Position numbers and translations under genes: made by a program. Of a stretch of DNA of 64,000 nt, positions 1-64,000 are shown in pieces. Numbering within the stretch: the stretch's first letter is position 1; each line of letters begins with the position of its first letter. The DNA is from Micromonospora matsumotoense (lineage in GTDB: Bacteria > Actinomycetota > Actinomycetes > Mycobacteriales > Micromonosporaceae), in assembly GCF_900091525.1 (NCBI RefSeq), contig NZ_FMCU01000005.1, positions 62,001 through 126,000 of the forward strand, given 5' to 3'. The notes under the pieces were generated by a model. It was not told the DNA's origin. It did no database searches and saw only the letters and a list, made by a program, of their open reading frames with translations.

Positions 1-786
1 CCCACCGCCACCCAGACCGCCCGGAGGCCGGTGCTGGTGCAGCTCGCCCAGGCGGTCGCCTCGGCGGTGGAGGCGCAGCGCTCCTACGACGAGGAGCACC
101 GGATCGCGGTCACCCTCCAACGGAGCCTGCTGCCCCGACGGCTGCCCGACGTCGCCGGTCTCGACCTGGCGGTGCGCTACGAGCCGGCCAGCGCGCAGAC
201 CGAGGTGGGCGGAGACTTCTACGAGCTGGTGATGCTCGACGGGCACCTGTTGGTGGCGATCGGCGACGTCGCCGGCCACTCGCTGCACGCGGCGACGGTG
301 ATGGCCGAGCTACGGCACGCGATGCGGGCGTACGCGGTGGAGGGGCACCAGCCCGGGATGATCCTGGAACGGCTCAACGTGCTGATGCGTACGCTGCTCC
401 GCAACGAGCTGGCGACCCTCTGCATCCTGCTGCTGCACCCGCCGACCGGCCGGATCAGGCTGGCCAGCGCCGGGCACCTGCCGGCGCTGGTGACGGTGGA
501 CGGCCGGGTGGAGTTCGTCCAGCATTCGGCCCCGCTGCTCGGGGTGCGCGCGGACCGGCCGGAGGACCTGGAGTTCACCCTGCCGGCCGGGGCGACGCTG
601 GTGCTCTACACCGACGGGCTGATCGAGCGGCGGGACACCACCATCGACGACGGCCTGGCCGCGCTGGCCGCCTGCGCGACGGTGGTCGACGACGACCTGG
701 ACAGCTTCTGCCAGCGGCTGCTGGTCGAGCTGGCCCCACCGGAGATCCACGACGACGTCGCGGTGGTCGCGGTCCGCCGCCGCTGA
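1..786 (+). CDS. SpoIIE/RsbU-type PP2C serine phosphatase, C-terminal part
   Basis: The frame is open to the left edge, so the gene begins outside the window and only its last 261 codons are visible. It ends in a complete SpoIIE-like PP2C domain: GGDFYE, GDVAGHS, a YTDGLIE box near the end and a final HDDVAVVAV strand supply the metal-binding acidic residues of this family. Such proteins dephosphorylate phospho-anti-anti-sigma factors in partner-switching pathways. The helix before the domain (AVEAQRSYDEEHRIAVTLQ) is the usual linker from a GAF or PAS sensor, so an N-terminal sensor is likely but not seen. A second phosphatase of this class lies at 9933-11996 and a STAS protein at 20756-21094. 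Confidence 0.9.
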   Translation, partial: PTATQTARRPVLVQLAQAVASAVEAQRSYDEEHRIAVTLQRSLLPRRLPDVAGLDLAVRYEPASAQTEVGGDFYELVMLDGHLLVAIGDVAGHSLHAATVMAELRHAMRAYAVEGHQPGMILERLNVLMRTLLRNELATLCILLLHPPTGRIRLASAGHLPALVTVDGRVEFVQHSAPLLGVRADRPEDLEFTLPAGATLVLYTDGLIERRDTTIDDGLAALAACATVVDDDLDSFCQRLLVELAPPEIHDDVAVVAVRRR

Positions 787-1709
787 GCGGTGCCGGCTGT
801 CTTGCGGTGCCGGCTGCTCTTGAGTGGTGCCGGTTGCCTTGAGCGGTGCCGACTGTTTCTCCGGGCTCCGCCCTGCGGTGTGCAGTGGTGCCCTCGGGCC
901 AGGGCCGCGTCCCTGGGTGGTGGTCCCGGCCTCTCGACGATGGGTGCCGGGCTGGTCCCCGCCGGTTCGCCAGAGGTCGGTCGAGCCACGCGCGGTCGGC
1001 CTCGACCGCCACTGGAACTACTTAGAGTATTCAAGCCCGGGAGAGCGCTCGATGTCGCTCAGGGTGACCGTGGTTCCACCCTTCATCATGCACCTCGCCA
1101 CACTTTGCTCTGCTGCCCTATCCGCGCCAACTTCTTGAGCTGGCAGTTTGCGAAGGCCCGGGAACTGCGCCCTTTCCCCTTCCTGACACGAAGAGTAGCT
1201 GTCGCCTGGATGGCAGCAGAGCAAAGGATGTGAGGTAGTAGGTGGGCGGATTGACTGTCATTACTCTTTGTAATTGCAGTAGGTGCGATGGTCGGCTGCC
1301 TTTGGGGCCGTTGGAAGGTCCATCTGCCCCGATCGTTCGGTGGTCCCGAGGTGTGGCCTGAGGGCAGCTCATCTCCTGGCGGAGTGGGGTAGGGCGTCTG
1401 TCTGACCCGCCGGGCCGAGCTGGCGGACCGCTGACGGGTCGGACCCCGGTCGGGTGGGACCCCGGTTGGGTCGGACCCCGGTCGGGTGGGACCCCGGTTG
1501 GGTCGGACCCCGGTTGGGTCGGACCCCGGTCGGGTCGAATCGTTGGCGGGTCGGGTCGGTGTCGTGGTCGTGCGGTGCCGGTGATCCGCACCCCGGTTCG
1601 TGGAGAGTTCCTGCGGCCATGGCGACAACAAAATTCCACGAACCCGAAGCGGCCGCCAGGTGGCCCAGGCGGTGGGGCGGCCGGCGGCCGGCGGGTGGGC
1701 GCGCGGGGA
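787..1709. other. long non-coding gap
   Basis: No reading frame here has convincing codon use or a recognisable product. The first 240 bases contain short degenerate repeats of a gcggtgccggctg type. About 1020-1300 is clearly less GC-rich than its surroundings and includes a ttgact hexamer near 1249. A 16-bp tandem repeat follows at 1436-1563, and a 9-bp inverted repeat at 1596-1604 and 1635-1643. Frames across the tandem repeat stay open only because the repeat lacks stop codons. Confidence 0.6.
1436..1563. repeat. 16-bp minisatellite, six good copies plus two decayed
   Basis: Units start at 1436, 1452, 1468, 1484, 1500 and 1516 and follow gggtSggaccccggtY. Two decayed units follow at 1532 and 1548. 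The unit length is not a multiple of three, and no plausible protein reads through it, so this is an intergenic minisatellite and not a coding repeat. There are no spacers, so it is not a CRISPR array. Each unit contains GGGTC/GACCC-type palindromic potential. Confidence 0.9.
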
Positions 1710-2585
1710 TCAGCGCAGTGAGCGGGCGTAGCCGGTGGGGGTGCGACCGGTGACGGCGGCGAAGTCGCGGGCCAGGTGGGCCTGGTCGCTGTAGCCGAGG
1801 TCGGCGGCGAGGGTGGCCCAGTCGGGCAGCCCGGTGACGACCTGTTCGATCGCCTCCAGCAGACGGTACCGACGGATCACCCACTTGGGGCCGACGCCGA
1901 CGTGGTCCAGGAAGAGCCGCTGCAACCGCCGGACGGAGAGGCCGTGTCGACGGGCGAGGTCGTCCACCCGCAGCACGCTCCGGTCGGTGCGGATCGTCTC
2001 GGCCAGGGTGATCGCCTCGACTGTCGCCGGGTCGGGCTGCGGCGCCCAGGCCAGCAGGAAGGCGTCCAGCGCCCGGCGGCGCTCGTCGTCCGTACCCTCA
2101 CACCGGGGCGACGCGGCGGCGGACCCGGCGGCGTGGGGGGTGGTCAGGCCGGTGGCGTGGGGGCCGGCGGCGCGGGGGGTGGTCGGGTCGGCGGCGCGGG
2201 CGGCGGTGGGGTCGGTGCCGAGCGGGACGTGCCGGTCGGTGAGTTCGGCGACCGGGCGACGCCAGAACGGGCGGAAGCCGCCGGGACGGAACTGGATGCC
2301 GCTGACCGTTCCGGTGCCGGTCAGGGTGACCGTGAAGAGCGTCCGGCCGACCCCGGCCACCTCGGCGGCCTCCGGGCCGCCGGCATCCTGACGGAAGACC
2401 ACGTTGACCGCCGGGTGCGGCACCACCTGCTGCGTGAACGGCGCGGTCAGCGCCCAGTCGACCAGCCAGTAGTGCTCCACCCAGGGGCGCAGCGCGGGGG
2501 CCGGCAGGTGCCGTCGGAACCGCAGTTCCCGGCGGAGCCGGGCCGGATCGAGGATGCCCCGGTCGTCGGCGCGTGGCTGTCGCAT
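1710..2585 (-). CDS. AraC family transcriptional regulator
   Basis: The protein has 291 residues from the ATG at 2585. The C-terminal hundred residues carry the double helix-turn-helix of AraC/XylS proteins (VDDLARRHGLSVRRLQRLF, then ADLGYSDQAHLARDF). The N-terminal half resembles the DUF6597-type sensory domain, with VEHYWLVDW and PHPAVNVVF. Between them, about residues 128-165 form a low-complexity Ala/Pro/Thr/His linker built from TTPHAAG-like repeats. It starts 31 bp from the divergent DinB-like gene at 2617, so the two probably share a control region, and the regulator may act on its neighbour (inference). A longer open frame upstream would run into that neighbour and is not used. Confidence 0.88.
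   Translation of the reverse strand: MRQPRADDRGILDPARLRRELRFRRHLPAPALRPWVEHYWLVDWALTAPFTQQVVPHPAVNVVFRQDAGGPEAAEVAGVGRTLFTVTLTGTGTVSGIQFRPGGFRPFWRRPVAELTDRHVPLGTDPTAARAADPTTPRAAGPHATGLTTPHAAGSAAASPRCEGTDDERRRALDAFLLAWAPQPDPATVEAITLAETIRTDRSVLRVDDLARRHGLSVRRLQRLFLDHVGVGPKWVIRRYRLLEAIEQVVTGLPDWATLAADLGYSDQAHLARDFAAVTGRTPTGYARSLR
2108..2219. repeat. in-frame degenerate repeat in the AraC linker
   Basis: A G-rich run of related ggcggcgygggggtggtc-like segments codes, on the minus strand, for the Ala/Pro/His linker between the sensory and DNA-binding domains. It looks like a minisatellite expanded in frame. Confidence 0.6.
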
Positions 2586-2604
2586 TCGTTCAAGACCACC
2601 TTCA

Positions 2605-2610
2605 TACGCT
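2605..2610 (+). promoter_or_regulatory. -10 box (TACGCT) for a leaderless start
   Basis: TACGCT is followed by six bases and then the ATG at 2617. The same arrangement recurs before 21094, 35404 and 39285. There is no Shine-Dalgarno sequence, which fits a leaderless mRNA. Confidence 0.5.
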
Positions 2611-2616
2611 GGCCGT

Positions 2617-3186
2617 ATGCCAACGAAGACTAGTGAGCTGCTGGCCGCCGCCGCCCCGGGGACCGTGGCGTTGGTCCGGGCGATCGGCGACGACCAGCTC
2701 GACCTGCCCACCCCGTGCGCGGAGTACACCGTCCGCGGGCTGATCAACCACGTGTACGACGTGGCGGTCAACTTTCAGCGGCTGGCCGCCGGGCAGGAGA
2801 CGGACTGGTCGGTCAAGACCGATCACGTGGCCGAGCCGGGCTGGCGGGACCGGTTCGCCGCGGAGGTGGAGCAACTCGTCGTGGCCTGGGACGACCCGGT
2901 CAGCGAGGAGGGCGTCGCGCCGGCGATGGGGCTGCCCCGGTCGACGGTCGGCCTGATGGGGGTGGCGGACCTGGTGGTGCACGGCTGGGACCTGGCGCGG
3001 GCGACCGGCCAGCCGTACCAGCCGGCGGGGGAGAGCATCGCGGCGCTGCACGGCTTCATGGACGAGATGGGGCCGATGGGTCGGCAGATGGGTGCCTTCG
3101 GCGCGGAGGTGCCGGTCGAGGCGGACGGGACCGCACTGGACCGGCTGCTCGGCCGTACCGGTCGTGACCCGGCCTGGACCAGCTGA
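2617..3186 (+). CDS. TIGR03086-type metal-binding protein (DinB/MDMPI fold)
   Basis: This 189-residue protein matches the mycothiol-dependent maleylpyruvate isomerase N-terminal superfamily, a DinB-like four-helix bundle. Characteristic pieces are DLPTPCAEYTVRGLINHV near the start, where the histidine is a predicted metal ligand, and VVHGWDLARATGQ around residues 115-130, which supplies another. Members bind a divalent metal and may use mycothiol, but the substrate of this subgroup is unknown. The ATG at 2617 is preferred because the conserved N-terminus begins there and a -10 box sits directly upstream. It is divergent from the AraC regulator. Confidence 0.85.
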   Translation: MPTKTSELLAAAAPGTVALVRAIGDDQLDLPTPCAEYTVRGLINHVYDVAVNFQRLAAGQETDWSVKTDHVAEPGWRDRFAAEVEQLVVAWDDPVSEEGVAPAMGLPRSTVGLMGVADLVVHGWDLARATGQPYQPAGESIAALHGFMDEMGPMGRQMGAFGAEVPVEADGTALDRLLGRTGRDPAWTS

Positions 3187-3271
3187 CCGCTCCGCCCGCC
3201 GGGCCGCCGCACCCGGGGGCGGGCCGCCCACCGAACCCGCCGGGCCGCCCCCGTCGGATCGACGGAGCTGG

Positions 3272-3300
3272 TTGACATCGGCTATTCGCTGGATGAATAG
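3272..3300 (+). promoter_or_regulatory. PadR promoter with candidate operator palindrome
   Basis: A consensus TTGACA lies at 3272-3277. The -10 region 17-18 bases downstream is covered by the inverted repeat CTATTC (3282-3287) and GAATAG (3295-3300), separated by 7 bases. A palindrome over the -10 of an operon led by a PadR gene is the expected place for autorepression. Confidence 0.55.
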
Positions 3301-3314
3301 TGGGCTGGGTGTCC

Positions 3315-3845
3315 ATGCCGCACGTGCTGCTCGGGTTGCTGGCCGCCGGCAACCGGCACGGCTACGAGCTGAAGCGGGCCCACGACAGCCGGCTGCCCCG
3401 GGCCAAGCCGCTCGCCTTCGGTCAGGTCTACGCCACCCTGGGGCGCCTGCAACGGGACGGCCTGGTGGTCACCACCGGTCAGGAACGCGAGGCCGGCCCC
3501 GACCGGACCGCCTACGCGCTCACCGACCAGGGCCGGGCCGCGCTCGCCGGCTGGCTCGCCGCCGTCGAGCCACCCATGCCGTACGTGACCAGCACGCTGT
3601 TCACCAAGGTCGCGGTGGCGTTGCTGGTCGCCGACCTGAACGCGGCCCGGTCCTACCTGATCGCCCAGGCGCGGGCACACACCGACCGGCTGCGCGAACT
3701 CACCGCCGTCAAGACGGCACCCTCGACCACCCTCGATGACGTCGTCGCCGTCGACTACGCCGTCGCTCATCTCGACGCCGACCTGAGGTGGCTGCGTACC
3801 ACCCTGGCCCGCGTCGCCGACTGGCACCGGGAGGTGCACTCGTGA
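3315..3845 (+). CDS. PadR family transcriptional regulator
   Basis: The protein has 176 residues. It opens with the canonical PadR winged helix (VLLGLLAAGNRHGYELKR, then FGQVYATLGRLQRDGLV and the wing YALTDQGRAAL) and continues with a C-terminal helical dimerisation region. PadR proteins repress adjacent transporter genes and release DNA on binding ligands. A GTG at 3300 is in frame, but the predicted transcription start lies about 3305-3308, so the ATG at 3315 is preferred. The gene leads an operon with an ABC ATPase and an FtsX-like permease, each junction overlapping by four bases. Confidence 0.9.
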   Translation: MPHVLLGLLAAGNRHGYELKRAHDSRLPRAKPLAFGQVYATLGRLQRDGLVVTTGQEREAGPDRTAYALTDQGRAALAGWLAAVEPPMPYVTSTLFTKVAVALLVADLNAARSYLIAQARAHTDRLRELTAVKTAPSTTLDDVVAVDYAVAHLDADLRWLRTTLARVADWHREVHS

Positions 3846-4567
3846 GCGGACTCCAGGCGCGCGGCGTGATCCGGTCGTACGGCCCGACACCGGCCCTGCG
3901 CGACGTCAGCCTCGACGTCGCCGAAGGGGAGATCGTCGCCGTGACCGGGCCCAGCGGCTGCGGCAAGTCCACTCTGTTGCACTGCCTCGCCGGCATCCTG
4001 CGCCCGGACAAGGGTGAGGTGCACTGGCGGGGGGAGCGGATCGACACCTGGCCCGAGGCGGCGCGGTCCCGGCTGCGCCGTACCGAGTTCGGGGTGTTGT
4101 TCCAGTTCGGTCAGCTCGTCGCCGAGTTGACCGCGGTGGAGAACGTCGCCCTGCCCCTGCTCCTCGCCGGCACGGGGCGGCGAGAAGCAGGGCAGGCGGC
4201 GTGCGAGTGGCTGGACCGGTTCGGCGTCGCCGACCTCGCCGACGTGCGCCCCGGCGCGATGTCCGGCGGGCAGCAGCAGCGCTGCGCCATGGCCCGTGCC
4301 CTGATCACCGGACCCCGGGTGATCTTCGCCGACGAGCCGACCGGTGCCCTCGACACACTCAGCGGCGAGGAGGTCCTCACCCAGCTCGTCCGGTTCGCCC
4401 GCGAGCAGGGCACCACCATCGTCCTGGTCACCCACGAACCCCGGATCGCCGCGTACGCCGACCGGGAGGTGATGCTCCGCGACGGCGTGGTCGACCCGAC
4501 CGGCCTCGGCCTGGACGAACCCCTCGTCCCGGTCCCGGCGGCCGGTCCCGGCGCGGGCCCCCGGTGA
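3842..4567 (+). CDS. ABC transporter ATPase (MacB/LolD type)
   Basis: This 241-residue ATPase has a Walker A GPSGCGKST at residues 36-44, an MSGGQQQR signature, a Walker B VIFADEP and the EPTGALD D-loop region. These are typical of the LolD/MacB subfamily that pairs with FtsX-like permeases. The GTG at 3842 overlaps the PadR stop codon as GTGA. The partner is the permease gene that follows. The pair probably moves an antimicrobial or lipophilic compound or senses cell-envelope stress; the substrate cannot be read from sequence. Confidence 0.92.
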   Translation: MSGLQARGVIRSYGPTPALRDVSLDVAEGEIVAVTGPSGCGKSTLLHCLAGILRPDKGEVHWRGERIDTWPEAARSRLRRTEFGVLFQFGQLVAELTAVENVALPLLLAGTGRREAGQAACEWLDRFGVADLADVRPGAMSGGQQQRCAMARALITGPRVIFADEPTGALDTLSGEEVLTQLVRFAREQGTTIVLVTHEPRIAAYADREVMLRDGVVDPTGLGLDEPLVPVPAAGPGAGPR

Positions 4568-6075
4568 GGCCCGGCGTCGCGCTGCGGCTCGCCCTGGCCG
4601 GCAACCGCACCGACACCGCCCGGGTCGTCCTCACCGCGCTGAGCGCCGCCCTGGCCAGCCTCGCCGGGCTGGCCGCCCTCACCGTGCTGGCCATCCCGAC
4701 CCCACCCGGCGAGCCGGGCAGCAACAACTCCGAGCAGTACACCAACGCGCTGCTCCGCGAGCCCGGTCTGCGCGGCGGGACGGCGGTCGCGCTGCTGCTG
4801 CTCGCCGTGCCGGTGCTCGCCCTGGCCGGGCAGTGCGTCCGGCTCGGCGCCCCGGCCCGCGACCGTCGACTCGCCGGGTTCCGACTGGCCGGAGCCACCC
4901 CCGGGCAGGTGACCGGGCTGGTCGCGGTGGAGGCCGGGCTGGCCAGCCTGCTCGGCACCCTCGTCGGGCTGGTGACCTATCTGGTCGGCCGGGTGCTGCT
5001 GCACCGGCCCGACTCCCGAGGGCTGCTGCCCCTGCCCACCGATGTGCTGCCGTCGCCGTTGGCGATCGGGGCGGTGGTGCTGGGCCTGCCGGTGCTGGCC
5101 GGGCTGGTCGGTGTCGTCCTGCTCCGCCGGGTCACCGCGACCCCGCTCGGCGTGGTCCGGCAGATCCGCCGGGAACGTGCCCCGGGGCCGTGGGCCGGGC
5201 TGCTGATCGTGGCCGGGCTGGCCGCATTCGGCCTGCTCGTCCCGATCGGCCAGTGGTACGCCGACCGAGGCCAGGAACCACCGCCGATGCTGGAGCCGGC
5301 GCTGATGCTCGGCGGTGGGCTGGCCGCGCTGGTCGGGGTGGTGGTCGGCACCGGCTGGCTGTCGTACACGGTCGGGCGGCTGCTGCACCGGCACGGTCGC
5401 GGGCCGGCCGTGCTGCTGGCCTCCCGCCGGTTGACCGCCGATCCATGGGCCGGCAGCCGTACCCTGGCCGCCCTGCTGGCGGCGGTGGTCGTGGGTGCGG
5501 GCGCGGCCGGGTTACGGGCCTCCATGATCGCCGACATGGCGGCGAACCGGGCCGGCGGCCAGGGCTTCGCCGCCGATGACGACTTCTACCTCAACACCAT
5601 GGACCTGGTCGACAGGGCGGTCCACGTGGCCATCGCGCTGGCCGCCGGTGGCCTGGTCGTCGCCCTGGTCGAGGGGATCGTCGCCCGCCGTCGGACGTAC
5701 GCGGCACTGGTGGCCTCGGGGGTCCCCCGCAGCGTCATCGGCCGTTCCGTCGGGTGGCAGGCGCTTGCCCCGGCGGTGCCGGCCATCGCGCTGGCGCTCG
5801 CCGTCGGCCTGCTGCTCACCTGGGGCGTCGCGGGCCGTCCACGCACCTACGGGGGGCACTCCATCCAGGTGTGCACCGGTGACGCCGCCCGCTGCGTCGA
5901 CCCGTCGGCCCTGCGTGAGGTGTGGGTGCCCGAGGGCGTGGTGAGACCTGAGCTGCCGTGGGAGCAGCTCGCCTGGGTCGGTGCGGGTGCCCTGGCCGCC
6001 GTGCTGGTCACGGTCGGCACCGGCCTGCTCTTCCTGCGGATGAGCACCGCCGTCGAGGAACTCCGCACCGGCTGA
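4564..6075 (+). CDS. FtsX-like ABC permease
   Basis: A 503-residue integral membrane protein. It has an N-terminal transmembrane helix, an extracytoplasmic segment, and two blocks of three or more helices. Each block begins with the FtsX-like pattern (RLAGFRLAGATPGQVTGLVAVEAG near residues 100-120 and RTYAALVASGVPRSVIGRSVGWQ near 378-400). The GTG at 4564 overlaps the ATPase stop by four bases, so the two are translationally coupled. Two cysteines in a late extracytoplasmic loop (VCTGDAARCV) could form a disulphide. Confidence 0.88.
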   Translation: MRPGVALRLALAGNRTDTARVVLTALSAALASLAGLAALTVLAIPTPPGEPGSNNSEQYTNALLREPGLRGGTAVALLLLAVPVLALAGQCVRLGAPARDRRLAGFRLAGATPGQVTGLVAVEAGLASLLGTLVGLVTYLVGRVLLHRPDSRGLLPLPTDVLPSPLAIGAVVLGLPVLAGLVGVVLLRRVTATPLGVVRQIRRERAPGPWAGLLIVAGLAAFGLLVPIGQWYADRGQEPPPMLEPALMLGGGLAALVGVVVGTGWLSYTVGRLLHRHGRGPAVLLASRRLTADPWAGSRTLAALLAAVVVGAGAAGLRASMIADMAANRAGGQGFAADDDFYLNTMDLVDRAVHVAIALAAGGLVVALVEGIVARRRTYAALVASGVPRSVIGRSVGWQALAPAVPAIALALAVGLLLTWGVAGRPRTYGGHSIQVCTGDAARCVDPSALREVWVPEGVVRPELPWEQLAWVGAGALAAVLVTVGTGLLFLRMSTAVEELRTG

Positions 6076-6094
6076 CCGCGATCAGCCGGTGCGG
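6063..6094. terminator. terminator hairpin between convergent genes
   Basis: A perfect 13-bp stem (6063-6075 with 6082-6094) and a 6-base loop begin at the end of the permease gene and include its stop codon. There is no T-tract, as is usual in actinomycetes. It can serve both the PadR operon and the convergent peptidase gene. Confidence 0.8.
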
Positions 6095-6157
6095 AAACGG
6101 CAACCGCCCGCCAGCCCGGGGACCGGCCCCGGCCCGGCGGGGGACCGGCGGCGGCGG

Positions 6158-8251
6158 TCAGGCCCGACCCAGCCGGTCGAGGATCCAGGCGTTGACGAAC
6201 GCCTCCTCACGCCAGGCGTCGTACCGGCCGCTGGGGCCGCCGTGGCCGGCACCCATCTCGGTCTTGAGCAGGTAGTCGCCCTGCGGGGCCACCGCGCGCA
6301 GCCGGGCGATCCACTTGGCCGGCTCGTGGTAGAGCACCCGGGTGTCGTTGAGGCTGGTCACCGCCAGGATCGCCGGATAGTCGGCGGCGGTGACGTTCTC
6401 GTACGGGGTGTACGACTTCATGTACGCGTACACCTCCGGGTCGGCGAGCGGGTTGCCCCACTCCTCCCACTCGGTGACGGTCAACGGCAGCGACGGGTCG
6501 AGGATCGAGGTGAGCGCGTCCACGAAGGGCACCTGCGCGACGATCCCGGTGAACGCGTCCGGGGCGATGTTGGCGACCGCGCCCATCAGCAGGCCACCCG
6601 CCGAGGCGCCCCGGGCGACCAGCCGGTCGCTGGCTGTCCAGCCGGCCTTGACCAGGTGCCGGGCGCAGGCGACGAAGTCGGTGAAGGTGTTCTTCTTGGC
6701 CAGCAGCTTGCCCTCGTCGTACCAGCGGCGGCCCAGTTCGCCGCCGCCCCGGATGTGCGCCACGGCGAAGACGACACCCCGGTCGAGCAGGCTGAGCCGG
6801 GCGATGGAGAACCACGGGTCCATGCTGGCCTCGTACGAGCCGTACCCGTAGATGACGGCGGGGGCGGAGCCGTCACGCGGGGTGTCCCGGCGGCAGACCA
6901 GCGAGATCGGTACCCGGGTGCCGTCGTCGGCGAGGGCCCACTCGCGGTGCTGCTCGTAGTCGCCCGGGTCGTACGCGCGACCGTCCGGCCCGGGGAGCAC
7001 CGGTTTGCGGCGACGCAGCGTCAGCTCCCGGGTGACCAGGTCGTAGTCGTAGACCGAGTCGGGGGTGACCAGCGAGGTGTAGCGGAACCGGAGCTGCCGG
7101 GTGCGGTATTCCGGGTTGGCGTCCAACCCGACACTGTGGATCGGCTCGGGGAACTCGATGTCGTGGCCGTCGCCGCCGACGGGGAGCACCCGCAGGCCGG
7201 TCAGCCCGTTGCTGCGCAGCGAGACCACCAGGTGGTCGGCGAACGCGTCGACCGACTCCAGCCGGGTGCCGGGGCTGTGCGGGATCAGCGGCACCCAGTC
7301 GCTGGGGGCGTCCGCCGAGGTGTACGCCAGCGCGAAGTCCTCCGCGTCGTCGTTGTGCAGGATCAGGAACCGGTGGCCGTGGTGTTCGACGCTGTATTCC
7401 ACGCCCTGCCGGCGGGGGGCGATCACCGCCGGCTCGCCGGTCGGGTTGTCGGCCGGGATCACCCGAACCTCGCTGGTGACCTTGCTGGTGCTGTCGATGA
7501 GCACGAACCGCTCGGAGCGGGTCAGCTCGACGCCCACCCAGAACCGCTCGTCGTCCTCCAGGTGCACCACCACGTCCTCGCCCGACGGGGTGCCGACGGT
7601 GTGCCGCCACACCCGGTTCGGCCGCCACGCCTCGTCGACGGTGATGTAGAACAGCACGGTCGCGTCGGCCGACCAGGCCGTGCCGTAGAAGGTGTCGGGC
7701 ACCTCGTCGCCGAGCAGCTCGCCGGTGCTCAGGTCCTTGATCCGTAGGGTGAAGCGTTCGTCGCCGGAGAAGTCCGTCGAGTAGGCCAGCCAGCGCCCGT
7801 CGGGGCTCACGTCGAACGCGCCGAGGGAGAAGAAGTCGTGCCCCTCGGCGAGCTGGTTGCCGTCGAGCAGCACCTCCTCGCCGTCGAGCGGGGCGCCGTC
7901 CGCGCTGACCGGGGGAGCGGTCTCGCCGTCGCGGACCGGGCGGCGGCAGTGCACGCCGTACTGCTGGCCCTCGATCGTGCGGGTGTAGTACCAGTGGCCG
8001 CCCTTGCGGGTGGGGACCGACAGGTCGGTCTCCTGGGTGCGCTGCCGGGTCTCGGCGAACAACGTGCCGCGTAACGCTTCCAGGTGCGCGGTGCGCTGCT
8101 CGGTGTAGGCGTTCTCGGCCGTCAGGTGGGCGATGGTCGCCGGGTCGTCCTTGGCGGCCAGCCAGGCGTACTCGTCGACGACGGTGTCGCCGTGGTGGGT
8201 GCGCTCCGCGGGGACCTGTCGGGCGACGGGCGGGGTGGTCTCGGTGGTCAC
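6158..8251 (-). CDS. ptrB: S9 family oligopeptidase (oligopeptidase B-like)
   Basis: The 697-residue protein has the prolyl oligopeptidase layout: an N-terminal beta-propeller of about 400 residues that limits access to short peptides, then an alpha/beta hydrolase domain. The catalytic triad is visible as Ser550 in GASAGG, Asp636 in SLNDTRV and His670 in GAGHGG. The HIRGGGELGRRWYDEGK stretch is diagnostic for the family and the overall pattern is closest to oligopeptidase B, which cleaves after basic residues. No signal peptide is seen, so it is cytoplasmic. The length is normal. Confidence 0.93.
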   Translation of the reverse strand: MTTETTPPVARQVPAERTHHGDTVVDEYAWLAAKDDPATIAHLTAENAYTEQRTAHLEALRGTLFAETRQRTQETDLSVPTRKGGHWYYTRTIEGQQYGVHCRRPVRDGETAPPVSADGAPLDGEEVLLDGNQLAEGHDFFSLGAFDVSPDGRWLAYSTDFSGDERFTLRIKDLSTGELLGDEVPDTFYGTAWSADATVLFYITVDEAWRPNRVWRHTVGTPSGEDVVVHLEDDERFWVGVELTRSERFVLIDSTSKVTSEVRVIPADNPTGEPAVIAPRRQGVEYSVEHHGHRFLILHNDDAEDFALAYTSADAPSDWVPLIPHSPGTRLESVDAFADHLVVSLRSNGLTGLRVLPVGGDGHDIEFPEPIHSVGLDANPEYRTRQLRFRYTSLVTPDSVYDYDLVTRELTLRRRKPVLPGPDGRAYDPGDYEQHREWALADDGTRVPISLVCRRDTPRDGSAPAVIYGYGSYEASMDPWFSIARLSLLDRGVVFAVAHIRGGGELGRRWYDEGKLLAKKNTFTDFVACARHLVKAGWTASDRLVARGASAGGLLMGAVANIAPDAFTGIVAQVPFVDALTSILDPSLPLTVTEWEEWGNPLADPEVYAYMKSYTPYENVTAADYPAILAVTSLNDTRVLYHEPAKWIARLRAVAPQGDYLLKTEMGAGHGGPSGRYDAWREEAFVNAWILDRLGRA

Positions 8252-8321
8252 GCCGCCACGTTACCGGCCCGTCGCACTGCGCGGCGCGGCCGAATCGCCA
8301 CCCACCCTTTTAGAACATGTG

Positions 8322-8327
8322 TACGAT
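8322..8327 (+). promoter_or_regulatory. -10 box (TACGAT) supporting the start at 8335
   Basis: TACGAT lies seven bases before the ATG at 8335 and overlaps the two upstream in-frame ATGs at 8317 and 8326. This makes 8335 the likely leaderless start. Confidence 0.45.
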
Positions 8328-8334
8328 GACTGCC

Positions 8335-9786
8335 ATGTCGACGGGAGCGGGTTCGATCGGTGCAGCGGAGATCACCCGGCGGTTGGCCGAGATCTGCGGT
8401 CCCTCCTTCGCCCGGTTCGCGGGCGCGGCCGACGAGGTCGCCGGTCGGCTCGCCCGGTGGGTGGCCGTCCCGGGCGGGCCCCGGGCGGCGGCCGAGGTGC
8501 TGCGGCTCGCCGCCCGGCACGACCTGTCGGTGGTGCCCCGGGGCGCCGGCACGAAGATCGACTGGGGTGCCGTGCCGGCCCGGGTCGACATTATGCTCGA
8601 CACCGGCCGGCTCGCCGGGGTCGGCCACCAGCCGGCAGCCTCGTCGGCGGCTTCCTCGGCGGCCTCCCCGGTGGTCGAGGTGGGTGCCGGCACCCCGCTG
8701 CGGGCCGTGCAGGCCACCCTGGAACGCGCCGGCCGTCGGCTGGCCCTCGACCCGCCGTCACCCGGGGCCACCCTCGGTGGGGTGCTCGCCGCCGACGAGT
8801 CCGGCCCGCTGCGGCACCGGTACGGCACCGCCTGCGAGCAGCTCGTCGGCCTGCGTTGGCTGAACGCCGACGGCGAGTTGGTCAGTGCCGGCCGCAGCGC
8901 CGCGGAGCTGTCCGGGGCGACCCCACCCGTCGGTCTCGACCTGGGCCGGTTGCTCTGCGGCTCGCAGGGCGGGCTGGGCGTGCTCGTCTCGGCGACGCTG
9001 CGGGCGCAGGCACTCCCGACGAGCCAGGTCTGGGTGTCCCGGCCGGTGTGGAGCCCGTTGGAGGTGCACGACCTGGTCCGGGCGGTGTTCGCCGCCGACC
9101 TCGACCCGGCGGCCGTCGAGCTGGACCTGCCGGCCACCGGGTCCCCGCCGCGTCCGGTCGCCGCCCCGGCGGCGGGCGCGACGTCGGGGCCGCCCGGTCG
9201 ACCGATGTCCGCCGCCGAGGCGTCGGCCCGCGCCAACCATCCCGCGATGGCCGGCCGACGGCCCGATCCGCTGCCCGTCCGGGGCAGCGCCGGTGAGTTG
9301 ACGGTCCTGCTGGAGGGCGGTCGGTCCGAGGTGGCCGAGCGGGCGGACCGCCTGCTGGCCGTGCTCGGCGGTGCGGCGAGCGTCGCCCCGTACGCCCCGG
9401 CCTGGTGGCGGCGCTACCCGTTCGCCCCGGGCGACACCGCGCTGCGGGTCGAGGCCCCGGCCAAGGACCTGCACGCCGCCGTCTATGCGCTGCGCGACGC
9501 CGCCGGCACGCCCCTGTCGGTGCGTGGCTCCGCAGGCGTGGGCGTGGTGCACGCCGCGCTGCCCGGGTCGTTCGCCGTCGACCGGGTGGCCGGCATCCTG
9601 GCCGCCGTCCGGGGGGTGCTGCTCGCCCGCCGGGGCCGGTGCGTGGTGGTGGCCGCCCCGTCGGCGGTCCGTCGCGAGGTCGACGTGTGGGGGGAGGCGG
9701 CGGTGATCCCCCGGCTGCGGGAGGCGAAGGAGCACCTCGACCCGCACCGCCGACTTGCCCCCGGCCGCCTCCCTGGCGGCCTCTGA
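8335..9786 (+). CDS. FAD-binding oxidoreductase, glycolate oxidase GlcE-like
   Basis: This 483-residue flavoprotein carries the PCMH/FAD_binding_4 fold. VVPRGAGTKIDWG, PGATLGGVLAADESGPLRHRYG and CGSQGGLGVLVSATLR are the FAD-contacting segments seen in GlcE and other D-2-hydroxyacid dehydrogenases. A C-terminal FAD-linked oxidase domain follows. About residues 270-325 form a Pro/Ala/Gly-rich insertion that looks disordered. GlcE normally works with GlcD and the iron-sulphur subunit GlcF, neither of which is adjacent, so the substrate and partners are unknown. Upstream in-frame ATGs at 8317 and 8326 are possible but overlap the -10 box. Confidence 0.8.
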   Translation: MSTGAGSIGAAEITRRLAEICGPSFARFAGAADEVAGRLARWVAVPGGPRAAAEVLRLAARHDLSVVPRGAGTKIDWGAVPARVDIMLDTGRLAGVGHQPAASSAASSAASPVVEVGAGTPLRAVQATLERAGRRLALDPPSPGATLGGVLAADESGPLRHRYGTACEQLVGLRWLNADGELVSAGRSAAELSGATPPVGLDLGRLLCGSQGGLGVLVSATLRAQALPTSQVWVSRPVWSPLEVHDLVRAVFAADLDPAAVELDLPATGSPPRPVAAPAAGATSGPPGRPMSAAEASARANHPAMAGRRPDPLPVRGSAGELTVLLEGGRSEVAERADRLLAVLGGAASVAPYAPAWWRRYPFAPGDTALRVEAPAKDLHAAVYALRDAAGTPLSVRGSAGVGVVHAALPGSFAVDRVAGILAAVRGVLLARRGRCVVVAAPSAVRREVDVWGEAAVIPRLREAKEHLDPHRRLAPGRLPGGL

Positions 9787-9932
9787 CAGCCCGCGCACCA
9801 CATGACGCCCCGGCCCCGGCCCCTGCCCCGGCTGCCAGCTCGATGATCGACTCATTGTCAGCGCAATTGCGGTATCCGATGCGCTCGACACCGCTATTGA
9901 GACGAAATGGAGTGGATCAAGAGGCCGGCCGC

Positions 9933-11996
9933 TCAGAGGGCGTCGTTGCGCAGGACCAGGATGGCGATGTCGTCGCGGGGGGACTCGACCGAGAAGTTGA
10001 TCGCGGTGGCCCGCAGCCGCGCCGCCACCACGTCGGCGGAGTAGCCGGCCAGTGGCGCGGCGGCCTCCCGGAGCCGCTCGGTGCCGAAGAGTTCCCGGCC
10101 GCGCCGTCGCTCGGTCACCCCGTCGGTATAGAAGATCAGCGCATCGCCCGGCGCGAGTAGGACCTCCGCCGCCGGTGAGGTGATCGAGTCGAGCAGACCG
10201 AGCGCGGTTCCGCCGACCCCGACGAAGTTCGCCCCACCGGCACCGTGCAGCAGCACCGGTCGGTCGTGCCCGGCCAGGTGCAACGAGACGTCGAGCCGGC
10301 CGCCGTCGCCCGGCCCGACCGCCGCCAGGGCGAGCGTGCAGTACCGCCCACCGCCCCGCTCGACAAGCGTCTCGTTGAGCCGGGACAGCGCCTCCGGCAG
10401 CGGCTTGCCGTCCCCGACCAGCACCCGGATCACGTCCCGGACCAGCCCGGTCACCGCCGCCGCCTGCACCCCCTTGCCGGACACGTCGCCGACCACCACC
10501 AGCCAGCGCCCGTCCGGCAGCGGCACCACGTCGTAGAAGTCGCCGCCGACCTCGGCCTCGTCGCCGGTCGGGACGTACTCGGCGGCGAAGCCGACGCCCT
10601 CGACGACCGGGAGCACGGGCGGCAGCAGCGACTGCTGGAGGGTCTGCGCCACCCGACGTCGTTCGGCGTGGATGCGGGCGTTCTCGATGGCGAGACCGGC
10701 CCGCCGCGCCACGTCCTCCAGCACCGCCACCTCGTCCGGGTCGTGCCGGTGCCGCTGGTGTCGCCCCACGGCCAGGGTGCCGAGCTTCTGACTGCGGACG
10801 ACCAGCGGAACGGCGAACCCCTCCATCGGCCCGCCGAGCGGCACCTGGGACCCGGTGCGTGACGCCTCACGCAGCCGGGCCTGGACAGAGTCCGGGCCGG
10901 TCTCCTGGAGCACCTTGTGCAGTTGGGGCAGGACCGACTCGTCGGCGTGACTGGACGCGGCCAGGTTGAGCCGGCCCCACTCGTCGGTGGTGTGCACCGC
11001 GCACCACTGACCCAGCCGGGGCACCACCAGCTGCGGGATCAGCGCCATGGTCAGGTCGACGTCGAGCGACTGGGCGAGCAGCTCGCTCGCCTCGGCGAGG
11101 AACGTCAGCCAGGCCGAGCGGCGGACGGCGGCGCGGCGCAGCCGATCGTTCTCCAGGTGCAGCGAGAGCCGTTCGGCGGCGAGGACGGCCAGCGGCCGGG
11201 CGTACGCCGACGGTGCCGCGTCCAGCTCCAGCTCCCCGCCGTACGGTCGGTGCACCGCCAGCGGCACCCGTAACAGCTCGTTGCCGGGGCGCGGCTGGCG
11301 GCCGTACCGGGCCAGCACCTGCGGGCCCTCTCCCTCGCCCCGGTCGAGCCGGATCACCCCGCCGGCCGCGCCCACCATCTCGGCGACCCGGGTGAGCAGG
11401 TCGGTGGCGAACTCGGGCAGGGGTTCGTCGGCGTACGGGTCGGGGCTGGTCTGGGTCAGTTCGCTCATCGCGGCGGCGCTCGGCGCGGTGGTCGCCGGGT
11501 CGCTCTCGGCCTGCCCGGGTGTCGGGTACGGGGAGCGTGGCCCGGCGCCGTGGTCGCCGTCGCGGTCCAGCCGGAACCACACGCCCTTGCCGGTGGGCAG
11601 GTAGGTGGTGCCCCAGCGGCTGGCGAAGTGGTCGACCAGCAGCAGCCCCCGCCCCCGGGCGGAGACCTCGCCGATCTGGTCGGTGTCGTTGCGGATGCCG
11701 ACGACCAGCTCGTCGACCGGCCCGGCGGCGAAGTCGGAGACGGTGACGGTCAGGCCGATCCGGTCGGCGACGACCTCGATGTCCAGTTCGGTGCGGGCGT
11801 GTTCGACGGCGTTGGTGGACAGCTCGGTGGTGAGCAGCAGCGCCTCGTTGAGCAGTTCGTCGAGGTCCGCCTCGGCGAGCACGGAGCGGACCACCGCGCG
11901 GGCGGCGGCGGGGGTGCGCCGGTCGGCGGGCAGCCGGACCCGCCGGACGTGCTCGTCCCGTCCCGCGTCTGTCCCGGCCCCCGGCTCCGTTGACAC
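9933..11996 (-). CDS. HATPase / GAF / PP2C partner-switch regulator
   Basis: The protein has 687 residues from the GTG at 11996. Residues about 20-140 are an RsbW-like anti-sigma kinase domain with the N-box ELSTNAVEHA and the G2 region ARGRGLLLVD. Two GAF-like segments follow at about 190-280 and 300-440. The C-terminus is a SpoIIE-type phosphatase with GGDFYD near residue 480, GDVSGKG, YTDGVTE and RDDIAI. It therefore combines kinase-like and phosphatase modules that are usually on separate proteins, which suggests control of an anti-anti-sigma factor by an internal signal. A GTG at 12041 is in frame but lies upstream of a GGATAC-like -10 region. It is divergent from the poly-HAMP kinase gene. 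Confidence 0.88.
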   Translation of the reverse strand: MSTEPGAGTDAGRDEHVRRVRLPADRRTPAAARAVVRSVLAEADLDELLNEALLLTTELSTNAVEHARTELDIEVVADRIGLTVTVSDFAAGPVDELVVGIRNDTDQIGEVSARGRGLLLVDHFASRWGTTYLPTGKGVWFRLDRDGDHGAGPRSPYPTPGQAESDPATTAPSAAAMSELTQTSPDPYADEPLPEFATDLLTRVAEMVGAAGGVIRLDRGEGEGPQVLARYGRQPRPGNELLRVPLAVHRPYGGELELDAAPSAYARPLAVLAAERLSLHLENDRLRRAAVRRSAWLTFLAEASELLAQSLDVDLTMALIPQLVVPRLGQWCAVHTTDEWGRLNLAASSHADESVLPQLHKVLQETGPDSVQARLREASRTGSQVPLGGPMEGFAVPLVVRSQKLGTLAVGRHQRHRHDPDEVAVLEDVARRAGLAIENARIHAERRRVAQTLQQSLLPPVLPVVEGVGFAAEYVPTGDEAEVGGDFYDVVPLPDGRWLVVVGDVSGKGVQAAAVTGLVRDVIRVLVGDGKPLPEALSRLNETLVERGGGRYCTLALAAVGPGDGGRLDVSLHLAGHDRPVLLHGAGGANFVGVGGTALGLLDSITSPAAEVLLAPGDALIFYTDGVTERRRGRELFGTERLREAAAPLAGYSADVVAARLRATAINFSVESPRDDIAILVLRNDAL

Positions 11997-12356
11997 CCCC
12001 GTATCCTCTACCGCCGCCGGCCAGGTGCCAAGCCGGACCACGCACCGTCACACCCGCGCACCGATCGGCACGTCGCTGTCACACCCTTCACCGGGTCCGG
12101 TCTGCCGGTGCCGGGCGGGTGTCCTGCTCGCCTGCGGTGGCGCCGTCGGGGTGGCGCCACGTCCGCCTCCGGCGTCGGTGCCGGGCCGGGCCGGGCCGGG
12201 CGACGTTCGCCTGCGGTGCCGCCGTCGTGGCGGTCGCGGCATGGGCTCGGGATACGCCGGGCACGTCGCGTCCCCGGCCCGGGTGGGGACGCGGGCACAA
12301 TGAGGGGAAGTCGGCGTGTCGGTACGCCGGGGGCCCTCCAAGCTGAGCGAGGAAAG
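11997..12356. other. divergent control region of the signalling block
   Basis: These 360 bases separate the phosphatase from the kinase and hold no gene. A GGATAC-like box sits just before the GTG at 11996 on the minus strand. An 8-bp inverted repeat (12268-12275 with 12285-12292) precedes a CACAAT -10-like box near 12295 on the plus strand. The kinase has a good Shine-Dalgarno sequence (gaggaaag, 12349-12356). Imperfect cgcctgcggtg repeats occur around 12130 and 12210. Confidence 0.5.
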
Positions 12357-16717
<4,361 letters not shown>

Positions 16718-16721
<4 letters not shown>

Positions 16722-17275
16722 CCCAGACTGCCAAGGCGCTGCTGGTCGACGACCGTCGGGAGAACCTGATGGCCCTGGAGGCGATCCTCCAGGGACTCCC
16801 GGTGCAGTCGGTTGCCGTGGAGAGCGGTGAGGCGGCGCTGAAGCAACTGCTGGTGGACGACTTCGCGGTCATCCTGCTGGACGCCCAGATGCCGGACATG
16901 GACGGCTTCGAGACGGCCAGTCACATCAAGCGCCGGGAGCGGACCCGGCACGTGCCGATCATCTTCCTCACCGCCGCCGACCGGGACGCCCAGTTGGCGC
17001 TGCGCGGCTATGCGGTCGGGGCGGTGGACTACCTGACCAAGCCGTTCGACCCGTGGGTGTTGCGGGCGAAGGTGTCGGTGTTCGTGGAGCTGTGGGTGAA
17101 GACCCGGCAGTTGGCGGCGCAGTCCGACGTGGTGCGCGAGCGCGACGCCCAGTGGCGGGTGCTCACCGACGCGGTGGACGAGGCGACCACCCTGCTGCGG
17201 GTCGAGGACGACCCGGAGGCCCGACAGCGCGCCCTGGACATCCTGGAACAGGCCCGCTGGGGCAACACCGCCTGA
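16718..17275 (+). CDS. response regulator, receiver-only with C-terminal helix
   Basis: The 185-residue protein has a complete receiver domain: acidic pair Asp11-Asp12, phospho-acceptor Asp55 in LLDAQMPDMDG, a threonine in FLTAA and the lysine of DYLTKPFD. The remaining 55 residues are charged and helical with no DNA-binding domain. It therefore probably acts through protein contacts, for example on the kinase or a downstream phosphatase. The GTG at 16718 overlaps the kinase stop as GTGA, behind ggagaa, so the two are translationally coupled and form one phosphorelay. Confidence 0.93.
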
Positions 17276-17300
17276 CCGACGGGTCGTCACGGGCGCGGTT

Positions 17301-17338
17301 GGTCGACCCGCTCAGTCGTGGTCGACCCGCTCAGTCGT
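17301..17338. repeat. 19-bp tandem duplication
   Basis: Two perfect copies of ggtcgacccgctcagtcgt lie head to tail in the gap between the response regulator and the convergent MarR-type gene. Confidence 0.85.
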
Positions 17339-17395
17339 GGTCGGCCAGCTCCACGAGGGTCGCCCGCCTGCAACGACGGTCGGCCGTGGTCGGCC

Positions 17396-17917
17396 TCAGC
17401 GGCGGTCGGCCTCATCCGGGGGCGGGCCGGCGTGGCCGGTGGCGGCGCGGCGGACCCGCCAGCGTTCGCCGAGCGAGTCGATCTCCTCCTGGACGAAGAG
17501 GAAGAAGTCCCGCATCTCGGCCACCCGCTCGCCGCCCGGGGTGCCCGTACCGCCCAGCGCGTCGACGCCCGCGTCGGCGATGTCGATGAAGTTCTTGTAG
17601 AGGCCGGTCTTGGTGATGGTCCCCTCGTACCACGGGTTGTCCGGCAGCCGGTAGTGGTCCCGGCGGGAGCGGGGGACCGGCTCCCGCACCAGCATCCCGA
17701 ACTGGGTCAGGTAGCGCACCGCGCCCGAGACGGCCGCCGCGCTGACGCCCAGCAACTCGCCGATCTGGGCGGCGGTCAGCGGCCCGTCGGCGCTCATCAC
17801 GGCGAACAGCACCCGGGCGGCCATCCGGGGGAAGCCGACGTCCGCGAAGGCCATCGCCATCCGTTCGACGAAGAGGTGGACCTCGTCGTCATGGCCTGGC
17901 TGGCGGTCGTCAGGCAT
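17396..17917 (-). CDS. GbsR/MarR family transcriptional regulator
   Basis: The protein has 173 residues. The winged helix spans about residues 35-95 (ARVLFAVMSADGPLTAAQIGEL, then GVSAAAVSGAVRYLTQFGMLV and the wing RRDHYRL), and a helical C-terminus follows. GbsR-like members repress divergent genes. The adjacent ABC exporter is the obvious target because a perfect palindrome covers its promoter. The ATG at 17917 is the first good start behind gaggag. Confidence 0.88.
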   Translation of the reverse strand: MPDDRQPGHDDEVHLFVERMAMAFADVGFPRMAARVLFAVMSADGPLTAAQIGELLGVSAAAVSGAVRYLTQFGMLVREPVPRSRRDHYRLPDNPWYEGTITKTGLYKNFIDIADAGVDALGGTGTPGGERVAEMRDFFLFVQEEIDSLGERWRVRRAATGHAGPPPDEADRR

Positions 17918-17977
17918 CGGCTCGGTGCTCCTCGGGGTGTCGGTTACGCAGGCGATGGTGCCGCACCGGACACATGC

Positions 17978-18006
17978 TTCACAACTTTGTGAAACGAGCG
18001 TAGCTT
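17978..18006 (+). promoter_or_regulatory. exporter promoter with 16-bp operator palindrome
   Basis: TTCACAA-CT-TTGTGAA (17978-17993) is a perfect palindrome that also contains a -35-like TTCACA. Seventeen bases later TAGCTT (18001-18006) fits a -10 box, and the ATG at 18014 lies seven bases further, so the exporter mRNA is probably leaderless. Bound regulator would block the -35. Confidence 0.65.
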
Positions 18007-18013
18007 CTGAATT

Positions 18014-19084
18014 ATGGAAACCCCGATAGCGGTGACCGGACTGGTCAAGACCTTCGGCCACACCCGGGCCCTGGACGGGCTCGACCTGACCGTCCGGGCC
18101 GGCGAGGTGCACGGCTTCCTCGGCCCGAACGGCGCCGGCAAGTCGACCACCATCCGGGTGCTGCTCGGGCTGCTGCGGGCGGACGCGGGGGCCGTCCGAC
18201 TGCTCGACGGCGACCCGTGGCGCGACGCGGTCACCCTGCACCGCCGCCTGGCGTACGTGCCGGGTGACGTCACCCTGTGGCCCCAGCTCTCCGGCGGGGA
18301 GGTGATCGACCTGCTCGGGCGGATGCGCGGCGGGCTCGACCCGCGACGCCGGGCCGAGCTGCTGGAGTCGTTCGAGCTGGACCCCCGCAAGAAGGGGCGC
18401 ACCTACTCCAAGGGCAACCGGCAGAAGGTCGGCCTGGTCGCCGCGCTCGCCTCCGACGTCGAACTGCTCATCCTCGACGAGCCCACCTCCGGGCTGGACC
18501 CGCTGATGGAGGAGGTGTTCCAGCACTGGATCGACCGGGCCCGGCGCGACGGCCGCACCGTGCTGCTGTCCAGCCACATCCTCGCCGAGGTGGAGGCGCT
18601 CTGCGACCGGGTGACGATCATCCGCAACGGTCGCCACGTCGAGACCGGCACCCTGACCGAGCTGCGCCACCTGCACCGCACCGCGATCGACGCCGAGCTG
18701 GCCGGCCCGGTGGACGGCCTGGACACCCTGCCCGGCGTGCACGACCTGCGGGTGGACGGCGACCGGGTCCGCTTCGACGTCGACACCGCCGCGCTCGACG
18801 CCGCGCTGCGCCGGCTCACCGAGATCGGCGTCCGCAGCCTGGTCAGCCAGCCACCGACCCTGGAGGAACTCTTCCTGCGCCACTACGAAACGCCCCCCGC
18901 CGCGCCCCCCGCCGCCGCGCCCCCCGCGTCGACCGGTGAAGGGCCGCACGCCGAGGGCCCGCACGCCGAGGACCCGCACGCCGACGGCCCGCACGCCGAC
19001 AGCCCGCACGCCGACGGCCCGACCGGTGAACGGCCGGGTGGCGCAGCGCCGGGCAACGACCGGCCCACCGGGGTACGGCGATGA
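18014..19084 (+). CDS. ABC exporter ATPase with repeat-built C-terminal tail
   Basis: The protein has 356 residues. Walker [10 protein letters not shown] is at 37-45, the signature region is [11 protein letters not shown], and the Walker B is [13 protein letters not shown], as in DrrA-type drug exporters. The catalytic domain ends near residue 295. Beyond it is a disordered tail containing five copies of a GPHAD-like pentapeptide encoded by a 15-bp minisatellite. The stop codon overlaps the permease start as ATGA. The pair is controlled from the divergent GbsR/MarR promoter region. Confidence 0.92.
18941..19015 (+). repeat. 15-bp coding minisatellite, five units
   Basis: Units begin at 18941, 18956, 18971, 18986 and 19001 and follow the pattern RRSCCGCACGCCGAS. 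They keep the reading frame and encode (G/D/S)PHA(E/D) repeats in the ATPase tail. Confidence 0.9.
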
Positions 19085-20673
19085 GCACCCTCACCGGCAC
19101 CGGTCACCTGGCCAGGCTGATCCTGCGCCGGGACCGGATCGTCCTCCCGCTCTGGGTGCTGCTGCTGACCGTCCTGCCGGTGTCGTACGCGGGCAGCTTC
19201 CTCGCGCTGTTCCCGACCGACGCGGAGCGGACCGCGTACGCCACCGGCACCGCCCGCAACCCCTCGGTGGTGGCCCTGCTCGGCCCGGTCTACGGCGACA
19301 GCGTCGGCGCGCTGACCGCCCAGCGGGGTGGCTTCCTCCAGGTGATCGTCGGGCTGGCCGCCCTGCTCACCGTCGTCCGGCACACCCGCGCCGAGGAGGA
19401 GGCCGGTCGGCGGGAGCTGCTCGGCGCGACGGTCCTCGGCCGGTACGCCGGGCTCACCGCCGCGCTGCTGGTGACGTACGCGGCCAGTCTGCTGCTCGGC
19501 CTGCTCACCGCCGCCGGGCTGGCCGCCACCGGGCTGCCGGCGGCCGGCTCACTGGCGTACGGGCTGTCGGCGGCGCTGGTGGGGGTGGTCTTCGCCACGG
19601 TGGGCGGGTTGGCCGCCCAGCTCACCGCGACCGCCGGTGGGGCGCGCGGGATCGCCGTCGGGGCGCTCGGGGTGGCGTTCGCGCTCCGACTGGTCGGCGA
19701 CACCTCCGACCACGGGTGGTCGAGCTGGCTCTCCCCGCTGGGCTGGGCCCCGCGCATCCGCGCCTACGCGGGGGAGCGCTGGTGGGTGCTGGCCCTGCCG
19801 GTCGCGCTGACCGTGCTGCTGGCCGTGGCGACGTACCCGGTGTCGGTGCGGCGGGATCTCGGTGCCGGCGTGCTGCCGTCGCGGCCGGGCCCGGCGCGGG
19901 CCGGGCGGATGTTGTCCGGTCCGTTCGGGTTGGCCTGGCGGCTGCACCGGGGGCAGCTGCTGGGCTGGTCGATGGGCTTCGGTCTGCTCGGGTTGGTTCT
20001 CGGTGGCGCCGCCGAGGCGGCCGGCCGGTCGGTCGCCGGCAACGCCGCGTTGGCGCAGGTGATGGCCCGGTTGGGCGGCGCGTCCGGGCTGGCCGAGGCG
20101 TACCTGGGGGCGTCGTTGGGGTTGGCCGGGCTGGCCGCCGCCGGATACGGCATCCAGGCGGCGTTGCGGATGCGGTCGGAGGAGGCCGCCGGGCGGGTCG
20201 AGCCGCTGCTGGCCACCGGCGTGCACCGGTCGGCCTGGCTCGCCTCGCACCTGGTGTTCGCCCTGCTGGGGCCGGTGGTGGTGCTGGCGTTGGCCGGCCT
20301 GACGACCGGCCTGACCTACGGGCTGAGCGTGGGTGACGTGCCGGGTCAGCTACCCCGGATGCTCGGTGCCGGCCTGGCGCAGGTGCCGGCGGCCTGGGTG
20401 CTGGCCGGCCTGGCGGTGCTGCTGTACGGGCTGCTGCCCCGGTTCACCGCGACGGCCTGGGCGGTGCTCGCGGTGGTGGTGCTGCTCGGTCAGCTCGGCG
20501 CGGTGCTGGAGCTGAGCCAGTGGCTGCTGGACCTGTCGCCGTTCACCCACACCCCGCAGGTGTTGCGCGCAGGTTGGAGCGCCACCCCGCTGCTGACCCT
20601 GACCGCGCTGGCCGGGGTGCTCTGCGCGGCCGGCTTCGCGTCCTTCCGCCGCCGCGACACCCCGGTCGGCTGA
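19081..20673 (+). CDS. ABC-2 type multidrug exporter permease
   Basis: This 530-residue membrane protein has about twelve hydrophobic helices arranged as two similar halves, as in actinobacterial polyketide/antibiotic ABC exporter permeases. The segment [17 protein letters not shown] and its second-half counterpart [18 protein letters not shown] are typical of this family. The ATG at 19081 overlaps the ATPase stop codon. With the upstream ATPase it forms a complete exporter; the compound is unknown. Confidence 0.88.
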
Positions 20674-20713
20674 AGGACGCGACGCCCGGGTCGGCTGAAG
20701 GACGTGACGCCCG
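20664..20713. repeat. 25-bp tandem duplication over the permease stop codon
   Basis: Two copies of a 25-bp unit begin at 20664 and 20689 with one base different, and a third partial copy follows. The first copy includes the last codons and stop of the permease, so the duplication repeats a stop-containing segment downstream. Confidence 0.8.
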
Positions 20714-20755
20714 GGTCGGCCGACCGGCGGTGCGCTCTGTGGCTGCGCCGACCGG

Positions 20756-21094
20756 TCAGCCGGAGGGGGTCGTCTCGTTGCGGATCATCAGGGCGGAGCG
20801 CAGGCCGGTGATGTCGAGGACGCGGAGCAGGAAGTCGCCCACGTTGCTCAGGATCAACAGGCACTGGGAGTGGCTGGCCTTGCGGCTGAGCACCACCAGG
20901 GTGCCCAGCCCCTGCGAGTCGCAGAAGGTCACCCCGGCCAGGTCGAGCACGATGCGCGGCGGAGGATCGGCGAGCACCTCGTTGACGACGGTCGACAGTT
21001 GGGCGGCGGTGAGCATGTCGATCTCACCGGCCAGGCGCAACACCACTTCGTCGCCCGTCCGGTGTACCGTGATGGACAGTTCGGCACGATCCAC
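20756..21094 (-). CDS. STAS-domain anti-anti-sigma factor antagonist
   Basis: The 112-residue protein is a single STAS domain (IDMLTAAQLSTVVNEVL, then IVLDLAGVTFCDSQGLGTLV). Ser60 in CDSQGL is at the position phosphorylated in SpoIIAA/RsbV. Such proteins sequester an anti-sigma kinase when unphosphorylated. It is a plausible partner of the two SpoIIE-type phosphatases in this window, though it is 9 kb from the nearer one and the link is inferred. The GTG at 21094 follows a TAGGCT box by six bases. Confidence 0.9.
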   Translation of the reverse strand: MDRAELSITVHRTGDEVVLRLAGEIDMLTAAQLSTVVNEVLADPPPRIVLDLAGVTFCDSQGLGTLVVLSRKASHSQCLLILSNVGDFLLRVLDITGLRSALMIRNETTPSG

Positions 21095-21100
21095 CGGGTC

Positions 21101-21106
21101 AGCCTA
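21101..21106 (-). promoter_or_regulatory. -10 box (TAGGCT) for the STAS gene
   Basis: TAGGCT on the minus strand is followed by six bases and the GTG at 21094, the leaderless layout seen several times here. Confidence 0.5.
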
Positions 21107-21262
21107 TCGCGATCCCGGCGACCCGGCCCGATGAGGCGATCCGCCGTGCCGCCCGGGGTGCCGACGAGTGGTCGTCCGGCTCCGCCGAGCGGGGTGAGCC
21201 GGGTAACCCGGCCCCGGGGTGCCTGCGGATTCACCACCGGGCGCTGACACAATGGCCGCATC

Positions 21263-22600
21263 GTGACCGATACCTTTTCCGCCGGCACCGGCCGCTACCC
21301 GGCCGACGCACCGGCCTCCGAGGCCCTGTTCGACCGCGCCCGGGCCATCGTGCCCGGCGGGGTGAACTCCCCTGTGCGCGCGTTCCGTGCCGTCGGTGGC
21401 ACCCCGCGCTTCATGGTCCGGGGGGAGGGTCCCTGGATGTACGACGCCGACGGGCGACGCTACGTCGACCTGGTCTGTTCCTGGGGGCCGCTGATCCTGG
21501 GTCACGCCCACCCCGAGGTGGTCGAGGCGGTCCGGGAGGCCGCCACCCTGGGAACCAGCTTCGGCACCCCCACCCCGGGTGAGGTCGAGTTGGCCGCCGA
21601 GATCGTCGACCGCACCCCGGTCGAGCAGGTCCGGTTGGTCAACTCGGGCACCGAGGCGACCATGTCGGCGATCCGGCTGGCCCGGGGCTTCACCGGCCGG
21701 TCCAAGATCATCAAGTTCGCCGGTTGCTACCACGGGCACTCCGACGGGCTGCTCGCCGCCGCCGGCTCCGGCGTCGCCACCCTCGGCCTGCCCGACTCGC
21801 CCGGGGTCACCGGCGCGGCGGCCGGCGACACCATCGTGCTGCCCTACAACGACGTGCGCGCCGTCGAGGCGGCCTTCGCCGCGCAGGGGCCGGACATCGC
21901 GGCGGTGATCACCGAGGCCGCCGCCGGCAACATGGGCGTGGTCGCCCCCCGCGACGGCTTCAACTCCCGGCTCGCGGCCATCGCCCACGCGCACGGCGCG
22001 CTGCTCATCGTCGACGAGGTGATGACCGGGTTCCGGGTCTCCCGGGCCGGCTGGCACGGCCTCGACCCGTCGGATGCCGACCTGTGGACGTACGGCAAGG
22101 TGATGGGGGGCGGGCTGCCCGCCGCGGCCTTCGGCGGGCGCACGGAGATCATGTCCCGACTCGCCCCGGCCGGCCCGGTCTACCAGGCCGGCACCCTCTC
22201 CGGTAACCCGCTGGCCTGCGCCGCCGGCCTGGCCACCCTGCGGCTGGCCGACGACGCGCTCTACCGCAAGCTCGACGACACGGCCGCCGCCGTGGGTAGG
22301 CTGGCCGCCGACGCGCTGGCCGCCGCCGGGGTCCCGCACCGCCTGTCGTACGCGGGCAGCATGTTCTCGATCTTCTTCACCGACGCCGACGTGGTCGACT
22401 ACGACAGCGCCCGCACCCAGCAGGTGCCCGCGTTCAAGGCGTTCTTCCACGCGATGCTCGCCGCCGGCGTCTATCTGCCGCCGAGCGCGTTCGAGTCGTG
22501 GTTCGTGTCGGCGGCGCTCGACGACGCCGCCCTGGAGCACATCGCCGCCGCCCTGCCCGGCGCGGCGACAGCAGCGGCAGCGGCAGGCCACGGGGGGTAA
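21263..22600 (+). CDS. hemL: glutamate-1-semialdehyde 2,1-aminomutase
   Basis: HemL converts glutamate-1-semialdehyde to 5-aminolevulinate in C5-pathway tetrapyrrole synthesis. The 445-residue protein has [13 protein letters not shown] at the start, [23 protein letters not shown], the pocket region [11 protein letters not shown] and PLP-binding Lys279 in [12 protein letters not shown] short Ala/Gly-rich tail ends it. It heads a run of genes for haem supply and cytochrome c maturation. The GTG at 21263 lies nine bases after a CACAAT box. Confidence 0.97.
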
Positions 22601-22604
22601 ACCA

Positions 22605-23252
22605 ATGAGCAAGACCGTCGTCCACGTGCTGCGGCACGGCGAGGTGTACAACCCGGACCAGATCCTCTACGGCCGGCTGCCCGGCTTCCGGCTGTCCGAG
22701 CTGGGCGTGCAGATGGCCAAGGCCGCCGCCCAGGCGGTCGCCGAGCGCGAGGTCGTGCACGTGGTGGCCAGCCCGCTGGAACGCGCCCAGCAGACCGCCG
22801 AACCGATCGCCGGCCAGTTCGGGCTCCCGGTCGGGGTGGACGAGCGGCTGATCGAGAGCGCCAACTGGTTCGAGGGCAAGAAGGTCTCGCCCGGCGACGG
22901 CTCGTTCCGCGACCCGCGTAACTGGTGGGTGCTGCGCGACCCGGTGACCCCGAGCTGGGGTGAGGCCTACCGGGCCATCGCCGAGCGGATGTTCGCCGGC
23001 CTGCACGCCGCCCGGGTGGCGGCCGAGGGGCGCGAGGCGGTCATCGTCTCCCACCAGCTCCCCATCTGGACGCTGCGCCGCTACGTCGAGCGCAAGCGGC
23101 TCTGGCACGACCCGCGCCGCCGGCAGTGCGGGCTGGCCAGCCTCACCTCCTTCCACTTCGACGGGGCCAAGGTGGTCGGGATCGGCTACTCCGAGCCGGC
23201 CGCCCACCTGATCGCGATGTCCGCGACAGCCCGGACGGCCAAGGGGGCCTGA
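22605..23252 (+). CDS. histidine phosphatase family protein
   Basis: This 215-residue member of the phosphoglycerate mutase-like branch carries the phospho-acceptor motif LRHGE at residues 9-13, the arginine in SPLERAQQTAE and the second catalytic histidine in VIVSHQLPIW. The substrate is not evident. It is four bases downstream of hemL behind a purine-rich site and one base ahead of tlpA. Its conserved place between hemL and the cytochrome c genes in actinomycetes suggests co-expression and not a direct role in haem chemistry. Confidence 0.9.
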   Translation: MSKTVVHVLRHGEVYNPDQILYGRLPGFRLSELGVQMAKAAAQAVAEREVVHVVASPLERAQQTAEPIAGQFGLPVGVDERLIESANWFEGKKVSPGDGSFRDPRNWWVLRDPVTPSWGEAYRAIAERMFAGLHAARVAAEGREAVIVSHQLPIWTLRRYVERKRLWHDPRRRQCGLASLTSFHFDGAKVVGIGYSEPAAHLIAMSATARTAKGA

Positions 23253-23253
23253 G

Positions 23254-23829
23254 ATGCGTCTCCGGAGGCCGTTGGCCGTCCTGCTCGCCGCCGTCACCGC
23301 CGGGGCGGCGCTGGTCGGCTGCACCTCCGGCACCGACGAGAGCCGGTGCGCCAACAACGGCGGCATCGTCGAGTGCGCCCCCGACCAACGTTCCACCGCC
23401 CCGAAGATCGCCGGTGACCTGCTCACCGGCGGCGGGTACGACACCTCGCAGGCCCGGGGCCAGGTGGTGGTGCTCAACTTCTGGGGTTCCTGGTGCGCGC
23501 CCTGCCGCGCCGAGGCCGACGACCTGGAGGCCACCTACCAGGCCACCAAGGGCTCCGGGGTGACCTTCCTCGGCATCAACGTGCAGGACAGCCGGGACAA
23601 GGCGATCGCCTTCGAGGAGGGCCGGGTCACCTACCCGAGCCTGTTCGACCCGGCCAGCCGGCTGGCGCTGGCGCTGGACATCCCGCCGAACACCATCCCG
23701 GCCACCGTCGTGCTCGACCGGCAGGGCCGGATCGCCACCGTGATCCGGGCCGCCGTCACCACCGACGGCCTGCGGCCGATCGTCGAGCGGATCGCCGCCG
23801 AAGAGCCGGCGTCCACCGGTTCCCGCTGA
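23254..23829 (+). CDS. TlpA/ResA-like thiol-disulphide lipoprotein
   Basis: The 191-residue protein has a lipoprotein signal with lipobox LVGC (Cys23) and a thioredoxin fold with the redox pair WCAPC (Cys81, Cys84). The fold's cis-proline follows in PPNTIPATVVLD. ResA-type proteins reduce the CXXCH cysteines of apocytochrome c outside the membrane. It is followed immediately by ccdA, its electron donor, then resB and ccsB. An additional cysteine pair (Cys32, Cys41) lies just after the lipid anchor. Confidence 0.93.
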   Translation: MRLRRPLAVLLAAVTAGAALVGCTSGTDESRCANNGGIVECAPDQRSTAPKIAGDLLTGGGYDTSQARGQVVVLNFWGSWCAPCRAEADDLEATYQATKGSGVTFLGINVQDSRDKAIAFEEGRVTYPSLFDPASRLALALDIPPNTIPATVVLDRQGRIATVIRAAVTTDGLRPIVERIAAEEPASTGSR

Positions 23830-24734
23830 TGGGCGAGACGTTCCGCGAACTCGCCCAGTCCGGCCCGTTGCTGCTGGCCATCGGCGCGGCGGCGCTGGCC
23901 GGGCTGGTCAGCTTCCTGTCCCCGTGCGTGCTGCCGCTGATGCCCGGCTACCTGTCGTACGTGACCGGGCTGGCCGGCACCGACCTGGAGGGCCGCGCCC
24001 GGACGACCCCGACCGGCGGCGGCCCCGTCCCGGCCGGCGGCGACCCTGCCTCGACCGGCGAGCCGGACCCGGCCGACGGCGACCCGGCGTCCGGTGGCGG
24101 CCCGGACGGCGGGGTGGCGGTCGCGACCCGGGCGGCGACCCGGCCGGCGGCGGCGGTCAAGGGGCGGGTGCTGGCCGGGACGTTGCTGTTCATCGCCGGC
24201 TTCACCGTCGTCTTCACCGCCACCGCGATCCTCTTCGCCGGGTTCGGCCGGATCTTCTTCGACTACGAGCGCACCTTCCAGGTCGTCATCGGCGCGCTGA
24301 TCGTCCTGCTCGGCCTGAGCTACCTGGGCGTGCTCCCCGGCATGCAGCGGGAACTACGCATCCAACGGCTGCCCGCCGCCGGGCTGCTCGGTGCGCCGGT
24401 GCTCGGCGCGGTGTTCGCGCTGAGCTGGATGCCGTGCACCGGCCCGACGCTGGGCGCGGTGCTCGGGATGGCCGCCACCGGTGGGCAGACCGACCGGGCG
24501 GTGGTGCTGGCGGTGGCGTACTGCCTCGGGTTGGGGTTGCCGTTCGTGGTCTTCGGGTTGGGCTTCCACCGGCTGCTCGGGGTGTTCCGCGCGGTCCGGC
24601 GCAACAGCCGGTGGGTCACCCGGATCGGCGGGGTGCTGCTGATCCTGATCGGCCTGGCGCTGGTCACCGGGGGCTGGCAGAACTTCGTGATCTGGTTGCA
24701 GACGACCGTGGGACCCGGCGAGGTGAGCATCTGA
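23829..24734 (+). CDS. ccdA: cytochrome c biogenesis protein CcdA
   Basis: CcdA carries electrons across the membrane to the TlpA-like thioredoxin. The 301-residue protein has the two cysteine-bearing helices expected (FLSPCVLPLMPGY with Cys33, and WMPCTGPTLG) and about six transmembrane segments. A Gly/Pro/Asp-rich insertion of about 50 residues, with PAGGDPAS- and PADGDPAS-like repeats, lies between the first two helices where family members usually have a short loop. The ATG overlaps the tlpA stop by one base. Confidence 0.93.
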   Translation: MGETFRELAQSGPLLLAIGAAALAGLVSFLSPCVLPLMPGYLSYVTGLAGTDLEGRARTTPTGGGPVPAGGDPASTGEPDPADGDPASGGGPDGGVAVATRAATRPAAAVKGRVLAGTLLFIAGFTVVFTATAILFAGFGRIFFDYERTFQVVIGALIVLLGLSYLGVLPGMQRELRIQRLPAAGLLGAPVLGAVFALSWMPCTGPTLGAVLGMAATGGQTDRAVVLAVAYCLGLGLPFVVFGLGFHRLLGVFRAVRRNSRWVTRIGGVLLILIGLALVTGGWQNFVIWLQTTVGPGEVSI

Positions 24735-26353
24735 TGACGACCGTCGAGGACCGGCCGGCCAGCCCACCCGCCGAGGCCCCCCGCCGGCCGAACCCGCTGC
24801 TCGCCCTGCTGCGCAACTCGTGGCGGCAGCTCACCAGCATGCGTACCGCGTTGATCCTGTTGTTCCTGCTCGCGGTCGCGGCGATTCCCGGCTCGGTGCT
24901 GCCGCAGCGGGGGGTCAACCCGGAGAACGTCGACAGGTACTTCGTCGAGCACCCGGAGCTGGCCCCGCAGCTCGACCGGATCGGCGCGTTCGAGGTGTTC
25001 GGTTCGGTCTGGTTCTCCGCCATCTATCTGCTGCTGTTCACCTCGCTGGTGGGGTGCATCCTGCCCCGGATGCGCGACCACCTGCGCGCGTTGCGGGCCC
25101 GGCCGCCGGCCGCGCCGAAACGGCTGGACCGGCTGCCGCAGCACACCGTGCTGGAGGCCCCGGCCGCCGCCGATCCGGCGGCCATCGCCGCCGTGCTGCG
25201 CCGCCGCCGCTGGCGGGTGCAGGTGCGCGGCAACGAGGTCTCCGCCGAGAAGGGCTACCTCAAGGAGACCGGCAACCTGCTGTTCCACACCTCGCTGGTC
25301 GCCGTGCTGATCGGCGTCGCGCTCGGCTCGTGGTACGGCTGGCACGGCAACAAGCTGCTGGTGGCCGGCGCGGAGAACGCGTTCTGCAACACCCGCCAGC
25401 AGTACGCCGAGGCGAAGCTCGGCCCGCGCGTCGACAGCGCCGACCTGCCGCCGTTCTGCCTGACCCTGGACGGGTTCGACGCCCGGTTCCTGCCGTCCGG
25501 GCAGCCGGCGAGCTACCGCGCGACGGTGACCGTGGACCGGCCGGACGGCTCGGACCGGCGCACCGCCGACTTCGCGGTCAACTCGCCGCTGCGGCTCGGC
25601 TCGGCCAACGTCTACCTGCTGGGCCACGGCTACGCCCCGATCCTGAAGTACACCGACCGGTACGGTCGCAGCCAGACCAGCACGGTGCCGTTTCTGACCA
25701 GCGGCGACGCCAACCTCACCAGCGAGGGGGTGGCCGCCTTCCCGGACGCCAACGTCGACCCGGTGACCGGCCGCCGGGACGCGAACCAGCAGGTCGCCTT
25801 CGAGGGGCTCTATCTGCCGACCGCCCCGGACACCGCGCCGTTCGTGTCGTCGCGGTTCCCCGAGGAGCGCAACCCGGCGGTGGTGCTGGCCGCCTACCGG
25901 GGAAACCTGGGGCTGGACGCCGGCATCCCCGGCTCGGTCTACCAACTCGACCAGCGTCAGGTGACCAGCGGCAAGCTCACGCAGGTGGGCGACAAGAAGC
26001 TCGCCCCGGGCGAGACGTGGACCCTGGACGACGGCAGCAAGCTGGAATTCCTCGGCACCAAGCGCTACATCACCCTCTCCGTCCGGCACGACCCGGGCGA
26101 GAAGCTGATGCTGGGCGCCTGCGTGGTGCTGCTGGTCGGGCTGATGGGCTCGCTGTTCGGCCGGCGGCGGCGGGTCTGGTTCCGGGTGACGCCCCCCGAC
26201 AGTGGATCTCCGACGGGCGGTAGTAGTTTGGTGTCGGCCGGTGGGCTGCCGCGCACCGATCATCCGGGGTTCGCCGAGGAGTTCGCGCAGCTCGTCGCTG
26301 CGGTACGCGACGACGGGCGGCCCGACCGGCGGGCGCGAGAGGGAGTCGAGTGA
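24734..26353 (+). CDS. resB: cytochrome c biogenesis protein ResB
   Basis: ResB forms the haem-handling and ligating complex of System II cytochrome c maturation with CcsB. The 539-residue protein has hydrophobic helices near residues 38-58, 95-115 and 180-200, a large extracytoplasmic domain of about 270 residues, and a last helix near 465-485. MRTALILLFLLAVAAIPGS and GYLKETGNLLFHTSLV are family hallmarks. The ATG at 24734 overlaps the ccdA stop by one base, so the four genes are one operon. Confidence 0.94.
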   Translation: MTTVEDRPASPPAEAPRRPNPLLALLRNSWRQLTSMRTALILLFLLAVAAIPGSVLPQRGVNPENVDRYFVEHPELAPQLDRIGAFEVFGSVWFSAIYLLLFTSLVGCILPRMRDHLRALRARPPAAPKRLDRLPQHTVLEAPAAADPAAIAAVLRRRRWRVQVRGNEVSAEKGYLKETGNLLFHTSLVAVLIGVALGSWYGWHGNKLLVAGAENAFCNTRQQYAEAKLGPRVDSADLPPFCLTLDGFDARFLPSGQPASYRATVTVDRPDGSDRRTADFAVNSPLRLGSANVYLLGHGYAPILKYTDRYGRSQTSTVPFLTSGDANLTSEGVAAFPDANVDPVTGRRDANQQVAFEGLYLPTAPDTAPFVSSRFPEERNPAVVLAAYRGNLGLDAGIPGSVYQLDQRQVTSGKLTQVGDKKLAPGETWTLDDGSKLEFLGTKRYITLSVRHDPGEKLMLGACVVLLVGLMGSLFGRRRRVWFRVTPPDSGSPTGGSSLVSAGGLPRTDHPGFAEEFAQLVAAVRDDGRPDRRAREGVE

Positions 26354-27351
26354 TGTCCGCAGTCTCCGACCAGTTGGTGACGTTCGCGATCCTGGTGTAC
26401 CTGATCGCGATGATCAGCCACGCCGTCGAGTACGCCCTGGGCAATGTCCGCGCGGTGTCGGCCCGGGTCGCACCGGCCCGGGAGCTGGTCGGCGCGGGTG
26501 TCGGTGGCGCAGGCGTCGACAAGGTCGACGGCCCGGTGGCCGACGCCCCTGCGGGCACGCCGCCGCCGACCCGCCGGAGCCGTTCGGCCGGGCGGGCCAG
26601 GCTGGCCGGGCGGATCGCCGCCGGGCTCACCGTGCTGGCCGCCGCGCTGCACCTCGGCGCGCTGGTCACCCGGGGGATCGCGGCCGACCGGATGCCCTGG
26701 GGCAACATGTACGAGTTCGTGCTGACGGTCACCTGGATCGGGACCGCCGCCTGGCTCGTGGTGCTCTGGAAGCGACCGGCGCTGCGCCGGCTCGGGCTGT
26801 TCCTCACCCTGGTCATGGTGCTGCTGCTGGCCTTCGCCGAGCTGAAGCTCTATGTCCCGGTGGTGCCGCTGATGCCGGCGCTCCAGTCGTACTGGTTCAT
26901 CATCCACGTGTCGACGATCGTCTTCTCCTCCGGCATCTTCCTGCTGGGCGTGGTGCCGGCGGTGTCGTTCCTGCTGCGCAACGGCTACGAGCAGGGGCGG
27001 CGCAGCTTCCCCTACACGTTGGCCCGGCGGCTGCCCGGGGCGGCCGACCTGGAGCGGCTGACCTTCGCCCTGCACGCCTTCGCGTTCCCGATCTTCACGT
27101 TCGCGGTGATCGCGGGCGCGATCTGGGCCGAGGCGGCCTGGGGTCGGGCCTGGGGCTGGGACCCGAAGGAGACCTGGGCGTTCATCTCCTGGGTGGTCTA
27201 CGCCGGTTACCTGCACGCCCGGGCCACGCCCAGCGTCAAGCGCAACGTGGCGACCTGGATCGCGGTGCTCGGCTTCCTGACCGTGCTGATGAACCTGTTC
27301 GGGGTGAACTTCTTCTTCACCGGCCTGCACTCGTACGCCGGGGTGGAGTGA
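26353..27351 (+). CDS. ccsB: cytochrome c biogenesis protein CcsB/ResC
   Basis: The 332-residue membrane protein contains the tryptophan-rich haem-binding motif as WGRAWGWDPKETWAF near residues 262-276, with conserved histidines in the flanking helices (MISHAVEY, IIHVSTIV, GLHSY). With ResB it exports haem and attaches it to apocytochrome c. A GTG at 26350 also fits. The ATG at 26353 overlaps the resB stop by one base, like the other junctions. About 50 residues after the first helix are a Pro/Ala-rich cytoplasmic loop. Its 3-prime end overlaps the convergent gene by 35 bp. Confidence 0.94.
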   Translation: MSAVSDQLVTFAILVYLIAMISHAVEYALGNVRAVSARVAPARELVGAGVGGAGVDKVDGPVADAPAGTPPPTRRSRSAGRARLAGRIAAGLTVLAAALHLGALVTRGIAADRMPWGNMYEFVLTVTWIGTAAWLVVLWKRPALRRLGLFLTLVMVLLLAFAELKLYVPVVPLMPALQSYWFIIHVSTIVFSSGIFLLGVVPAVSFLLRNGYEQGRRSFPYTLARRLPGAADLERLTFALHAFAFPIFTFAVIAGAIWAEAAWGRAWGWDPKETWAFISWVVYAGYLHARATPSVKRNVATWIAVLGFLTVLMNLFGVNFFFTGLHSYAGVE

Positions 27352-27547
27352 GCCGACCGGTGAGCACCCGGTCGACACCGAGGGTCACCTGGTAGGCGAC
27401 CTCCGGCACGTTGGCCAGGTCGAGGCGCTCGGCCCGCAGGGCGAGCTGGGCGTGCAGCTCCCGGGCCACCGCGTCGCGGATCTCCCGCAGCAGCGGGGAG
27501 AGGCCGTCAGGATCGCCCACCGTGTACGCGTCGTCCATGCGTCCCAT
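27317..27547 (-). CDS. small conserved-type hypothetical protein
   Basis: A 76-residue acidic, largely helical protein (73 residues if the second ATG at 27538 is used), with SPLLREIRDAVARELHAQLA as the core. I do not recognise a family with a known function. Its 3-prime end overlaps ccsB by 35 bp in convergent orientation, and codon use is consistent with coding. It may be a soluble helical-hairpin protein. Confidence 0.55.
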   Translation of the reverse strand: MGRMDDAYTVGDPDGLSPLLREIRDAVARELHAQLALRAERLDLANVPEVAYQVTLGVDRVLTGRLTPPRRTSAGR

Positions 27548-27676
27548 CCTCCGCCGGAGGACCAGGTGTGTCGATGCCCCTTGGCCTGCAGAACGTCTCC
27601 CCCTCCCGAAGCCGGTCAGCGGCACCGACCGGCAGCGGTAGTTGGTGGTCGTGCTGCCTTCCCGTTGGCCGATACC

Positions 27677-27705
27677 TTGACGCCCCATAAGGCTGATGAC
27701 ATCAT
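27677..27705 (+). promoter_or_regulatory. promoter of the secreted hydrolase gene
   Basis: TTGACG (27677-27682), a 17-base spacer and CATCAT (27700-27705) place the transcription start near 27712, directly before the first operator. The resulting leader would be about 525 bases. Confidence 0.5.
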
Positions 27706-27715
27706 CGCCGAACGA

Positions 27716-27729
27716 TGTTTGCGTAAACA
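27716..27729. promoter_or_regulatory. LacI operator copy O1
   Basis: TGTTTGCGTAAACA differs by one base from the perfect palindrome found at the other two sites. It lies directly after the predicted transcription start, a repressing position. Confidence 0.75.
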
Positions 27730-27786
27730 ATTTAGGGTTTAAATCGGACATCAGCTTCGACTGCGGCGTCCGGAGGGGGCCGCGCT

Positions 27787-27818
27787 CCTTGTCGATGTTT
27801 ACGTAAACATCGACAAGG
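27787..27818. promoter_or_regulatory. LacI operator copy O2 inside a 32-bp perfect palindrome
   Basis: The core TGTTTACGTAAACA is at 27796-27809, and the symmetry continues without a mismatch from 27787 to 27818. Its centre is exactly 80 bp from that of O1, a spacing that places both sites on the same helix face and would suit looping by a tetramer or paired dimers. It could also fold as a hairpin in the leader RNA. Confidence 0.8.
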
Positions 27819-28237
27819 GTGGCGTGGTCGGCGTTGACGGCCGGCGGGGGAGACGCCTTGACCCCTGGCCCACCCGTCTGCGAGGAGAGACTCTCCATGA
27901 GAAAGTGGGACAAGCGCATCGCCTGGGTGCTCGTACCCCCTTGATGGCGATGACAAGCTGGAGGTGCCGTCGATGTCTTCGACGGCACACGAGGGTTCGG
28001 CCCGTCGGTGATGGTCACGCCGACCGGACACTGCAGTCGTCCGTACCGCATCTCGTATGCGGGGTCGACCCCACTGCCGAGCGGCAAGATCGTAGCCACC
28101 CTACGAGGACGACGACCAGCCGCTGGACACCAACTCGCCCGGCTGACAGTTCCCTGAACTCCGCCGTACCGCCACCAGGTCACTCCCGACGCGGCGGACC
28201 CGGACGAGACCTCGTTCCCCCGCTATTGGAGCCGCAC

Positions 28238-29815
28238 ATGTTCCCGAAGCAGACAGGCGTCAGATCCGGCGCCGCCCCGCTTTCCCGTCCCCTCCCCCTC
28301 CTTGTCCTGCTCCTGCTGCTCGCCCTGGTCGCGGCGGTCGGCACGGTCCTCCTCCCCACAGTGAGCGAGGCCGTCACCCGTTCCTCGCAGACCATGTACA
28401 CCCCGCCGTCCGGCACCCCCGCCCCCGGCACGCTCTACCCGAGGGGGATACGGCTGGAGCACAGCGGGTCGTCCAACGGCACCATGCTCGCCACCTTCGA
28501 GCAGTACACCAACGGCAAGCCCGTCTTCCCGATCTACCGCAGCACCGACACCGGCAACTCCTGGACCAAGATCTCGGAAGTCGCCGACACGCAGAACGGC
28601 TGGGGCATGCGCTGGCAGCCACAGTTGTTCGAACTGCCCACCGCGATCGGCAACTTCCCCGCCGGGACCATCCTGGCCGCCGGCGACTCCGTCCCCAGTA
28701 ACCGCTCCGGGTTCAAGATCGACATGTACGCCAGCACGAACCAAGGGCAGACCTGGACCTTCGTCAAGAACATCGTCAACGGCGCGGGCAGACCGGTCTG
28801 GGAACCCTTCTTCCTGGTCAACGGCAACAAACTCATCGTCTACTACTCCGACGAGCGAGACAGCAGCCACAGCCAGAAGCTGGTGCACCAGGTCAGCACG
28901 GACGGCGTCAACTGGGGCCCCGTCGTCGACGACGTGGCGACCTCCACCCGAAGCGACCGACCCGGCATGTCGACAGTGGCGAAGCTGCCGAACGGCAACT
29001 ACGTGATGACGTACGAGTACGGGGGCTCGCCGGCGGGAAACCTCGCGGTCTACTACAAGATCTCCGCCAACCCCGAGGCGTTCGGCTCAGTCACCGGCCA
29101 GGTCCTGAGGTCGACCGACGGCCACACCGCCCTCTGGAACCCGTACATCACCTGGCTTCCCACCGGCGGCTCCAACGGCACCCTCGTCGTCAGTGCGCAA
29201 AGCACCACCGACGTGTTCGTCAACACCCAGGGCGGTGCCGCGAACGCCTGGACCCGGGTCGATTCCAAGGTCGCCGGCGGGTACAGCCGCGGCATGGTTC
29301 CGCTGGCCGACGGCCACAGCCTGGTGGTGCTCAGCGGCGGCTACAACGGCAGCACCGTCAACTCCGTCACGTACAGCACCATCGACCTGGGCGGCGTCGT
29401 GCCGACGACACCGGTCCCGTCCACGGGGACGACGACGGCGAGGCTGATCGGCGCTCAGTCGGGTCGTTGCCTCGACGTGCCGAACAGCAACCCCGCAAAC
29501 GGGACCAGGCCGGCGCTGTGGGACTGCCACACCGGGGCCAACCAGCAGTGGACGTACAACGCCTCCACCCGCCAGTTGCAGTCGCTCGGCAAGTGCCTGG
29601 GCGTCTCCGGTCAGAGCACGACGCCGGGCGCCACGGCGGTCCTCGGGGACTGCGGCAGCGGTGCCCACCAGCAGTGGACGCTCACCAACAACACCGTGGT
29701 GGGAGTCCAGTCCGGGCTGTGCCTGGACGTCGCCAACAACGCGACCGCGAACGGATCAGCGGTGAACATGTGGACCTGCAACGGAGGCGCCAACCAGCGG
29801 TGGACCCGCGGCTGA
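28238..29815 (+). CDS. secreted GH93-like beta-propeller hydrolase with ricin B lectin
   Basis: The 525-residue protein has a basic N-terminus and one strong hydrophobic helix (about residues 20-45), i.e. a signal peptide or anchor. Residues about 65-385 are a sialidase-superfamily propeller with Asp-boxes STDTGNSW, STNQGQTW and STDGVNW. GWGMRWQPQLFELP, VWEPFFLVNGNKLIVYYSDERD and RPGMSTVAKLPNGNYVMTYE resemble GH93 exo-arabinanases more than true sialidases. Residues 400-525 are a ricin-type beta-trefoil (CBM13) with QxW repeats. It probably trims a plant or cell-wall arabinose polymer outside the cell. The ATG at 28238 has ggag upstream. Control by the LacI gene at 30209 is inferred from shared operators. 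Confidence 0.82.
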   Translation: MFPKQTGVRSGAAPLSRPLPLLVLLLLLALVAAVGTVLLPTVSEAVTRSSQTMYTPPSGTPAPGTLYPRGIRLEHSGSSNGTMLATFEQYTNGKPVFPIYRSTDTGNSWTKISEVADTQNGWGMRWQPQLFELPTAIGNFPAGTILAAGDSVPSNRSGFKIDMYASTNQGQTWTFVKNIVNGAGRPVWEPFFLVNGNKLIVYYSDERDSSHSQKLVHQVSTDGVNWGPVVDDVATSTRSDRPGMSTVAKLPNGNYVMTYEYGGSPAGNLAVYYKISANPEAFGSVTGQVLRSTDGHTALWNPYITWLPTGGSNGTLVVSAQSTTDVFVNTQGGAANAWTRVDSKVAGGYSRGMVPLADGHSLVVLSGGYNGSTVNSVTYSTIDLGGVVPTTPVPSTGTTTARLIGAQSGRCLDVPNSNPANGTRPALWDCHTGANQQWTYNASTRQLQSLGKCLGVSGQSTTPGATAVLGDCGSGAHQQWTLTNNTVVGVQSGLCLDVANNATANGSAVNMWTCNGGANQRWTRG

Positions 29816-29830
29816 CACCAACCTGACGTG

Positions 29831-29864
29831 GGAGGGTTCCGGAACGCCTGTTCCGGAACCCTCC
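29831..29864. terminator. strong terminator hairpin
   Basis: A perfect 15-bp stem (29831-29845 with 29850-29864) with a 4-base loop follows the hydrolase stop by 15 bases. The flanking acgt bases extend it imperfectly. It separates the hydrolase from the minus-strand fragment. Confidence 0.85.
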
Positions 29865-29870
29865 AACGTC

Positions 29871-30135
29871 TCTACAAGGGTCGTCTTCACGACGGCGATG
29901 CCCCTGGGCGCCAGACCGTTCGGGCCACGGGTCCCGGCATCCTCGCCGGTGGTCACGATCGGGTCGCCGTCGATGCTGGTGATGTCCACGGGTTCATCCG
30001 TGCGGTTGATGAGAAACCAGAAGTCCGCGTCCCCGCCGCCGCGTACGGCGAGTTCCACCCGGCCTCGCAGGTCGGTGAGCAGCGGGAAGCTGCCGATGTT
30101 TACGTAAACACCGGCGGTGATAACGTCACCAGCCT
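29871..30135 (-). pseudogene. fragment resembling the C-terminal domain of a GH42 beta-galactosidase
   Basis: The minus frame encodes about 85 residues (LRGRVELAVRGGGDADFWFL, then INRTDEPVDI and NGLAPRGIAVVKTT) that look like the C-terminal beta-sandwich of beta-galactosidases, which ends such proteins with an LAPxGVAV strand. There is no catalytic domain, no good start (only a TTG) and no stop where the domain should end. The LacI operator O3 lies in frame at its 5-prime side. The simplest reading is a glycosidase gene reduced to its promoter edge and last domain by an internal deletion. Confidence 0.5.
30097..30110. promoter_or_regulatory. LacI operator copy O3
   Basis: TGTTTACGTAAACA is identical to the core of O2 and lies about 100 bp before the LacI gene. 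It could give autoregulation and may have controlled the now-decayed minus-strand gene. Confidence 0.75.
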
Positions 30136-30208
30136 CGGATGGCGTCAAGAACCAGACAGCTGCCTTATCGTGTCGTTCAACAGCCCGCCGGGCTGCGAAA
30201 GGAGCACC

Positions 30209-31285
30209 GTGGCGATGATCCCAGCATCGCCGGACGGTGTGCCGCGGGCCCTCGCAGGATCGTCAGGCATCACCCGGCGCCACCGGCGCGTGTCGATGGC
30301 GGACGTGGCCCGAGCGGCCGGCGTCTCCGCGCAGACGGTATCCCGCGTCTCCACCGGCCATCCCGGTGTTGTCGCGTCCACCCGCCAACAGGTTCTCGCG
30401 GCGATGCAGCAGTTGGGCTACCGGCCCAACAGTGCGGCCCGGGCGCTGAAGAACGGCGAGTTCCGCACCATCGGCGTCATCATCTTCACGCTGTCCACCA
30501 CGGGAAACAGCCGGCTGATCGAGGCGATCGCCACCCACGCCAGCCGGGCTGGTTACGTGATCACGCTCATGCCCGTGGCGACACCCACCCAGCACGGCGT
30601 GCTGGGCGCGTTCACCCGACTGGGCGAGTTGGCGGTGGACGCCGTCATCGTGGTGATGGAGGTGCATCTGCTCGACGCCGCGATGTTCGTCCTCCCGCCG
30701 GGGGTACATGTCGTGGTCGTCGACTCCGATGCCGGCGACCGTTACCGCGTGGTGGACACCGATCAGGCCGACGGTGCGCGGCAGGCCGTCCAACACCTGC
30801 TCGACCTCGGCCACCACACCGTCTGGCACGTCGCCGGGCCGCCGGAGTCCTTCGCCGCCGAGCGTCGGGCGACGGCGTGGCGCTGCGTGCTTGAAGGGGC
30901 GGGTCGGCCCGTACCGTCGATGCATCGCGGCGACTGGTCGGCCGAATCCGGTTACCGCGCCGGCCTCCTGCTGGCAGACGAGGCGTCGTGCACCGCGGTC
31001 TTCGCCGGCAACGACCAGATGGCCCTCGGCGTGCTGCGGGCGTTGCACGAGAAGCAACGGATCGTTCCCCGCGACATCAGCGTGATCGGCTTCGACGACA
31101 TCCCGGACAGCGCCTCGTTCATTCCACCGCTGACCACGATCCATCAGGACTTCGCCGAAGTAGGCCGCAGATGCGTCGAGACCGCGCTGCGACAGATCCG
31201 CAACCAGCCCGTCGAGCCCGGTACCAGCCTGGTGCCGAACCGGCTGGTGACACGGGCCAGCACGGCAACACCGCGAACCGCCTGA
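30209..31285 (+). CDS. LacI family transcriptional repressor
   Basis: The 358-residue protein has a LacI DNA-binding domain at about residues 30-85 (MADVARAAGVSAQTVSRV, then VSTGHPGVVASTRQQVL and GYRPNSAARAL). The hinge helix is followed by a periplasmic-binding-like ligand domain (TIGVIIFTLSTTGNSRLIEA through VIGFDDIPDSASFIPPLTTI). LacI repressors bind palindromes with a central CG, as at O1-O3, and release them on sugar binding. The GTG at 30209 lies four bases after ggag; the ATG at 30215 is the alternative. The ligand is probably a product of the neighbouring hydrolase (inference). Confidence 0.9.
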   Translation: MAMIPASPDGVPRALAGSSGITRRHRRVSMADVARAAGVSAQTVSRVSTGHPGVVASTRQQVLAAMQQLGYRPNSAARALKNGEFRTIGVIIFTLSTTGNSRLIEAIATHASRAGYVITLMPVATPTQHGVLGAFTRLGELAVDAVIVVMEVHLLDAAMFVLPPGVHVVVVDSDAGDRYRVVDTDQADGARQAVQHLLDLGHHTVWHVAGPPESFAAERRATAWRCVLEGAGRPVPSMHRGDWSAESGYRAGLLLADEASCTAVFAGNDQMALGVLRALHEKQRIVPRDISVIGFDDIPDSASFIPPLTTIHQDFAEVGRRCVETALRQIRNQPVEPGTSLVPNRLVTRASTATPRTA

Positions 31286-31348
31286 CCCGAACCGGGCCGC
31301 TCCTGCCGGTGCTTGCGCCCGGATCGTCGTTGGTTGGCTCTGGAGTGG

Positions 31349-31825
31349 TCAGGTGCCGAACCAGCCGGGGACGTCGAGGCGGAAGGAATCCGGCGGGGTG
31401 ACCGCGCGCAGGTCGTCTTCCAGGGCGGCGACCCGGTCCGCGCCGAGCCGCGTCACCCAGCGCTCCCGCAGCGCGTCGAAGAGCACCGCCGACCGGCGTA
31501 GCCCGTCGACACCCTTTTCCGTCATCCGGACCAGTTTGCGGCGGGCGTCGGCCGGGTCGTCGGCGCGTTCCAGGTAGCCGAGGGCGACCAGCCGGTCGAC
31601 GGTCTTTCCGGCGGCCTGCTTCGAGACGCCCAGGCGGTGCCCCAGTTCGGACGCGGTGGTGCCGTCGACCCCGACGGCCTGGAGCACGAAGCCGTGTGCC
31701 GGCCGCAGGTCGGGGTGGCCCTGCCGGGCCAGCTCGGTGTGCAGGTCGTCGATGAGGCTGCGGAAGCCGGCGAGCAGCAGCAGGGGCAGCACGAAGCCGG
31801 GGCGCTCGGGGTCACTTGTCGACAT
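31349..31825 (-). CDS. MarR family transcriptional regulator
   Basis: The 158-residue protein has the winged helix at about residues 40-105 (GTTASELGHRLGVSKQAAGK, VDRLVALGYLERADDPADAR and the KLVRMTEKG wing) flanked by dimerisation helices. The ATG at 31825 lies inside a palindrome, which suggests autoregulation. A TTG at 31834 would add three residues. It is divergent from an AhpD-like gene, which is the likely target. Confidence 0.9.
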   Translation of the reverse strand: MSTSDPERPGFVLPLLLLAGFRSLIDDLHTELARQGHPDLRPAHGFVLQAVGVDGTTASELGHRLGVSKQAAGKTVDRLVALGYLERADDPADARRKLVRMTEKGVDGLRRSAVLFDALRERWVTRLGADRVAALEDDLRAVTPPDSFRLDVPGWFGT

Positions 31826-31834
31826 GTTCGACAA
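31816..31834. promoter_or_regulatory. candidate MarR operator
   Basis: TTGTCGA-CATGT-TCGACAA is a 19-bp perfect inverted repeat over the start codon of the MarR gene and 55-73 bp from the divergent gene. TTGT/ACAA half-sites are typical for MarR proteins. Confidence 0.6.
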
Positions 31835-31888
31835 CCTGGTTTACTGTTTGGACAACCACGTTGACTATCGTACGTGAGGGGTACTGCC

Positions 31889-32449
31889 ATGTCCCGACCG
31901 ACCTTCCCCGTCCACACCCTCGACACCGCGCCCGACGCCGCCCGCCCGGCCATGGCCGGCGTGCACCGGAAGCTCGGCCACCTGCCCGACGGGGTCGGCC
32001 TGATGGCCGCATCCCCGGAGCTGCTCAAGGGCTTCCTGGCGGCCTCCGCCACCTTCGAGGCCACCGACCTCGCGCCGGTCGAGCGGGAGGTGGTGGTGCT
32101 GACGGTCGCCACCCGCAACCGGTGCCACCTCTGCGTGGCGATGCACACCGCGACGCTGCACCGGCTGGGTGCCGCCACTGAACTGATCGCCGCGCTACGC
32201 GACGGCACCGAGCTGCCCGAACCCCGGCTGGCGGCGCTGCGCCGGTTCACCCTCGCCGTCCTCGACCACGCCGGTGACGTGCCGGACGACGAGCTGACCG
32301 CCTTCCTCGACGCCGGCTACCGGGCCCGGCACGCCCTGGACGTGGTGCTCGGGGTCGGGACGTACACCATCTCGACCCTCGCCAACCGGCTCACCCGTGC
32401 CCCGCTCGACCCGCCTCTCGCCGGGTACGCCTGGGAGCCGGCGGCCTGA
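31889..32449 (+). CDS. carboxymuconolactone decarboxylase/AhpD-like protein
   Basis: The 186-residue protein has the AhpD-type redox motif CHLCVAMH (Cys79, Cys82, His86) with upstream glutamate-rich helix VEREVVVLTVATRNR. Members act as alkylhydroperoxidase-like thiol reductases. The ATG at 31889 follows gagggg by six bases; an in-frame GTG at 31874 is less well placed. It is divergent from a MarR regulator, a common pairing in oxidative or electrophile stress responses. Confidence 0.9.
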   Translation: MSRPTFPVHTLDTAPDAARPAMAGVHRKLGHLPDGVGLMAASPELLKGFLAASATFEATDLAPVEREVVVLTVATRNRCHLCVAMHTATLHRLGAATELIAALRDGTELPEPRLAALRRFTLAVLDHAGDVPDDELTAFLDAGYRARHALDVVLGVGTYTISTLANRLTRAPLDPPLAGYAWEPAA

Positions 32450-32560
32450 CCGGAAATGCGGTCCGGGGTCGGGGGTGCCCAGAGCGAGCACCTGCCGCTG
32501 GGCGCGCATAACTAAAAGAAATCTGTAGTTTCGTGCCATTGGCTGACCGGAAACTAAAGG

Positions 32561-32830
32561 TCACCGACAGGTGCGGGCGGCCCAGCCGAGGAAGCGGTCG
32601 TACAGCGCTCCTGGTTTCGGGGCGTCCTGGGGGTGGAGCCGGTACAGGTCCTCGACGGCGGTGTACAGCATCCCGGCCAGGTAGATCGACAGGGCGACCC
32701 GGCTGTTCCGGTAGTCGGCCGCGAGGGTCAGCCGGGCGGTGGCGCACGGCCACGGACCGCCGCAGGCCCGGCAGAGCCACAGCGGCCGGAGTGGGACATG
32801 GAGCCGGGAGCGCTGCGCAGGGCTGGTCAT
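32561..32830 (-). CDS. small cysteine-rich conserved protein (zinc-ribbon-like)
   Basis: An 89-residue protein. Residues 14-33 contain PLWLCRACGGPWPCATAR, whose cysteines at 20, 23 and 29 look like a metal-binding knuckle. The rest is helical (ALSIYLAGMLYTAVEDLYRL). Similar small proteins are widespread in actinomycetes next to XRE/DUF397 genes, but their function is unknown. The ATG at 32830 follows ggag. It is divergent from the XRE gene. Confidence 0.75.
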   Translation of the reverse strand: MTSPAQRSRLHVPLRPLWLCRACGGPWPCATARLTLAADYRNSRVALSIYLAGMLYTAVEDLYRLHPQDAPKPGALYDRFLGWAARTCR

Positions 32831-33146
32831 CGGGTGCTCCTCATCTCGCCTGTGGGCCTGGGGTGGGTCGTGGCGTCGCCGAAGTGCCGGCGCTCCCGGC
32901 GTGCGGACCGTCCGTTGCCGACATGCCGGGCGACTGCCCCTGGAAGCGGGGCCGTCCGTCGCCGACGTGCCGGACGGCCCCGCCACGGTTCCGCCCGTCC
33001 TTTCGGTCGGATCCGGGCGGTTCCGGGTGTGCACAGTCTGATCAGGACGGAATACGATCAGAAGGCGATCGGTCACCCTGTGTGTTCCCTGGCGGTGACG
33101 GTGAGGCCGGTGAAAAACGCGGGCACGACGGTGAGGAGGCGTGCGG
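32831..33146. other. divergent region between the zinc-ribbon-like and XRE genes
   Basis: It contains two imperfect 20-bp direct copies of gtccgtYgccgacRtgccgg (near 32918 and 32953), a strong hairpin at 32948-32981, the inverted repeat CTGATC (33038-33043) with GATCAG (33056-33061) over a TACGAT -10 box (33053-33058), and an aggagg ribosome site at 33134-33139. No gene is seen. Confidence 0.6.
32948..32981. other. 11-bp stem hairpin in a divergent promoter region
   Basis: Perfect arms at 32948-32958 and 32971-32981 enclose 12 bases. It looks like a terminator but no gene ends here, so it may be an attenuator, the end of a short RNA, or a protein site. Confidence 0.5.
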
Positions 33147-33935
33147 ATGGACGAGCGCTTACAGGTGCTGATCGAGGAACTACGGCACATGCGGGCCGCC
33201 CGGAAGATGACCCAGGAGGACCTGGCGAAGGCGGTCAACTACTCGCCGTCCACCGTGGCAATGGTCGAGACCGGGGCGCGCAAGCCGCCGCCGGACTTCT
33301 GGGAGCGGGTCGACGTGGCGCTCGACACCGGTGGCGCGTTCGCCCGGATGCTGGCCCGCCTCGGGTCGCCGCAGTGGATGCGGGAGTGGGAGGCCAACGA
33401 GCGGCAGGCCACCGTGCTCCGGTCGTTCCAGCCCATGGTGGTGCCAGGGCTTCTCCAGACGGCGGCCTATGCCCGCGCGCTGTTCCGCAGCGTCGGCCTC
33501 TTCGACGAGCAGGAGGTGGAGCAGCGGGCCGAGGCGCGGTTGGCCCGGCAGGCGGTGCTGGCGGGCGAACGACCGCCGCAGCTCGTCGCGGTGCTCGACG
33601 AACATGTGTTACGCCGCCCGGTCGGCGGGCCGGTGGTGATGCGCGAGCAACTGTTGCGGCTGGTGAAGGTCGCCACCGAGCACACCCGGGTCCGGCTGCA
33701 CGTCGTGCCCGCCTCGGTCGGCGCGTATCCAGGTGTCGCCGGGGCATTCATCCTGGCTACACTCCCGACCGGGGAGGATGTCGTCTATCTGGACGATCAG
33801 CTCAAGGGCCAGGTGATCGACCACACCGAGGACGTGCTGGCGGTCCGGTCGGCCTGGGAGTCGATCCAGGGGGAGGCGCTGCCGCCCCGGCAGTCGATCG
33901 ATCTGTTGACGGAGGTGGCGAAGTCATGGAGCTGA
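33147..33935 (+). CDS. XRE regulator with DUF5753 domain
   Basis: The 262-residue protein has an N-terminal Cro/CI helix-turn-helix (MTQEDLAKAVNYSPSTVAMV) and a DUF5753 domain from about residue 85 (QPMVVPGLLQTAAYARAL and EHVLRRPVGGPVVM). Such WhiJ-like regulators pair with DUF397 proteins and influence development in streptomycetes. The ATG at 33147 is seven bases after aggagg, better than the GTG at 33141. It overlaps the DUF397 gene by 10 bp. Confidence 0.92.
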   Translation: MDERLQVLIEELRHMRAARKMTQEDLAKAVNYSPSTVAMVETGARKPPPDFWERVDVALDTGGAFARMLARLGSPQWMREWEANERQATVLRSFQPMVVPGLLQTAAYARALFRSVGLFDEQEVEQRAEARLARQAVLAGERPPQLVAVLDEHVLRRPVGGPVVMREQLLRLVKVATEHTRVRLHVVPASVGAYPGVAGAFILATLPTGEDVVYLDDQLKGQVIDHTEDVLAVRSAWESIQGEALPPRQSIDLLTEVAKSWS

Positions 33936-34114
33936 CCGACGCGCGGTGGCGCACCAGCACCCGGAGCAGCACCAACGGCGGGGACTGCGTCGAGGTGGCC
34001 GACAACCTTCCCGGGCTGGTCGCCGTCCGCGACAGCAAGGATCGCGACGGCGGTGTGCTGACCTTCACCCCGGCAGCCTGGCGGTCGTTCGTCGCGCTCG
34101 CCCCTACCCGCTGA
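33926..34114 (+). CDS. DUF397 family small protein
   Basis: The 62-residue protein has the DUF397 pattern: an aromatic WRTSTRSS opening, GGDCVEVADNLPG, VAVRDSKDRDG and LTFTPAAWRSFV. DUF397 proteins are the small partners of DUF5753 XRE regulators. BldB belongs to the same group. The ATG overlaps the XRE gene by 10 bp, so the two are coupled. Confidence 0.92.
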   Translation: MELTDARWRTSTRSSTNGGDCVEVADNLPGLVAVRDSKDRDGGVLTFTPAAWRSFVALAPTR

Positions 34115-34224
34115 CCCGCCCGCTGACCCCGTGCCGGCCGGCGCCGGCTGGCCCGCGCGCTCGCTGACTCGCTTGTCGACCCTGCGCCGGCTGGCGCTGG
34201 CCCGCGCCTGCTGGCCCGCGTTCG

Positions 34225-34256
34225 CTGACTCGCCTGCCGGGCGCAGGGCGAGTCAG
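34225..34256. terminator. terminator hairpin between convergent genes
   Basis: Perfect 10-bp arms (34225-34234 and 34247-34256) with a 12-base loop. The right arm contains the stop codon of the minus-strand hydrolase, so the hairpin can act on both strands. Confidence 0.65.
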
Positions 34257-35125
34257 TCGTGCAGGAAAGGCAGCAGCAGGCTGGCCAACTCGGTGGGGCG
34301 CTCCTCGAACAGCCAGTGGCCGCAGTCGGCGACCACCCGGCCGTCGACCGTGCGGGCGTAGCGGCGTACCTGGTCGGCGACCTGCCCGCCGAGGCTGGCC
34401 GCCGCGCCGACGGCCAGCACCGGCATCGGCAGCGGGTTCTTCCGGTACGCCGTGTTGTCCGCGACGTCCTGCGCGAAGGCCCGGAAGTAGTCGAAGCTGG
34501 CCCGCAGGTGCGCCGGGTCGGCCAGGTGCCGCGCGTACTCCTCGATGTCGGCCGGGCCGATGCTGCCCTTGTTCACCATGATCGAATCGGTGAAGCGGTC
34601 CACCCAGCGTGCCTCCCGGCCGGCGACCAGCTCCTCCGGCAGGCCGTTGGTGAGATTGAAGAAGCCGAAGTTCCACACCGCCGGCCCGGCCGTGCTCAGG
34701 GCGGGGAACGCGTAGATGCTCTCGTCCGGAATCGGTGCCTCGGTCAGCACGAGCCGGGACACCGTGTCGGGGTGGGCGGCGGCGTAGGCGTACGCGACCA
34801 TGGTGCCCACGTCGTGGCCGACCAGCCGGATGTCGTCGGCCAGGCCCAGCCCGGTCAGCAGCCCGTGCAGGTCGGCGGCGACGGTCAACTTGTCGTACCC
34901 CTCGGGTGGGGCGTCGCTGTCGCCGAAACCGCGCAGGTCGGGGGCGACCACCTGGTACGTCGCGGCCAGTTCCGGCAGCAGCCCCCGCCACATCCGCCAG
35001 CACTGCGGGTAGCCGTGCAGCAGCACCACGGTCGGCCCCTGACCGCCCCGGACATAGTTGATCGCCACATCACCGACCTGTGCCCGCTGCTCGGTGAACC
35101 CCGCCGGAACCCGTCCGTCGCCCAT
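34253..35125 (-). CDS. alpha/beta hydrolase, epoxide hydrolase-like
   Basis: The 290-residue protein has the oxyanion motif HGYP (37-40), nucleophile Asp105 in GHDVGTMV and catalytic His270 in DCGHWLFEE. An aspartate nucleophile with HGYP fits epoxide hydrolases and haloalkane dehalogenases better than esterases. The substrate is unknown. The ATG at 35125 fits the start of homologous-looking sequence; longer frames upstream lack coding character. Confidence 0.85.
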   Translation of the reverse strand: MGDGRVPAGFTEQRAQVGDVAINYVRGGQGPTVVLLHGYPQCWRMWRGLLPELAATYQVVAPDLRGFGDSDAPPEGYDKLTVAADLHGLLTGLGLADDIRLVGHDVGTMVAYAYAAAHPDTVSRLVLTEAPIPDESIYAFPALSTAGPAVWNFGFFNLTNGLPEELVAGREARWVDRFTDSIMVNKGSIGPADIEEYARHLADPAHLRASFDYFRAFAQDVADNTAYRKNPLPMPVLAVGAAASLGGQVADQVRRYARTVDGRVVADCGHWLFEERPTELASLLLPFLHD

Positions 35126-35391
35126 CCCTGCCCCCGTCCCGACTCCGGTGGCCGGCCTGCCGGCCACCGTCACCCGTCCAACGAGCAGCTGTTGACCGGA
35201 GAGACGCACCTGCCCGCGCGGGGAGACGTTCACCGAGATCTTGGCAGCTAGTGGCCCCTGTGAGGGCCACTTCTCTCCAAGATCTCTGAGCGAGGCGGCA
35301 GTCCGCCCGTGCGGGAAGGTGCACCTGTCCGGGTGGGGAGGCGCACGCCGCAGGGTCGGACCCGGCGTGGGGGGTGCCGCCCGGGGTGCGG

Positions 35392-35397
35392 GAGACT
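35392..35397 (+). promoter_or_regulatory. -10-like box for mqnL
   Basis: GAGACT followed by ggccgt and ATG matches the six-base leaderless spacing seen at the ubiX gene (CAGGCT) and at 2617 (TACGCT). Confidence 0.4.
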
Positions 35398-35403
35398 GGC
35401 CGT

Positions 35404-36864
35404 ATGGCGGCACGTGGCTTCCCGTACACCGATCTCAAGGACTTCCTCGCGGCGCTGGAGCGCGCGGGCGAACTGCGGCGGGTGACCGTCCCGGTGGACC
35501 CCACGCTGGAGATCAGCGAGGTGGTCACCCGGACGGTCCGGGCCGGTGGGCCGGCGCTGCTCTTCGAGCGGCCCACCCGGGGCGAGATGCCGCTGGCGAT
35601 CAACCTGTTCGGCACCGAGAAGCGAATGGCGATGGCGCTCGGCGTCGACTCGCTGAACGAGATCGGTGACCGGATCGGCGCGCTGATCAAGCCGGAGCTG
35701 CCGGTCGGCTGGTCCGGCATCCGCGAGGGCCTCGGCAAGGTCATGCAGCTCAAGTCGGTGCCGCCCCGCAAGGTGAAGACCGCCCCCTGCCAGGAGGTGG
35801 TCTACTCCGGCGACGACGTCGACCTGGGCCGGCTGCCCGGCCTCCAGGTCTGGCCCGACGACGGCGGGATCTTCCACAACTACGGGCTGACCCACACCAA
35901 GCACCCGGAGACGGGCAAGCGCAACCTCGGTCTCTACCGCCTCCAGCAGCACTCCCGCAACACCCTCGGCATGCACTGGCAGATCCACAAGGACTCCACC
36001 GCCCACCACGCGGTCGCCGAACGGCTCGGCCAGCGCCTCCCGGTCGCCATCGCCATCGGCTGCGACCCGGTGGTCAGCTACGCCGCCTCCGCGCCGCTCC
36101 CCGGTGACATCGACGAATACCTGTTCGCCGGGTTCCTGCGCGGCGAGCGGGTCGAGATGGTCGACTGCCTGACCGTGCCGTTGCAGGTGCCGGCGCACGC
36201 GCAGATCGTGCTGGAGGGCTACCTGGAGCCCGGCGAGCGGCTGCCCGAGGGACCGTTCGGCGACCACACCGGCTTCTACACCCCGGTCGAGCCGTTCCCG
36301 GTGCTGCACATCGAGACGATGACCATGCAGCGCAACCCGGTCTACCACTCGATCGTCACCTCCAAGCCGCCGCAGGAGGACCACGGCCTCGGCAAGGCCA
36401 CCGAGCGGATCTTCCAACCGCTGCTCAAGCTGATGATCCCGGACATCGTCGACTACGACCTGCCGGCCGCCGGGGTGTTCCACAACTGCGCGATCGTGTC
36501 GATCCGCAAGCGCTACCCGAAGCACGCGCAGAAGGTGATGAACGCGATCTGGGGCGCGCACCTGATGTCGCTGACCAAGCTGATCGTGATCGTCGACTCC
36601 GACTGCGACGTGCACGACTACCACGAGGTCGCCTTCCGGGCCTTCGGCAACGTCGACTACGCCCGCGACCTGCTGCTCACCGAAGGCCCGGTCGATCACC
36701 TCGACCACGCGTCCTACCAACAGTTCTGGGGCGGCAAGGTGGGCGTCGACGCGACCCGCAAGCTCCCCACCGAGGGGTACACCCGGGGCTGGCCGGAGGA
36801 GATGACCATGTCGCCGGAGGTCGCCTCCCTGGTCGACAAGCGCTGGAAGGAGTACGGCATCTGA
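35404..36864 (+). CDS. mqnL: menaquinone biosynthesis decarboxylase (UbiD family)
   Basis: The 486-residue UbiD-family protein should decarboxylate the prenylated 6-naphthoate intermediate of the futalosine menaquinone pathway, using prenylated FMN from UbiX. The hallmark segment ERLPEGPFGDHTGFYTP contains catalytic and metal-binding residues, and IGCDPVVSYAAS and NAIWGAHLMSLTKLIVIVD are typical. The ATG at 36864 of the prenyltransferase overlaps its stop. UbiX is encoded at 39285 and mqnE at 48925, so several steps of one pathway lie in this window. The symbol follows the futalosine naming; the family assignment is firm. Confidence 0.93.
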   Translation: MAARGFPYTDLKDFLAALERAGELRRVTVPVDPTLEISEVVTRTVRAGGPALLFERPTRGEMPLAINLFGTEKRMAMALGVDSLNEIGDRIGALIKPELPVGWSGIREGLGKVMQLKSVPPRKVKTAPCQEVVYSGDDVDLGRLPGLQVWPDDGGIFHNYGLTHTKHPETGKRNLGLYRLQQHSRNTLGMHWQIHKDSTAHHAVAERLGQRLPVAIAIGCDPVVSYAASAPLPGDIDEYLFAGFLRGERVEMVDCLTVPLQVPAHAQIVLEGYLEPGERLPEGPFGDHTGFYTPVEPFPVLHIETMTMQRNPVYHSIVTSKPPQEDHGLGKATERIFQPLLKLMIPDIVDYDLPAAGVFHNCAIVSIRKRYPKHAQKVMNAIWGAHLMSLTKLIVIVDSDCDVHDYHEVAFRAFGNVDYARDLLLTEGPVDHLDHASYQQFWGGKVGVDATRKLPTEGYTRGWPEEMTMSPEVASLVDKRWKEYGI

Positions 36865-37775
36865 TGGCCACCGCCGTTACGCCGGCCGCCCGCCCCGGTC
36901 GGGTCAAGTCCTTCCTCAAGCTCGTCGCGATCGAGCACTCCGTCTTCGCGCTGCCGTTCGCGTTCCTGTCGGCGCTGACCGCGATGCAGGTCAACGGCGG
37001 TCGGGTCCGCTGGTGGGACCTGCTGCTGATCACCGTGGCGATGGTCGGGGCGCGGACGTTCGCGATGGCCGCCAACCGCATCCTCGACCGGCGGATCGAC
37101 GCCCGGAACCCGCGTACCGCCGGGCGGGAACTGGTCACCGGGGCGGTGAGCGTGCGGACGGCCTGGACCGGCGCGGCCGTCGCCCTGGTGGTCTTCCTCG
37201 CCGCCGCCGCCCTGCTCAACCCGCTCTGCCTGCTGCTCGCCCCGCTCGCCGTGATCCCGCTGGTCGTCTACCCCTACGGCAAGCGGTTCACCGACTGGCC
37301 GCACGCCATCCTGGCGATCGCCCAGGCGGTCGGCCCGGTCGGCGCCTGGCTCGCCGTCACCGGCACCTTCGCCGGCTCGTGGCCGGCCTGGCTGCTCGGC
37401 GCGGCCGTCGGCCTGTGGATCGGCGGCTTCGACCTGATCTACGCCTGCCAGGACGACGAGGTCGACCGGGTGATCGGGGTACGCAGCGTCCCCGCCCGCT
37501 ACGGCCGACGCTTCGCGCTGCACGCCTCCACCGTGGCGCACGTGGTGACGTTCGCCCTGTTCGTCTGGTTCGGCGCGCTGGTCGGCTACGGCTGGCCCTG
37601 GTGGATCGGGCTGGTGCTCACCGCCGTCGCCTTCGGCTACCAGCACCTGGTGGTCACCCCGACCGACCTCAGCAAGGTCAACCGGGCCTTCTTCACCGCC
37701 AACGGCTTCGTCGGTATCGCCCTGTTCGCCTTCGCCCTGCTGGACCTGCTCCTCCGCCTCAACCTCCACCCCTGA
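36864..37775 (+). CDS. mqnP: UbiA-type prenyltransferase of menaquinone synthesis
   Basis: The 303-residue integral membrane protein has the two aspartate-rich motifs of UbiA enzymes: NRILDRRIDARNPRT near residues 72-86 and DLIYACQDDEVDR near 190-202. Eight or nine hydrophobic helices surround them. It should attach the polyprenyl chain to the naphthoate ring before the UbiD step. It overlaps mqnL by one base. A long hairpin follows the gene. Confidence 0.93.
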   Translation: MATAVTPAARPGRVKSFLKLVAIEHSVFALPFAFLSALTAMQVNGGRVRWWDLLLITVAMVGARTFAMAANRILDRRIDARNPRTAGRELVTGAVSVRTAWTGAAVALVVFLAAAALLNPLCLLLAPLAVIPLVVYPYGKRFTDWPHAILAIAQAVGPVGAWLAVTGTFAGSWPAWLLGAAVGLWIGGFDLIYACQDDEVDRVIGVRSVPARYGRRFALHASTVAHVVTFALFVWFGALVGYGWPWWIGLVLTAVAFGYQHLVVTPTDLSKVNRAFFTANGFVGIALFAFALLDLLLRLNLHP

Positions 37776-37861
37776 CAACCCCACCGGCACGTCATCCTGC
37801 TCCCCACCCCACCCGCCCCTCCTGCTTCACCCACCCCCCACCCACCCCCTGCCTCACCCCG

Positions 37862-37941
37862 GTGATCAAGAGGTTTGCGTCAAGTGATCAAGAGGTTTAG
37901 GTCAACTTTGATCTTCAGGTTGACCTAAACCTCTTGATCAC
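37862..37941. terminator. REP-like terminator hairpin with direct repeat
   Basis: A perfect 23-bp stem (37884-37906 with 37919-37941) has a 12-base loop. A related copy of the left arm, beginning gtgatcaagaggttt, lies just upstream at 37862-37883. The sequence is much more AT-rich than the genes. It sits between convergent genes and can terminate both. The gtgatcaagagg core looks like an interspersed repeat of this genus (from memory, not checked). Confidence 0.8.
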
Positions 37942-37942
37942 C

Positions 37943-38004
37943 GGGGCGGCGGGGCGGCGGGGCGGCGGGGCGGCGGGGCAGAGTGGGGCAGCGGGGCAGC
38001 GGGG
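37943..38004. repeat. GGGGCGGC / GGGGCAGC 8-bp tandem repeat
   Basis: Four to five ggggcggc units are followed by ggggcagc variants next to the hairpin. Runs of four G at 8-base spacing could form a G-quadruplex. Confidence 0.75.
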
Positions 38005-38016
38005 ACTGGGGTGGTG

Positions 38017-38982
38017 TCAGGGGTGGGGGTGGAGGGGGTAGCGGGCGCTTTCCAGGGTCCAGTCGATGGTGCCCCGGACGGCGTTCGCGACCCCGTCGAG
38101 GTGGGTGGCGACTGGCCCGTCCAGCGCCGGACCGAACGACGGGACCGCCCTGCACTGGGCCTGGAAGTGGCCCATCGTGTCCCGCCACCGCTCGGCGACC
38201 AGCTCCACCGCCTCCGCCACCGGCACGTTCCGTTCGGCGGCCAGCGCCAGCACCAGGTTGTGCCCGCCCGAGGTGACCCGGTCCCGCTCCATCGAGGCGA
38301 GGTCGTTGTACCAGGAGAGCAGGTCGTTGCCGAGGGCGCCGATCCGGCGCAGCAGCGGATGGTGGTACACCGCGTCGGGCAGCACCCGGCCCCCGACGAA
38401 CTCGATCAGCGGATACGACACGTACGCCGCCGAGGTGGCCCGGCGCAGCGCGACGTACTCGTCCACCCCGGGTGGCCGCCCGCTCTCCTTCGCCACCGCC
38501 TCCCGCCAGTTGCCGTCCAGGTGGTCGCCGACCGCGTCGGCGAACCGCAGCCGCCAGCGCGCCGGCATCCGGCGACGGGGTGCCCGCCACGCCTCCACCA
38601 GCAGCCGACGCAACGGCCCACCGAATCCCGGGTGCCGTCGTCGGGGACCGTCGTGCAGCAGGGTCAACGTCCCCCGGCGCAGCGCCCGGATCTGCTCCGA
38701 GGGCAACCGGTCCGGCCCGTCGCAGGCGTCGTCGACCAGGAAGAACCAGGTGAAAAGGGCCGCCACGGTACGCAGGTCCGGCTCACTCGCGTCCGGATAG
38801 AGGCGGCCGGCGTACCGGGCGAAGCCGGCCCGGTCGAGCCGGTGCAACGCCTCGGCGCCCAACGGCAGACCCAGTCGGGGCAGCCGCTCCAACAGCCAGT
38901 CCTGCACCCCCTCGGCGTACGGGGAGAGCCGGGGTGGGATCGGGCACGCCGACCGTAATGACCAGAGGAGTTCTTCGACCAT
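38017..38982 (-). CDS. class I terpene synthase
   Basis: The 321-residue protein has the first metal-binding motif as VDDACDG (Asp84, Asp85, Asp88) and the second as NDLLSWYND (Asn219, Ser223, Asp227), where Asp replaces the usual Glu. A terminal ESARY provides an RY-type pair. The length fits a bacterial mono- or sesquiterpene cyclase with one alpha domain. No prenyl diphosphate synthase or P450 is adjacent; the neighbours are menaquinone genes, so the product and the supply route are unknown. The ATG at 38982 follows ggagg. Confidence 0.85.
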   Translation of the reverse strand: MVEELLWSLRSACPIPPRLSPYAEGVQDWLLERLPRLGLPLGAEALHRLDRAGFARYAGRLYPDASEPDLRTVAALFTWFFLVDDACDGPDRLPSEQIRALRRGTLTLLHDGPRRRHPGFGGPLRRLLVEAWRAPRRRMPARWRLRFADAVGDHLDGNWREAVAKESGRPPGVDEYVALRRATSAAYVSYPLIEFVGGRVLPDAVYHHPLLRRIGALGNDLLSWYNDLASMERDRVTSGGHNLVLALAAERNVPVAEAVELVAERWRDTMGHFQAQCRAVPSFGPALDGPVATHLDGVANAVRGTIDWTLESARYPLHPHP

Positions 38983-39284
38983 TACCGATTCCTCCCCCGT
39001 GCGGCGTGGACCAACCGAGCGCAGCATCGCAGGTCCGCTTCTGACGCCCCGCCCAGGGCCCGCCGACGGATGCCTGAATCGTGTGCTCAGCGACGGTGGA
39101 GGACCGCGGAGACCCTGCCCCGGCCGGGTGGACGCGGGCTCCGGGCGGGACGTGGGTCCCGGGCGGGCGCGGCCCCCGGGCGGGCGCGGGTCCCGGCGGG
39201 CGGGAGTGGTGGGAGGGCAGGGGACCGGAGACGGATCCGGGGGTGGGCGTCCGACGGTCGGCGTACACCAGGCAGGCTGGGCGT
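38983..39284. other. divergent gap between terpene synthase and ubiX
   Basis: About 300 bases without a gene. The middle (39120-39210) has degenerate gcgggtcccgggcg-like repeats. The ubiX -10-like box lies at its right end. Confidence 0.5.
39273..39278 (+). promoter_or_regulatory. -10-like box (CAGGCT) for ubiX
   Basis: CAGGCT, six bases (gggcgt) and ATG: nearly the same edge as the mqnL start. Confidence 0.4.
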
Positions 39285-39911
39285 ATGCGCGAACCATGGG
39301 TGGTGGGGGTCTCCGGGGCGTCCGGCACGCCGTACGCGGCGGCCGTCGTCCGGGGGTTGCTCGATGCCGGGCAGCCGGTGGACCTGATCGTGTCCCGGGC
39401 CGCCCGGCTGACCGTCCTCGACGAGACCGGCCGGCCGTTCCGGGACGGGCACTGGGCCGAGGACCTCGCCGGCTGGCTGGGCCGGGACCTCACGGGCGAC
39501 GACGTGCGGCACTGGCCGGCCGGCGACATCGCGGCCGGCCCGAGCAGCGGCTCCTACCGGGTACGCGGGATGGCGGTGGTGCCGGCCAGCACGGCGGCCT
39601 GCGCCGGCATCGCCATCGGCCTGTCGAAGGACCTGCTGCAACGCGCGGCCGAGGTCAACCTCAAGGAACGGCGGCCGGTGGTGCTGGTGCCCCGGGAGAC
39701 CCCGGTGACCCGCAGCCACCTGGAACACCTGATCGCGCTGCACGACGCCGGCGCGGTGGTGCTGCCGGCCAGCCCCGGCTTCTACGGTGCCGGTGCGTCC
39801 GCCACCGCCCAGCAACTGGTCGACTTCGTGGCCGGCAAGGTGCTGGACGCCCTGGGCGTGCCGCACACCCTGTTCCGACGCTGGTCGGGCCGGTTGGCCG
39901 CCGACCGCTGA
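39285..39911 (+). CDS. ubiX: UbiX flavin prenyltransferase
   Basis: The 208-residue flavoprotein makes prenylated FMN for UbiD-type decarboxylases. GVSGASGTPYA at the start binds FMN phosphate, VVPASTAACAGIAIGLSKDLLQRAA is the conserved core and RRPVVLVPRETPVTRSHLEHL the following segment. It serves the MqnL protein encoded 2.4 kb upstream. The start follows the CAGGCT box directly, which suggests a leaderless mRNA. Confidence 0.95.
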   Translation: MREPWVVGVSGASGTPYAAAVVRGLLDAGQPVDLIVSRAARLTVLDETGRPFRDGHWAEDLAGWLGRDLTGDDVRHWPAGDIAAGPSSGSYRVRGMAVVPASTAACAGIAIGLSKDLLQRAAEVNLKERRPVVLVPRETPVTRSHLEHLIALHDAGAVVLPASPGFYGAGASATAQQLVDFVAGKVLDALGVPHTLFRRWSGRLAADR

Positions 39912-40060
39912 CCAGGTCCGCGACCGCCACCGCGCCGCTGGCCGGGACGCACGCCCGGCCGGCTGCGGGCCGGATGATCAGCCCGGACACGGGCCCGCCA
40001 CCTGCTCAGTCGGCGACGGGCCGGCCTGTTCGGCCGGCCCGCGCGTCCGTCTCGCACCAT

Positions 40061-40327
40061 TCAGTACATCCCGGCATTGGCCGGACCCGGCCCGGTCGAG
40101 GCGGCAGGCCCCACATTGCGTGGTTTGCCCATGTCGTCCGCCTCGTCCAACATGCCCTCCCCTTCCAGCAGGGCCCGCACCTCGGATTCCCGAAACCGGC
40201 GATGCCCGCCTGGAGTCCGGATGCTGCCTATCCGGCCGGCCGCTGCCCAGCGCGTCACAGTCTTCGGGTCCACCCGAAACAACGCAGCGACCTCACCCGG
40301 TGTCAGCAGGCGATCTCCAGTGTCCAC
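40061..40327 (-). CDS. bldC: BldC-type MerR-like DNA-binding protein
   Basis: The 88-residue protein has the BldC winged-helix almost unchanged: LLTPGEVAALFRVDPKTVTR, WAAAGRIGSIRTPGGHRRFR and ESEVRALLEG. BldC binds head-to-tail on DNA repeats and delays development in streptomycetes. The GTG at 40327 follows gaggaggggg. The C-terminal 25 residues (beyond EGEG) are longer than in the streptomycete protein. It is divergent from an Lrp-type regulator. Confidence 0.93.
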   Translation of the reverse strand: MDTGDRLLTPGEVAALFRVDPKTVTRWAAAGRIGSIRTPGGHRRFRESEVRALLEGEGMLDEADDMGKPRNVGPAASTGPGPANAGMY

Positions 40328-40581
40328 AGCCCCCTCCTCGCGTCGACGAAGCCCTCGGCTGAACACACTGCCCCCGGCCGGTGCGAGCCCAGAGCCGTCA
40401 TGAGGGACGTATGGCAATTACAGCACCAGCGAACTGGCCTGTCCGCCAAACGCGAAAAACGCACGGAGTGAGAAGTTAGTAAATGGTACCGGCGCGGGAC
40501 TCCCTTGACCGTCGGTCTGCGAACTGTCACCTGCTGTCAGATCCAACGGATGCCGGTGGCCGGACGTTACGCCCCAACGGA

Positions 40582-40587
40582 TAGGCT
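40582..40587 (+). promoter_or_regulatory. -10 box (TAGGCT) for the Lrp gene
   Basis: TAGGCT is eight bases before the GTG at 40596 with no ribosome site, a leaderless arrangement. Confidence 0.5.
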
Positions 40588-40595
40588 CACCCTCC

Positions 40596-41054
40596 GTGGA
40601 CGCGATCGACCGGAGCCTCGTCGAACTACTGCGCGGTAACGCCCGCCTGTCGTACGCGGAACTGGCCCGGCAGGTCGGCCTCTCCGCGCCAGCGGTGCAC
40701 GAACGGGTCGGCAAGCTGGAGTCCGGCGGCGTCATCCGGGCCTACCGGGCCGAGGTGGAGCCGGAGGCGATCGGGCTCGGGGTGACCGCGCTGATCGGCA
40801 TCGTCGAAGACTCCGGCGGGGACACCGACGACGTGCTGGAGACGTTCCGGCAGATGCCCGAGATCGAATCCTGCTACTTCATGGCCGGCGTCGAGTCCTT
40901 CCTGCTCAAGGCGCGGGTGGGCACCATCGCCGAGCTGGAGCAGCTGATCGTCCGGCTGAGCCGTACCCCCGGGGTGGCCTCCACCCGCACCGGCATCGCG
41001 CTGTCGACCAAGTGGGAGAACCGGCCCCAGCCGATCGAGCCACCGGCTTCCTGA
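40596..41054 (+). CDS. Lrp/AsnC family regulator
   Basis: The 152-residue protein has the N-terminal helix-turn-helix ([38 protein letters not shown]) and the ligand-binding RAM domain ([20 protein letters not shown], then [18 protein letters not shown]). Members sense amino acids and form octamers. It lies upstream of a Cds1-like cysteine-degrading enzyme in the same direction, so an amino-acid-responsive link is plausible but not shown. Confidence 0.92.
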
Positions 41055-41211
41055 CCGGCCGGCCCGCCGCCCGCCGGTCCCCCTCCCGCCGCCGTACGCG
41101 CAGCGCGGTCCGCCTGCCGTCGCCCGTCGCCGTCGCCCGTCGCTGCTGCCCGCCGTCGGCGCCCGTCGGCGGCGATGCCGGGGCGGCCCGAACCCGAGCT
41201 GACCTCGCTTG

Positions 41212-41217
41212 TAACGT
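41212..41217 (+). promoter_or_regulatory. -10-like box (TAACGT) for the Cds1-like gene
   Basis: TAACGT lies seven bases before the GTG at 41225. Confidence 0.4.
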
Positions 41218-41224
41218 TGCCGAC

Positions 41225-42316
41225 GTGACTCATCTGGAGCGGTGCGACGAGGCCGGACGGGTCTGGGTGACCGAGGCCATCGCCGCGGTGGAGGCCGACG
41301 CCAACCGGTCGGCCGACACCCACCTGCTGCCGTTCCCGCTGCCCCGACAGTGGGGGATCGACCTCTATCTCAAGGACGAGTCGGTGCACCCCACCGGCTC
41401 ACTCAAGCACCGGTTGGCCCGTTCACTCTTCCTCTACGGGCTCTGCAACGGCTGGATCGGACCGTCGACCACGGTGATCGAGGCGTCCTCCGGCTCGACG
41501 GCGGTCTCCGAGGCGTACTTCGCCCGGATGCTCGGGCTGCCGTTCGTCGCGGTGATGCCCGCCTCCACCTCACCGGAGAAGATCGCCCAGATCGAGTTTC
41601 ACGGCGGGCGTTGCCACCTGGTCGAGGACCCGGCCAAGGTGGTGGTCGAGGCGCGCTGGCTCGCCGAGGACAGCGGCGGGCACTTCATGGACCAGTTCAC
41701 CTACGCCGAGCGGGCCACCGACTGGCGGGGCAACAACAACATCGCCGAGTCGATCTATGCCCAGCTCTCCCTGGAGCGGCACCCCGTGCCGGCCTGGATC
41801 GTGGTCGGCGCGGGCACCGGCGGCACCAGCGCCACCATCGGACGGTACGCCCGCTTCCAACGGCTGCCCACCAAGCTCTGCGTGGTCGACCCGGAGAACT
41901 CGGCGTTCTATCCGGCGTGGCAGGCCGCCGACTGGTCGGTGCGCACCGGCCGGGGTTCCCGGATCGAGGGGATCGGCCGGCCCACCGTCGAGGCGTCCTT
42001 CCTCCCCTCGGTGGTGGACCGGATGACCCAGGTGCCGGACGCCGCCTCGCTGGCCGCCATGCGGGCCGGCTCGGCGGTGCTCGGCCGGCGGGTCGGAGGC
42101 TCGACCGGCACCAACCTGTGGGGGGCGTTCGGGCTGATCGCCGAGCTGCGCGCGCAGGGCCGGACCGGCTCGGTGGTGACGCTGATCTGCGACGCCGGAG
42201 AGCGGTACACCGACACCTACTACGACGACGGCTGGGTGGCCGCCCAGGGTCTCGATCTGGCTCCGCACCTGGCCACCATCGACCGCTTCCTCACCACCGG
42301 CGGTTGGCCGACCTGA
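41225..42316 (+). CDS. cds1: PLP-dependent L-cysteine desulfhydrase, Cds1-like
   Basis: The 363-residue fold-type II PLP enzyme resembles cysteine synthases but matches the Cds1 group, which releases sulphide, ammonia and pyruvate from cysteine. It has PLP-binding Lys61 in [10 protein letters not shown], the substrate loop [12 protein letters not shown] and the phosphate-binding glycines [13 protein letters not shown]. The N-terminus [16 protein letters not shown] is characteristic. The role could be redox and sulphide homeostasis; function by family is fairly firm. Confidence 0.85.
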
Positions 42317-42416
42317 GGGCGTCGACACCGTGGACGTGCCGTACCGCTGGGTGGCGCCGTACCCCTGCCGGCTCCGGCCGCTGTAGAACTGATGACGTTA
42401 CCGACTCGGGCGCGGG

Positions 42417-43037
42417 TCAGCCCAGGTCCGCCCGGTCGGCCACACCGGGGTAGTGCCGGACCAGGCCCGCGCCGTCCACCTCCAACTCGGCGCGGAAGGT
42501 GTCGCTGGTGAATCCCACCCGCCCCGGCCCGAGCGCCGTGTAGACCTGCTCGCCGGCCACCACCTCCAGGCTCGGCACCAGCACCCAGGCCACGGTGATC
42601 CGGTGCTCGGTGCTGGACGTGGCCCCCGCCAACCCCAACCGGCGGATCGGCAGGCTGTTGAACAGGGCCGAGCCGCCCAGGTCGACGTCGAGGGCGTCGT
42701 GCAACCGGTCGGTCTCCTCGATGCCGGGTAGCCCGGCCGGTGGCTGCCCGGCCGCCCGCAGCGCCGCGTCCAGGTCGCCCTGCTCGCCGGTCGTCACCCG
42801 CCAGCCGTCCGCCCCGCGTTCCAGTCGTACGGTCCGCGACCAGCCGGCCCCCTCGGCCTCCACGGCGAGCGAGACGGTGACCCCGTCCGCGCCGGCCACC
42901 ACCCGGTACCGGCAGGTGTAGGGGATCGGGTCGACGGCCAGTTGGGTGCCGTGCGCGGCGAACCCTGACCCGTCGTCGAGGACGGCGTGCTCGGCCCCGG
43001 CGGTGTCCGTCCGGCTCCAGAATAGTGACCTCGGCAT
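42417..43037 (-). CDS. putative glycolipid-binding protein (PF06475-like)
   Basis: The 206-residue protein is mostly beta-strands, with YRVVAGADGVTVSLAVEAEG, LERGADGWRV, DALDVDLGGSALFNSLPIRR and FTSDTFRAELEVDGAGLVRH. These match the putative glycolipid-binding family (formerly DUF1089). No signal peptide is seen. The biochemical role is unproven for the family. Confidence 0.8.
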   Translation of the reverse strand: MPRSLFWSRTDTAGAEHAVLDDGSGFAAHGTQLAVDPIPYTCRYRVVAGADGVTVSLAVEAEGAGWSRTVRLERGADGWRVTTGEQGDLDAALRAAGQPPAGLPGIEETDRLHDALDVDLGGSALFNSLPIRRLGLAGATSSTEHRITVAWVLVPSLEVVAGEQVYTALGPGRVGFTSDTFRAELEVDGAGLVRHYPGVADRADLG

Positions 43038-43133
43038 GGTGCGGACGTTACGCCAGCCGGGCGTCGTCGGCAGCGCATGCACGAACGCCGCCCCGGAGCG
43101 TGGGCTCCGGGGCGGCGTCGGGAATTCCACCGA

Positions 43134-45026
43134 TCAGTGGGTACGCGCCGGTGGCCTACCGCCGAAGCCCTGCCGGTCGTCACGCGGCCGGTCGTCGCGG
43201 ACCCGACCCTCGGTGCGGAACCCGCCCCGCCGGTCGGTGGCACGCGGCTCACCGTTGCCGAACCGGCGCTCCCCGGAGTGCTGCTCGCCCCGGGCCTCCC
43301 GGTCACCGAAACGCTGCTCACCCCGGTCGCCGAAGCGCCGGTCGCCGTAACCCCGGTCGGTCTGCACGCGATCCCCGTAGCCCCGGTCGCCGCTGGGCCG
43401 GTCGCCGTACCCACGGTCACCGGCGGGGCGGGCGCTGTAGCCCCGGTCGCCACCCGGTCGATCGCCGTAGCTCCGGTCGCCGCTGGGGCGGGGGCTGTAG
43501 CTCCGGTCGCCGCTGGGCCGGTCGCCGTACCCACGCTCACTGCTGGGGCGCGCGCTGTAGCCACGGTCGCCAGCGTGACTCCGGCTGTCGCGGTCACCGC
43601 TGTGACCCCGGCTGTCCCGGTCACCGCTGTAACCGCGGCTGTCCCGGTTGCCGGCGTAGCCCCGGCTGTCGCGGTTGCCGCCGTAGCTGCGGGAGTCCCG
43701 GTCGCCGAAGCGGCGCGGACGGTCGCCGTGCCGACGCGGCTCGGGCTCGTCGCGTACCGGGACCGGGATGCCACTGGGCTCGCGGGCCCCGGTCAGTTCG
43801 GTCAGCACCGCGTCGCCGACCCGGACCCGGGTCTCGGCCGGCTCCACGCCGGCCTTCTCCAGCATCGCCAGCGTGGTCCGCCGCTGCTTGGGCAGCACCA
43901 GCGTGGCCACCGCGCCCGACTCACCGGCCCGGGCGGTACGACCCGCCCGGTGCAGGTAGTCCTTTGGGTCCTTCGGCGGGTCGATGTGCAGCACCAGGGA
44001 GACCCCGTCGACGTGGATGCCCCGGGCCGCCACGTCGGTGGCGACCAGCACGTCCATCCGTCCCTCCTTGAACTCGGCGAGGGTCTTGGTGCGCATCCGC
44101 TGGGTCTTGCCGCCGTGCAGCCCACCGGCCCGTACGCCCACCGCGCCGAGCTGCTCCACCAGCCGGTCGACGCCGAGCTGGGTACGGGCGAAGAGCATGG
44201 TCCGGCCGGGGCGGGCCGCGATCGACGCCGCCACGGCGAACTTGTCGTGCGGCGGGATCAGCAGCAGGTGGTGGTCCATGGTGGACACCGACGCGGTCGA
44301 CGGGGCGGTGGAGTGCGTCACCGGGTCGGTCATGAACCGCCTGACCAGTGTGTCGACGTCACCGTCCAGGGTGGCCGAGAAGAGCAGCCGCTGGGCGTTC
44401 GCCGGGGTCTTGGCGAGCAACTCGGTGACCTCGGGGAGGAAGCCCATGTCGGCCATCTGGTCGGCCTCGTCCAGGACGGTCACCTCGACGTCGTCCAGGA
44501 CGCAGACGCCCCGGTTGATCAGGTCGCCGAGCCGGCCCGGGGTGGCCACGACGATCTCGACGCCCCGCCGCAGCGCGTCGATCTGCCGGTCGTACGGGAC
44601 GCCACCGACGGCGGCCTTGAGGAAGATCCCGACGGCCTTGCCGAGCGGCAGCAGCGCGTCGTTGACCTGCATCGCCAGCTCGCGGGTCGGGACCAGGACC
44701 AGGGCGCGGGGGTGCAGCGGCCGGGCCCGGTTGCGCTCGGCCAGCCGCGCGATGACCGCCAGCCCGAAGGCCAGGGTCTTGCCGGAGCCGGTCTGGCCCC
44801 GGCCGAGGACGTCCCGGCCGGCGATGGCGTCGGGCAGGGTGGCCCGCTGGATCTCGAACGGGGTGGTGATGCCCTGCCGGGCGAGGGTGTCGACCAACTG
44901 CCGGGGCAGCCCCAGGTCGGCGAAGCCGACGACGGGGGTGGCCGGAGCCGGGGCGTTGCCGGTGTCGTCACCGGCCGGGAGGTCGTGGGCGGACGGAATG
45001 GTGCCGGGGTCAACGGAGGTGGTCAA
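43134..45026 (-). CDS. DEAD-box RNA helicase with RG/YGDR-rich tail
   Basis: The protein has about 630 residues. Q-motif PFEIQRATLP, Walker A GQTGSGKT (77-84), PTREL, ATPGR, DEAD (VLDEADQM), SAT, VATDVAARGIH and HRAGRTARAG are all present, so the helicase core is complete. From about residue 430 the protein is a 200-residue tail of GDRDSRGYSG and RPSGDRGYGD repeats, intrinsically disordered, which may bind RNA or drive condensate formation. The start is uncertain: TTG at 45026 lies behind gaaagg and gives a family-like N-terminus, while a GTG at 45122 extends it. Confidence 0.9.
   Translation of the reverse strand: MTTSVDPGTIPSAHDLPAGDDTGNAPAPATPVVGFADLGLPRQLVDTLARQGITTPFEIQRATLPDAIAGRDVLGRGQTGSGKTLAFGLAVIARLAERNRARPLHPRALVLVPTRELAMQVNDALLPLGKAVGIFLKAAVGGVPYDRQIDALRRGVEIVVATPGRLGDLINRGVCVLDDVEVTVLDEADQMADMGFLPEVTELLAKTPANAQRLLFSATLDGDVDTLVRRFMTDPVTHSTAPSTASVSTMDHHLLLIPPHDKFAVAASIAARPGRTMLFARTQLGVDRLVEQLGAVGVRAGGLHGGKTQRMRTKTLAEFKEGRMDVLVATDVAARGIHVDGVSLVLHIDPPKDPKDYLHRAGRTARAGESGAVATLVLPKQRRTTLAMLEKAGVEPAETRVRVGDAVLTELTGAREPSGIPVPVRDEPEPRRHGDRPRRFGDRDSRSYGGNRDSRGYAGNRDSRGYSGDRDSRGHSGDRDSRSHAGDRGYSARPSSERGYGDRPSGDRSYSPRPSGDRSYGDRPGGDRGYSARPAGDRGYGDRPSGDRGYGDRVQTDRGYGDRRFGDRGEQRFGDREARGEQHSGERRFGNGEPRATDRRGGFRTEGRVRDDRPRDDRQGFGGRPPARTH
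43330..43715 (-). repeat. degenerate coding repeats of the helicase tail
   Basis: Repeated ccgytgtcgccg/ggacggtcgccgtag-like units encode GDRxYxxRPSGDR and NRDSRGYxG repeats. Confidence 0.75.
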
Positions 45027-45281
45027 GAAATGCCTTTCGAGCGGGGCGCATCTTCGCGATGGCCCGCCGCAGCATGAGGTTCGCCGCCGAATCGCCCGCA
45101 AGATCGCCCAGGGGCACGCCACGCGCGCCGGGTCAGTGATCCCGACAAGTGTACGGCGATCCGGCGGTGCCGCCAGTGCACTCCGCGCCGGTAGTGGGCG
45201 GACTCACCCCCGATCCGGTCCTCCCCACCCGCCTGCCGGGCCCGCCCACCAGCACCTCCGTGGCGTCCGGCCGCCGGGGTC

Positions 45282-46976
45282 TCACGGGGACAGCATGTTG
45301 CCGACCAGCCCGTCCATCACGTTGTTGGCGAGCAGGACGACCAGCACGCTGATCGCCACCAGCAGTCCCAGCGAGGCGGCGAGCACGATCACCACCCGGG
45401 TGGTGCGGGATCGCGGCGTCGGCGTGTCGGACCAGCCCTGAGCCAGGATGTGTCCGGTCAGCGAGCCGGAGTTCTCCACGGAATTGGCGGCCGGGAATGC
45501 GACCGTGGAGTGGCCGGGCCCGTCGGTGCCGCCGCCGTAGCCGACGCTCGCCAGGTCCGGACCGCCCCGGTAGGAGGTGCCGGTGGCACGACGGGTGACG
45601 CCGCCGGCCGTCCCGCCCGGGGCGGGTACGGAGCGGGGCGAGCCGGGCAGCGCGGGCGCCGGCACCTCCGGCAGTGCCGACGTGGCGTCGCCGCCCGACA
45701 GGTCGGGCACGACCGGGGCCCGGAACGTCGGCACGGCCGAGCCGGCAGCACCCGTACCGCCGCCCTTCGCCGGGGACGCGGACGACGGCGGGGTGAAGGC
45801 GGGCGATGCCGGGGCGGGGGACGCGGACGACGGCGGGGTGAAGGCGGGGAGTGCCGGGACGGCAGGTGCGGAGGCGGACGGGCGTGCGGAGGCGGGCGGG
45901 GTGAAGGTGGCGGACGCCGGGGCCGGAGGTGCCGGGACGGTCGGGGTGACGGTGCCGGCGGTCGGGGGTACTGCGGCGGAGGCGCTGGCCCGGAAGGCCG
46001 GGGTCGCGCGGCCGGTCATGGCCGGCGGCGGCGGGAACGGAGGTGCCGGCATCGGGCCGGGTGGCGCAGGCGGCGGCGGTACCGCCGGACCCGGGGGTGG
46101 CACCGGTGGCCCGGGTACGGGCGGGACGGGGCCGGGCGGGACCGGGCCGGGCGGGACCGGGACGGGCGGGACCGGGACGGGACCCGGCGGTGGGCCGGGC
46201 AGCGGCGGGACCGGCGCGGGGAACGGCCCGGGAGCGGGCGGCTCAGGGGTGAACGGCGTGGGACTCGGGGCGGGCTCGGGCGTGGGGGTCGGCACCGGGG
46301 TGGGCTCCGGTTCCGGGGTCGGTGGGGTCGGCGGCTGGACCGGCTCCGGGGGCTGCGCAGGCTCGGGCGGTTCCGGGCTGACCGGTGCCGACCGGTACAC
46401 CCCGGGGGACGCGTCACCGGACCGGGTTCCCGCGCCCGCCGCCGCGCCCTCGGCCTCGGCGGCGGAGATCCGACTGAGCCCGGGGACGGAGACGCTGGCC
46501 CGTGCCGTGCCGCCGTCCGACCCGCCGCGCTGCCCGGGAACGCCGGTCGGGGAACCCGGGTCGCCCGGAGCCGGGCCATGGGGGTGCGGGTCGTCCGGAG
46601 CCGAGCCGTTGGAGGGCGGGTCGGGTGTTCGGGAGGCAGGGATGGTGGCCGGGGTGCCCGCTCGGTAGGTGGTCGCGGTGGCCGGTCCGGCGGGAAGTTC
46701 GTTGCCCTCGGGCGGTGCGGTCACGGTCCGCACACTGGCCGTGGCGCGGGCCGGTCCGTCGGTGGACGGACCCCGCCGGGCCGGGGCATCGCTGGTTCCG
46801 GTGAACCGGCCGGAGCTGTCGGCGGCCCCGGTGGGTCGGCCCGGGTTGTCGGTGGCCCCGTCGCCGGTCCGACCGGGTGCGTCGGCGGGTGCGGTGGGTC
46901 GGACCGGGCTGTCGGTGGCCGGGTCGGGCACGGGTCCCTGGTCGACCTGCCGCACCGGAACCTCTTGCTCGCCCAT
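45282..46976 (-). CDS. proline-rich, tail-anchored membrane protein
   Basis: The 564-residue protein is almost entirely low complexity, with about residues 225-350 nearly pure Pro with Gly, Val and Ala. A single hydrophobic helix near the C-terminus (VVIVLAASLGLLVAISVLVV) leaves only about 12 residues beyond it, so it is probably tail-anchored. No catalytic domain is seen and I do not recognise a family. A long proline-rich rod next to an NlpC/P60 hydrolase gene suggests a cell-envelope role. The ATG at 46976 is the best start; the repeats make fine gene boundaries less certain. Confidence 0.7.
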   Translation of the reverse strand: MGEQEVPVRQVDQGPVPDPATDSPVRPTAPADAPGRTGDGATDNPGRPTGAADSSGRFTGTSDAPARRGPSTDGPARATASVRTVTAPPEGNELPAGPATATTYRAGTPATIPASRTPDPPSNGSAPDDPHPHGPAPGDPGSPTGVPGQRGGSDGGTARASVSVPGLSRISAAEAEGAAAGAGTRSGDASPGVYRSAPVSPEPPEPAQPPEPVQPPTPPTPEPEPTPVPTPTPEPAPSPTPFTPEPPAPGPFPAPVPPLPGPPPGPVPVPPVPVPPGPVPPGPVPPVPGPPVPPPGPAVPPPPAPPGPMPAPPFPPPPAMTGRATPAFRASASAAVPPTAGTVTPTVPAPPAPASATFTPPASARPSASAPAVPALPAFTPPSSASPAPASPAFTPPSSASPAKGGGTGAAGSAVPTFRAPVVPDLSGGDATSALPEVPAPALPGSPRSVPAPGGTAGGVTRRATGTSYRGGPDLASVGYGGGTDGPGHSTVAFPAANSVENSGSLTGHILAQGWSDTPTPRSRTTRVVIVLAASLGLLVAISVLVVLLANNVMDGLVGNMLSP

Positions 46977-47108
46977 GATCGCCCTCCGCGCACCCTCGCA
47001 CCCGCGCCCCGTGAACGGCGACCGGATGTGCCTCGTGTCACCGTGCCACATCTCGCCCCGTCGGCACAGTCGGAGTGCCGAGGGGAGGGTCGCGGTGGTG
47101 GCGGTCGG

Positions 47109-48683
47109 TCAGCTCCCGGTGCTCGCCGGGGCGGTCGCCGAGGTCGAGGTGGACGCCGACCTGCTGCTCTGGGGGGCGCCGGTGTTGACGGCCGTGGTCG
47201 GGGTGGCGCTGTCGTCCGGGGAGCCGGAGCCGGAGATGCTCGGCGTCGGTTCGGCGCTCTTGCTCGGGGTGGGGGTGGGCGTCACGGACGGCTTCGGCGT
47301 CGGCGGCTTCGTCGGGACCGTGGTCGACGTCGGCCGGGGTGTGGGCGGCTTCGGTGAGGCGCTGGTGGGCTTCGGCGACGGGGTGGTGGGCTTCGGCGAC
47401 GCGCTGGTGGCGCCCGGGGTCGGCGTGGGGACCTGGGTGACCGGGGAGCCTGGGGTGGTGACCGCGCCGACGACCCGGGTGGAGGCGTAGAGACCGGACC
47501 ACCGGACCTGGGAGATCTTGACCACGTCCCCGCTGCGCGGGGCCTGCACCATCCGCCCACCACCGATGTACATGGCGACGTGGTGGATGGTCGTCCAGCT
47601 GCTGCCGGAGGCGAAGAAGAGCAGGTCGCCGGGGAGCAGGGCACCCTGGGAGACCGTCCGGCCGCGGGTGGCGTAGTACTGGTCACGGGCGACCCGGGGC
47701 AGGTCGTAGTAGCCGGCGGACCGGTAGGCGGCCCACATCAGCCCCGAGCAGTCGAACCGGTCCGGGCCCTCGGCCGCCCAGAGGTAGGGGTCGCCGAGCT
47801 GCGCCAGCGCGTACCGGACGGCGGCGAGCGCCTGCGGACTGGCGTTCAGCCCGGTGCTGCTCTGCCCCTCGACGTACGCCGCACCCAGCCTCTGCTCGGC
47901 GGCCTCCTGCTGCTTCTCCAGCGCGATGAGCTGGGCCTGGTTTTCCGCCCGCAGCTTGGCGATCTTGGCGTCGTTGTCCCGCAGCGCCTTCTGCACCGCG
48001 GCGAACTGTTCCTCGGCCCGCCGGACCCGGTCCGTGGCGGCGGTGACCGCCTGGGCGGCGACCTGCTCGGCCGTCCGGGCCCGGGACAGCTCGCCGGCCG
48101 CCGCGGTGGTCTCGTCGTCGGCCTGCTCACCCCGGGAGGCCCGCTGCAGGACGCTCAGCCCGCGCAGGTCACGGGCCAGCTCGCCGGGCGGCAGGGCGGC
48201 GGCGGCCTTGAAGGCGTTCGCGGCGACGGCGTTGGCCTGCTGCTCCGCCACGGTCAGCGCGCCCCGGGCCCGGGTCAGCTCACCCTGCACGCCGGTGAGT
48301 TGGACCCGCGCGTCGTCGCGCTGCTTCTGTAACTGGAGGAGCTGGTCGGCGAGCTGACCGTTCTGCGCGGTCAGGGCGTCGATCTGGGACAGCAGCGGGC
48401 TGGTCGGGAGCCCGCCGACCGGCAGGGTCGGGTAACCGGGCTGACCGAGGGCCGGGTAGCCGGGCGTCGCCGCGCCGGGCAGCTGCACCCCGCCCGTCGC
48501 CACCGGCCGGGAGCCGGTGTCCGGGACGGTGTTGGGCAGCGGCGGCTCGGCATAGGCCGGGGTGGCCAGGACCATCGCGGCGACCGCGCCGAGCAGCGCC
48601 GACCAGAGCGCCGGACGCAGCACCGGGGAGACCAACGGGCTCCTGCGTCGTCGCTGCCGTCGCCCGTGCCCGCTGTCGACCAT
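47109..48683 (-). CDS. secreted NlpC/P60 peptidoglycan hydrolase
   Basis: The 524-residue protein has a basic N-terminus and signal helix ending at AYA, a long coiled coil (about residues 95-280), and an NlpC/P60 domain with catalytic Cys312 in DCSGL and His368 in HHVAMYIG. A 100-residue Pro/Thr/Ser tail with SPKPTTP-like repeats follows. This is the RipA/RpfB-partner type layout: the coiled coil gates an endopeptidase that cuts peptidoglycan stems during division. The ATG at 48683 is chosen because the signal peptide starts there. Confidence 0.92.
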   Translation of the reverse strand: MVDSGHGRRQRRRRSPLVSPVLRPALWSALLGAVAAMVLATPAYAEPPLPNTVPDTGSRPVATGGVQLPGAATPGYPALGQPGYPTLPVGGLPTSPLLSQIDALTAQNGQLADQLLQLQKQRDDARVQLTGVQGELTRARGALTVAEQQANAVAANAFKAAAALPPGELARDLRGLSVLQRASRGEQADDETTAAAGELSRARTAEQVAAQAVTAATDRVRRAEEQFAAVQKALRDNDAKIAKLRAENQAQLIALEKQQEAAEQRLGAAYVEGQSSTGLNASPQALAAVRYALAQLGDPYLWAAEGPDRFDCSGLMWAAYRSAGYYDLPRVARDQYYATRGRTVSQGALLPGDLLFFASGSSWTTIHHVAMYIGGGRMVQAPRSGDVVKISQVRWSGLYASTRVVGAVTTPGSPVTQVPTPTPGATSASPKPTTPSPKPTSASPKPPTPRPTSTTVPTKPPTPKPSVTPTPTPSKSAEPTPSISGSGSPDDSATPTTAVNTGAPQSSRSASTSTSATAPASTGS

Positions 48684-48882
48684 TCCGCTCCCTGTGCCGC
48701 GTGATGGCGCCGCGCGGGGTGGGCGCGGCGACCGGGACGCCGCCGGCTTGCGCCGCGTCCCTTCCTGTCTTACCGCACCGGGACAACGATGTCGATGCGC
48801 AGCCGGCTTGGAGAAGCCTGGGAGTGCGGGTGAAGTACGTCGCTGCCGGTGCCCGTCCTGCCGACTCGTCGGTGGCCCGACG

Positions 48883-48888
48883 TAGGCT
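48883..48888 (+). promoter_or_regulatory. -10 box (TAGGCT) for mqnE
   Basis: TAGGCT predicts transcription from about 48895, giving a leader of about 30 bases with a purine-rich site (gaaggga) before the ATG at 48925. Confidence 0.5.
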
Positions 48889-48924
48889 CGATCGGACCGC
48901 AGGTGGAAGGGACGTGGCTTTTCG

Positions 48925-50094
48925 ATGGACGCCGGACTCAAGCGTGAGCTCGAAGCGAAGGTGTACGCGGGGGAGCGACTGACCCGCTCGGACGGGATCG
49001 CCCTCTACGAGAGCGACGACCTGACCTGGTTGGGTCGACTGGCCCACCACCGGCGTACCGAGTTGAACGGCGAGCGGGTGATGTTCAACGTCAACCGGCA
49101 CCTCAACCTGACGAACGTCTGTTCCGCCTCGTGTGCGTACTGCTCTTTCCAGCGCAAGCCGGGCGAGAAGGACGCGTACACGATGCGTATCGACGAGGCG
49201 GTCCGCAAGGCCAAGGAGATGGAGGACGAGCAGCTCACCGAGCTGCACATCGTCAACGGCCTGCACCCCACGCTGCCCTGGCGCTACTACCCGAAGGTGC
49301 TGCGGGAGCTGAAGGCGGCGCTGCCGAACGTCAAGCTCAAGTGCTTCACCGCGACCGAGGTGCAGTGGTTCGAAAAGATCAGCGGCCTGTCGGCCGACGA
49401 GATCCTCGACGAGCTGATGGACGCCGGCCTGGAGTCGTTGACCGGCGGCGGCGCGGAGATCTTCGACTGGGAGGTCCGCCAGCACATCGTCGACCACGCC
49501 TGCCACTGGGAGGACTGGTCGCGGATCCACGCGCTGGCCCACGCCAAGGGCATGAAGACCCCGGCGACGATGCTGTACGGGCACATCGAGGAGCCCCGGC
49601 ACCGGGTCGACCACGTGCTGCGGCTGCGCGAGTTGCAGGATCAGACCGGCGGGTTCGCGGTCTTCATCCCGCTGCGCTACCAGCACGACTTCGTCGACTC
49701 GGCGGACGGCAAGATCCGCAACCGGATCCAGGCGCGTACCACGATGGCCTCGCCGGCCGAGTCGTTGAAGACGTTCGCGGTCTCCCGGCTGCTGTTCGAC
49801 AACGTCCCGCACGTGAAGAACTTCTGGGTGATGCACGGGCTGTCGGTGGCCCAGCTGTCGCTCAACTTCGGCGTGGACGACCTGGACGGCTCGGTCGTCG
49901 AATACAAGATCACCCACGACGCCGACTCGTACGGCACCCCGAACACCATGCACCGGGACGATCTGCTGCACCTGATCTGGGACGCCGGTTTCCAGCCGGT
50001 CGAGCGGGACACCCGCTACAACGTGGTCCGCGAGTACGACCGGGCGCCCTCGCTGGCGTCTCGGCGTGCCGAGCCGCAGCAGGTCTGGGCCTGA
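48925..50094 (+). CDS. mqnE: aminofutalosine synthase
   Basis: MqnE is the radical SAM enzyme that joins the chorismate-derived substrate to the adenosyl group in the futalosine pathway. The 389-residue protein has the cluster motif CSASCAYC (Cys66, Cys70, Cys73), followed by ELHIVNGLHPTLPWRYY and the GGGAEIFDWEVR segment typical of MqnE/MqnC. The length and N-terminus fit MqnE better than MqnC. It is separated from the mqnL/mqnP/ubiX genes by unrelated genes. Confidence 0.95.
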   Translation: MDAGLKRELEAKVYAGERLTRSDGIALYESDDLTWLGRLAHHRRTELNGERVMFNVNRHLNLTNVCSASCAYCSFQRKPGEKDAYTMRIDEAVRKAKEMEDEQLTELHIVNGLHPTLPWRYYPKVLRELKAALPNVKLKCFTATEVQWFEKISGLSADEILDELMDAGLESLTGGGAEIFDWEVRQHIVDHACHWEDWSRIHALAHAKGMKTPATMLYGHIEEPRHRVDHVLRLRELQDQTGGFAVFIPLRYQHDFVDSADGKIRNRIQARTTMASPAESLKTFAVSRLLFDNVPHVKNFWVMHGLSVAQLSLNFGVDDLDGSVVEYKITHDADSYGTPNTMHRDDLLHLIWDAGFQPVERDTRYNVVREYDRAPSLASRRAEPQQVWA

Positions 50095-50102
50095 CCCGGC
50101 CG

Positions 50103-50108
50103 TATGCT
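50103..50108 (+). promoter_or_regulatory. -10-like box (TATGCT) before 50118
   Basis: TATGCT lies nine bases before the ATG at 50118, allowing a leaderless mRNA independent of mqnE. Confidence 0.4.
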
Positions 50109-50117
50109 CGTCACACC

Positions 50118-50558
50118 ATGACCGGACAGCAGCCGACCGCGCAGCAGCGCAGCGGGTTTCCCCGTCGGGACGCCGAGGGGCGCATCCTGACCCTGGGTGA
50201 CCTGCTCGGGGTGAGCCTGGCCGGTTGGCTGATCGGCCTGCTGGCGCTGGTGCTCTTCGACTGGGCGTTCGCGGTGGCCGGCGCAGGTGACTTCGGTCGT
50301 ACCAACGGCTGGCTCGCGGTGATCCTGCCGGCCTGGCTGTTCTGGGACGACTTCCGGGCCTGGGACTTCGGTGCGGCCCGGGTGGTCGCGGCGCTGTCCG
50401 CCGCGCTGCTCGCGGTGCTCGCCGGGCTGCTGGTGGCGGGCCTCGCCGGCGGGCTCGCGCCGCTGTTCACCGGCGGCCTGGCCGCGCTCGCGTTCGCCCT
50501 CGGGTACGCGGTGCTCTGGTTCCAGGGCGTGCACTGGCTGGCCCGGCGGACGGGCTGA
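50118..50558 (+). CDS. small four-helix membrane protein, unknown function
   Basis: The 146-residue protein has a polar N-terminus of 30 residues and about four hydrophobic helices (LLGVSLAGWLIGLLALVLF, WLAVILPAWLFW, VVAALSAALLAVLAGLLVAG, LAALAFALGYAVLWFQ). I do not recognise a family. It lies between mqnE and a DUF4229 gene in the same direction. Confidence 0.75.
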   Translation: MTGQQPTAQQRSGFPRRDAEGRILTLGDLLGVSLAGWLIGLLALVLFDWAFAVAGAGDFGRTNGWLAVILPAWLFWDDFRAWDFGAARVVAALSAALLAVLAGLLVAGLAGGLAPLFTGGLAALAFALGYAVLWFQGVHWLARRTG

Positions 50559-50605
50559 ACTACCCGACGGCGGGCGTCCCGACGCAGAAGCAAGGAGTGG
50601 GCAAC

Positions 50606-50650
50606 GTGAGCGCGAGCAGCGAGCGGGGTGTGCGGGCCCCGCGGTCGCGG
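50606..50650 (+). repeat. interspersed repeat, copy 1
   Basis: A 45-bp element beginning gtgagcgcgagcagcgagc and ending in a cgcggtcgcgg palindromic region. It resembles the copies at 56645 and 56704. It lies upstream of the DUF4229 gene and itself begins with a GTG start-like codon. Confidence 0.7.
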
Positions 50651-50664
50651 ATGAGGATGGTCCT

Positions 50665-50937
50665 GTGAGCGCGGCGGTCAAGTACACGCTGGCCCGGATC
50701 GGGCTGTTCCTGGTGGTCGTGGCGGCGCTGTGGCCGGTCGGGATGAACCTCTTCCTGAAGCTGATGGTGGCGTTGATCTTCTCCGCTGCCGCGTCGTTCT
50801 TCCTGCTCCGGGGTTGGCGGGACCAGATGGCCGAGGAGGTGGCCGCCGCCGCCGAGCGGCGACGCGCGGAGAAGGAGCGGCTCCGCTCCGCCCTGGCCGG
50901 CGACGACCAACCCGCCGAGGGCGACCGGCCCCACTGA
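50665..50937 (+). CDS. DUF4229 membrane protein
   Basis: The 90-residue protein has two hydrophobic helices (IGLFLVVVAALWPVGM and KLMVALIFSAAASFFLL) followed by a charged RRWRDQM-like helix (RGWRDQMAEEVAAAAERRRA). This is the DUF4229 pattern. Function is unknown; members are common near menaquinone genes in actinomycetes. The GTG at 50665 also begins gtgagcgc, like the interspersed repeat upstream. Confidence 0.85.
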   Translation: MSAAVKYTLARIGLFLVVVAALWPVGMNLFLKLMVALIFSAAASFFLLRGWRDQMAEEVAAAAERRRAEKERLRSALAGDDQPAEGDRPH

Positions 50938-51050
50938 CCCCCGCGCACCCCCGTCCGCCCGCGCCCCGCGTCCGCCCGCGTCAGTTGCTCGCCCCGCGCC
51001 TGACCCCGCCCGCCCTGCGCCGTGCGCCCGCCCCGCGACCCGATCGGCCA

Positions 51051-51180
51051 TGATCCACTCCAGATCGGCCCCATAGCGGTACCGCGGCGCGGTGATACCG
51101 CTACTTCGGCCCTCTGGAGTGGATCACGCCGGCCCCCGGAGTGGATCACGCCGGCCCCCTCCCGGAGTGGATCACGCCGG
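51051..51180. repeat. nested inverted repeats and three direct repeats
   Basis: Outer 13-bp arms (51051-51063 with 51114-51126) enclose inner 7-bp arms (51075-51081 with 51096-51102). The right outer arm is the first of three copies of ggagtggatcacgccgg (51116, 51138, 51164). The structure lies between the DUF4229 gene and the convergent peptidase gene, so it may be a terminator built from repeats. Confidence 0.75.
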
Positions 51181-51192
51181 TCGGGGAGGAGA

Positions 51193-52569
51193 TCACCAGT
51201 TGGTCGAGCCGGGGACCACCGGCCACGGGCGGTCGGTCGGCTTGATCAGGTAGGCGATGCCGCCCGACCCGCCGGCCACCGTGCCGTTGGCCCGGTAGCG
51301 CTTGGTCCGCAGCCAGATCTGCTCGAACTGGTCCCGCCGGTAGACGTTGCGCACCTCGGCGTTGGACGCCGACGCCGGGTCGTTGACGATCACGTCCCCG
51401 TCGGCGGTGAAGCCGACGATCACGAAGAGGTGCCCGGAGGTGCCGTAGTTCGACCCGTCCAGCTCGGTGTCGAGGAAGGACTGCGAGGTGACCACGGGGA
51501 TGCCGGCCCGGATGAACCGTTCCGCCTCGTCGAGCGAGTGCAGCCGGGTCACCCGCGCCTCGATGCCGGGGAAGCTGGCCGCGTACGCGGTGTTGAACGG
51601 CCAGTTGCCCGCGCCCTCGTACTCGTTGTCCCAGGTCATCCGGGCGGCGTGGACGACCTGCGGGTGGGGGTGGTCGGGGTCGATCCAGGACAGGTCGGCC
51701 GCCGACGGCAGTTTGCCGTAGTACTCCAGCACCATCGTGGTGGACGTCGGGCTGCACCAGACCTGGCCGCCGCCGCCCCACTCCGGGTAGCTGCCCCGGT
51801 GGACCATCTGGGAGCGGGCCGGCACCGGCAACTCGGTGCCCCAGGCGATGCCGCCCCGGCTCGGTGCGACGGTGAACCGGTCCGGCACGTGCGAACTCAT
51901 CGCGCCGAGCATCCGGACCCGGGGCGAGGCGGCCCGGCCGGGCGCGCGGTAGAGGGTGAGCCGCAGCTGGTACGACCGCAGCAGCACCCCGGCGTCGGCG
52001 TCGTCGATGACGAGGGTGTCGGTCCAGACGTTCGACCAGGGGTCGCCCTGACCGTCCAGGGTGGCCCGGGCGATGTCCTGGTCACCGGCGGCCCACCGGG
52101 CCATCACGTACCACGGGGTGTGGTCGTCGGTGGTGTAGGTGCCCTGGAGTTCGACCTGGAGCCAGGTGCCGGCGGGGGTGTCGGCGTTCCAGGAGGCGAC
52201 GAGTTCGGTGGCGTCGAAGCCGATCGGGGTGCGCGGCGAGGTCCAGGTGGCGTACTCCCAGGTGCGGGTGGTGCCGGTGTGCGGGTCGGTGAACTCGGTG
52301 GTGCCGGCCGGACGGCCGATGGCGAGGCCGGCGCGGTGCCCGGGTGCGGCGTACGTGCCCCGGTGGGTGCCGGCCCGCCAGTCGGGGTGCCGGGACCACT
52401 CCTGGAAGGTGATCTGCTCGTCGTGTCCGCCCGGGGGTGGGCGGTCCCCGGCGGGTGGGGGCGTCCCGGCGGGTGACGGGCCGCCGGCGTGGACGGGGGC
52501 GGTGCTGGCGAGCAGGGTGAGGGTGGCGACGCCGACCAGGGCGACCGCGCGCAGTGCTCTGCTGGACAT
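51193..52569 (-). CDS. secreted C39-like cysteine peptidase
   Basis: The 458-residue protein has a clear signal peptide (SRALRAVALVGVATLTLLAS, cleaved near VHAGG) and a disordered proline-rich segment. A jelly-roll-like region spans about residues 60-240. A C-terminal C39-type peptidase domain has the cysteine in GQVWCSPTSTTMVLEYYG, histidine in SGHLFVIVGF and aspartate in VIVNDPAS. It is exported and probably cuts extracellular or envelope peptides. It is divergent from a secreted carboxypeptidase. The ATG at 52569 matches the signal peptide start. Confidence 0.87.
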   Translation of the reverse strand: MSSRALRAVALVGVATLTLLASTAPVHAGGPSPAGTPPPAGDRPPPGGHDEQITFQEWSRHPDWRAGTHRGTYAAPGHRAGLAIGRPAGTTEFTDPHTGTTRTWEYATWTSPRTPIGFDATELVASWNADTPAGTWLQVELQGTYTTDDHTPWYVMARWAAGDQDIARATLDGQGDPWSNVWTDTLVIDDADAGVLLRSYQLRLTLYRAPGRAASPRVRMLGAMSSHVPDRFTVAPSRGGIAWGTELPVPARSQMVHRGSYPEWGGGGQVWCSPTSTTMVLEYYGKLPSAADLSWIDPDHPHPQVVHAARMTWDNEYEGAGNWPFNTAYAASFPGIEARVTRLHSLDEAERFIRAGIPVVTSQSFLDTELDGSNYGTSGHLFVIVGFTADGDVIVNDPASASNAEVRNVYRRDQFEQIWLRTKRYRANGTVAGGSGGIAYLIKPTDRPWPVVPGSTNW

Positions 52570-52683
52570 GGCAACTCCGCAGGGTGGGGGATCGTTGCCG
52601 TTCACTGTCCCGCTCGGCAGGAAGTTTCGCCAGAGCCTGTGGATGAGAAAATCATTGCCGATGTGACGATCCGGTCGGGATGG

Positions 52684-52712
52684 TTGGAGATAGTCACGGA
52701 TATTGATATGAC
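52684..52712 (+). promoter_or_regulatory. promoter of the carboxypeptidase gene
   Basis: TTGGAG (52684-52689), a 17-base spacer and TATGAC (52707-52712) lie in an AT-rich patch. The predicted start near 52718 leaves a 55-base leader with a gaggagg site. Confidence 0.5.
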
Positions 52713-52773
52713 CATGTGACTCCTGGTGAAGTGGGCGCACAACGGGATCTCCCGTACCCCGAGGAGGATGTCC

Positions 52774-54084
52774 ATGGCCTTCCGCACCTCCCCCTTCCGG
52801 CGTCGCCTGGCGCTCGCCGTCGTCGCCGGCCTCGGCCTCACCGCCGTCGCCACCGGGCCGGTCTCCGCGCGCCCGGCCCCGGACCCCGAGCCCGCCGCCG
52901 CCGAATACCGGGTGCTCGGCCCGCGTACCCTCGCCGACCGCAACGCCGTCGCCCGCACCGGCGCGGCCATCGACTCCGCCGAACACGGCGTGCTGTACGT
53001 CTCGGCGACCCGGTCCGAGGCTGCCGCGATCACCCGGCTCGGTTTCCGGCTGGAGCGGGAGACCACACCGGCTCCCGCCGAGGGGGCCGGCACCTACGCC
53101 TTCCCGCCGGCCGACTCGAACTACCACGACTACGCCGAGCTGACGACCGTGGTCAACCAGGTGGTCGCCGACCACCCGGCCATCGCCCGCAAGATCAGCA
53201 TCGGTCGGTCGTACGAGGGCCGTGACCTGATGGCGGTGAAGATCTCGGACAACGTCGGCACCGACGAGGCCGAACCGGAGATCCTGTTCAACTCCCAGCA
53301 GCACGCCCGCGAGCACCTGACCGTCGAGATGGCGATCTACCTGCTCAACCTGTTCACCGACAGCTACGGCAGCGACTCGCGGATCACCAGCATCGTCAAC
53401 TCCCGGGAGATCTGGATCGTCCCCACCGTCAACCCGGACGGCAGCGAGTACGACATTGCCACCGGCTCCTACCGGTCCTGGCGCAAGAACCGGCAGCCCA
53501 ACAGCGGCGCTGCGGCGGTCGGCACCGACCTGAACCGCAACTGGGGCTACAACTGGGGCTGCTGCGGTGGCTCGTCCGGCTCGCCGTCGTCGACCACCTA
53601 CCGGGGGCCGTCGGCCTTCTCCGCCCCGGAGACCAAGGCGATGCGGGACTTCGTCAACAGCCGGGTCGTCGGCGGGGTGCAGCAGATCAAGGCCAACATC
53701 GACTGGCACACCTACTCGCAGCTGGTGCTCTGGCCGTTCGGCTACACCACGGCCAACACCCCCAGCGGGATGACCGCCGACCAGTACAACACCTTCGCCA
53801 CCCTCGGGCAGCGGATGGCGGCCACCAACGGCTACACCCCCGAGCAGTCCAGCGACCTCTACATCACCGACGGCGACAGCCTCGACTGGATGTGGGCGAC
53901 GCACAAGATCTGGGCGTACACCTTCGAGATGTATCCCGGGTCGTCCGGGGCCGGTGGCGGCTTCTACCCGCCCGACGAGGTGATCCCCGCCCAGACCTCC
54001 CGCAACAAGGAGGCGGTGCTGCTCCTGTCGGAGTACGCCGACTGTCCCTACCGGGTCATCAACAAGCAGAGCACCTACTGCTGA
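52774..54084 (+). CDS. secreted M14 zinc carboxypeptidase
   Basis: The 436-residue protein has a signal peptide, a propeptide of about 80 residues and an M14 catalytic domain. The zinc ligands are His177 and Glu180 in QQHAREH and His312 in DWHTYSQ. The general base is Glu385 in TFEMYP. The substrate-carboxylate arginine is probably in [10 protein letters not shown]. It resembles carboxypeptidase T-like enzymes with broad specificity. The ATG at 52774 is six bases after gaggagg; the one at 52768 touches the ribosome site. Confidence 0.93.
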
Positions 54085-54101
54085 CCCGTCGGACGTGACT
54101 C

Positions 54102-54140
54102 CGGGTGGGGTCCTGTAAGCCCCCGACGGGACCCCACCCG
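54102..54140 (+). terminator. terminator after the carboxypeptidase gene
   Basis: Perfect 12-bp arms (54102-54113 with 54129-54140) with a 15-base loop lie 17 bases after the stop codon. Confidence 0.8.
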
Positions 54141-54176
54141 CCCCGCCCGACCAGACGATCTTCGCTGGTCGTGCGC

Positions 54177-54345
54177 TACCGTGGCACCCGATCGACCCGC
54201 AGCGAAGCCGGTGCGAAACCGGCGCTGTCCCGCAACTGAGATGCCCCACCGTGGTTCCCGGCCCCGCCGGGGACCCACCCGGCGCCCGGCCCGAGTGGCC
54301 GGCGTCGTCGTGTGTGGGGACGAGCCAGGTCGCCTGCGGTCGGTC
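54177..54345 (+). ncRNA. cobalamin (AdoCbl-type) riboswitch
   Basis: The conserved core gaagccggtgcgaaac (from 54204), ggcgctgtcccgcaactg (to 54238) and the B12-box gccaggtcgcctgc (54324-54337) are in the correct order and spacing for a cobalamin riboswitch. It precedes the binding-protein gene of a cobalamin-type importer by about 100 bases, so cobalamin should shut off the operon. The actual ligand subclass cannot be told by eye. Confidence 0.93.
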
Positions 54346-54439
54346 GCGACACGCGCTCTCGAGGAAGGGCGCCTCGTGGACGGGTACGCCAGCGGCCCTG
54401 TCGGCGAAGCACCACGCTCCTCGACCGACAGGAGGACCG

Positions 54440-55378
54440 ATGTCCCGACGTACCCCCCGGCTGTTCGCCGCGACCCTCGCGGTGGCCGCCCTCGCCCTCG
54501 GCGCGTGCGCCGAGAAGACCTCCGACGACGCCCCCGCCGCCGGCAGCAGCTCCGGCGCGGCGGCCTTCCCGGCCACGGTGGGCAACCTCACCCTGGACAA
54601 GCGGCCCGAGAAGATCATCTCGCTGTCGCCCACCGCGACCGAGATGCTCTTCGCCATCGGGGCCGGCAAGCAGGTCACCGCCGTCGACGACCAGTCGAAC
54701 TACCCGGCCGACGCGCCCAAGAGCGAGCTGTCCGGCTTCCAGCCCAACGCCGAGGCGATCGCCGGCAAGAACCCCGACCTGGTGCTGCTCGCCAACGACA
54801 CCAACAAGATCGTCGCCCAGCTCACCGCGCTGAAGGTCCCGGTGCTGCTCACCCCGGCGGCGGCCACCCTCGACGACTCGTACCGGCAGCTCACCGACCT
54901 GGGCACGCTCACCGGCCACCCGACCGAGGCGGCCGACGTCACCGCCCGGATGAAGGACGAGATCGGCAAGCTCACCAAGGACCTGCCGCAGCGGTCCACC
55001 AAGCTGACCTACTACCACGAGCTGGGGCCGGAGCTGTACAGCGCGACCAGCAAGACCTTCATCGGTTCGATCTACGCGCTGGCCGGTCTGGAGAACATCG
55101 CCGACGCCTCCGACGCCGACGGCAAGAACGGCGGCTACCCGCAGCTCTCCCAGGAGGTCATCGTCAAGGCGAACCCGGACTTCGTCTTCCTGGCCGACGT
55201 GAAGTGCTGCCAGCAGAGCGCCGACACGGTCAAGGCCCGCAGCGGCTGGGCCGGCGTCACCGCCGTCAAGAACAACCAGGTCGTCGCCCTCGACGACGAC
55301 GTCGCCTCGCGCTGGGGGCCGCGCGTGGTCGACCTGCTCCGGTCGATCGTCGACGCCACCGCCAAGGTGCCGGCGTGA
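54440..55378 (+). CDS. btuF: cobalamin-type ABC importer substrate-binding lipoprotein
   Basis: The 312-residue lipoprotein has lipobox LGAC (Cys23) and the two-lobed helical-backbone binding fold of the BtuF/FhuD class (RPEKIISLSPTATEMLFAIG and NPDLVLLANDTNKIVAQLTA). The ATG at 54440 follows ggagg. The upstream cobalamin riboswitch makes vitamin B12 or a corrinoid the likely ligand, more so than a siderophore. An unusual ADVKCCQQSAD segment carries a cysteine pair near the C-terminal lobe. Confidence 0.92.
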   Translation: MSRRTPRLFAATLAVAALALGACAEKTSDDAPAAGSSSGAAAFPATVGNLTLDKRPEKIISLSPTATEMLFAIGAGKQVTAVDDQSNYPADAPKSELSGFQPNAEAIAGKNPDLVLLANDTNKIVAQLTALKVPVLLTPAAATLDDSYRQLTDLGTLTGHPTEAADVTARMKDEIGKLTKDLPQRSTKLTYYHELGPELYSATSKTFIGSIYALAGLENIADASDADGKNGGYPQLSQEVIVKANPDFVFLADVKCCQQSADTVKARSGWAGVTAVKNNQVVALDDDVASRWGPRVVDLLRSIVDATAKVPA

Positions 55379-55391
55379 CGGTCCACCACCG

Positions 55392-56648
55392 GTGACCGTG
55401 CGCTCCACCGACCCCGGCCCGGCCGGGACGCCCGACGCGCCCCGGCCGCCCGGCGTGCCCGCCCCCGGCCCGGCCGCCGCCGCAATCTCCCCGGCCGGGT
55501 CCGAGCCGGCCGGGTCCGAGCCGGCCGGGTCCGCGTCCGCCCCGGGTCGACGGACCGCCGCCGGGTGGGTCCGCACCCCGAAGGTCGCCGCCGGTACGCC
55601 CCGACCGGCCGGGCTGCGTAAGCGCTGGCTCGCCGCCGGGGTGCTCGCCGTGCTGGTCGCCCTGGTCGCCGGGGTGTCCCTCGGCCCGGTCGGCCTGCCG
55701 CCCGGCAGCGTCGCCGCCGAACTGCTCAACCTGCTGCCCGGGGTACGCCTGGACAGCGGGCTGACCGAACGCGAGATCGCCATCGTCACCGAGCTGCGGC
55801 TGCCCCGGGTGGTGCTCGGCCTGCTCGTCGGTGGTCTGCTCGCCCTGGCCGGCGGCTGCTACCAGGGTGTGTTCCGCAACCCGTTGGCCGACCCGTACCT
55901 GCTGGGGGTGGCGGCCGGCGCGGGGCTCGCGGTGACCGCCGTGATCACGCTGGGCGGCGTCGGGGCGGGCGGGGCGCTGACCGGGATGCCGGTCACCATC
56001 CCGCTCGCCGCGTTCGTCGGTTCGCTCGGGGCGGTCGCCCTGACGTACCTGCTCGGGGCGGCCGGCGGACGGGACCGGTCACCGGCGACCCTGATCCTGG
56101 CCGGGGTGGCGGTGTCGGCGTTCCTCGCCGCCGGGCAGACGTACCTGCTGCAACGGCACTCCGACAGCATCCAGCAGGTCTACTCCTGGTTGCTCGGGCG
56201 GCTGGGCACCGCCGGCTGGGGCGACGTCCGGCTGATCCTGCCCTACTTCGTGCTGACCGCCGTCGTGGTGCTGCTGCACCGGCGGGAACTCGACGTGCTC
56301 TCCGTCGGCGACGACGAGGCGGCCAGCCTCGGCCTGCACCCGCAGCGCTCCCGCTACCTGCTGATCGCCGCCGCCTCACTCGGCACCGCCGCCGCCGTCT
56401 CCGCCTCCGGGCTGATCGGCTTCGTCGGGATCATCGTGCCGCACACCGTACGGCTGCTGGCCGGGTCGAGCTACCGGGTGATCCTGCCGCTGTCGATGCT
56501 CTTCGGCGGGGCGTTCCTGGCGCTGACCGACGTGGTCGCCCGGACCGCCGCCGCCCCCGCCGAGATCCCGATCGGCGTGGTGACCGCCCTGCTCGGCGGC
56601 CCGTTCTTCGTCCTGGTCCTGCGCACCGCCCGCCGGGTCTTCCCGTGA
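55392..56648 (+). CDS. btuC: cobalamin-type ABC importer permease
   Basis: The 418-residue FecCD/BtuC-family permease has about ten transmembrane helices, with RLPRVVLGLLVGGLLALAGG, NPLADPYLLGVAAGAGLAV and GLIGFVGIIVPHTVRLLAGS as family landmarks. The first 80 residues are an unusual Ala/Pro/Gly-rich cytoplasmic extension containing three PAGSE repeats encoded by a 15-bp minisatellite. The GTG at 55392 is 13 bases after btuF. Its stop codon is overlapped by the first interspersed repeat. Confidence 0.93.
   Translation: MTVRSTDPGPAGTPDAPRPPGVPAPGPAAAAISPAGSEPAGSEPAGSASAPGRRTAAGWVRTPKVAAGTPRPAGLRKRWLAAGVLAVLVALVAGVSLGPVGLPPGSVAAELLNLLPGVRLDSGLTEREIAIVTELRLPRVVLGLLVGGLLALAGGCYQGVFRNPLADPYLLGVAAGAGLAVTAVITLGGVGAGGALTGMPVTIPLAAFVGSLGAVALTYLLGAAGGRDRSPATLILAGVAVSAFLAAGQTYLLQRHSDSIQQVYSWLLGRLGTAGWGDVRLILPYFVLTAVVVLLHRRELDVLSVGDDEAASLGLHPQRSRYLLIAAASLGTAAAVSASGLIGFVGIIVPHTVRLLAGSSYRVILPLSMLFGGAFLALTDVVARTAAAPAEIPIGVVTALLGGPFFVLVLRTARRVFP
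55491..55535 (+). repeat. 15-bp coding minisatellite in btuC
   Basis: Three units of ccggccgggtccgag begin at 55491, 55506 and 55521, encoding PAGSE repeats; the last unit differs. Confidence 0.85.
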
Positions 56649-56690
56649 GCGCGAGGAGTGAGCCGGGTTTGCGAGCCCCGCAGTCGCGAA
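56645..56690 (+). repeat. interspersed repeat, copy 2
   Basis: A 46-bp element beginning gtgagcgcgaggagtgagcc and including ttgcgagccccgcagtcgcgaa, whose ttgcga/tcgcgaa arms can pair. Its first GTGA overlaps the btuC stop codon. It is a direct repeat of copy 3, 59 bp further. Confidence 0.8.
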
Positions 56691-56703
56691 CAGAGGTGGC
56701 CCC

Positions 56704-56742
56704 GTGAGCGCGAGGAGTGAGCCGGGTTTGCGGACCCCACAG
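56704..56742 (+). repeat. interspersed repeat, copy 3, forming the start of btuD
   Basis: The first 33 bases are nearly identical to copy 2. In this copy the leading GTG is the start codon of the ATPase and the element codes for its first 13 residues (MSARSEPGLRTPQ). Confidence 0.8.
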
Positions 56743-57534
56743 GCGGGGGTGCCGGCGGTCGAGGTGCGGGGGCTGCACGTGCGGCTGGGTGGGGCGGTGA
56801 TCCTGGCCGGCGTCGACCTGACGGTCACCCCGGGCGAGTGGGTCACGGTGATCGGGCCGAACGGCGCCGGCAAGTCGACGCTGCTGCGTGCCGTCGGCGG
56901 CCTGCTGCCCGCCCCCGGCGCGGTCTCGCTGTTCGGTACGCCGTCCGGCGCGCTGCGTCGCCGCGACCGGGCCCGGGTGGTGGCGACGGTGGCGCAGTCC
57001 CCGGTGGTGCCGGCGGGCATGTCGGTGTTCGACTACGTCCTGCTGGGGCGGACCCCGTACATCGCGCCGCTGGGTCGGGAGTCGGCGGCCGACCTGGCCG
57101 CCGTGCACGACGTACTCGACCGGTTGGATCTGACCGGGTTCCCCCGGCGGGAGCTGGCCACCCTCTCCGGCGGGGAGCGCCAGCGGGTCTTCCTGGCCCG
57201 GGCGCTGGCCCAGGGTGCCACCCTGCTGCTGCTGGACGAGCCGACCAGCGCGTTGGACATCGGCCACCAGCAGGAGGTGCTGGAGTTGGTGGACCAGCTC
57301 CGCCGGGCGCACGGCCTGACCGTGCTGGCCACCATGCACGACCTCTCCGTGGCCGGTGAGTACGCCGACCGGATGGTGCTGCTCGCCGACGGCCGGGTCG
57401 TCGCGGCGGGCCCGCCCGACGAGGTGCTCACCGAGGAGTTGCTGTCCCGCCACTACCGGGCCCGGGTCCGGGTCATCCCCGGCGACCGCGGCCCCCTGGT
57501 GGTCCCCATCCGTCCCGAATCGCCACGGTCGTGA
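56704..57534 (+). CDS. btuD: cobalamin-type ABC importer ATPase
   Basis: The 276-residue ATPase has Walker [10 protein letters not shown] (51-59), signature LSGGERQRVFLARAL and Walker B LLLLDEPTSALD. It completes the btuFCD importer. The first 13 residues are encoded by an interspersed repeat and lie outside the conserved domain, which begins around VPAVEVRGL. No better start is visible between 56742 and the domain. Confidence 0.93.
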   Translation: MSARSEPGLRTPQAGVPAVEVRGLHVRLGGAVILAGVDLTVTPGEWVTVIGPNGAGKSTLLRAVGGLLPAPGAVSLFGTPSGALRRRDRARVVATVAQSPVVPAGMSVFDYVLLGRTPYIAPLGRESAADLAAVHDVLDRLDLTGFPRRELATLSGGERQRVFLARALAQGATLLLLDEPTSALDIGHQQEVLELVDQLRRAHGLTVLATMHDLSVAGEYADRMVLLADGRVVAAGPPDEVLTEELLSRHYRARVRVIPGDRGPLVVPIRPESPRS

Positions 57535-57537
57535 AGC

Positions 57538-58314
57538 TCACCGCTGTCCGGCAGCACCCGTCTGGAGCAGGGAGAAGCGGGCGCCCTGGGGGTCGCGGAG
57601 GGTGGTGCGGCGGCCCAGGAGGGTGTCCCGGGGTGGGGTGAGGATGGTGCCGCCGAGGGTGGTGGCGCGGGCGGCGGTCGCGTCCACGTCGGCCACCGCG
57701 AAGAACACCGACCAGTACGCGGGCCGGTCGGTAGGCGGGTCGCCGCCGGGCGTCGGCAGCATTCCGGCCACGATCCGTGTCCCGCACCGCCAGCCGGTGT
57801 AGCCGGGCCCGGCACTGGACTGCTCCTGGGGATGCCAGCCGAAGACCAGCTCGTAGAAGAGCACCGCACCCTCCGGGTCCGGGCTGACCAACTCGTTCCA
57901 GCACATCGCCCCGGGAGCGTCGCGCAACTCCGCCCCGGGCATCCGCATGGGCTGCCAGACGCTGAACACCGCGCCGGCCGGGTCGGTGAAGACCGCCATC
58001 CGGCCGGCGTCGAGTACGTCGAACGGGGCGACCAGCACCTGCCCGCCGGCTGCCTCGACCCGGGTGGTGACCAGATCGGCGTCGTCGGTCGCCACGTACG
58101 TCGACCAGACCGGCACCTGGTCCGGGTCGGCCGGTGGGCCGGCGCCCGCCACCGCCCGGCCGTCCCGGCGGAAGGTGGTGTAGCCGGCGGCCTCGGGTTC
58201 CGGCGCGATCCGGCCGGTCCAGCCGAACAGTTCGGGGTAGAACCGCCGGGCGGCGTCCAGGTCGGGGGTCGCCAGGTCGGTCCAGCAGGGCGTGCCCGCG
58301 GCGACGGTGCTCAC
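57538..58314 (-). CDS. VOC family protein with two glyoxalase-like domains
   Basis: The 258-residue protein holds two consecutive vicinal-oxygen-chelate modules. The first has CWTDLATPDLDAARRFYPEL, the second CWNELVSPDPEGAVLFYEL; both continue to GWxxP-like and DPxGAxFS segments. This two-module form resembles actinobacterial hydroxylase-like CFP30B proteins, not glyoxalase I. The GTG at 58314 gives the usual N-terminus behind gagagggg. Its stop faces the btuD stop across three bases. Confidence 0.9.
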   Translation of the reverse strand: MSTVAAGTPCWTDLATPDLDAARRFYPELFGWTGRIAPEPEAAGYTTFRRDGRAVAGAGPPADPDQVPVWSTYVATDDADLVTTRVEAAGGQVLVAPFDVLDAGRMAVFTDPAGAVFSVWQPMRMPGAELRDAPGAMCWNELVSPDPEGAVLFYELVFGWHPQEQSSAGPGYTGWRCGTRIVAGMLPTPGGDPPTDRPAYWSVFFAVADVDATAARATTLGGTILTPPRDTLLGRRTTLRDPQGARFSLLQTGAAGQR

Positions 58315-58407
58315 GTCGGCCCCTCTCGGCTGCGGGGGCGTGCCGGTGGGACGCCCTGCCGGCATCGTGGCACCGGTCGCCGGCCACCGGGCCGAACCGG
58401 CGAAAGG

Positions 58408-59145
58408 TCAACTGAACCGGCGACCCTCGTCGCGCCGGTACGCCCAGCCGGAGACCGCGGCGAGCAGCACGATCCAGACGCCGAGCATGGTCAGGGCGAG
58501 CGGGTCGGGTCGCCAGTCGCCGACCGCCGCCCACATCAGCTCGACCGCCCCCCGGGTGGGCAGGAACGGCGCGATCACCTGGATGAAGCCGGGGGCGTCG
58601 CCGGGGGCGGAGAGCAGGCCGCCGCCGAAGGCCAGCGGGAAGAAGATGACCTGCGCGACCACGATCGCCGCCTTGCTCGGCAGCGAGTAGCCGATGGCGA
58701 GACCCAGCAGGGTGAACGGCACCGACACGACCGCCACGGTGAGCGCGCCGAGCAGCAGCCCGACCGGGGTGACCCGGGCGGCCGTGGCGACCGTCGCGAT
58801 GATCACGACGGGCAGCATCGACAGGTAGGTCAGCACCAGCCCGGCCAGGATCCGCCCGGCCAGTCGGGGTCCCGGCCCGGCGGGCAGGGTGCGGGTGTAC
58901 GGGTTCCAGGGTTGGTCGCGGTCCTCGGCGACGCCGATGCCGTACTGGAAGATGTTGGCGCTCATCACCGCGAAGGTGACCATCGCGGCGGTGGCGTAGG
59001 TGGCGCCGGTCGGGTCGTCCCCGGCGAACGGGACGACGAAGAAGAGCATCGCGGCGGCGGGGAAGAAGGCGCTGCCGACCACGGCGACCGGGATGCGGAT
59101 GATCTCCAGTAGCTGGTAGCGGGCGTGGACCAGGGTGAGCGGCAC
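58408..59145 (-). CDS. ABC-2 type permease
   Basis: The 245-residue protein has six hydrophobic helices in the ABC-2 arrangement, with FFPAAAMLFFVVPFAG first and PLAFGGGLLSAPGDAPGFIQ before the last pair. It starts at a GTG behind gaggag, 12 bases after the ATPase gene, and is the last gene of a four-gene operon. Confidence 0.9.
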   Translation of the reverse strand: MPLTLVHARYQLLEIIRIPVAVVGSAFFPAAAMLFFVVPFAGDDPTGATYATAAMVTFAVMSANIFQYGIGVAEDRDQPWNPYTRTLPAGPGPRLAGRILAGLVLTYLSMLPVVIIATVATAARVTPVGLLLGALTVAVVSVPFTLLGLAIGYSLPSKAAIVVAQVIFFPLAFGGGLLSAPGDAPGFIQVIAPFLPTRGAVELMWAAVGDWRPDPLALTMLGVWIVLLAAVSGWAYRRDEGRRFS

Positions 59146-59157
59146 GGCGTCGACTCC

Positions 59158-60135
59158 TCAGGCGGTGGGTCGGCCGCCGGCGGCGGCGCTGGTGGCGGTG
59201 GTCCGGGCGGCGCCGGCCGGGCCGGCGGCGGCCCCGGTGGCGGTGCTGGTGGTGGTGCCGGCCGGGCCGGTGCCGGTGGTGGTGATGGCGAGGAACGCCT
59301 CCTCCAGCGAGGTGGGGCGGACCTCCAGTTCGCGGAACGCGACCCCGGCGGTGACCAGGTCACGGACCAGTTGGTCGGCGTCGGTGGTGAGTAGGTGGGT
59401 CCGCCCGTCGGTGCGCTCGGTGGCGACCACACCGGGCAGCGTGGGCAGGTCGTCGGCGGTCAGGCTGACCCGGCGGACGCCGACGATGCCCCGGATCGCA
59501 TCGACGGTGTCGTCGGCGAGCACCCGGCCCTGCCCGAGCACCACCACCCGCTGCGCCAGCGCCTCCACCTCTTCGAGGTAGTGGCTGCTCAGCAGCACCG
59601 TCCCGCCGTCGGCGTGGAACGACCGGATCGCCTCCCACAGGGTGTGCCGGGCCTCGACGTCCAGCCCGGTGGTGGGCTCGTCCAGGATGACCAGCCGGGG
59701 CCGGCCGACGAACGCCAGCGCGACGGCGAGCCGCCGCCGTTGCCCGCCGGAGAGCCCGCCGGTCTGTCGTCGCACCTGGTCGGTGAGGCCGAACCGGTCG
59801 AGCAGTTCGGCCCGGGGCACCGGGTCGGGGAAGTGCGCGGCGACGAAGTCGATCACCTCGCCGACCCGGAGGGTGCCGGGCAGGCCGGTCTCCTGCGGGG
59901 TGACCCCGAGCTGCCGCCGGGCGGCCGGCTGGCGGGGGTCGCCGCCGAAGAGCTCGACCCGGCCGGCGGTGGGCCGGCGCAGCCCGACCAGCATGTTGAT
60001 CAGGGTGCTCTTGCCGGCGCCGTTGGGCCCGAGTAGGCCGACGAGTTCGCCGGCGTGGACGGTCAGGTCGACCCGGTCGAGGGCAAGGACGTCGCCGTAC
60101 CGGCGGGTGGCCTGGTCGGCGTGGGCGAGGATCAT
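59158..60135 (-). CDS. ABC transporter ATPase
   Basis: The 325-residue ATPase has Walker [10 protein letters not shown] (36-44), signature GLSGGQRRRLAVALA and Walker B LVILDEPTTGLDVEARH. After the ATPase and accessory region (to about 285) comes a Thr/Ala/Gly-rich tail of 40 residues that looks disordered. The ATG overlaps the regulator stop by four bases. It pairs with the permease that follows. Confidence 0.93.
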   Translation of the reverse strand: MILAHADQATRRYGDVLALDRVDLTVHAGELVGLLGPNGAGKSTLINMLVGLRRPTAGRVELFGGDPRQPAARRQLGVTPQETGLPGTLRVGEVIDFVAAHFPDPVPRAELLDRFGLTDQVRRQTGGLSGGQRRRLAVALAFVGRPRLVILDEPTTGLDVEARHTLWEAIRSFHADGGTVLLSSHYLEEVEALAQRVVVLGQGRVLADDTVDAIRGIVGVRRVSLTADDLPTLPGVVATERTDGRTHLLTTDADQLVRDLVTAGVAFRELEVRPTSLEEAFLAITTTGTGPAGTTTSTATGAAAGPAGAARTTATSAAAGGRPTA

Positions 60136-60443
60136 CGGGTCTCCCTGGGGGCGGGCGGGTCGAGCAGGGCGCGGATGTTCTCGGTGTACTCCTCGAACGC
60201 CCGCCGCCCGCGCCGGCTGAGCCGGACCAGGGTGGTCGGGGTGCGTCCGCGGTGGGTCTTGTCGATCTCGACGTAGCCGGCGTCCTCCAGCTTGCGCAGG
60301 TGGACGGAGAGGTTGCCGGGGGTCATCGCGAGCAGTTCCTGGAGGCGGGGAAAGGTGATCCGGTCGCCGTCGGCGAGGGTGGCCAGGGTGACCACCACCC
60401 GCAGCCGGGCCTGGGCGTGGATGACCGGGTCCAGTTCGCTCAT
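60132..60443 (-). CDS. winged-helix regulator of the ABC operon
   Basis: The 103-residue protein is a small winged helix: RVVVTLATLADGDRITFPRL, LLAMTPGNLSVHLRKLEDAG and a wing KTHRGRTPTTLVRLSRRG. This is the short ArsR-like type usually encoded next to a membrane protein and an ABC exporter and acting as an autorepressor. Starts and stops overlap both neighbours by four bases. The probable operator is at 61077-61093. Confidence 0.9.
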   Translation of the reverse strand: MSELDPVIHAQARLRVVVTLATLADGDRITFPRLQELLAMTPGNLSVHLRKLEDAGYVEIDKTHRGRTPTTLVRLSRRGRRAFEEYTENIRALLDPPAPRETR

Positions 60444-61069
60444 CCGTGGCGCTGCCGGGCGAGCGCACCTGCCACCAGCATCCCGCCGCCGCCGGCCACC
60501 GAGACCACCAGGGCGTGCCAGCCGGGGCCGGCGAGCACCCCGACGATGTTGACGGCGGTGAGCCAGACGCCGAGGCGGAACAGCGTGCGGTCGAGCCAGA
60601 TCGCGCCGCCGGCCATGTGCAGCGCGCCGGTCAGCGCCACCGACAGCGCCGACCAGAGCAGCCCGGCGAGGTCGTGCGGCAGGCTGTCGGTGACCCGGCC
60701 GAGGATCAGCGACAGGCTCAGGAACCCGAGCCCCCAGGATGCGCCGTACCAGCTGCCGCGTCGGGCCGACTCACCGGCGACGTGCCGGTAGGCGCGGGCG
60801 CTGCCCACCCCGAAGACCGCCGCCGCGGCGGCGAGCAGCACGAAGAGCAGGGTCAGCGGCAGCCAGGCGGGCATGGCGACAAGCGTCCGGCCGTCGGGGG
60901 AGAAGCGCAGGAAGTAGATCCCGAAGCCGATCAGCCAGGCGAACCCCCACGGCCAGTAGTGCACCCGGGGGTCGGGTTCCAGCCGTCGGGCGGTGCTGGC
61001 CCGTTGCTCGCGGATCAGTCGCATCGCGTCGGCGGCGTCGAGCGGGGCGGTGTCGCCATCCGTGGTCAT
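60440..61069 (-). CDS. six-helix membrane protein heading the ABC operon
   Basis: The 209-residue protein has a soluble N-terminus of about 40 residues and then about six hydrophobic helices (WPWGFAWLIGFGIYFLRF, WLPLTLLFVLLAAAAAVFGV and others). It resembles the membrane partners found with short winged-helix regulators. Function is unknown; it may sense membrane state for the regulator. The ATG at 61069 is eight bases from the operator. Confidence 0.82.
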   Translation of the reverse strand: MTTDGDTAPLDAADAMRLIREQRASTARRLEPDPRVHYWPWGFAWLIGFGIYFLRFSPDGRTLVAMPAWLPLTLLFVLLAAAAAVFGVGSARAYRHVAGESARRGSWYGASWGLGFLSLSLILGRVTDSLPHDLAGLLWSALSVALTGALHMAGGAIWLDRTLFRLGVWLTAVNIVGVLAGPGWHALVVSVAGGGGMLVAGALARQRHG

Positions 61070-61076
61070 GCAAACT

Positions 61077-61093
61077 ACTTTAAAACACAAAGT
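61077..61093. promoter_or_regulatory. candidate operator of the ABC operon
   Basis: ACTTT (61077-61081), seven bases and AAAGT (61089-61093) form a perfect AT-rich inverted repeat in very GC-rich surroundings, directly before the first gene of the operon. A TAGTTT box on the minus strand lies between it and the ATG. Confidence 0.6.
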
Positions 61094-61286
61094 CCAGCCG
61101 CTGGCACGCCGGGTCCGCCACCGGACAGCGGCTGCCCACCCCGACGCGGCGGCAGCGCGGTGGGCCGACCGGTGCGGTGGCAGTGCTGCGGGCCGATCGG
61201 CACGGCGGGCCGACCGGCACGGCGGAGGATGTCCGGGTGGGCGGGCCGTCGCCGACGCCGGCACTGTCAGGGGACGCCGGTCGGGG

Positions 61287-63374
61287 TCAGGCCGCCGGTG
61301 GCTCGGCCAGCGGGCCGGGCAGCGGTGCGGTGTGCAGCACCGACAACCCGGACACGGCCCGGGTCAGCGCCACATAGAGGCGGTGCAGGCCACGCTGCTC
61401 GGCGGCCACGATCGCGGCCGGCTCCACAACCACCACGTGGTCGTACTCCAGGCCCTTGACCAGGGTCGCGGGGACCACGGTGACCCGCGCCGAGGCCGCC
61501 ACGTCGTCGGCGGTCGCGGTCGGCACCCCGGCGGCGGCGAGCGCCGCGCGCAGCCCGTCCACCGCGTCGTCGGCGGCGATCACCCCGACCGAGCCGTCGT
61601 GCCCGAGCGCCGCGCGCACCTCGGCCACCGTCGCCGCCGCCAGATCGGCCACGGCACGCACGTCGAGCGCGCCGTCGTGGCGCAACGACACCGCCGGGGG
61701 TACGTCGACAGCCAGCGCCGGCAGCAACCGGTTGGCGAACGCGACCACCACGGCGGGCACCCGGAAGCCGACGCTCAGCGGCACCACCACCGCGTCCGGC
61801 TTGCCCAGGTGGGCCAGGGATTCCCGCCAGTCGGTGGCCGCCCACGGGGCGGTGCCCTGGGCCAGGTCGCCGAGCAGGGTGATCGAGCCGTGCTCGCTGC
61901 GGCGGGCGATGGCCCGGCACTGCATCGGGGAGAGATCCTGCGCCTCGTCGACGACCACGTGCCCGAAGCCGGTGGTCCTTTCGATCAGCCCGGCAGCCTC
62001 GTCGATCAGCACCGTGTCGGCGGCCGTCCACCGGGTCGCCTTCGGCGTCCGGCCCAGCTTCGTGCCGCGCAACAGGGCCTGTTCCCCGTCGGTGAGCAGC
62101 CCGTCGGCGGCGGTGGCCAGGACGTCCGGATCGCCGAGCACGGAGTGCACCAGCCCCTCCGGGGTGAGCGCCGGCCAGGCCGCGTCGAGGAAGGCGGTCA
62201 CCGGGCGGGCCTTCCCCATCCGGCGCAGCCAGGCGTCGCCCGGCGACTCGGCCCGGCGGGCCTCGGCCTGGCGTTGCAGCAACCCGACCACCCGGGCCCG
62301 GACCCGCTCCCGCCCGGTGTCGTACGGCAGGCCCTCCCGGCGGGTCTCCTCGATCACCCGGTGCAGCGGGTCCAGGCCGATCCGCCAGCGGAACGAGCCG
62401 TCCGACACCATGATCGGTTCGGTGGGCGCGGTGATCAGGGCGTCCGCCGCGCGCCGGAGCACCCCGGCCATCCGGGGGTCGTGCTTGAGGGCGGCCACCG
62501 CCGGGTCGTCGACCGCCCGGACGGGCACCCGGGCGACCAGGTCCTCCACGGTGGCCTGGGCCACCTCGACCTCGCCGAGGGCGGGCAGCACCGCCGCGAT
62601 GTACGACAGGAACGCCCGGTTCGGGCCGACGATCAGCACCCCGGCCCGGCGCAGCCGCTCCCGGTGCAGATAGAGCAGGTACGCGGCGCGGTGCAGCCCG
62701 ACCGCCGTCTTGCCGGTGCCCGGCGCACCCTGGACGCAGATCGAGTCGGCCAGGTCGGCCCGGACCAGCTCGTCCTGCTCGGGCTGGATGGTGGCGACGA
62801 TGTCCCGCATCGGCCCGACCCGGGGACGTTCGATCTCGGCGGTGAGGATCCGGCTGGCGGTGCCCAGCTCCTCGCCCCGGTCCAGGTGCTCGTCCTCGAA
62901 GCTGGTCAGCGCCCCGGCGCTGAACCCGAACCGCCGTCGTACGGCGATCCCCTGCGGGTCGCGGGCGCTGGCCCGGTAGAACGCGCGGGACACCGGGGCC
63001 CGCCAGTCCAGCACCAGCGGCTCGCCCCGCTCGTCGGTGACGTGCCGCCGGCCGACGTGGTAACCCCGGCCGGCGTGCTCGGGGTCGGTGGGGCCGAAGT
63101 CCAGCCGGCCGAAGAAGAGCGCGGTGGCCGGGTCGTCGGCCAGTTCGGCGACCCGCCGGGCCAGGTGCCGGCCGAGCTGCTCGGCGGTGTACGCGTCCCC
63201 GGCGACCTTGTCGCCGGTGGCGAAGAGCGACTGGGCGCGTTCCCGCATCCGCCGCAGGGCGAGCCGGGAGGTCTCCAGGTGGGCCTGCTCGGTACTGAGT
63301 TCTGTTTCGAGGCGGGTGGGTGCCGGCTGTGCCGGTTCGGGGTGTGTCCTGCCGCGTTCGTCGGTTGCGGGCAC
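61287..63374 (-). CDS. helR: HelD/HelR-type UvrD-like helicase
   Basis: The 695-residue superfamily 1 ATPase has Walker A GAPGTGKTAV (about residue 215), Walker B VVVDEAQDLS (about 475), GDLAQGTAPWAATDW and VPATLVKGLEYDHVVVVEP. The N-terminal coiled coil of about 60 residues (EQAHLETSRLALRRMRERAQ) is the arm that enters the RNA polymerase secondary channel in HelD. Such proteins recycle stalled RNA polymerase, and the HelR branch protects it against rifamycins. The GTG at 63374 follows aggatcacc. I see no rifamycin-associated element upstream, so the HelR label is an inference. Confidence 0.85.
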   Translation of the reverse strand: MPATDERGRTHPEPAQPAPTRLETELSTEQAHLETSRLALRRMRERAQSLFATGDKVAGDAYTAEQLGRHLARRVAELADDPATALFFGRLDFGPTDPEHAGRGYHVGRRHVTDERGEPLVLDWRAPVSRAFYRASARDPQGIAVRRRFGFSAGALTSFEDEHLDRGEELGTASRILTAEIERPRVGPMRDIVATIQPEQDELVRADLADSICVQGAPGTGKTAVGLHRAAYLLYLHRERLRRAGVLIVGPNRAFLSYIAAVLPALGEVEVAQATVEDLVARVPVRAVDDPAVAALKHDPRMAGVLRRAADALITAPTEPIMVSDGSFRWRIGLDPLHRVIEETRREGLPYDTGRERVRARVVGLLQRQAEARRAESPGDAWLRRMGKARPVTAFLDAAWPALTPEGLVHSVLGDPDVLATAADGLLTDGEQALLRGTKLGRTPKATRWTAADTVLIDEAAGLIERTTGFGHVVVDEAQDLSPMQCRAIARRSEHGSITLLGDLAQGTAPWAATDWRESLAHLGKPDAVVVPLSVGFRVPAVVVAFANRLLPALAVDVPPAVSLRHDGALDVRAVADLAAATVAEVRAALGHDGSVGVIAADDAVDGLRAALAAAGVPTATADDVAASARVTVVPATLVKGLEYDHVVVVEPAAIVAAEQRGLHRLYVALTRAVSGLSVLHTAPLPGPLAEPPAA

Positions 63375-63710
63375 GGTGATCCTCTTTGGCGGTCGCGATC
63401 GGCTCGCCCGCGTATCCAGGACAGGTCCTTGGCGCGTGGGGACGTCCGCTGCGGTGCTACCTCACCACGGCCGTCGAGCGGTCAACCAGCGTACGCCCTG
63501 CCCAGCCTCCCGCTCCACCCAATTTCCTCCGTCCGGGCCGGTCACGTCGAGCATGCGGTGGCAAAAGGCGGCGAGGCGCTGACCGGTGACCGCCCGTTTC
63601 CGTTCGAGATCGACACCCGCGCCCTGCTGCGTCGCCGGTAGGGGGACGCCCGCCCCTGGTGGGGCGACCGGGTGCTGGCCGGGGTCCCGGGCAGGCGGGA
63701 TCATGGGGTC
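63375..63710. other. intergenic region with a possible gene remnant
   Basis: Apart from the short remnant listed at 63538-63641 there is no gene. The promoters of the flanking genes must lie here but no clear box was found. Confidence 0.5.
63538..63641 (+). pseudogene. possible C-terminal remnant of a Uma2-family endonuclease
   Basis: About 34 codons ending at a TAG read GEALTGDRPFPFEIDTRALL near the end, which resembles the last strand and tail of Uma2 (DUF820) proteins. No start or upstream domain is present. The match is short and made from memory. Confidence 0.3.
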
Positions 63711-64000
63711 ATGACCGAGCCGCACCCCGAGCCGCGCCGGATGACGATCAGCGACCCACAGGTGATGCGGGCGCTGGCCCATCCGGCCCGAATTGCGATC
63801 ATGGAGTACCTGAGCACGCGCGCGGAGGGCGGGACGGCCACCGAGTTGGCCGAGATCACCGGGCTGTCGCCGAGCGCGACCAGCTACCACCTGCGGGCCT
63901 TGGCGAAGTTCGGCCTGGTCGAGCAGGCACCCAGCCGGGGCGACGCGCGGGAACGGGTGTGGCGCGCGTTCAGCCAGAGTTGGCTGGTCGAGGCCGGGCA
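63711..64000 (+). CDS. ArsR-type winged-helix regulator, N-terminal part
   Basis: The 96 visible residues start at the ATG at 63711 and run off the window. They contain an ArsR-like winged helix: VMRALAHPARIAIMEYLSTR, ATELAEITGLSPSATSYHLR and ALAKFGLVEQAPSRGDARER. In proteins of this kind a longer effector domain often follows, so the full length is unknown. Confidence 0.88.
   Translation, partial: MTEPHPEPRRMTISDPQVMRALAHPARIAIMEYLSTRAEGGTATELAEITGLSPSATSYHLRALAKFGLVEQAPSRGDARERVWRAFSQSWLVEAG

Follow-up and report, generated by a model that had tools for sequence, protein, structure and literature searches.

The locus lies in a 64,000-nucleotide stretch of Micromonospora matsumotoense DNA, hereafter referred to as the window, and comprises a gene for a GH93 enzyme that is predicted to be secreted, a GH42 gene remnant on the opposite strand, and a gene for a LacI-family repressor (Table 1). 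As originally predicted, the 14-mer TGTTTACGTAAACA or a one-base variant of it occurs at 27716, 27796, and 30097; these sites are designated O1, O2, and O3. O1 and O2 are separated by the claimed 80 bp, and the TTGACG/CATCAT element said to stand directly before the pair is present as a predicted promoter. It was the only sigma-70-like site found between 27500 and 30400, where shuffled sequences gave a mean of 0.2. TTGAC recurs with identical spacing to the operator beside LacI orthologs and, on the other strand, at 30120-30148. The GH93 start codon at 28238 is 429 bp past the end of O2.

Table 1. Features of the locus, numbered from the first base of the window
Feature	Position	Strand	Basis or remark
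Predicted GH93 promoter, TTGACG-17-CATCAT	27677..27705	+	Sigma-70-like site scan; TTGAC spacing recurs beside LacI orthologs
Operator O1, TGTTTGCGTAAACA, one mismatch	27716..27729	none	At the expected transcription start of GH93
Perfect 32-bp palindrome around O2	27787..27818	none	Inverted-repeat and palindrome scan
Operator O2, TGTTTACGTAAACA, exact	27796..27809	none	In the GH93 leader, 80 bp from O1
216 bp of leader, ATG after GAGGAGAG	27889..28104	+	Absent in both sister species
Predicted secreted GH93 exo-arabinanase with C-terminal ricin-type lectin domain, 525 aa	28238..29815	+	Domain and structure-sequence matches
Inverted repeat after GH93, arms 29825-29845 and 29850-29870, without a T run	29825..29870	none	Repeat scan
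GH42 beta-galactosidase C-terminal remnant	29885..30070	-	PF08533, 27.8 bits (cut-off 21)
Operator O3, TGTTTACGTAAACA, exact; putative operator of a lost divergent operon	30097..30110	none	Motif scan; absent in both sister species
Promoter-like module, TTGACG-17-CGTTAT	30120..30148	-	74% over 35 nt to the GH93 promoter region
LacI-family repressor, 358 aa, GTG start, recognition helix SAQTVSR, without tetramer segment	30209..31285	+	Domain and sequence matches

Widespread occurrence of the 14-mer in the genome, which would have counted against the original prediction, was not observed: the 7,755,577 bases of the genome (57 contigs) contain three places within one mismatch of it, all at this locus. 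Within the window, four matches with up to three mismatches were found, compared with 0.10 expected in shuffles, and the fourth of these (three mismatches) is at 30550 within lacI. The O1 sequence is the same in both sister species, M. antibiotica and the species represented by genome G008, and the O2 core is the same in G008 and differs by one base in M. antibiotica. As an even palindrome with a CG center, TGTTTACGTAAACA has the form that the main text of Ravcheev et al. 2014 describes as the rule for LacI-family regulons (PMC4052901).

The gene behind O1 and O2 had been described as encoding a secreted hydrolase, and its predicted product agrees with this in having a hydrophobic N-terminus, a match of residues 46-369 to exo-arabinanases of solved structure, and a ricin-type lectin end. 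Residues 46-386 matched 2ydt, 2w5n, and 3a71, which we take to be GH93 enzymes, at about 1e-80, placing the protein by similarity among the GH93 exo-1,5-alpha-L-arabinanases. Homologs of the catalytic part (E≤1e-30) were identified in six of 160 genus genomes, namely the genome itself, G008 and G115 at 97%, and three others at 34-45%.

The repressor belongs to the LacI family, with PF00356 at 58.6 bits (cut-off 27) and PF13377 at 120.1 bits (cut-off 26.5). Among natural proteins with a solved structure, E. coli LacI is the closest to it (1lbg, 2.8e-48), and a reconstructed ancestral LacI scores better (1.9e-58). It falls below the E. coli LacI equivalog model NF007075, which was matched to 335 of 358 at 278.7 bits (cut-off 340). 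The match to E. coli LacI breaks off at residue 334 of 360, where the query has a single residue remaining, so the C-terminal tetramer segment is missing; we take the tetramer helix to lie in the segment of E. coli LacI after about residue 334. Many orthologs likewise end within a few residues of the equivalent of residue 334, and some have longer tails.

Repressor orthologs, the operator, and linked genes

An ortholog of the repressor (E≤1e-120) is encoded by 14 of 160 genus genomes. The exact 14-mer was found in eight of 151 genus genomes, all eight being among the 14 with the ortholog, and the other six carry variants with one or two mismatches, located beside lacI or, in G115, before GH93. 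One genome (G001) has the ortholog and the exact site on different contigs. Ortholog loci were also retrieved from named records, and the best 80 of 255 were compared. A site with two or fewer mismatches is present within 450 bp upstream of lacI in 61 of these 80 loci (53 exact, seven with one mismatch, and one with two). Ten of the 19 without an upstream site are the distant loci L081-L090 (44-50% identity), whose recognition helix is HQTVSR or KQTVSR; the others have S, A, T, or G before QTVSR, leaving aside L017, the helix of which was unreadable. The remaining nine (L011, L033, L036, L053, L072, L060, L075, L078, and L079) have the usual recognition helix. In L011 the sites are before GH93, in L033 lacI is near a contig end, L036, L053, and L072 have sites elsewhere in the locus, and the L075 site has three mismatches. 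This co-conservation of regulator, operator, and recognition helix strongly supports the earlier identification of the 14-mer as a LacI operator.

The arrangement of promoter and operator is also recurrent. TTGAC stands 28-48 bp before the site, reading away from lacI, in 162 of 179 site-bearing upstream regions, and on the opposite strand, examined as a control, in four of 179. A divergent sugar ABC transporter/GH42 operon or GH30 gene frequently accompanies the operator of the orthologs. Among the best 80 of 255 loci, 34 had a homolog of one permease and 32 of the other, 31 had one of the binding protein, 20 of GH42, and 36 of GH30; a few of these neighbor homologs are distant paralogs (L071 and L089, 30-39%), and Pfam names agreed for the examples checked. 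Nonomuraea maritima (L052) has one more exact site, beginning 38 bp ahead of a separate GH42 gene. The GH30 enzymes of this linked kind are presumably beta-1,6-galactanases. The linked transporter, GH42, and GH30 genes and the similarity to LacI give the ortholog group the appearance of a galactoside or galactan regulator. It resembles, by description only, the GosR/GalR of bifidobacteria, listed as a local carbohydrate regulator of a galactan pathway (PMC4746261).

A galactoside ligand does not fit the remaining target in the window, because GH93 acts on arabinan. The repressor of this clade might instead respond to an arabinan product matching GH93, which is the only intact structural gene found adjoining an operator in its own genome. 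Against this, the genes that accompany the orthologs are those for GH42, transporter, and GH30 proteins, GH93 stands beside an ortholog only in L011 (Micromonospora antibiotica, a near twin of the window) among the best 80 of 255 loci, and E. coli LacI is the closest natural protein of solved structure. We consider such a change of ligand rather unlikely.

Literature searches returned no paper on the 14-mer (RegPrecise, which may list the motif, was outside the search), on a LacI-family operator with arabinogalactan and galactosidase in Streptomyces, or on operator spacing with 10.5 bp in actinobacteria. TTTACGTAAA together with LacI gave matches that, by title, concern phage CRISPRi and cyanobacterial terminators, and a looser search, judged by title and the start of the abstract, gave no paper on this regulator. 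The main text of Ravcheev et al. 2014 does not name Streptomyces (PMC4052901).

The third site and the putative lost divergent operon

O3 had been placed before lacI. By position this holds, with 98 bases between the site and the GTG at 30209, but the site also closely follows a promoter-like module of the opposite strand. Read on the reverse strand from 30148 to 30097, TTGACG, 17 bases, CGTTAT, and then O3 follow one another and lead into the GH42 remnant, away from lacI, an arrangement shared with the modules pointing away from lacI in relatives. The best match of the remnant (57% over 61 aa) is to the GH42 end in L013. M. antibiotica and G008 lack the -10 element, O3, and the remnant, retain the -35 part beside lacI, and keep LacI at 98-99% identity. 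Since the orphan -35 element is best explained by loss in these sister species, O3 is probably ancestral and was lost there.

The genome has no close permease or GH42: its best permease match is 41% identical to the L017 permease, and its best GH42 match is 56% identical to the L012 GH42. For comparison, the linked permeases among the best 80 of 255 loci are 61-84% identical to that of L017, excepting its twin L016 and two distant paralogs, and the linked GH42s are 47-85% identical to that of L052, a different GH42 query from the one used in the genome search. No GH30 homolog was found in the genome, in a search run without a positive control. The galactoside operon that adjoins relatives of the repressor has apparently been lost here, leaving the repressor with one secreted arabinan-degrading enzyme, and the locus looks like a relic.

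The original prediction saw here a compact autoregulated locus, in which O3 would repress lacI and the three sites would act together. The 98-base distance from O3 to the lacI start codon fits this reading, as does the position of the operator between lacI and a divergent gene in relatives. However, O3 is part of a reverse-strand promoter module, and both closest species keep the repressor although they lack O3; the case for autoregulation is therefore weak. The protein also lacks the tetramer segment, and we regard joint action of the three sites with repression of lacI from O3 as quite improbable. O3 could have an effect on lacI, though not a conserved one.

It is likely, in our judgment, that the locus represents a reduced, local LacI regulon, in which the repressor acts at O1 and O2 on GH93 and O3 is a relic of a deleted divergent operon. 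A LacI-type repressor, probably a dimer, would bind TGTTTACGTAAACA. At O1, over the GH93 transcript start, it would block initiation; at O2, 80 bp into the leader, repression would be strengthened by dimer-dimer contact across a short DNA loop, or by a second block. The repressor would be freed by a sugar, with a beta-galactoside or galactose as the most probable ligand. O3 would be the operator of a divergent transporter/beta-galactosidase operon, of which only the promoter, the operator, and the GH42 end would be left after deletion, LacI then remaining with GH93. If this is correct, the window locus is a regulon in decay, with the operon deleted, its promoter and operator left, and the regulator kept for a different enzyme. 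Compared with E. coli LacI, the window protein is without the tetramer segment, has another operator sequence, and has one local target.

Spacing and helical phase of paired operators

The contact proposed between O1 and O2 was considered against the operator spacings of the ortholog group. We analyzed 203 upstream regions of LacI orthologs, some species being present under two labels, and accepted second sites at up to three mismatches; of the 60 regions that were short, all but those of G060, G297, G235, and G212 were replaced by the full-length sequence. A site beside a TTGAC-type element together with a second site was found in 112 regions, one site or no such element in 67, and no site in 24, so a second operator is not universal. 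For the spacing set, L163 at -61 (another spacing of which was kept) and L076 at -148 (by which the locus was lost) were dropped, and five two-site loci without TTGAC (L012, L139, L073, L074, and L075) were added. The 116 spacings cluster at 23-24, 32-36, 42-46, 53-58, 62-70, 75-80, and 86-87 bp, a ladder with steps of about 10.7 bp.

Related species share spacings, and tests on distinct values and on clades were meant to handle this kinship. The 31 distinct spacing values have a best period of 10.75 bp, which one of 20,000 random sets equaled over periods of 9-13; with the period fixed at 10.5, none of 20,000 did. With one value per clade of the same rung (n=48), R was 0.67 at 10.7 bp (0 of 20,000 random sets). 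A tree was built from 189 names, reduced to 180 proteins by dropping those with no match, a stop in the match, or a duplicate; 108 of these were distinct two-site proteins, including those of the window and the two sister species, which were entered by their GH93 spacing. On this tree, which was obtained by a quick method and has 37 of 105 inner branches starred and 29 open, the rung changed at least 24 times. Ten cross-rung differences between sister clades were 8, 11, 11, 12, 12, 12, 13, 13, 29, and 35 bp, indicating that single rung steps are not all whole turns.

In 103 distinct regions, O1 and O2 were phased with each other (R 0.711 at 10.65). The phase of O2 relative to the -35 element, considered as an alternative, was worse (R 0.424, at the edge of the scan), and the O1-O2 phase was the tighter one in 2000 of 2000 bootstraps. 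The ladder is the pattern that contact between two bound dimers would produce.

Effects of this kind are familiar from other LacI-family regulators. For the lac system, it is reported that the effect of auxiliary operators depends on helical phase and that fits to in vivo looping gave helical repeats of 10.95 to 11.60 (PMC1762422). For E. coli GalR, dimers are described as bound on the same DNA face at operators 11 turns apart, forming a loop of 113 bp that needs HU, whereas the spacings here are 23-87 bp in relatives and 80 bp in the window (PMC4693257). According to the main text of Ravcheev et al. 2014, about 20% of LacI-family operons have more than one site, and tandem sites peak at 13, 22, and 32 bp, the latter two being read as cooperative binding (PMC4052901); here, by comparison, the rungs of a single ortholog group run from 23 to 87 bp.

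On balance, we find it plausible that in the ortholog group two dimers make contact on one DNA face over two to eight turns without the lac tetramer helix, that the second operator has shifted by whole turns on some two dozen occasions or more, and that in the window clade, after deletion of the operon, the repressor was left with GH93 and the phase is drifting. If so, the ortholog promoters would constitute a natural series in which the spacing grows by roughly one turn at a time, between 23 and 87 bp, for a repressor that lacks the lac tetramer helix, and cooperation of LacI-type dimers over short DNA would thereby be directly testable.

At the window locus itself the pair is before GH93 and not, as in relatives, before the divergent gene. 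Its 80-bp spacing is 0.33 turn off the common phase, and five of 105 other spacings are equally far off. The sister spacings are 80 bp in G008 and 79 bp in M. antibiotica, for which 13 of 105 are equally far off. Repression by looping, as first proposed for this locus, thus finds support in the ortholog group through the helical phasing of paired sites, but at this locus the spacing is near the worst phase observed and the protein lacks the tetramer segment; the known lac tetramer helix therefore cannot make the O1-O2 contact. Looping is least certain at the window locus because its 80 bp are off phase. O1 and O2 might also act without contact, O1 blocking initiation and O2 serving as an independent road block to elongation. 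The missing tetramer segment, a spacing among the most off-phase, and the position of O2 inside the expected transcript are in keeping with this. A road block would not depend on helical phase, but phasing is what the paired sites in the ortholog group show, and we consider independent action doubtful.

The GH93 leader and its palindrome

The leader differs from that of the sister species by the additional 216 bp listed in Table 1. A DNA search with 27880-28240 matched eight of 160 genus genomes: the genome itself, the two sister species only over the part behind the 216-bp stretch, and five others with short matches at E of about 1e-4. These short matches were considered as a source of the stretch, and four of the five places were inspected and contained different, unrelated frames. 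The stretch had no convincing match among the proteins of the ortholog loci, and 27824-28237 had no Pfam match at E≤0.1.

The unbroken symmetry reported for 27787-27818 was confirmed as a perfect 32-bp palindrome, which, with its inner parts, is the only perfect palindrome of at least 20 bp in the window. Among the exact operators that precede LacI orthologs (124 distinct ones), no palindrome is longer than 26 bp, so a length of 32 bp is unusual. It had been suggested that the leader RNA may also fold at O2. A stem is indeed predicted there, as expected from the palindrome, since any perfect palindrome folds, but a role in RNA could not be separated from one in DNA; footprinting of the spacer and palindrome across three close species was too shallow to distinguish the two kinds of selection. 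With transcription assumed to start at 27712, the fold of the leader was better than shuffles (z of -2.99), and one of 200 shuffles was equally good.

The palindrome might accordingly be an RNA stem in the GH93 leader, affecting stability or translation, beside the operator core. Its excess over all 124 operators of relatives and the fold of the leader favor this, as does its persistence in both sister species. An RNA stem nevertheless seems improbable: the fold is what any perfect palindrome would give, the comparison covers only three close species, and Rfam had no match at gathering scores in 27400-30400. In the sister species, the palindrome around O2 extends over 36 bp in G008 and over 30 bp (15 pairs) in M. 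antibiotica, where one mismatched pair adjoins the center; both stem arms thus persist, and the single core change is in the predicted loop. The flanks of O3 are nearly symmetric as well, which also speaks against a stem particular to the leader.

Sequences flanking the GH93 gene

A 216-bp segment in the leader of the GH93 gene has a good ribosome site, and a short reading frame begins at its ATG. This segment is missing from both sister species (M. antibiotica and genome G008), and no convincing relatives of it were found in Pfam, in a DNA search of 160 genus genomes, or in the ortholog loci. A strong inverted repeat, which lacks a T run, separates the GH93 gene from the GH42 remnant; the sister species carry a similar stem with changed bases.

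Positions of features in the window and in LacI ortholog loci (L numbers)
Feature	Sequence	Position
Leader segment	window	27889-28104
ATG in leader segment	window	27898
Inverted repeat	window	29825-29870
Orphan -35	L011 (M. antibiotica)	9932-9946
Orphan -35	L100	corresponding position
Additional exact operator	L052 (Nonomuraea maritima)	4375-4388
One-mismatch operator sites	L019, L022	5.6-5.7 kb upstream of LacI

Reverse promoter and lacI

The -35 part of the reverse promoter adjoins lacI as an orphan in the two sister species, and these loci contain no -10, operator, or GH42 remnant. Because two matches each to the LacI query (E<=1e-100) were obtained in genomes G181, G211, G371, G612, G699, and G736, the second match may represent a paralog.

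Operators in ortholog loci

Three Micromonospora loci (L117, L120, and L121) carry the operator variants AGTTTACGTAAACA (strand reading away from LacI) and TGGTTACGTAAACA or TGGTTACGTCAACA. The additional operator of N. maritima lies 5' of a separate GH42 gene. Most transporter-type promoters have two operators, whereas in Streptomyces a single one is usual where a GH30 gene is divergent to the LacI ortholog (L025 and other GH30 loci).
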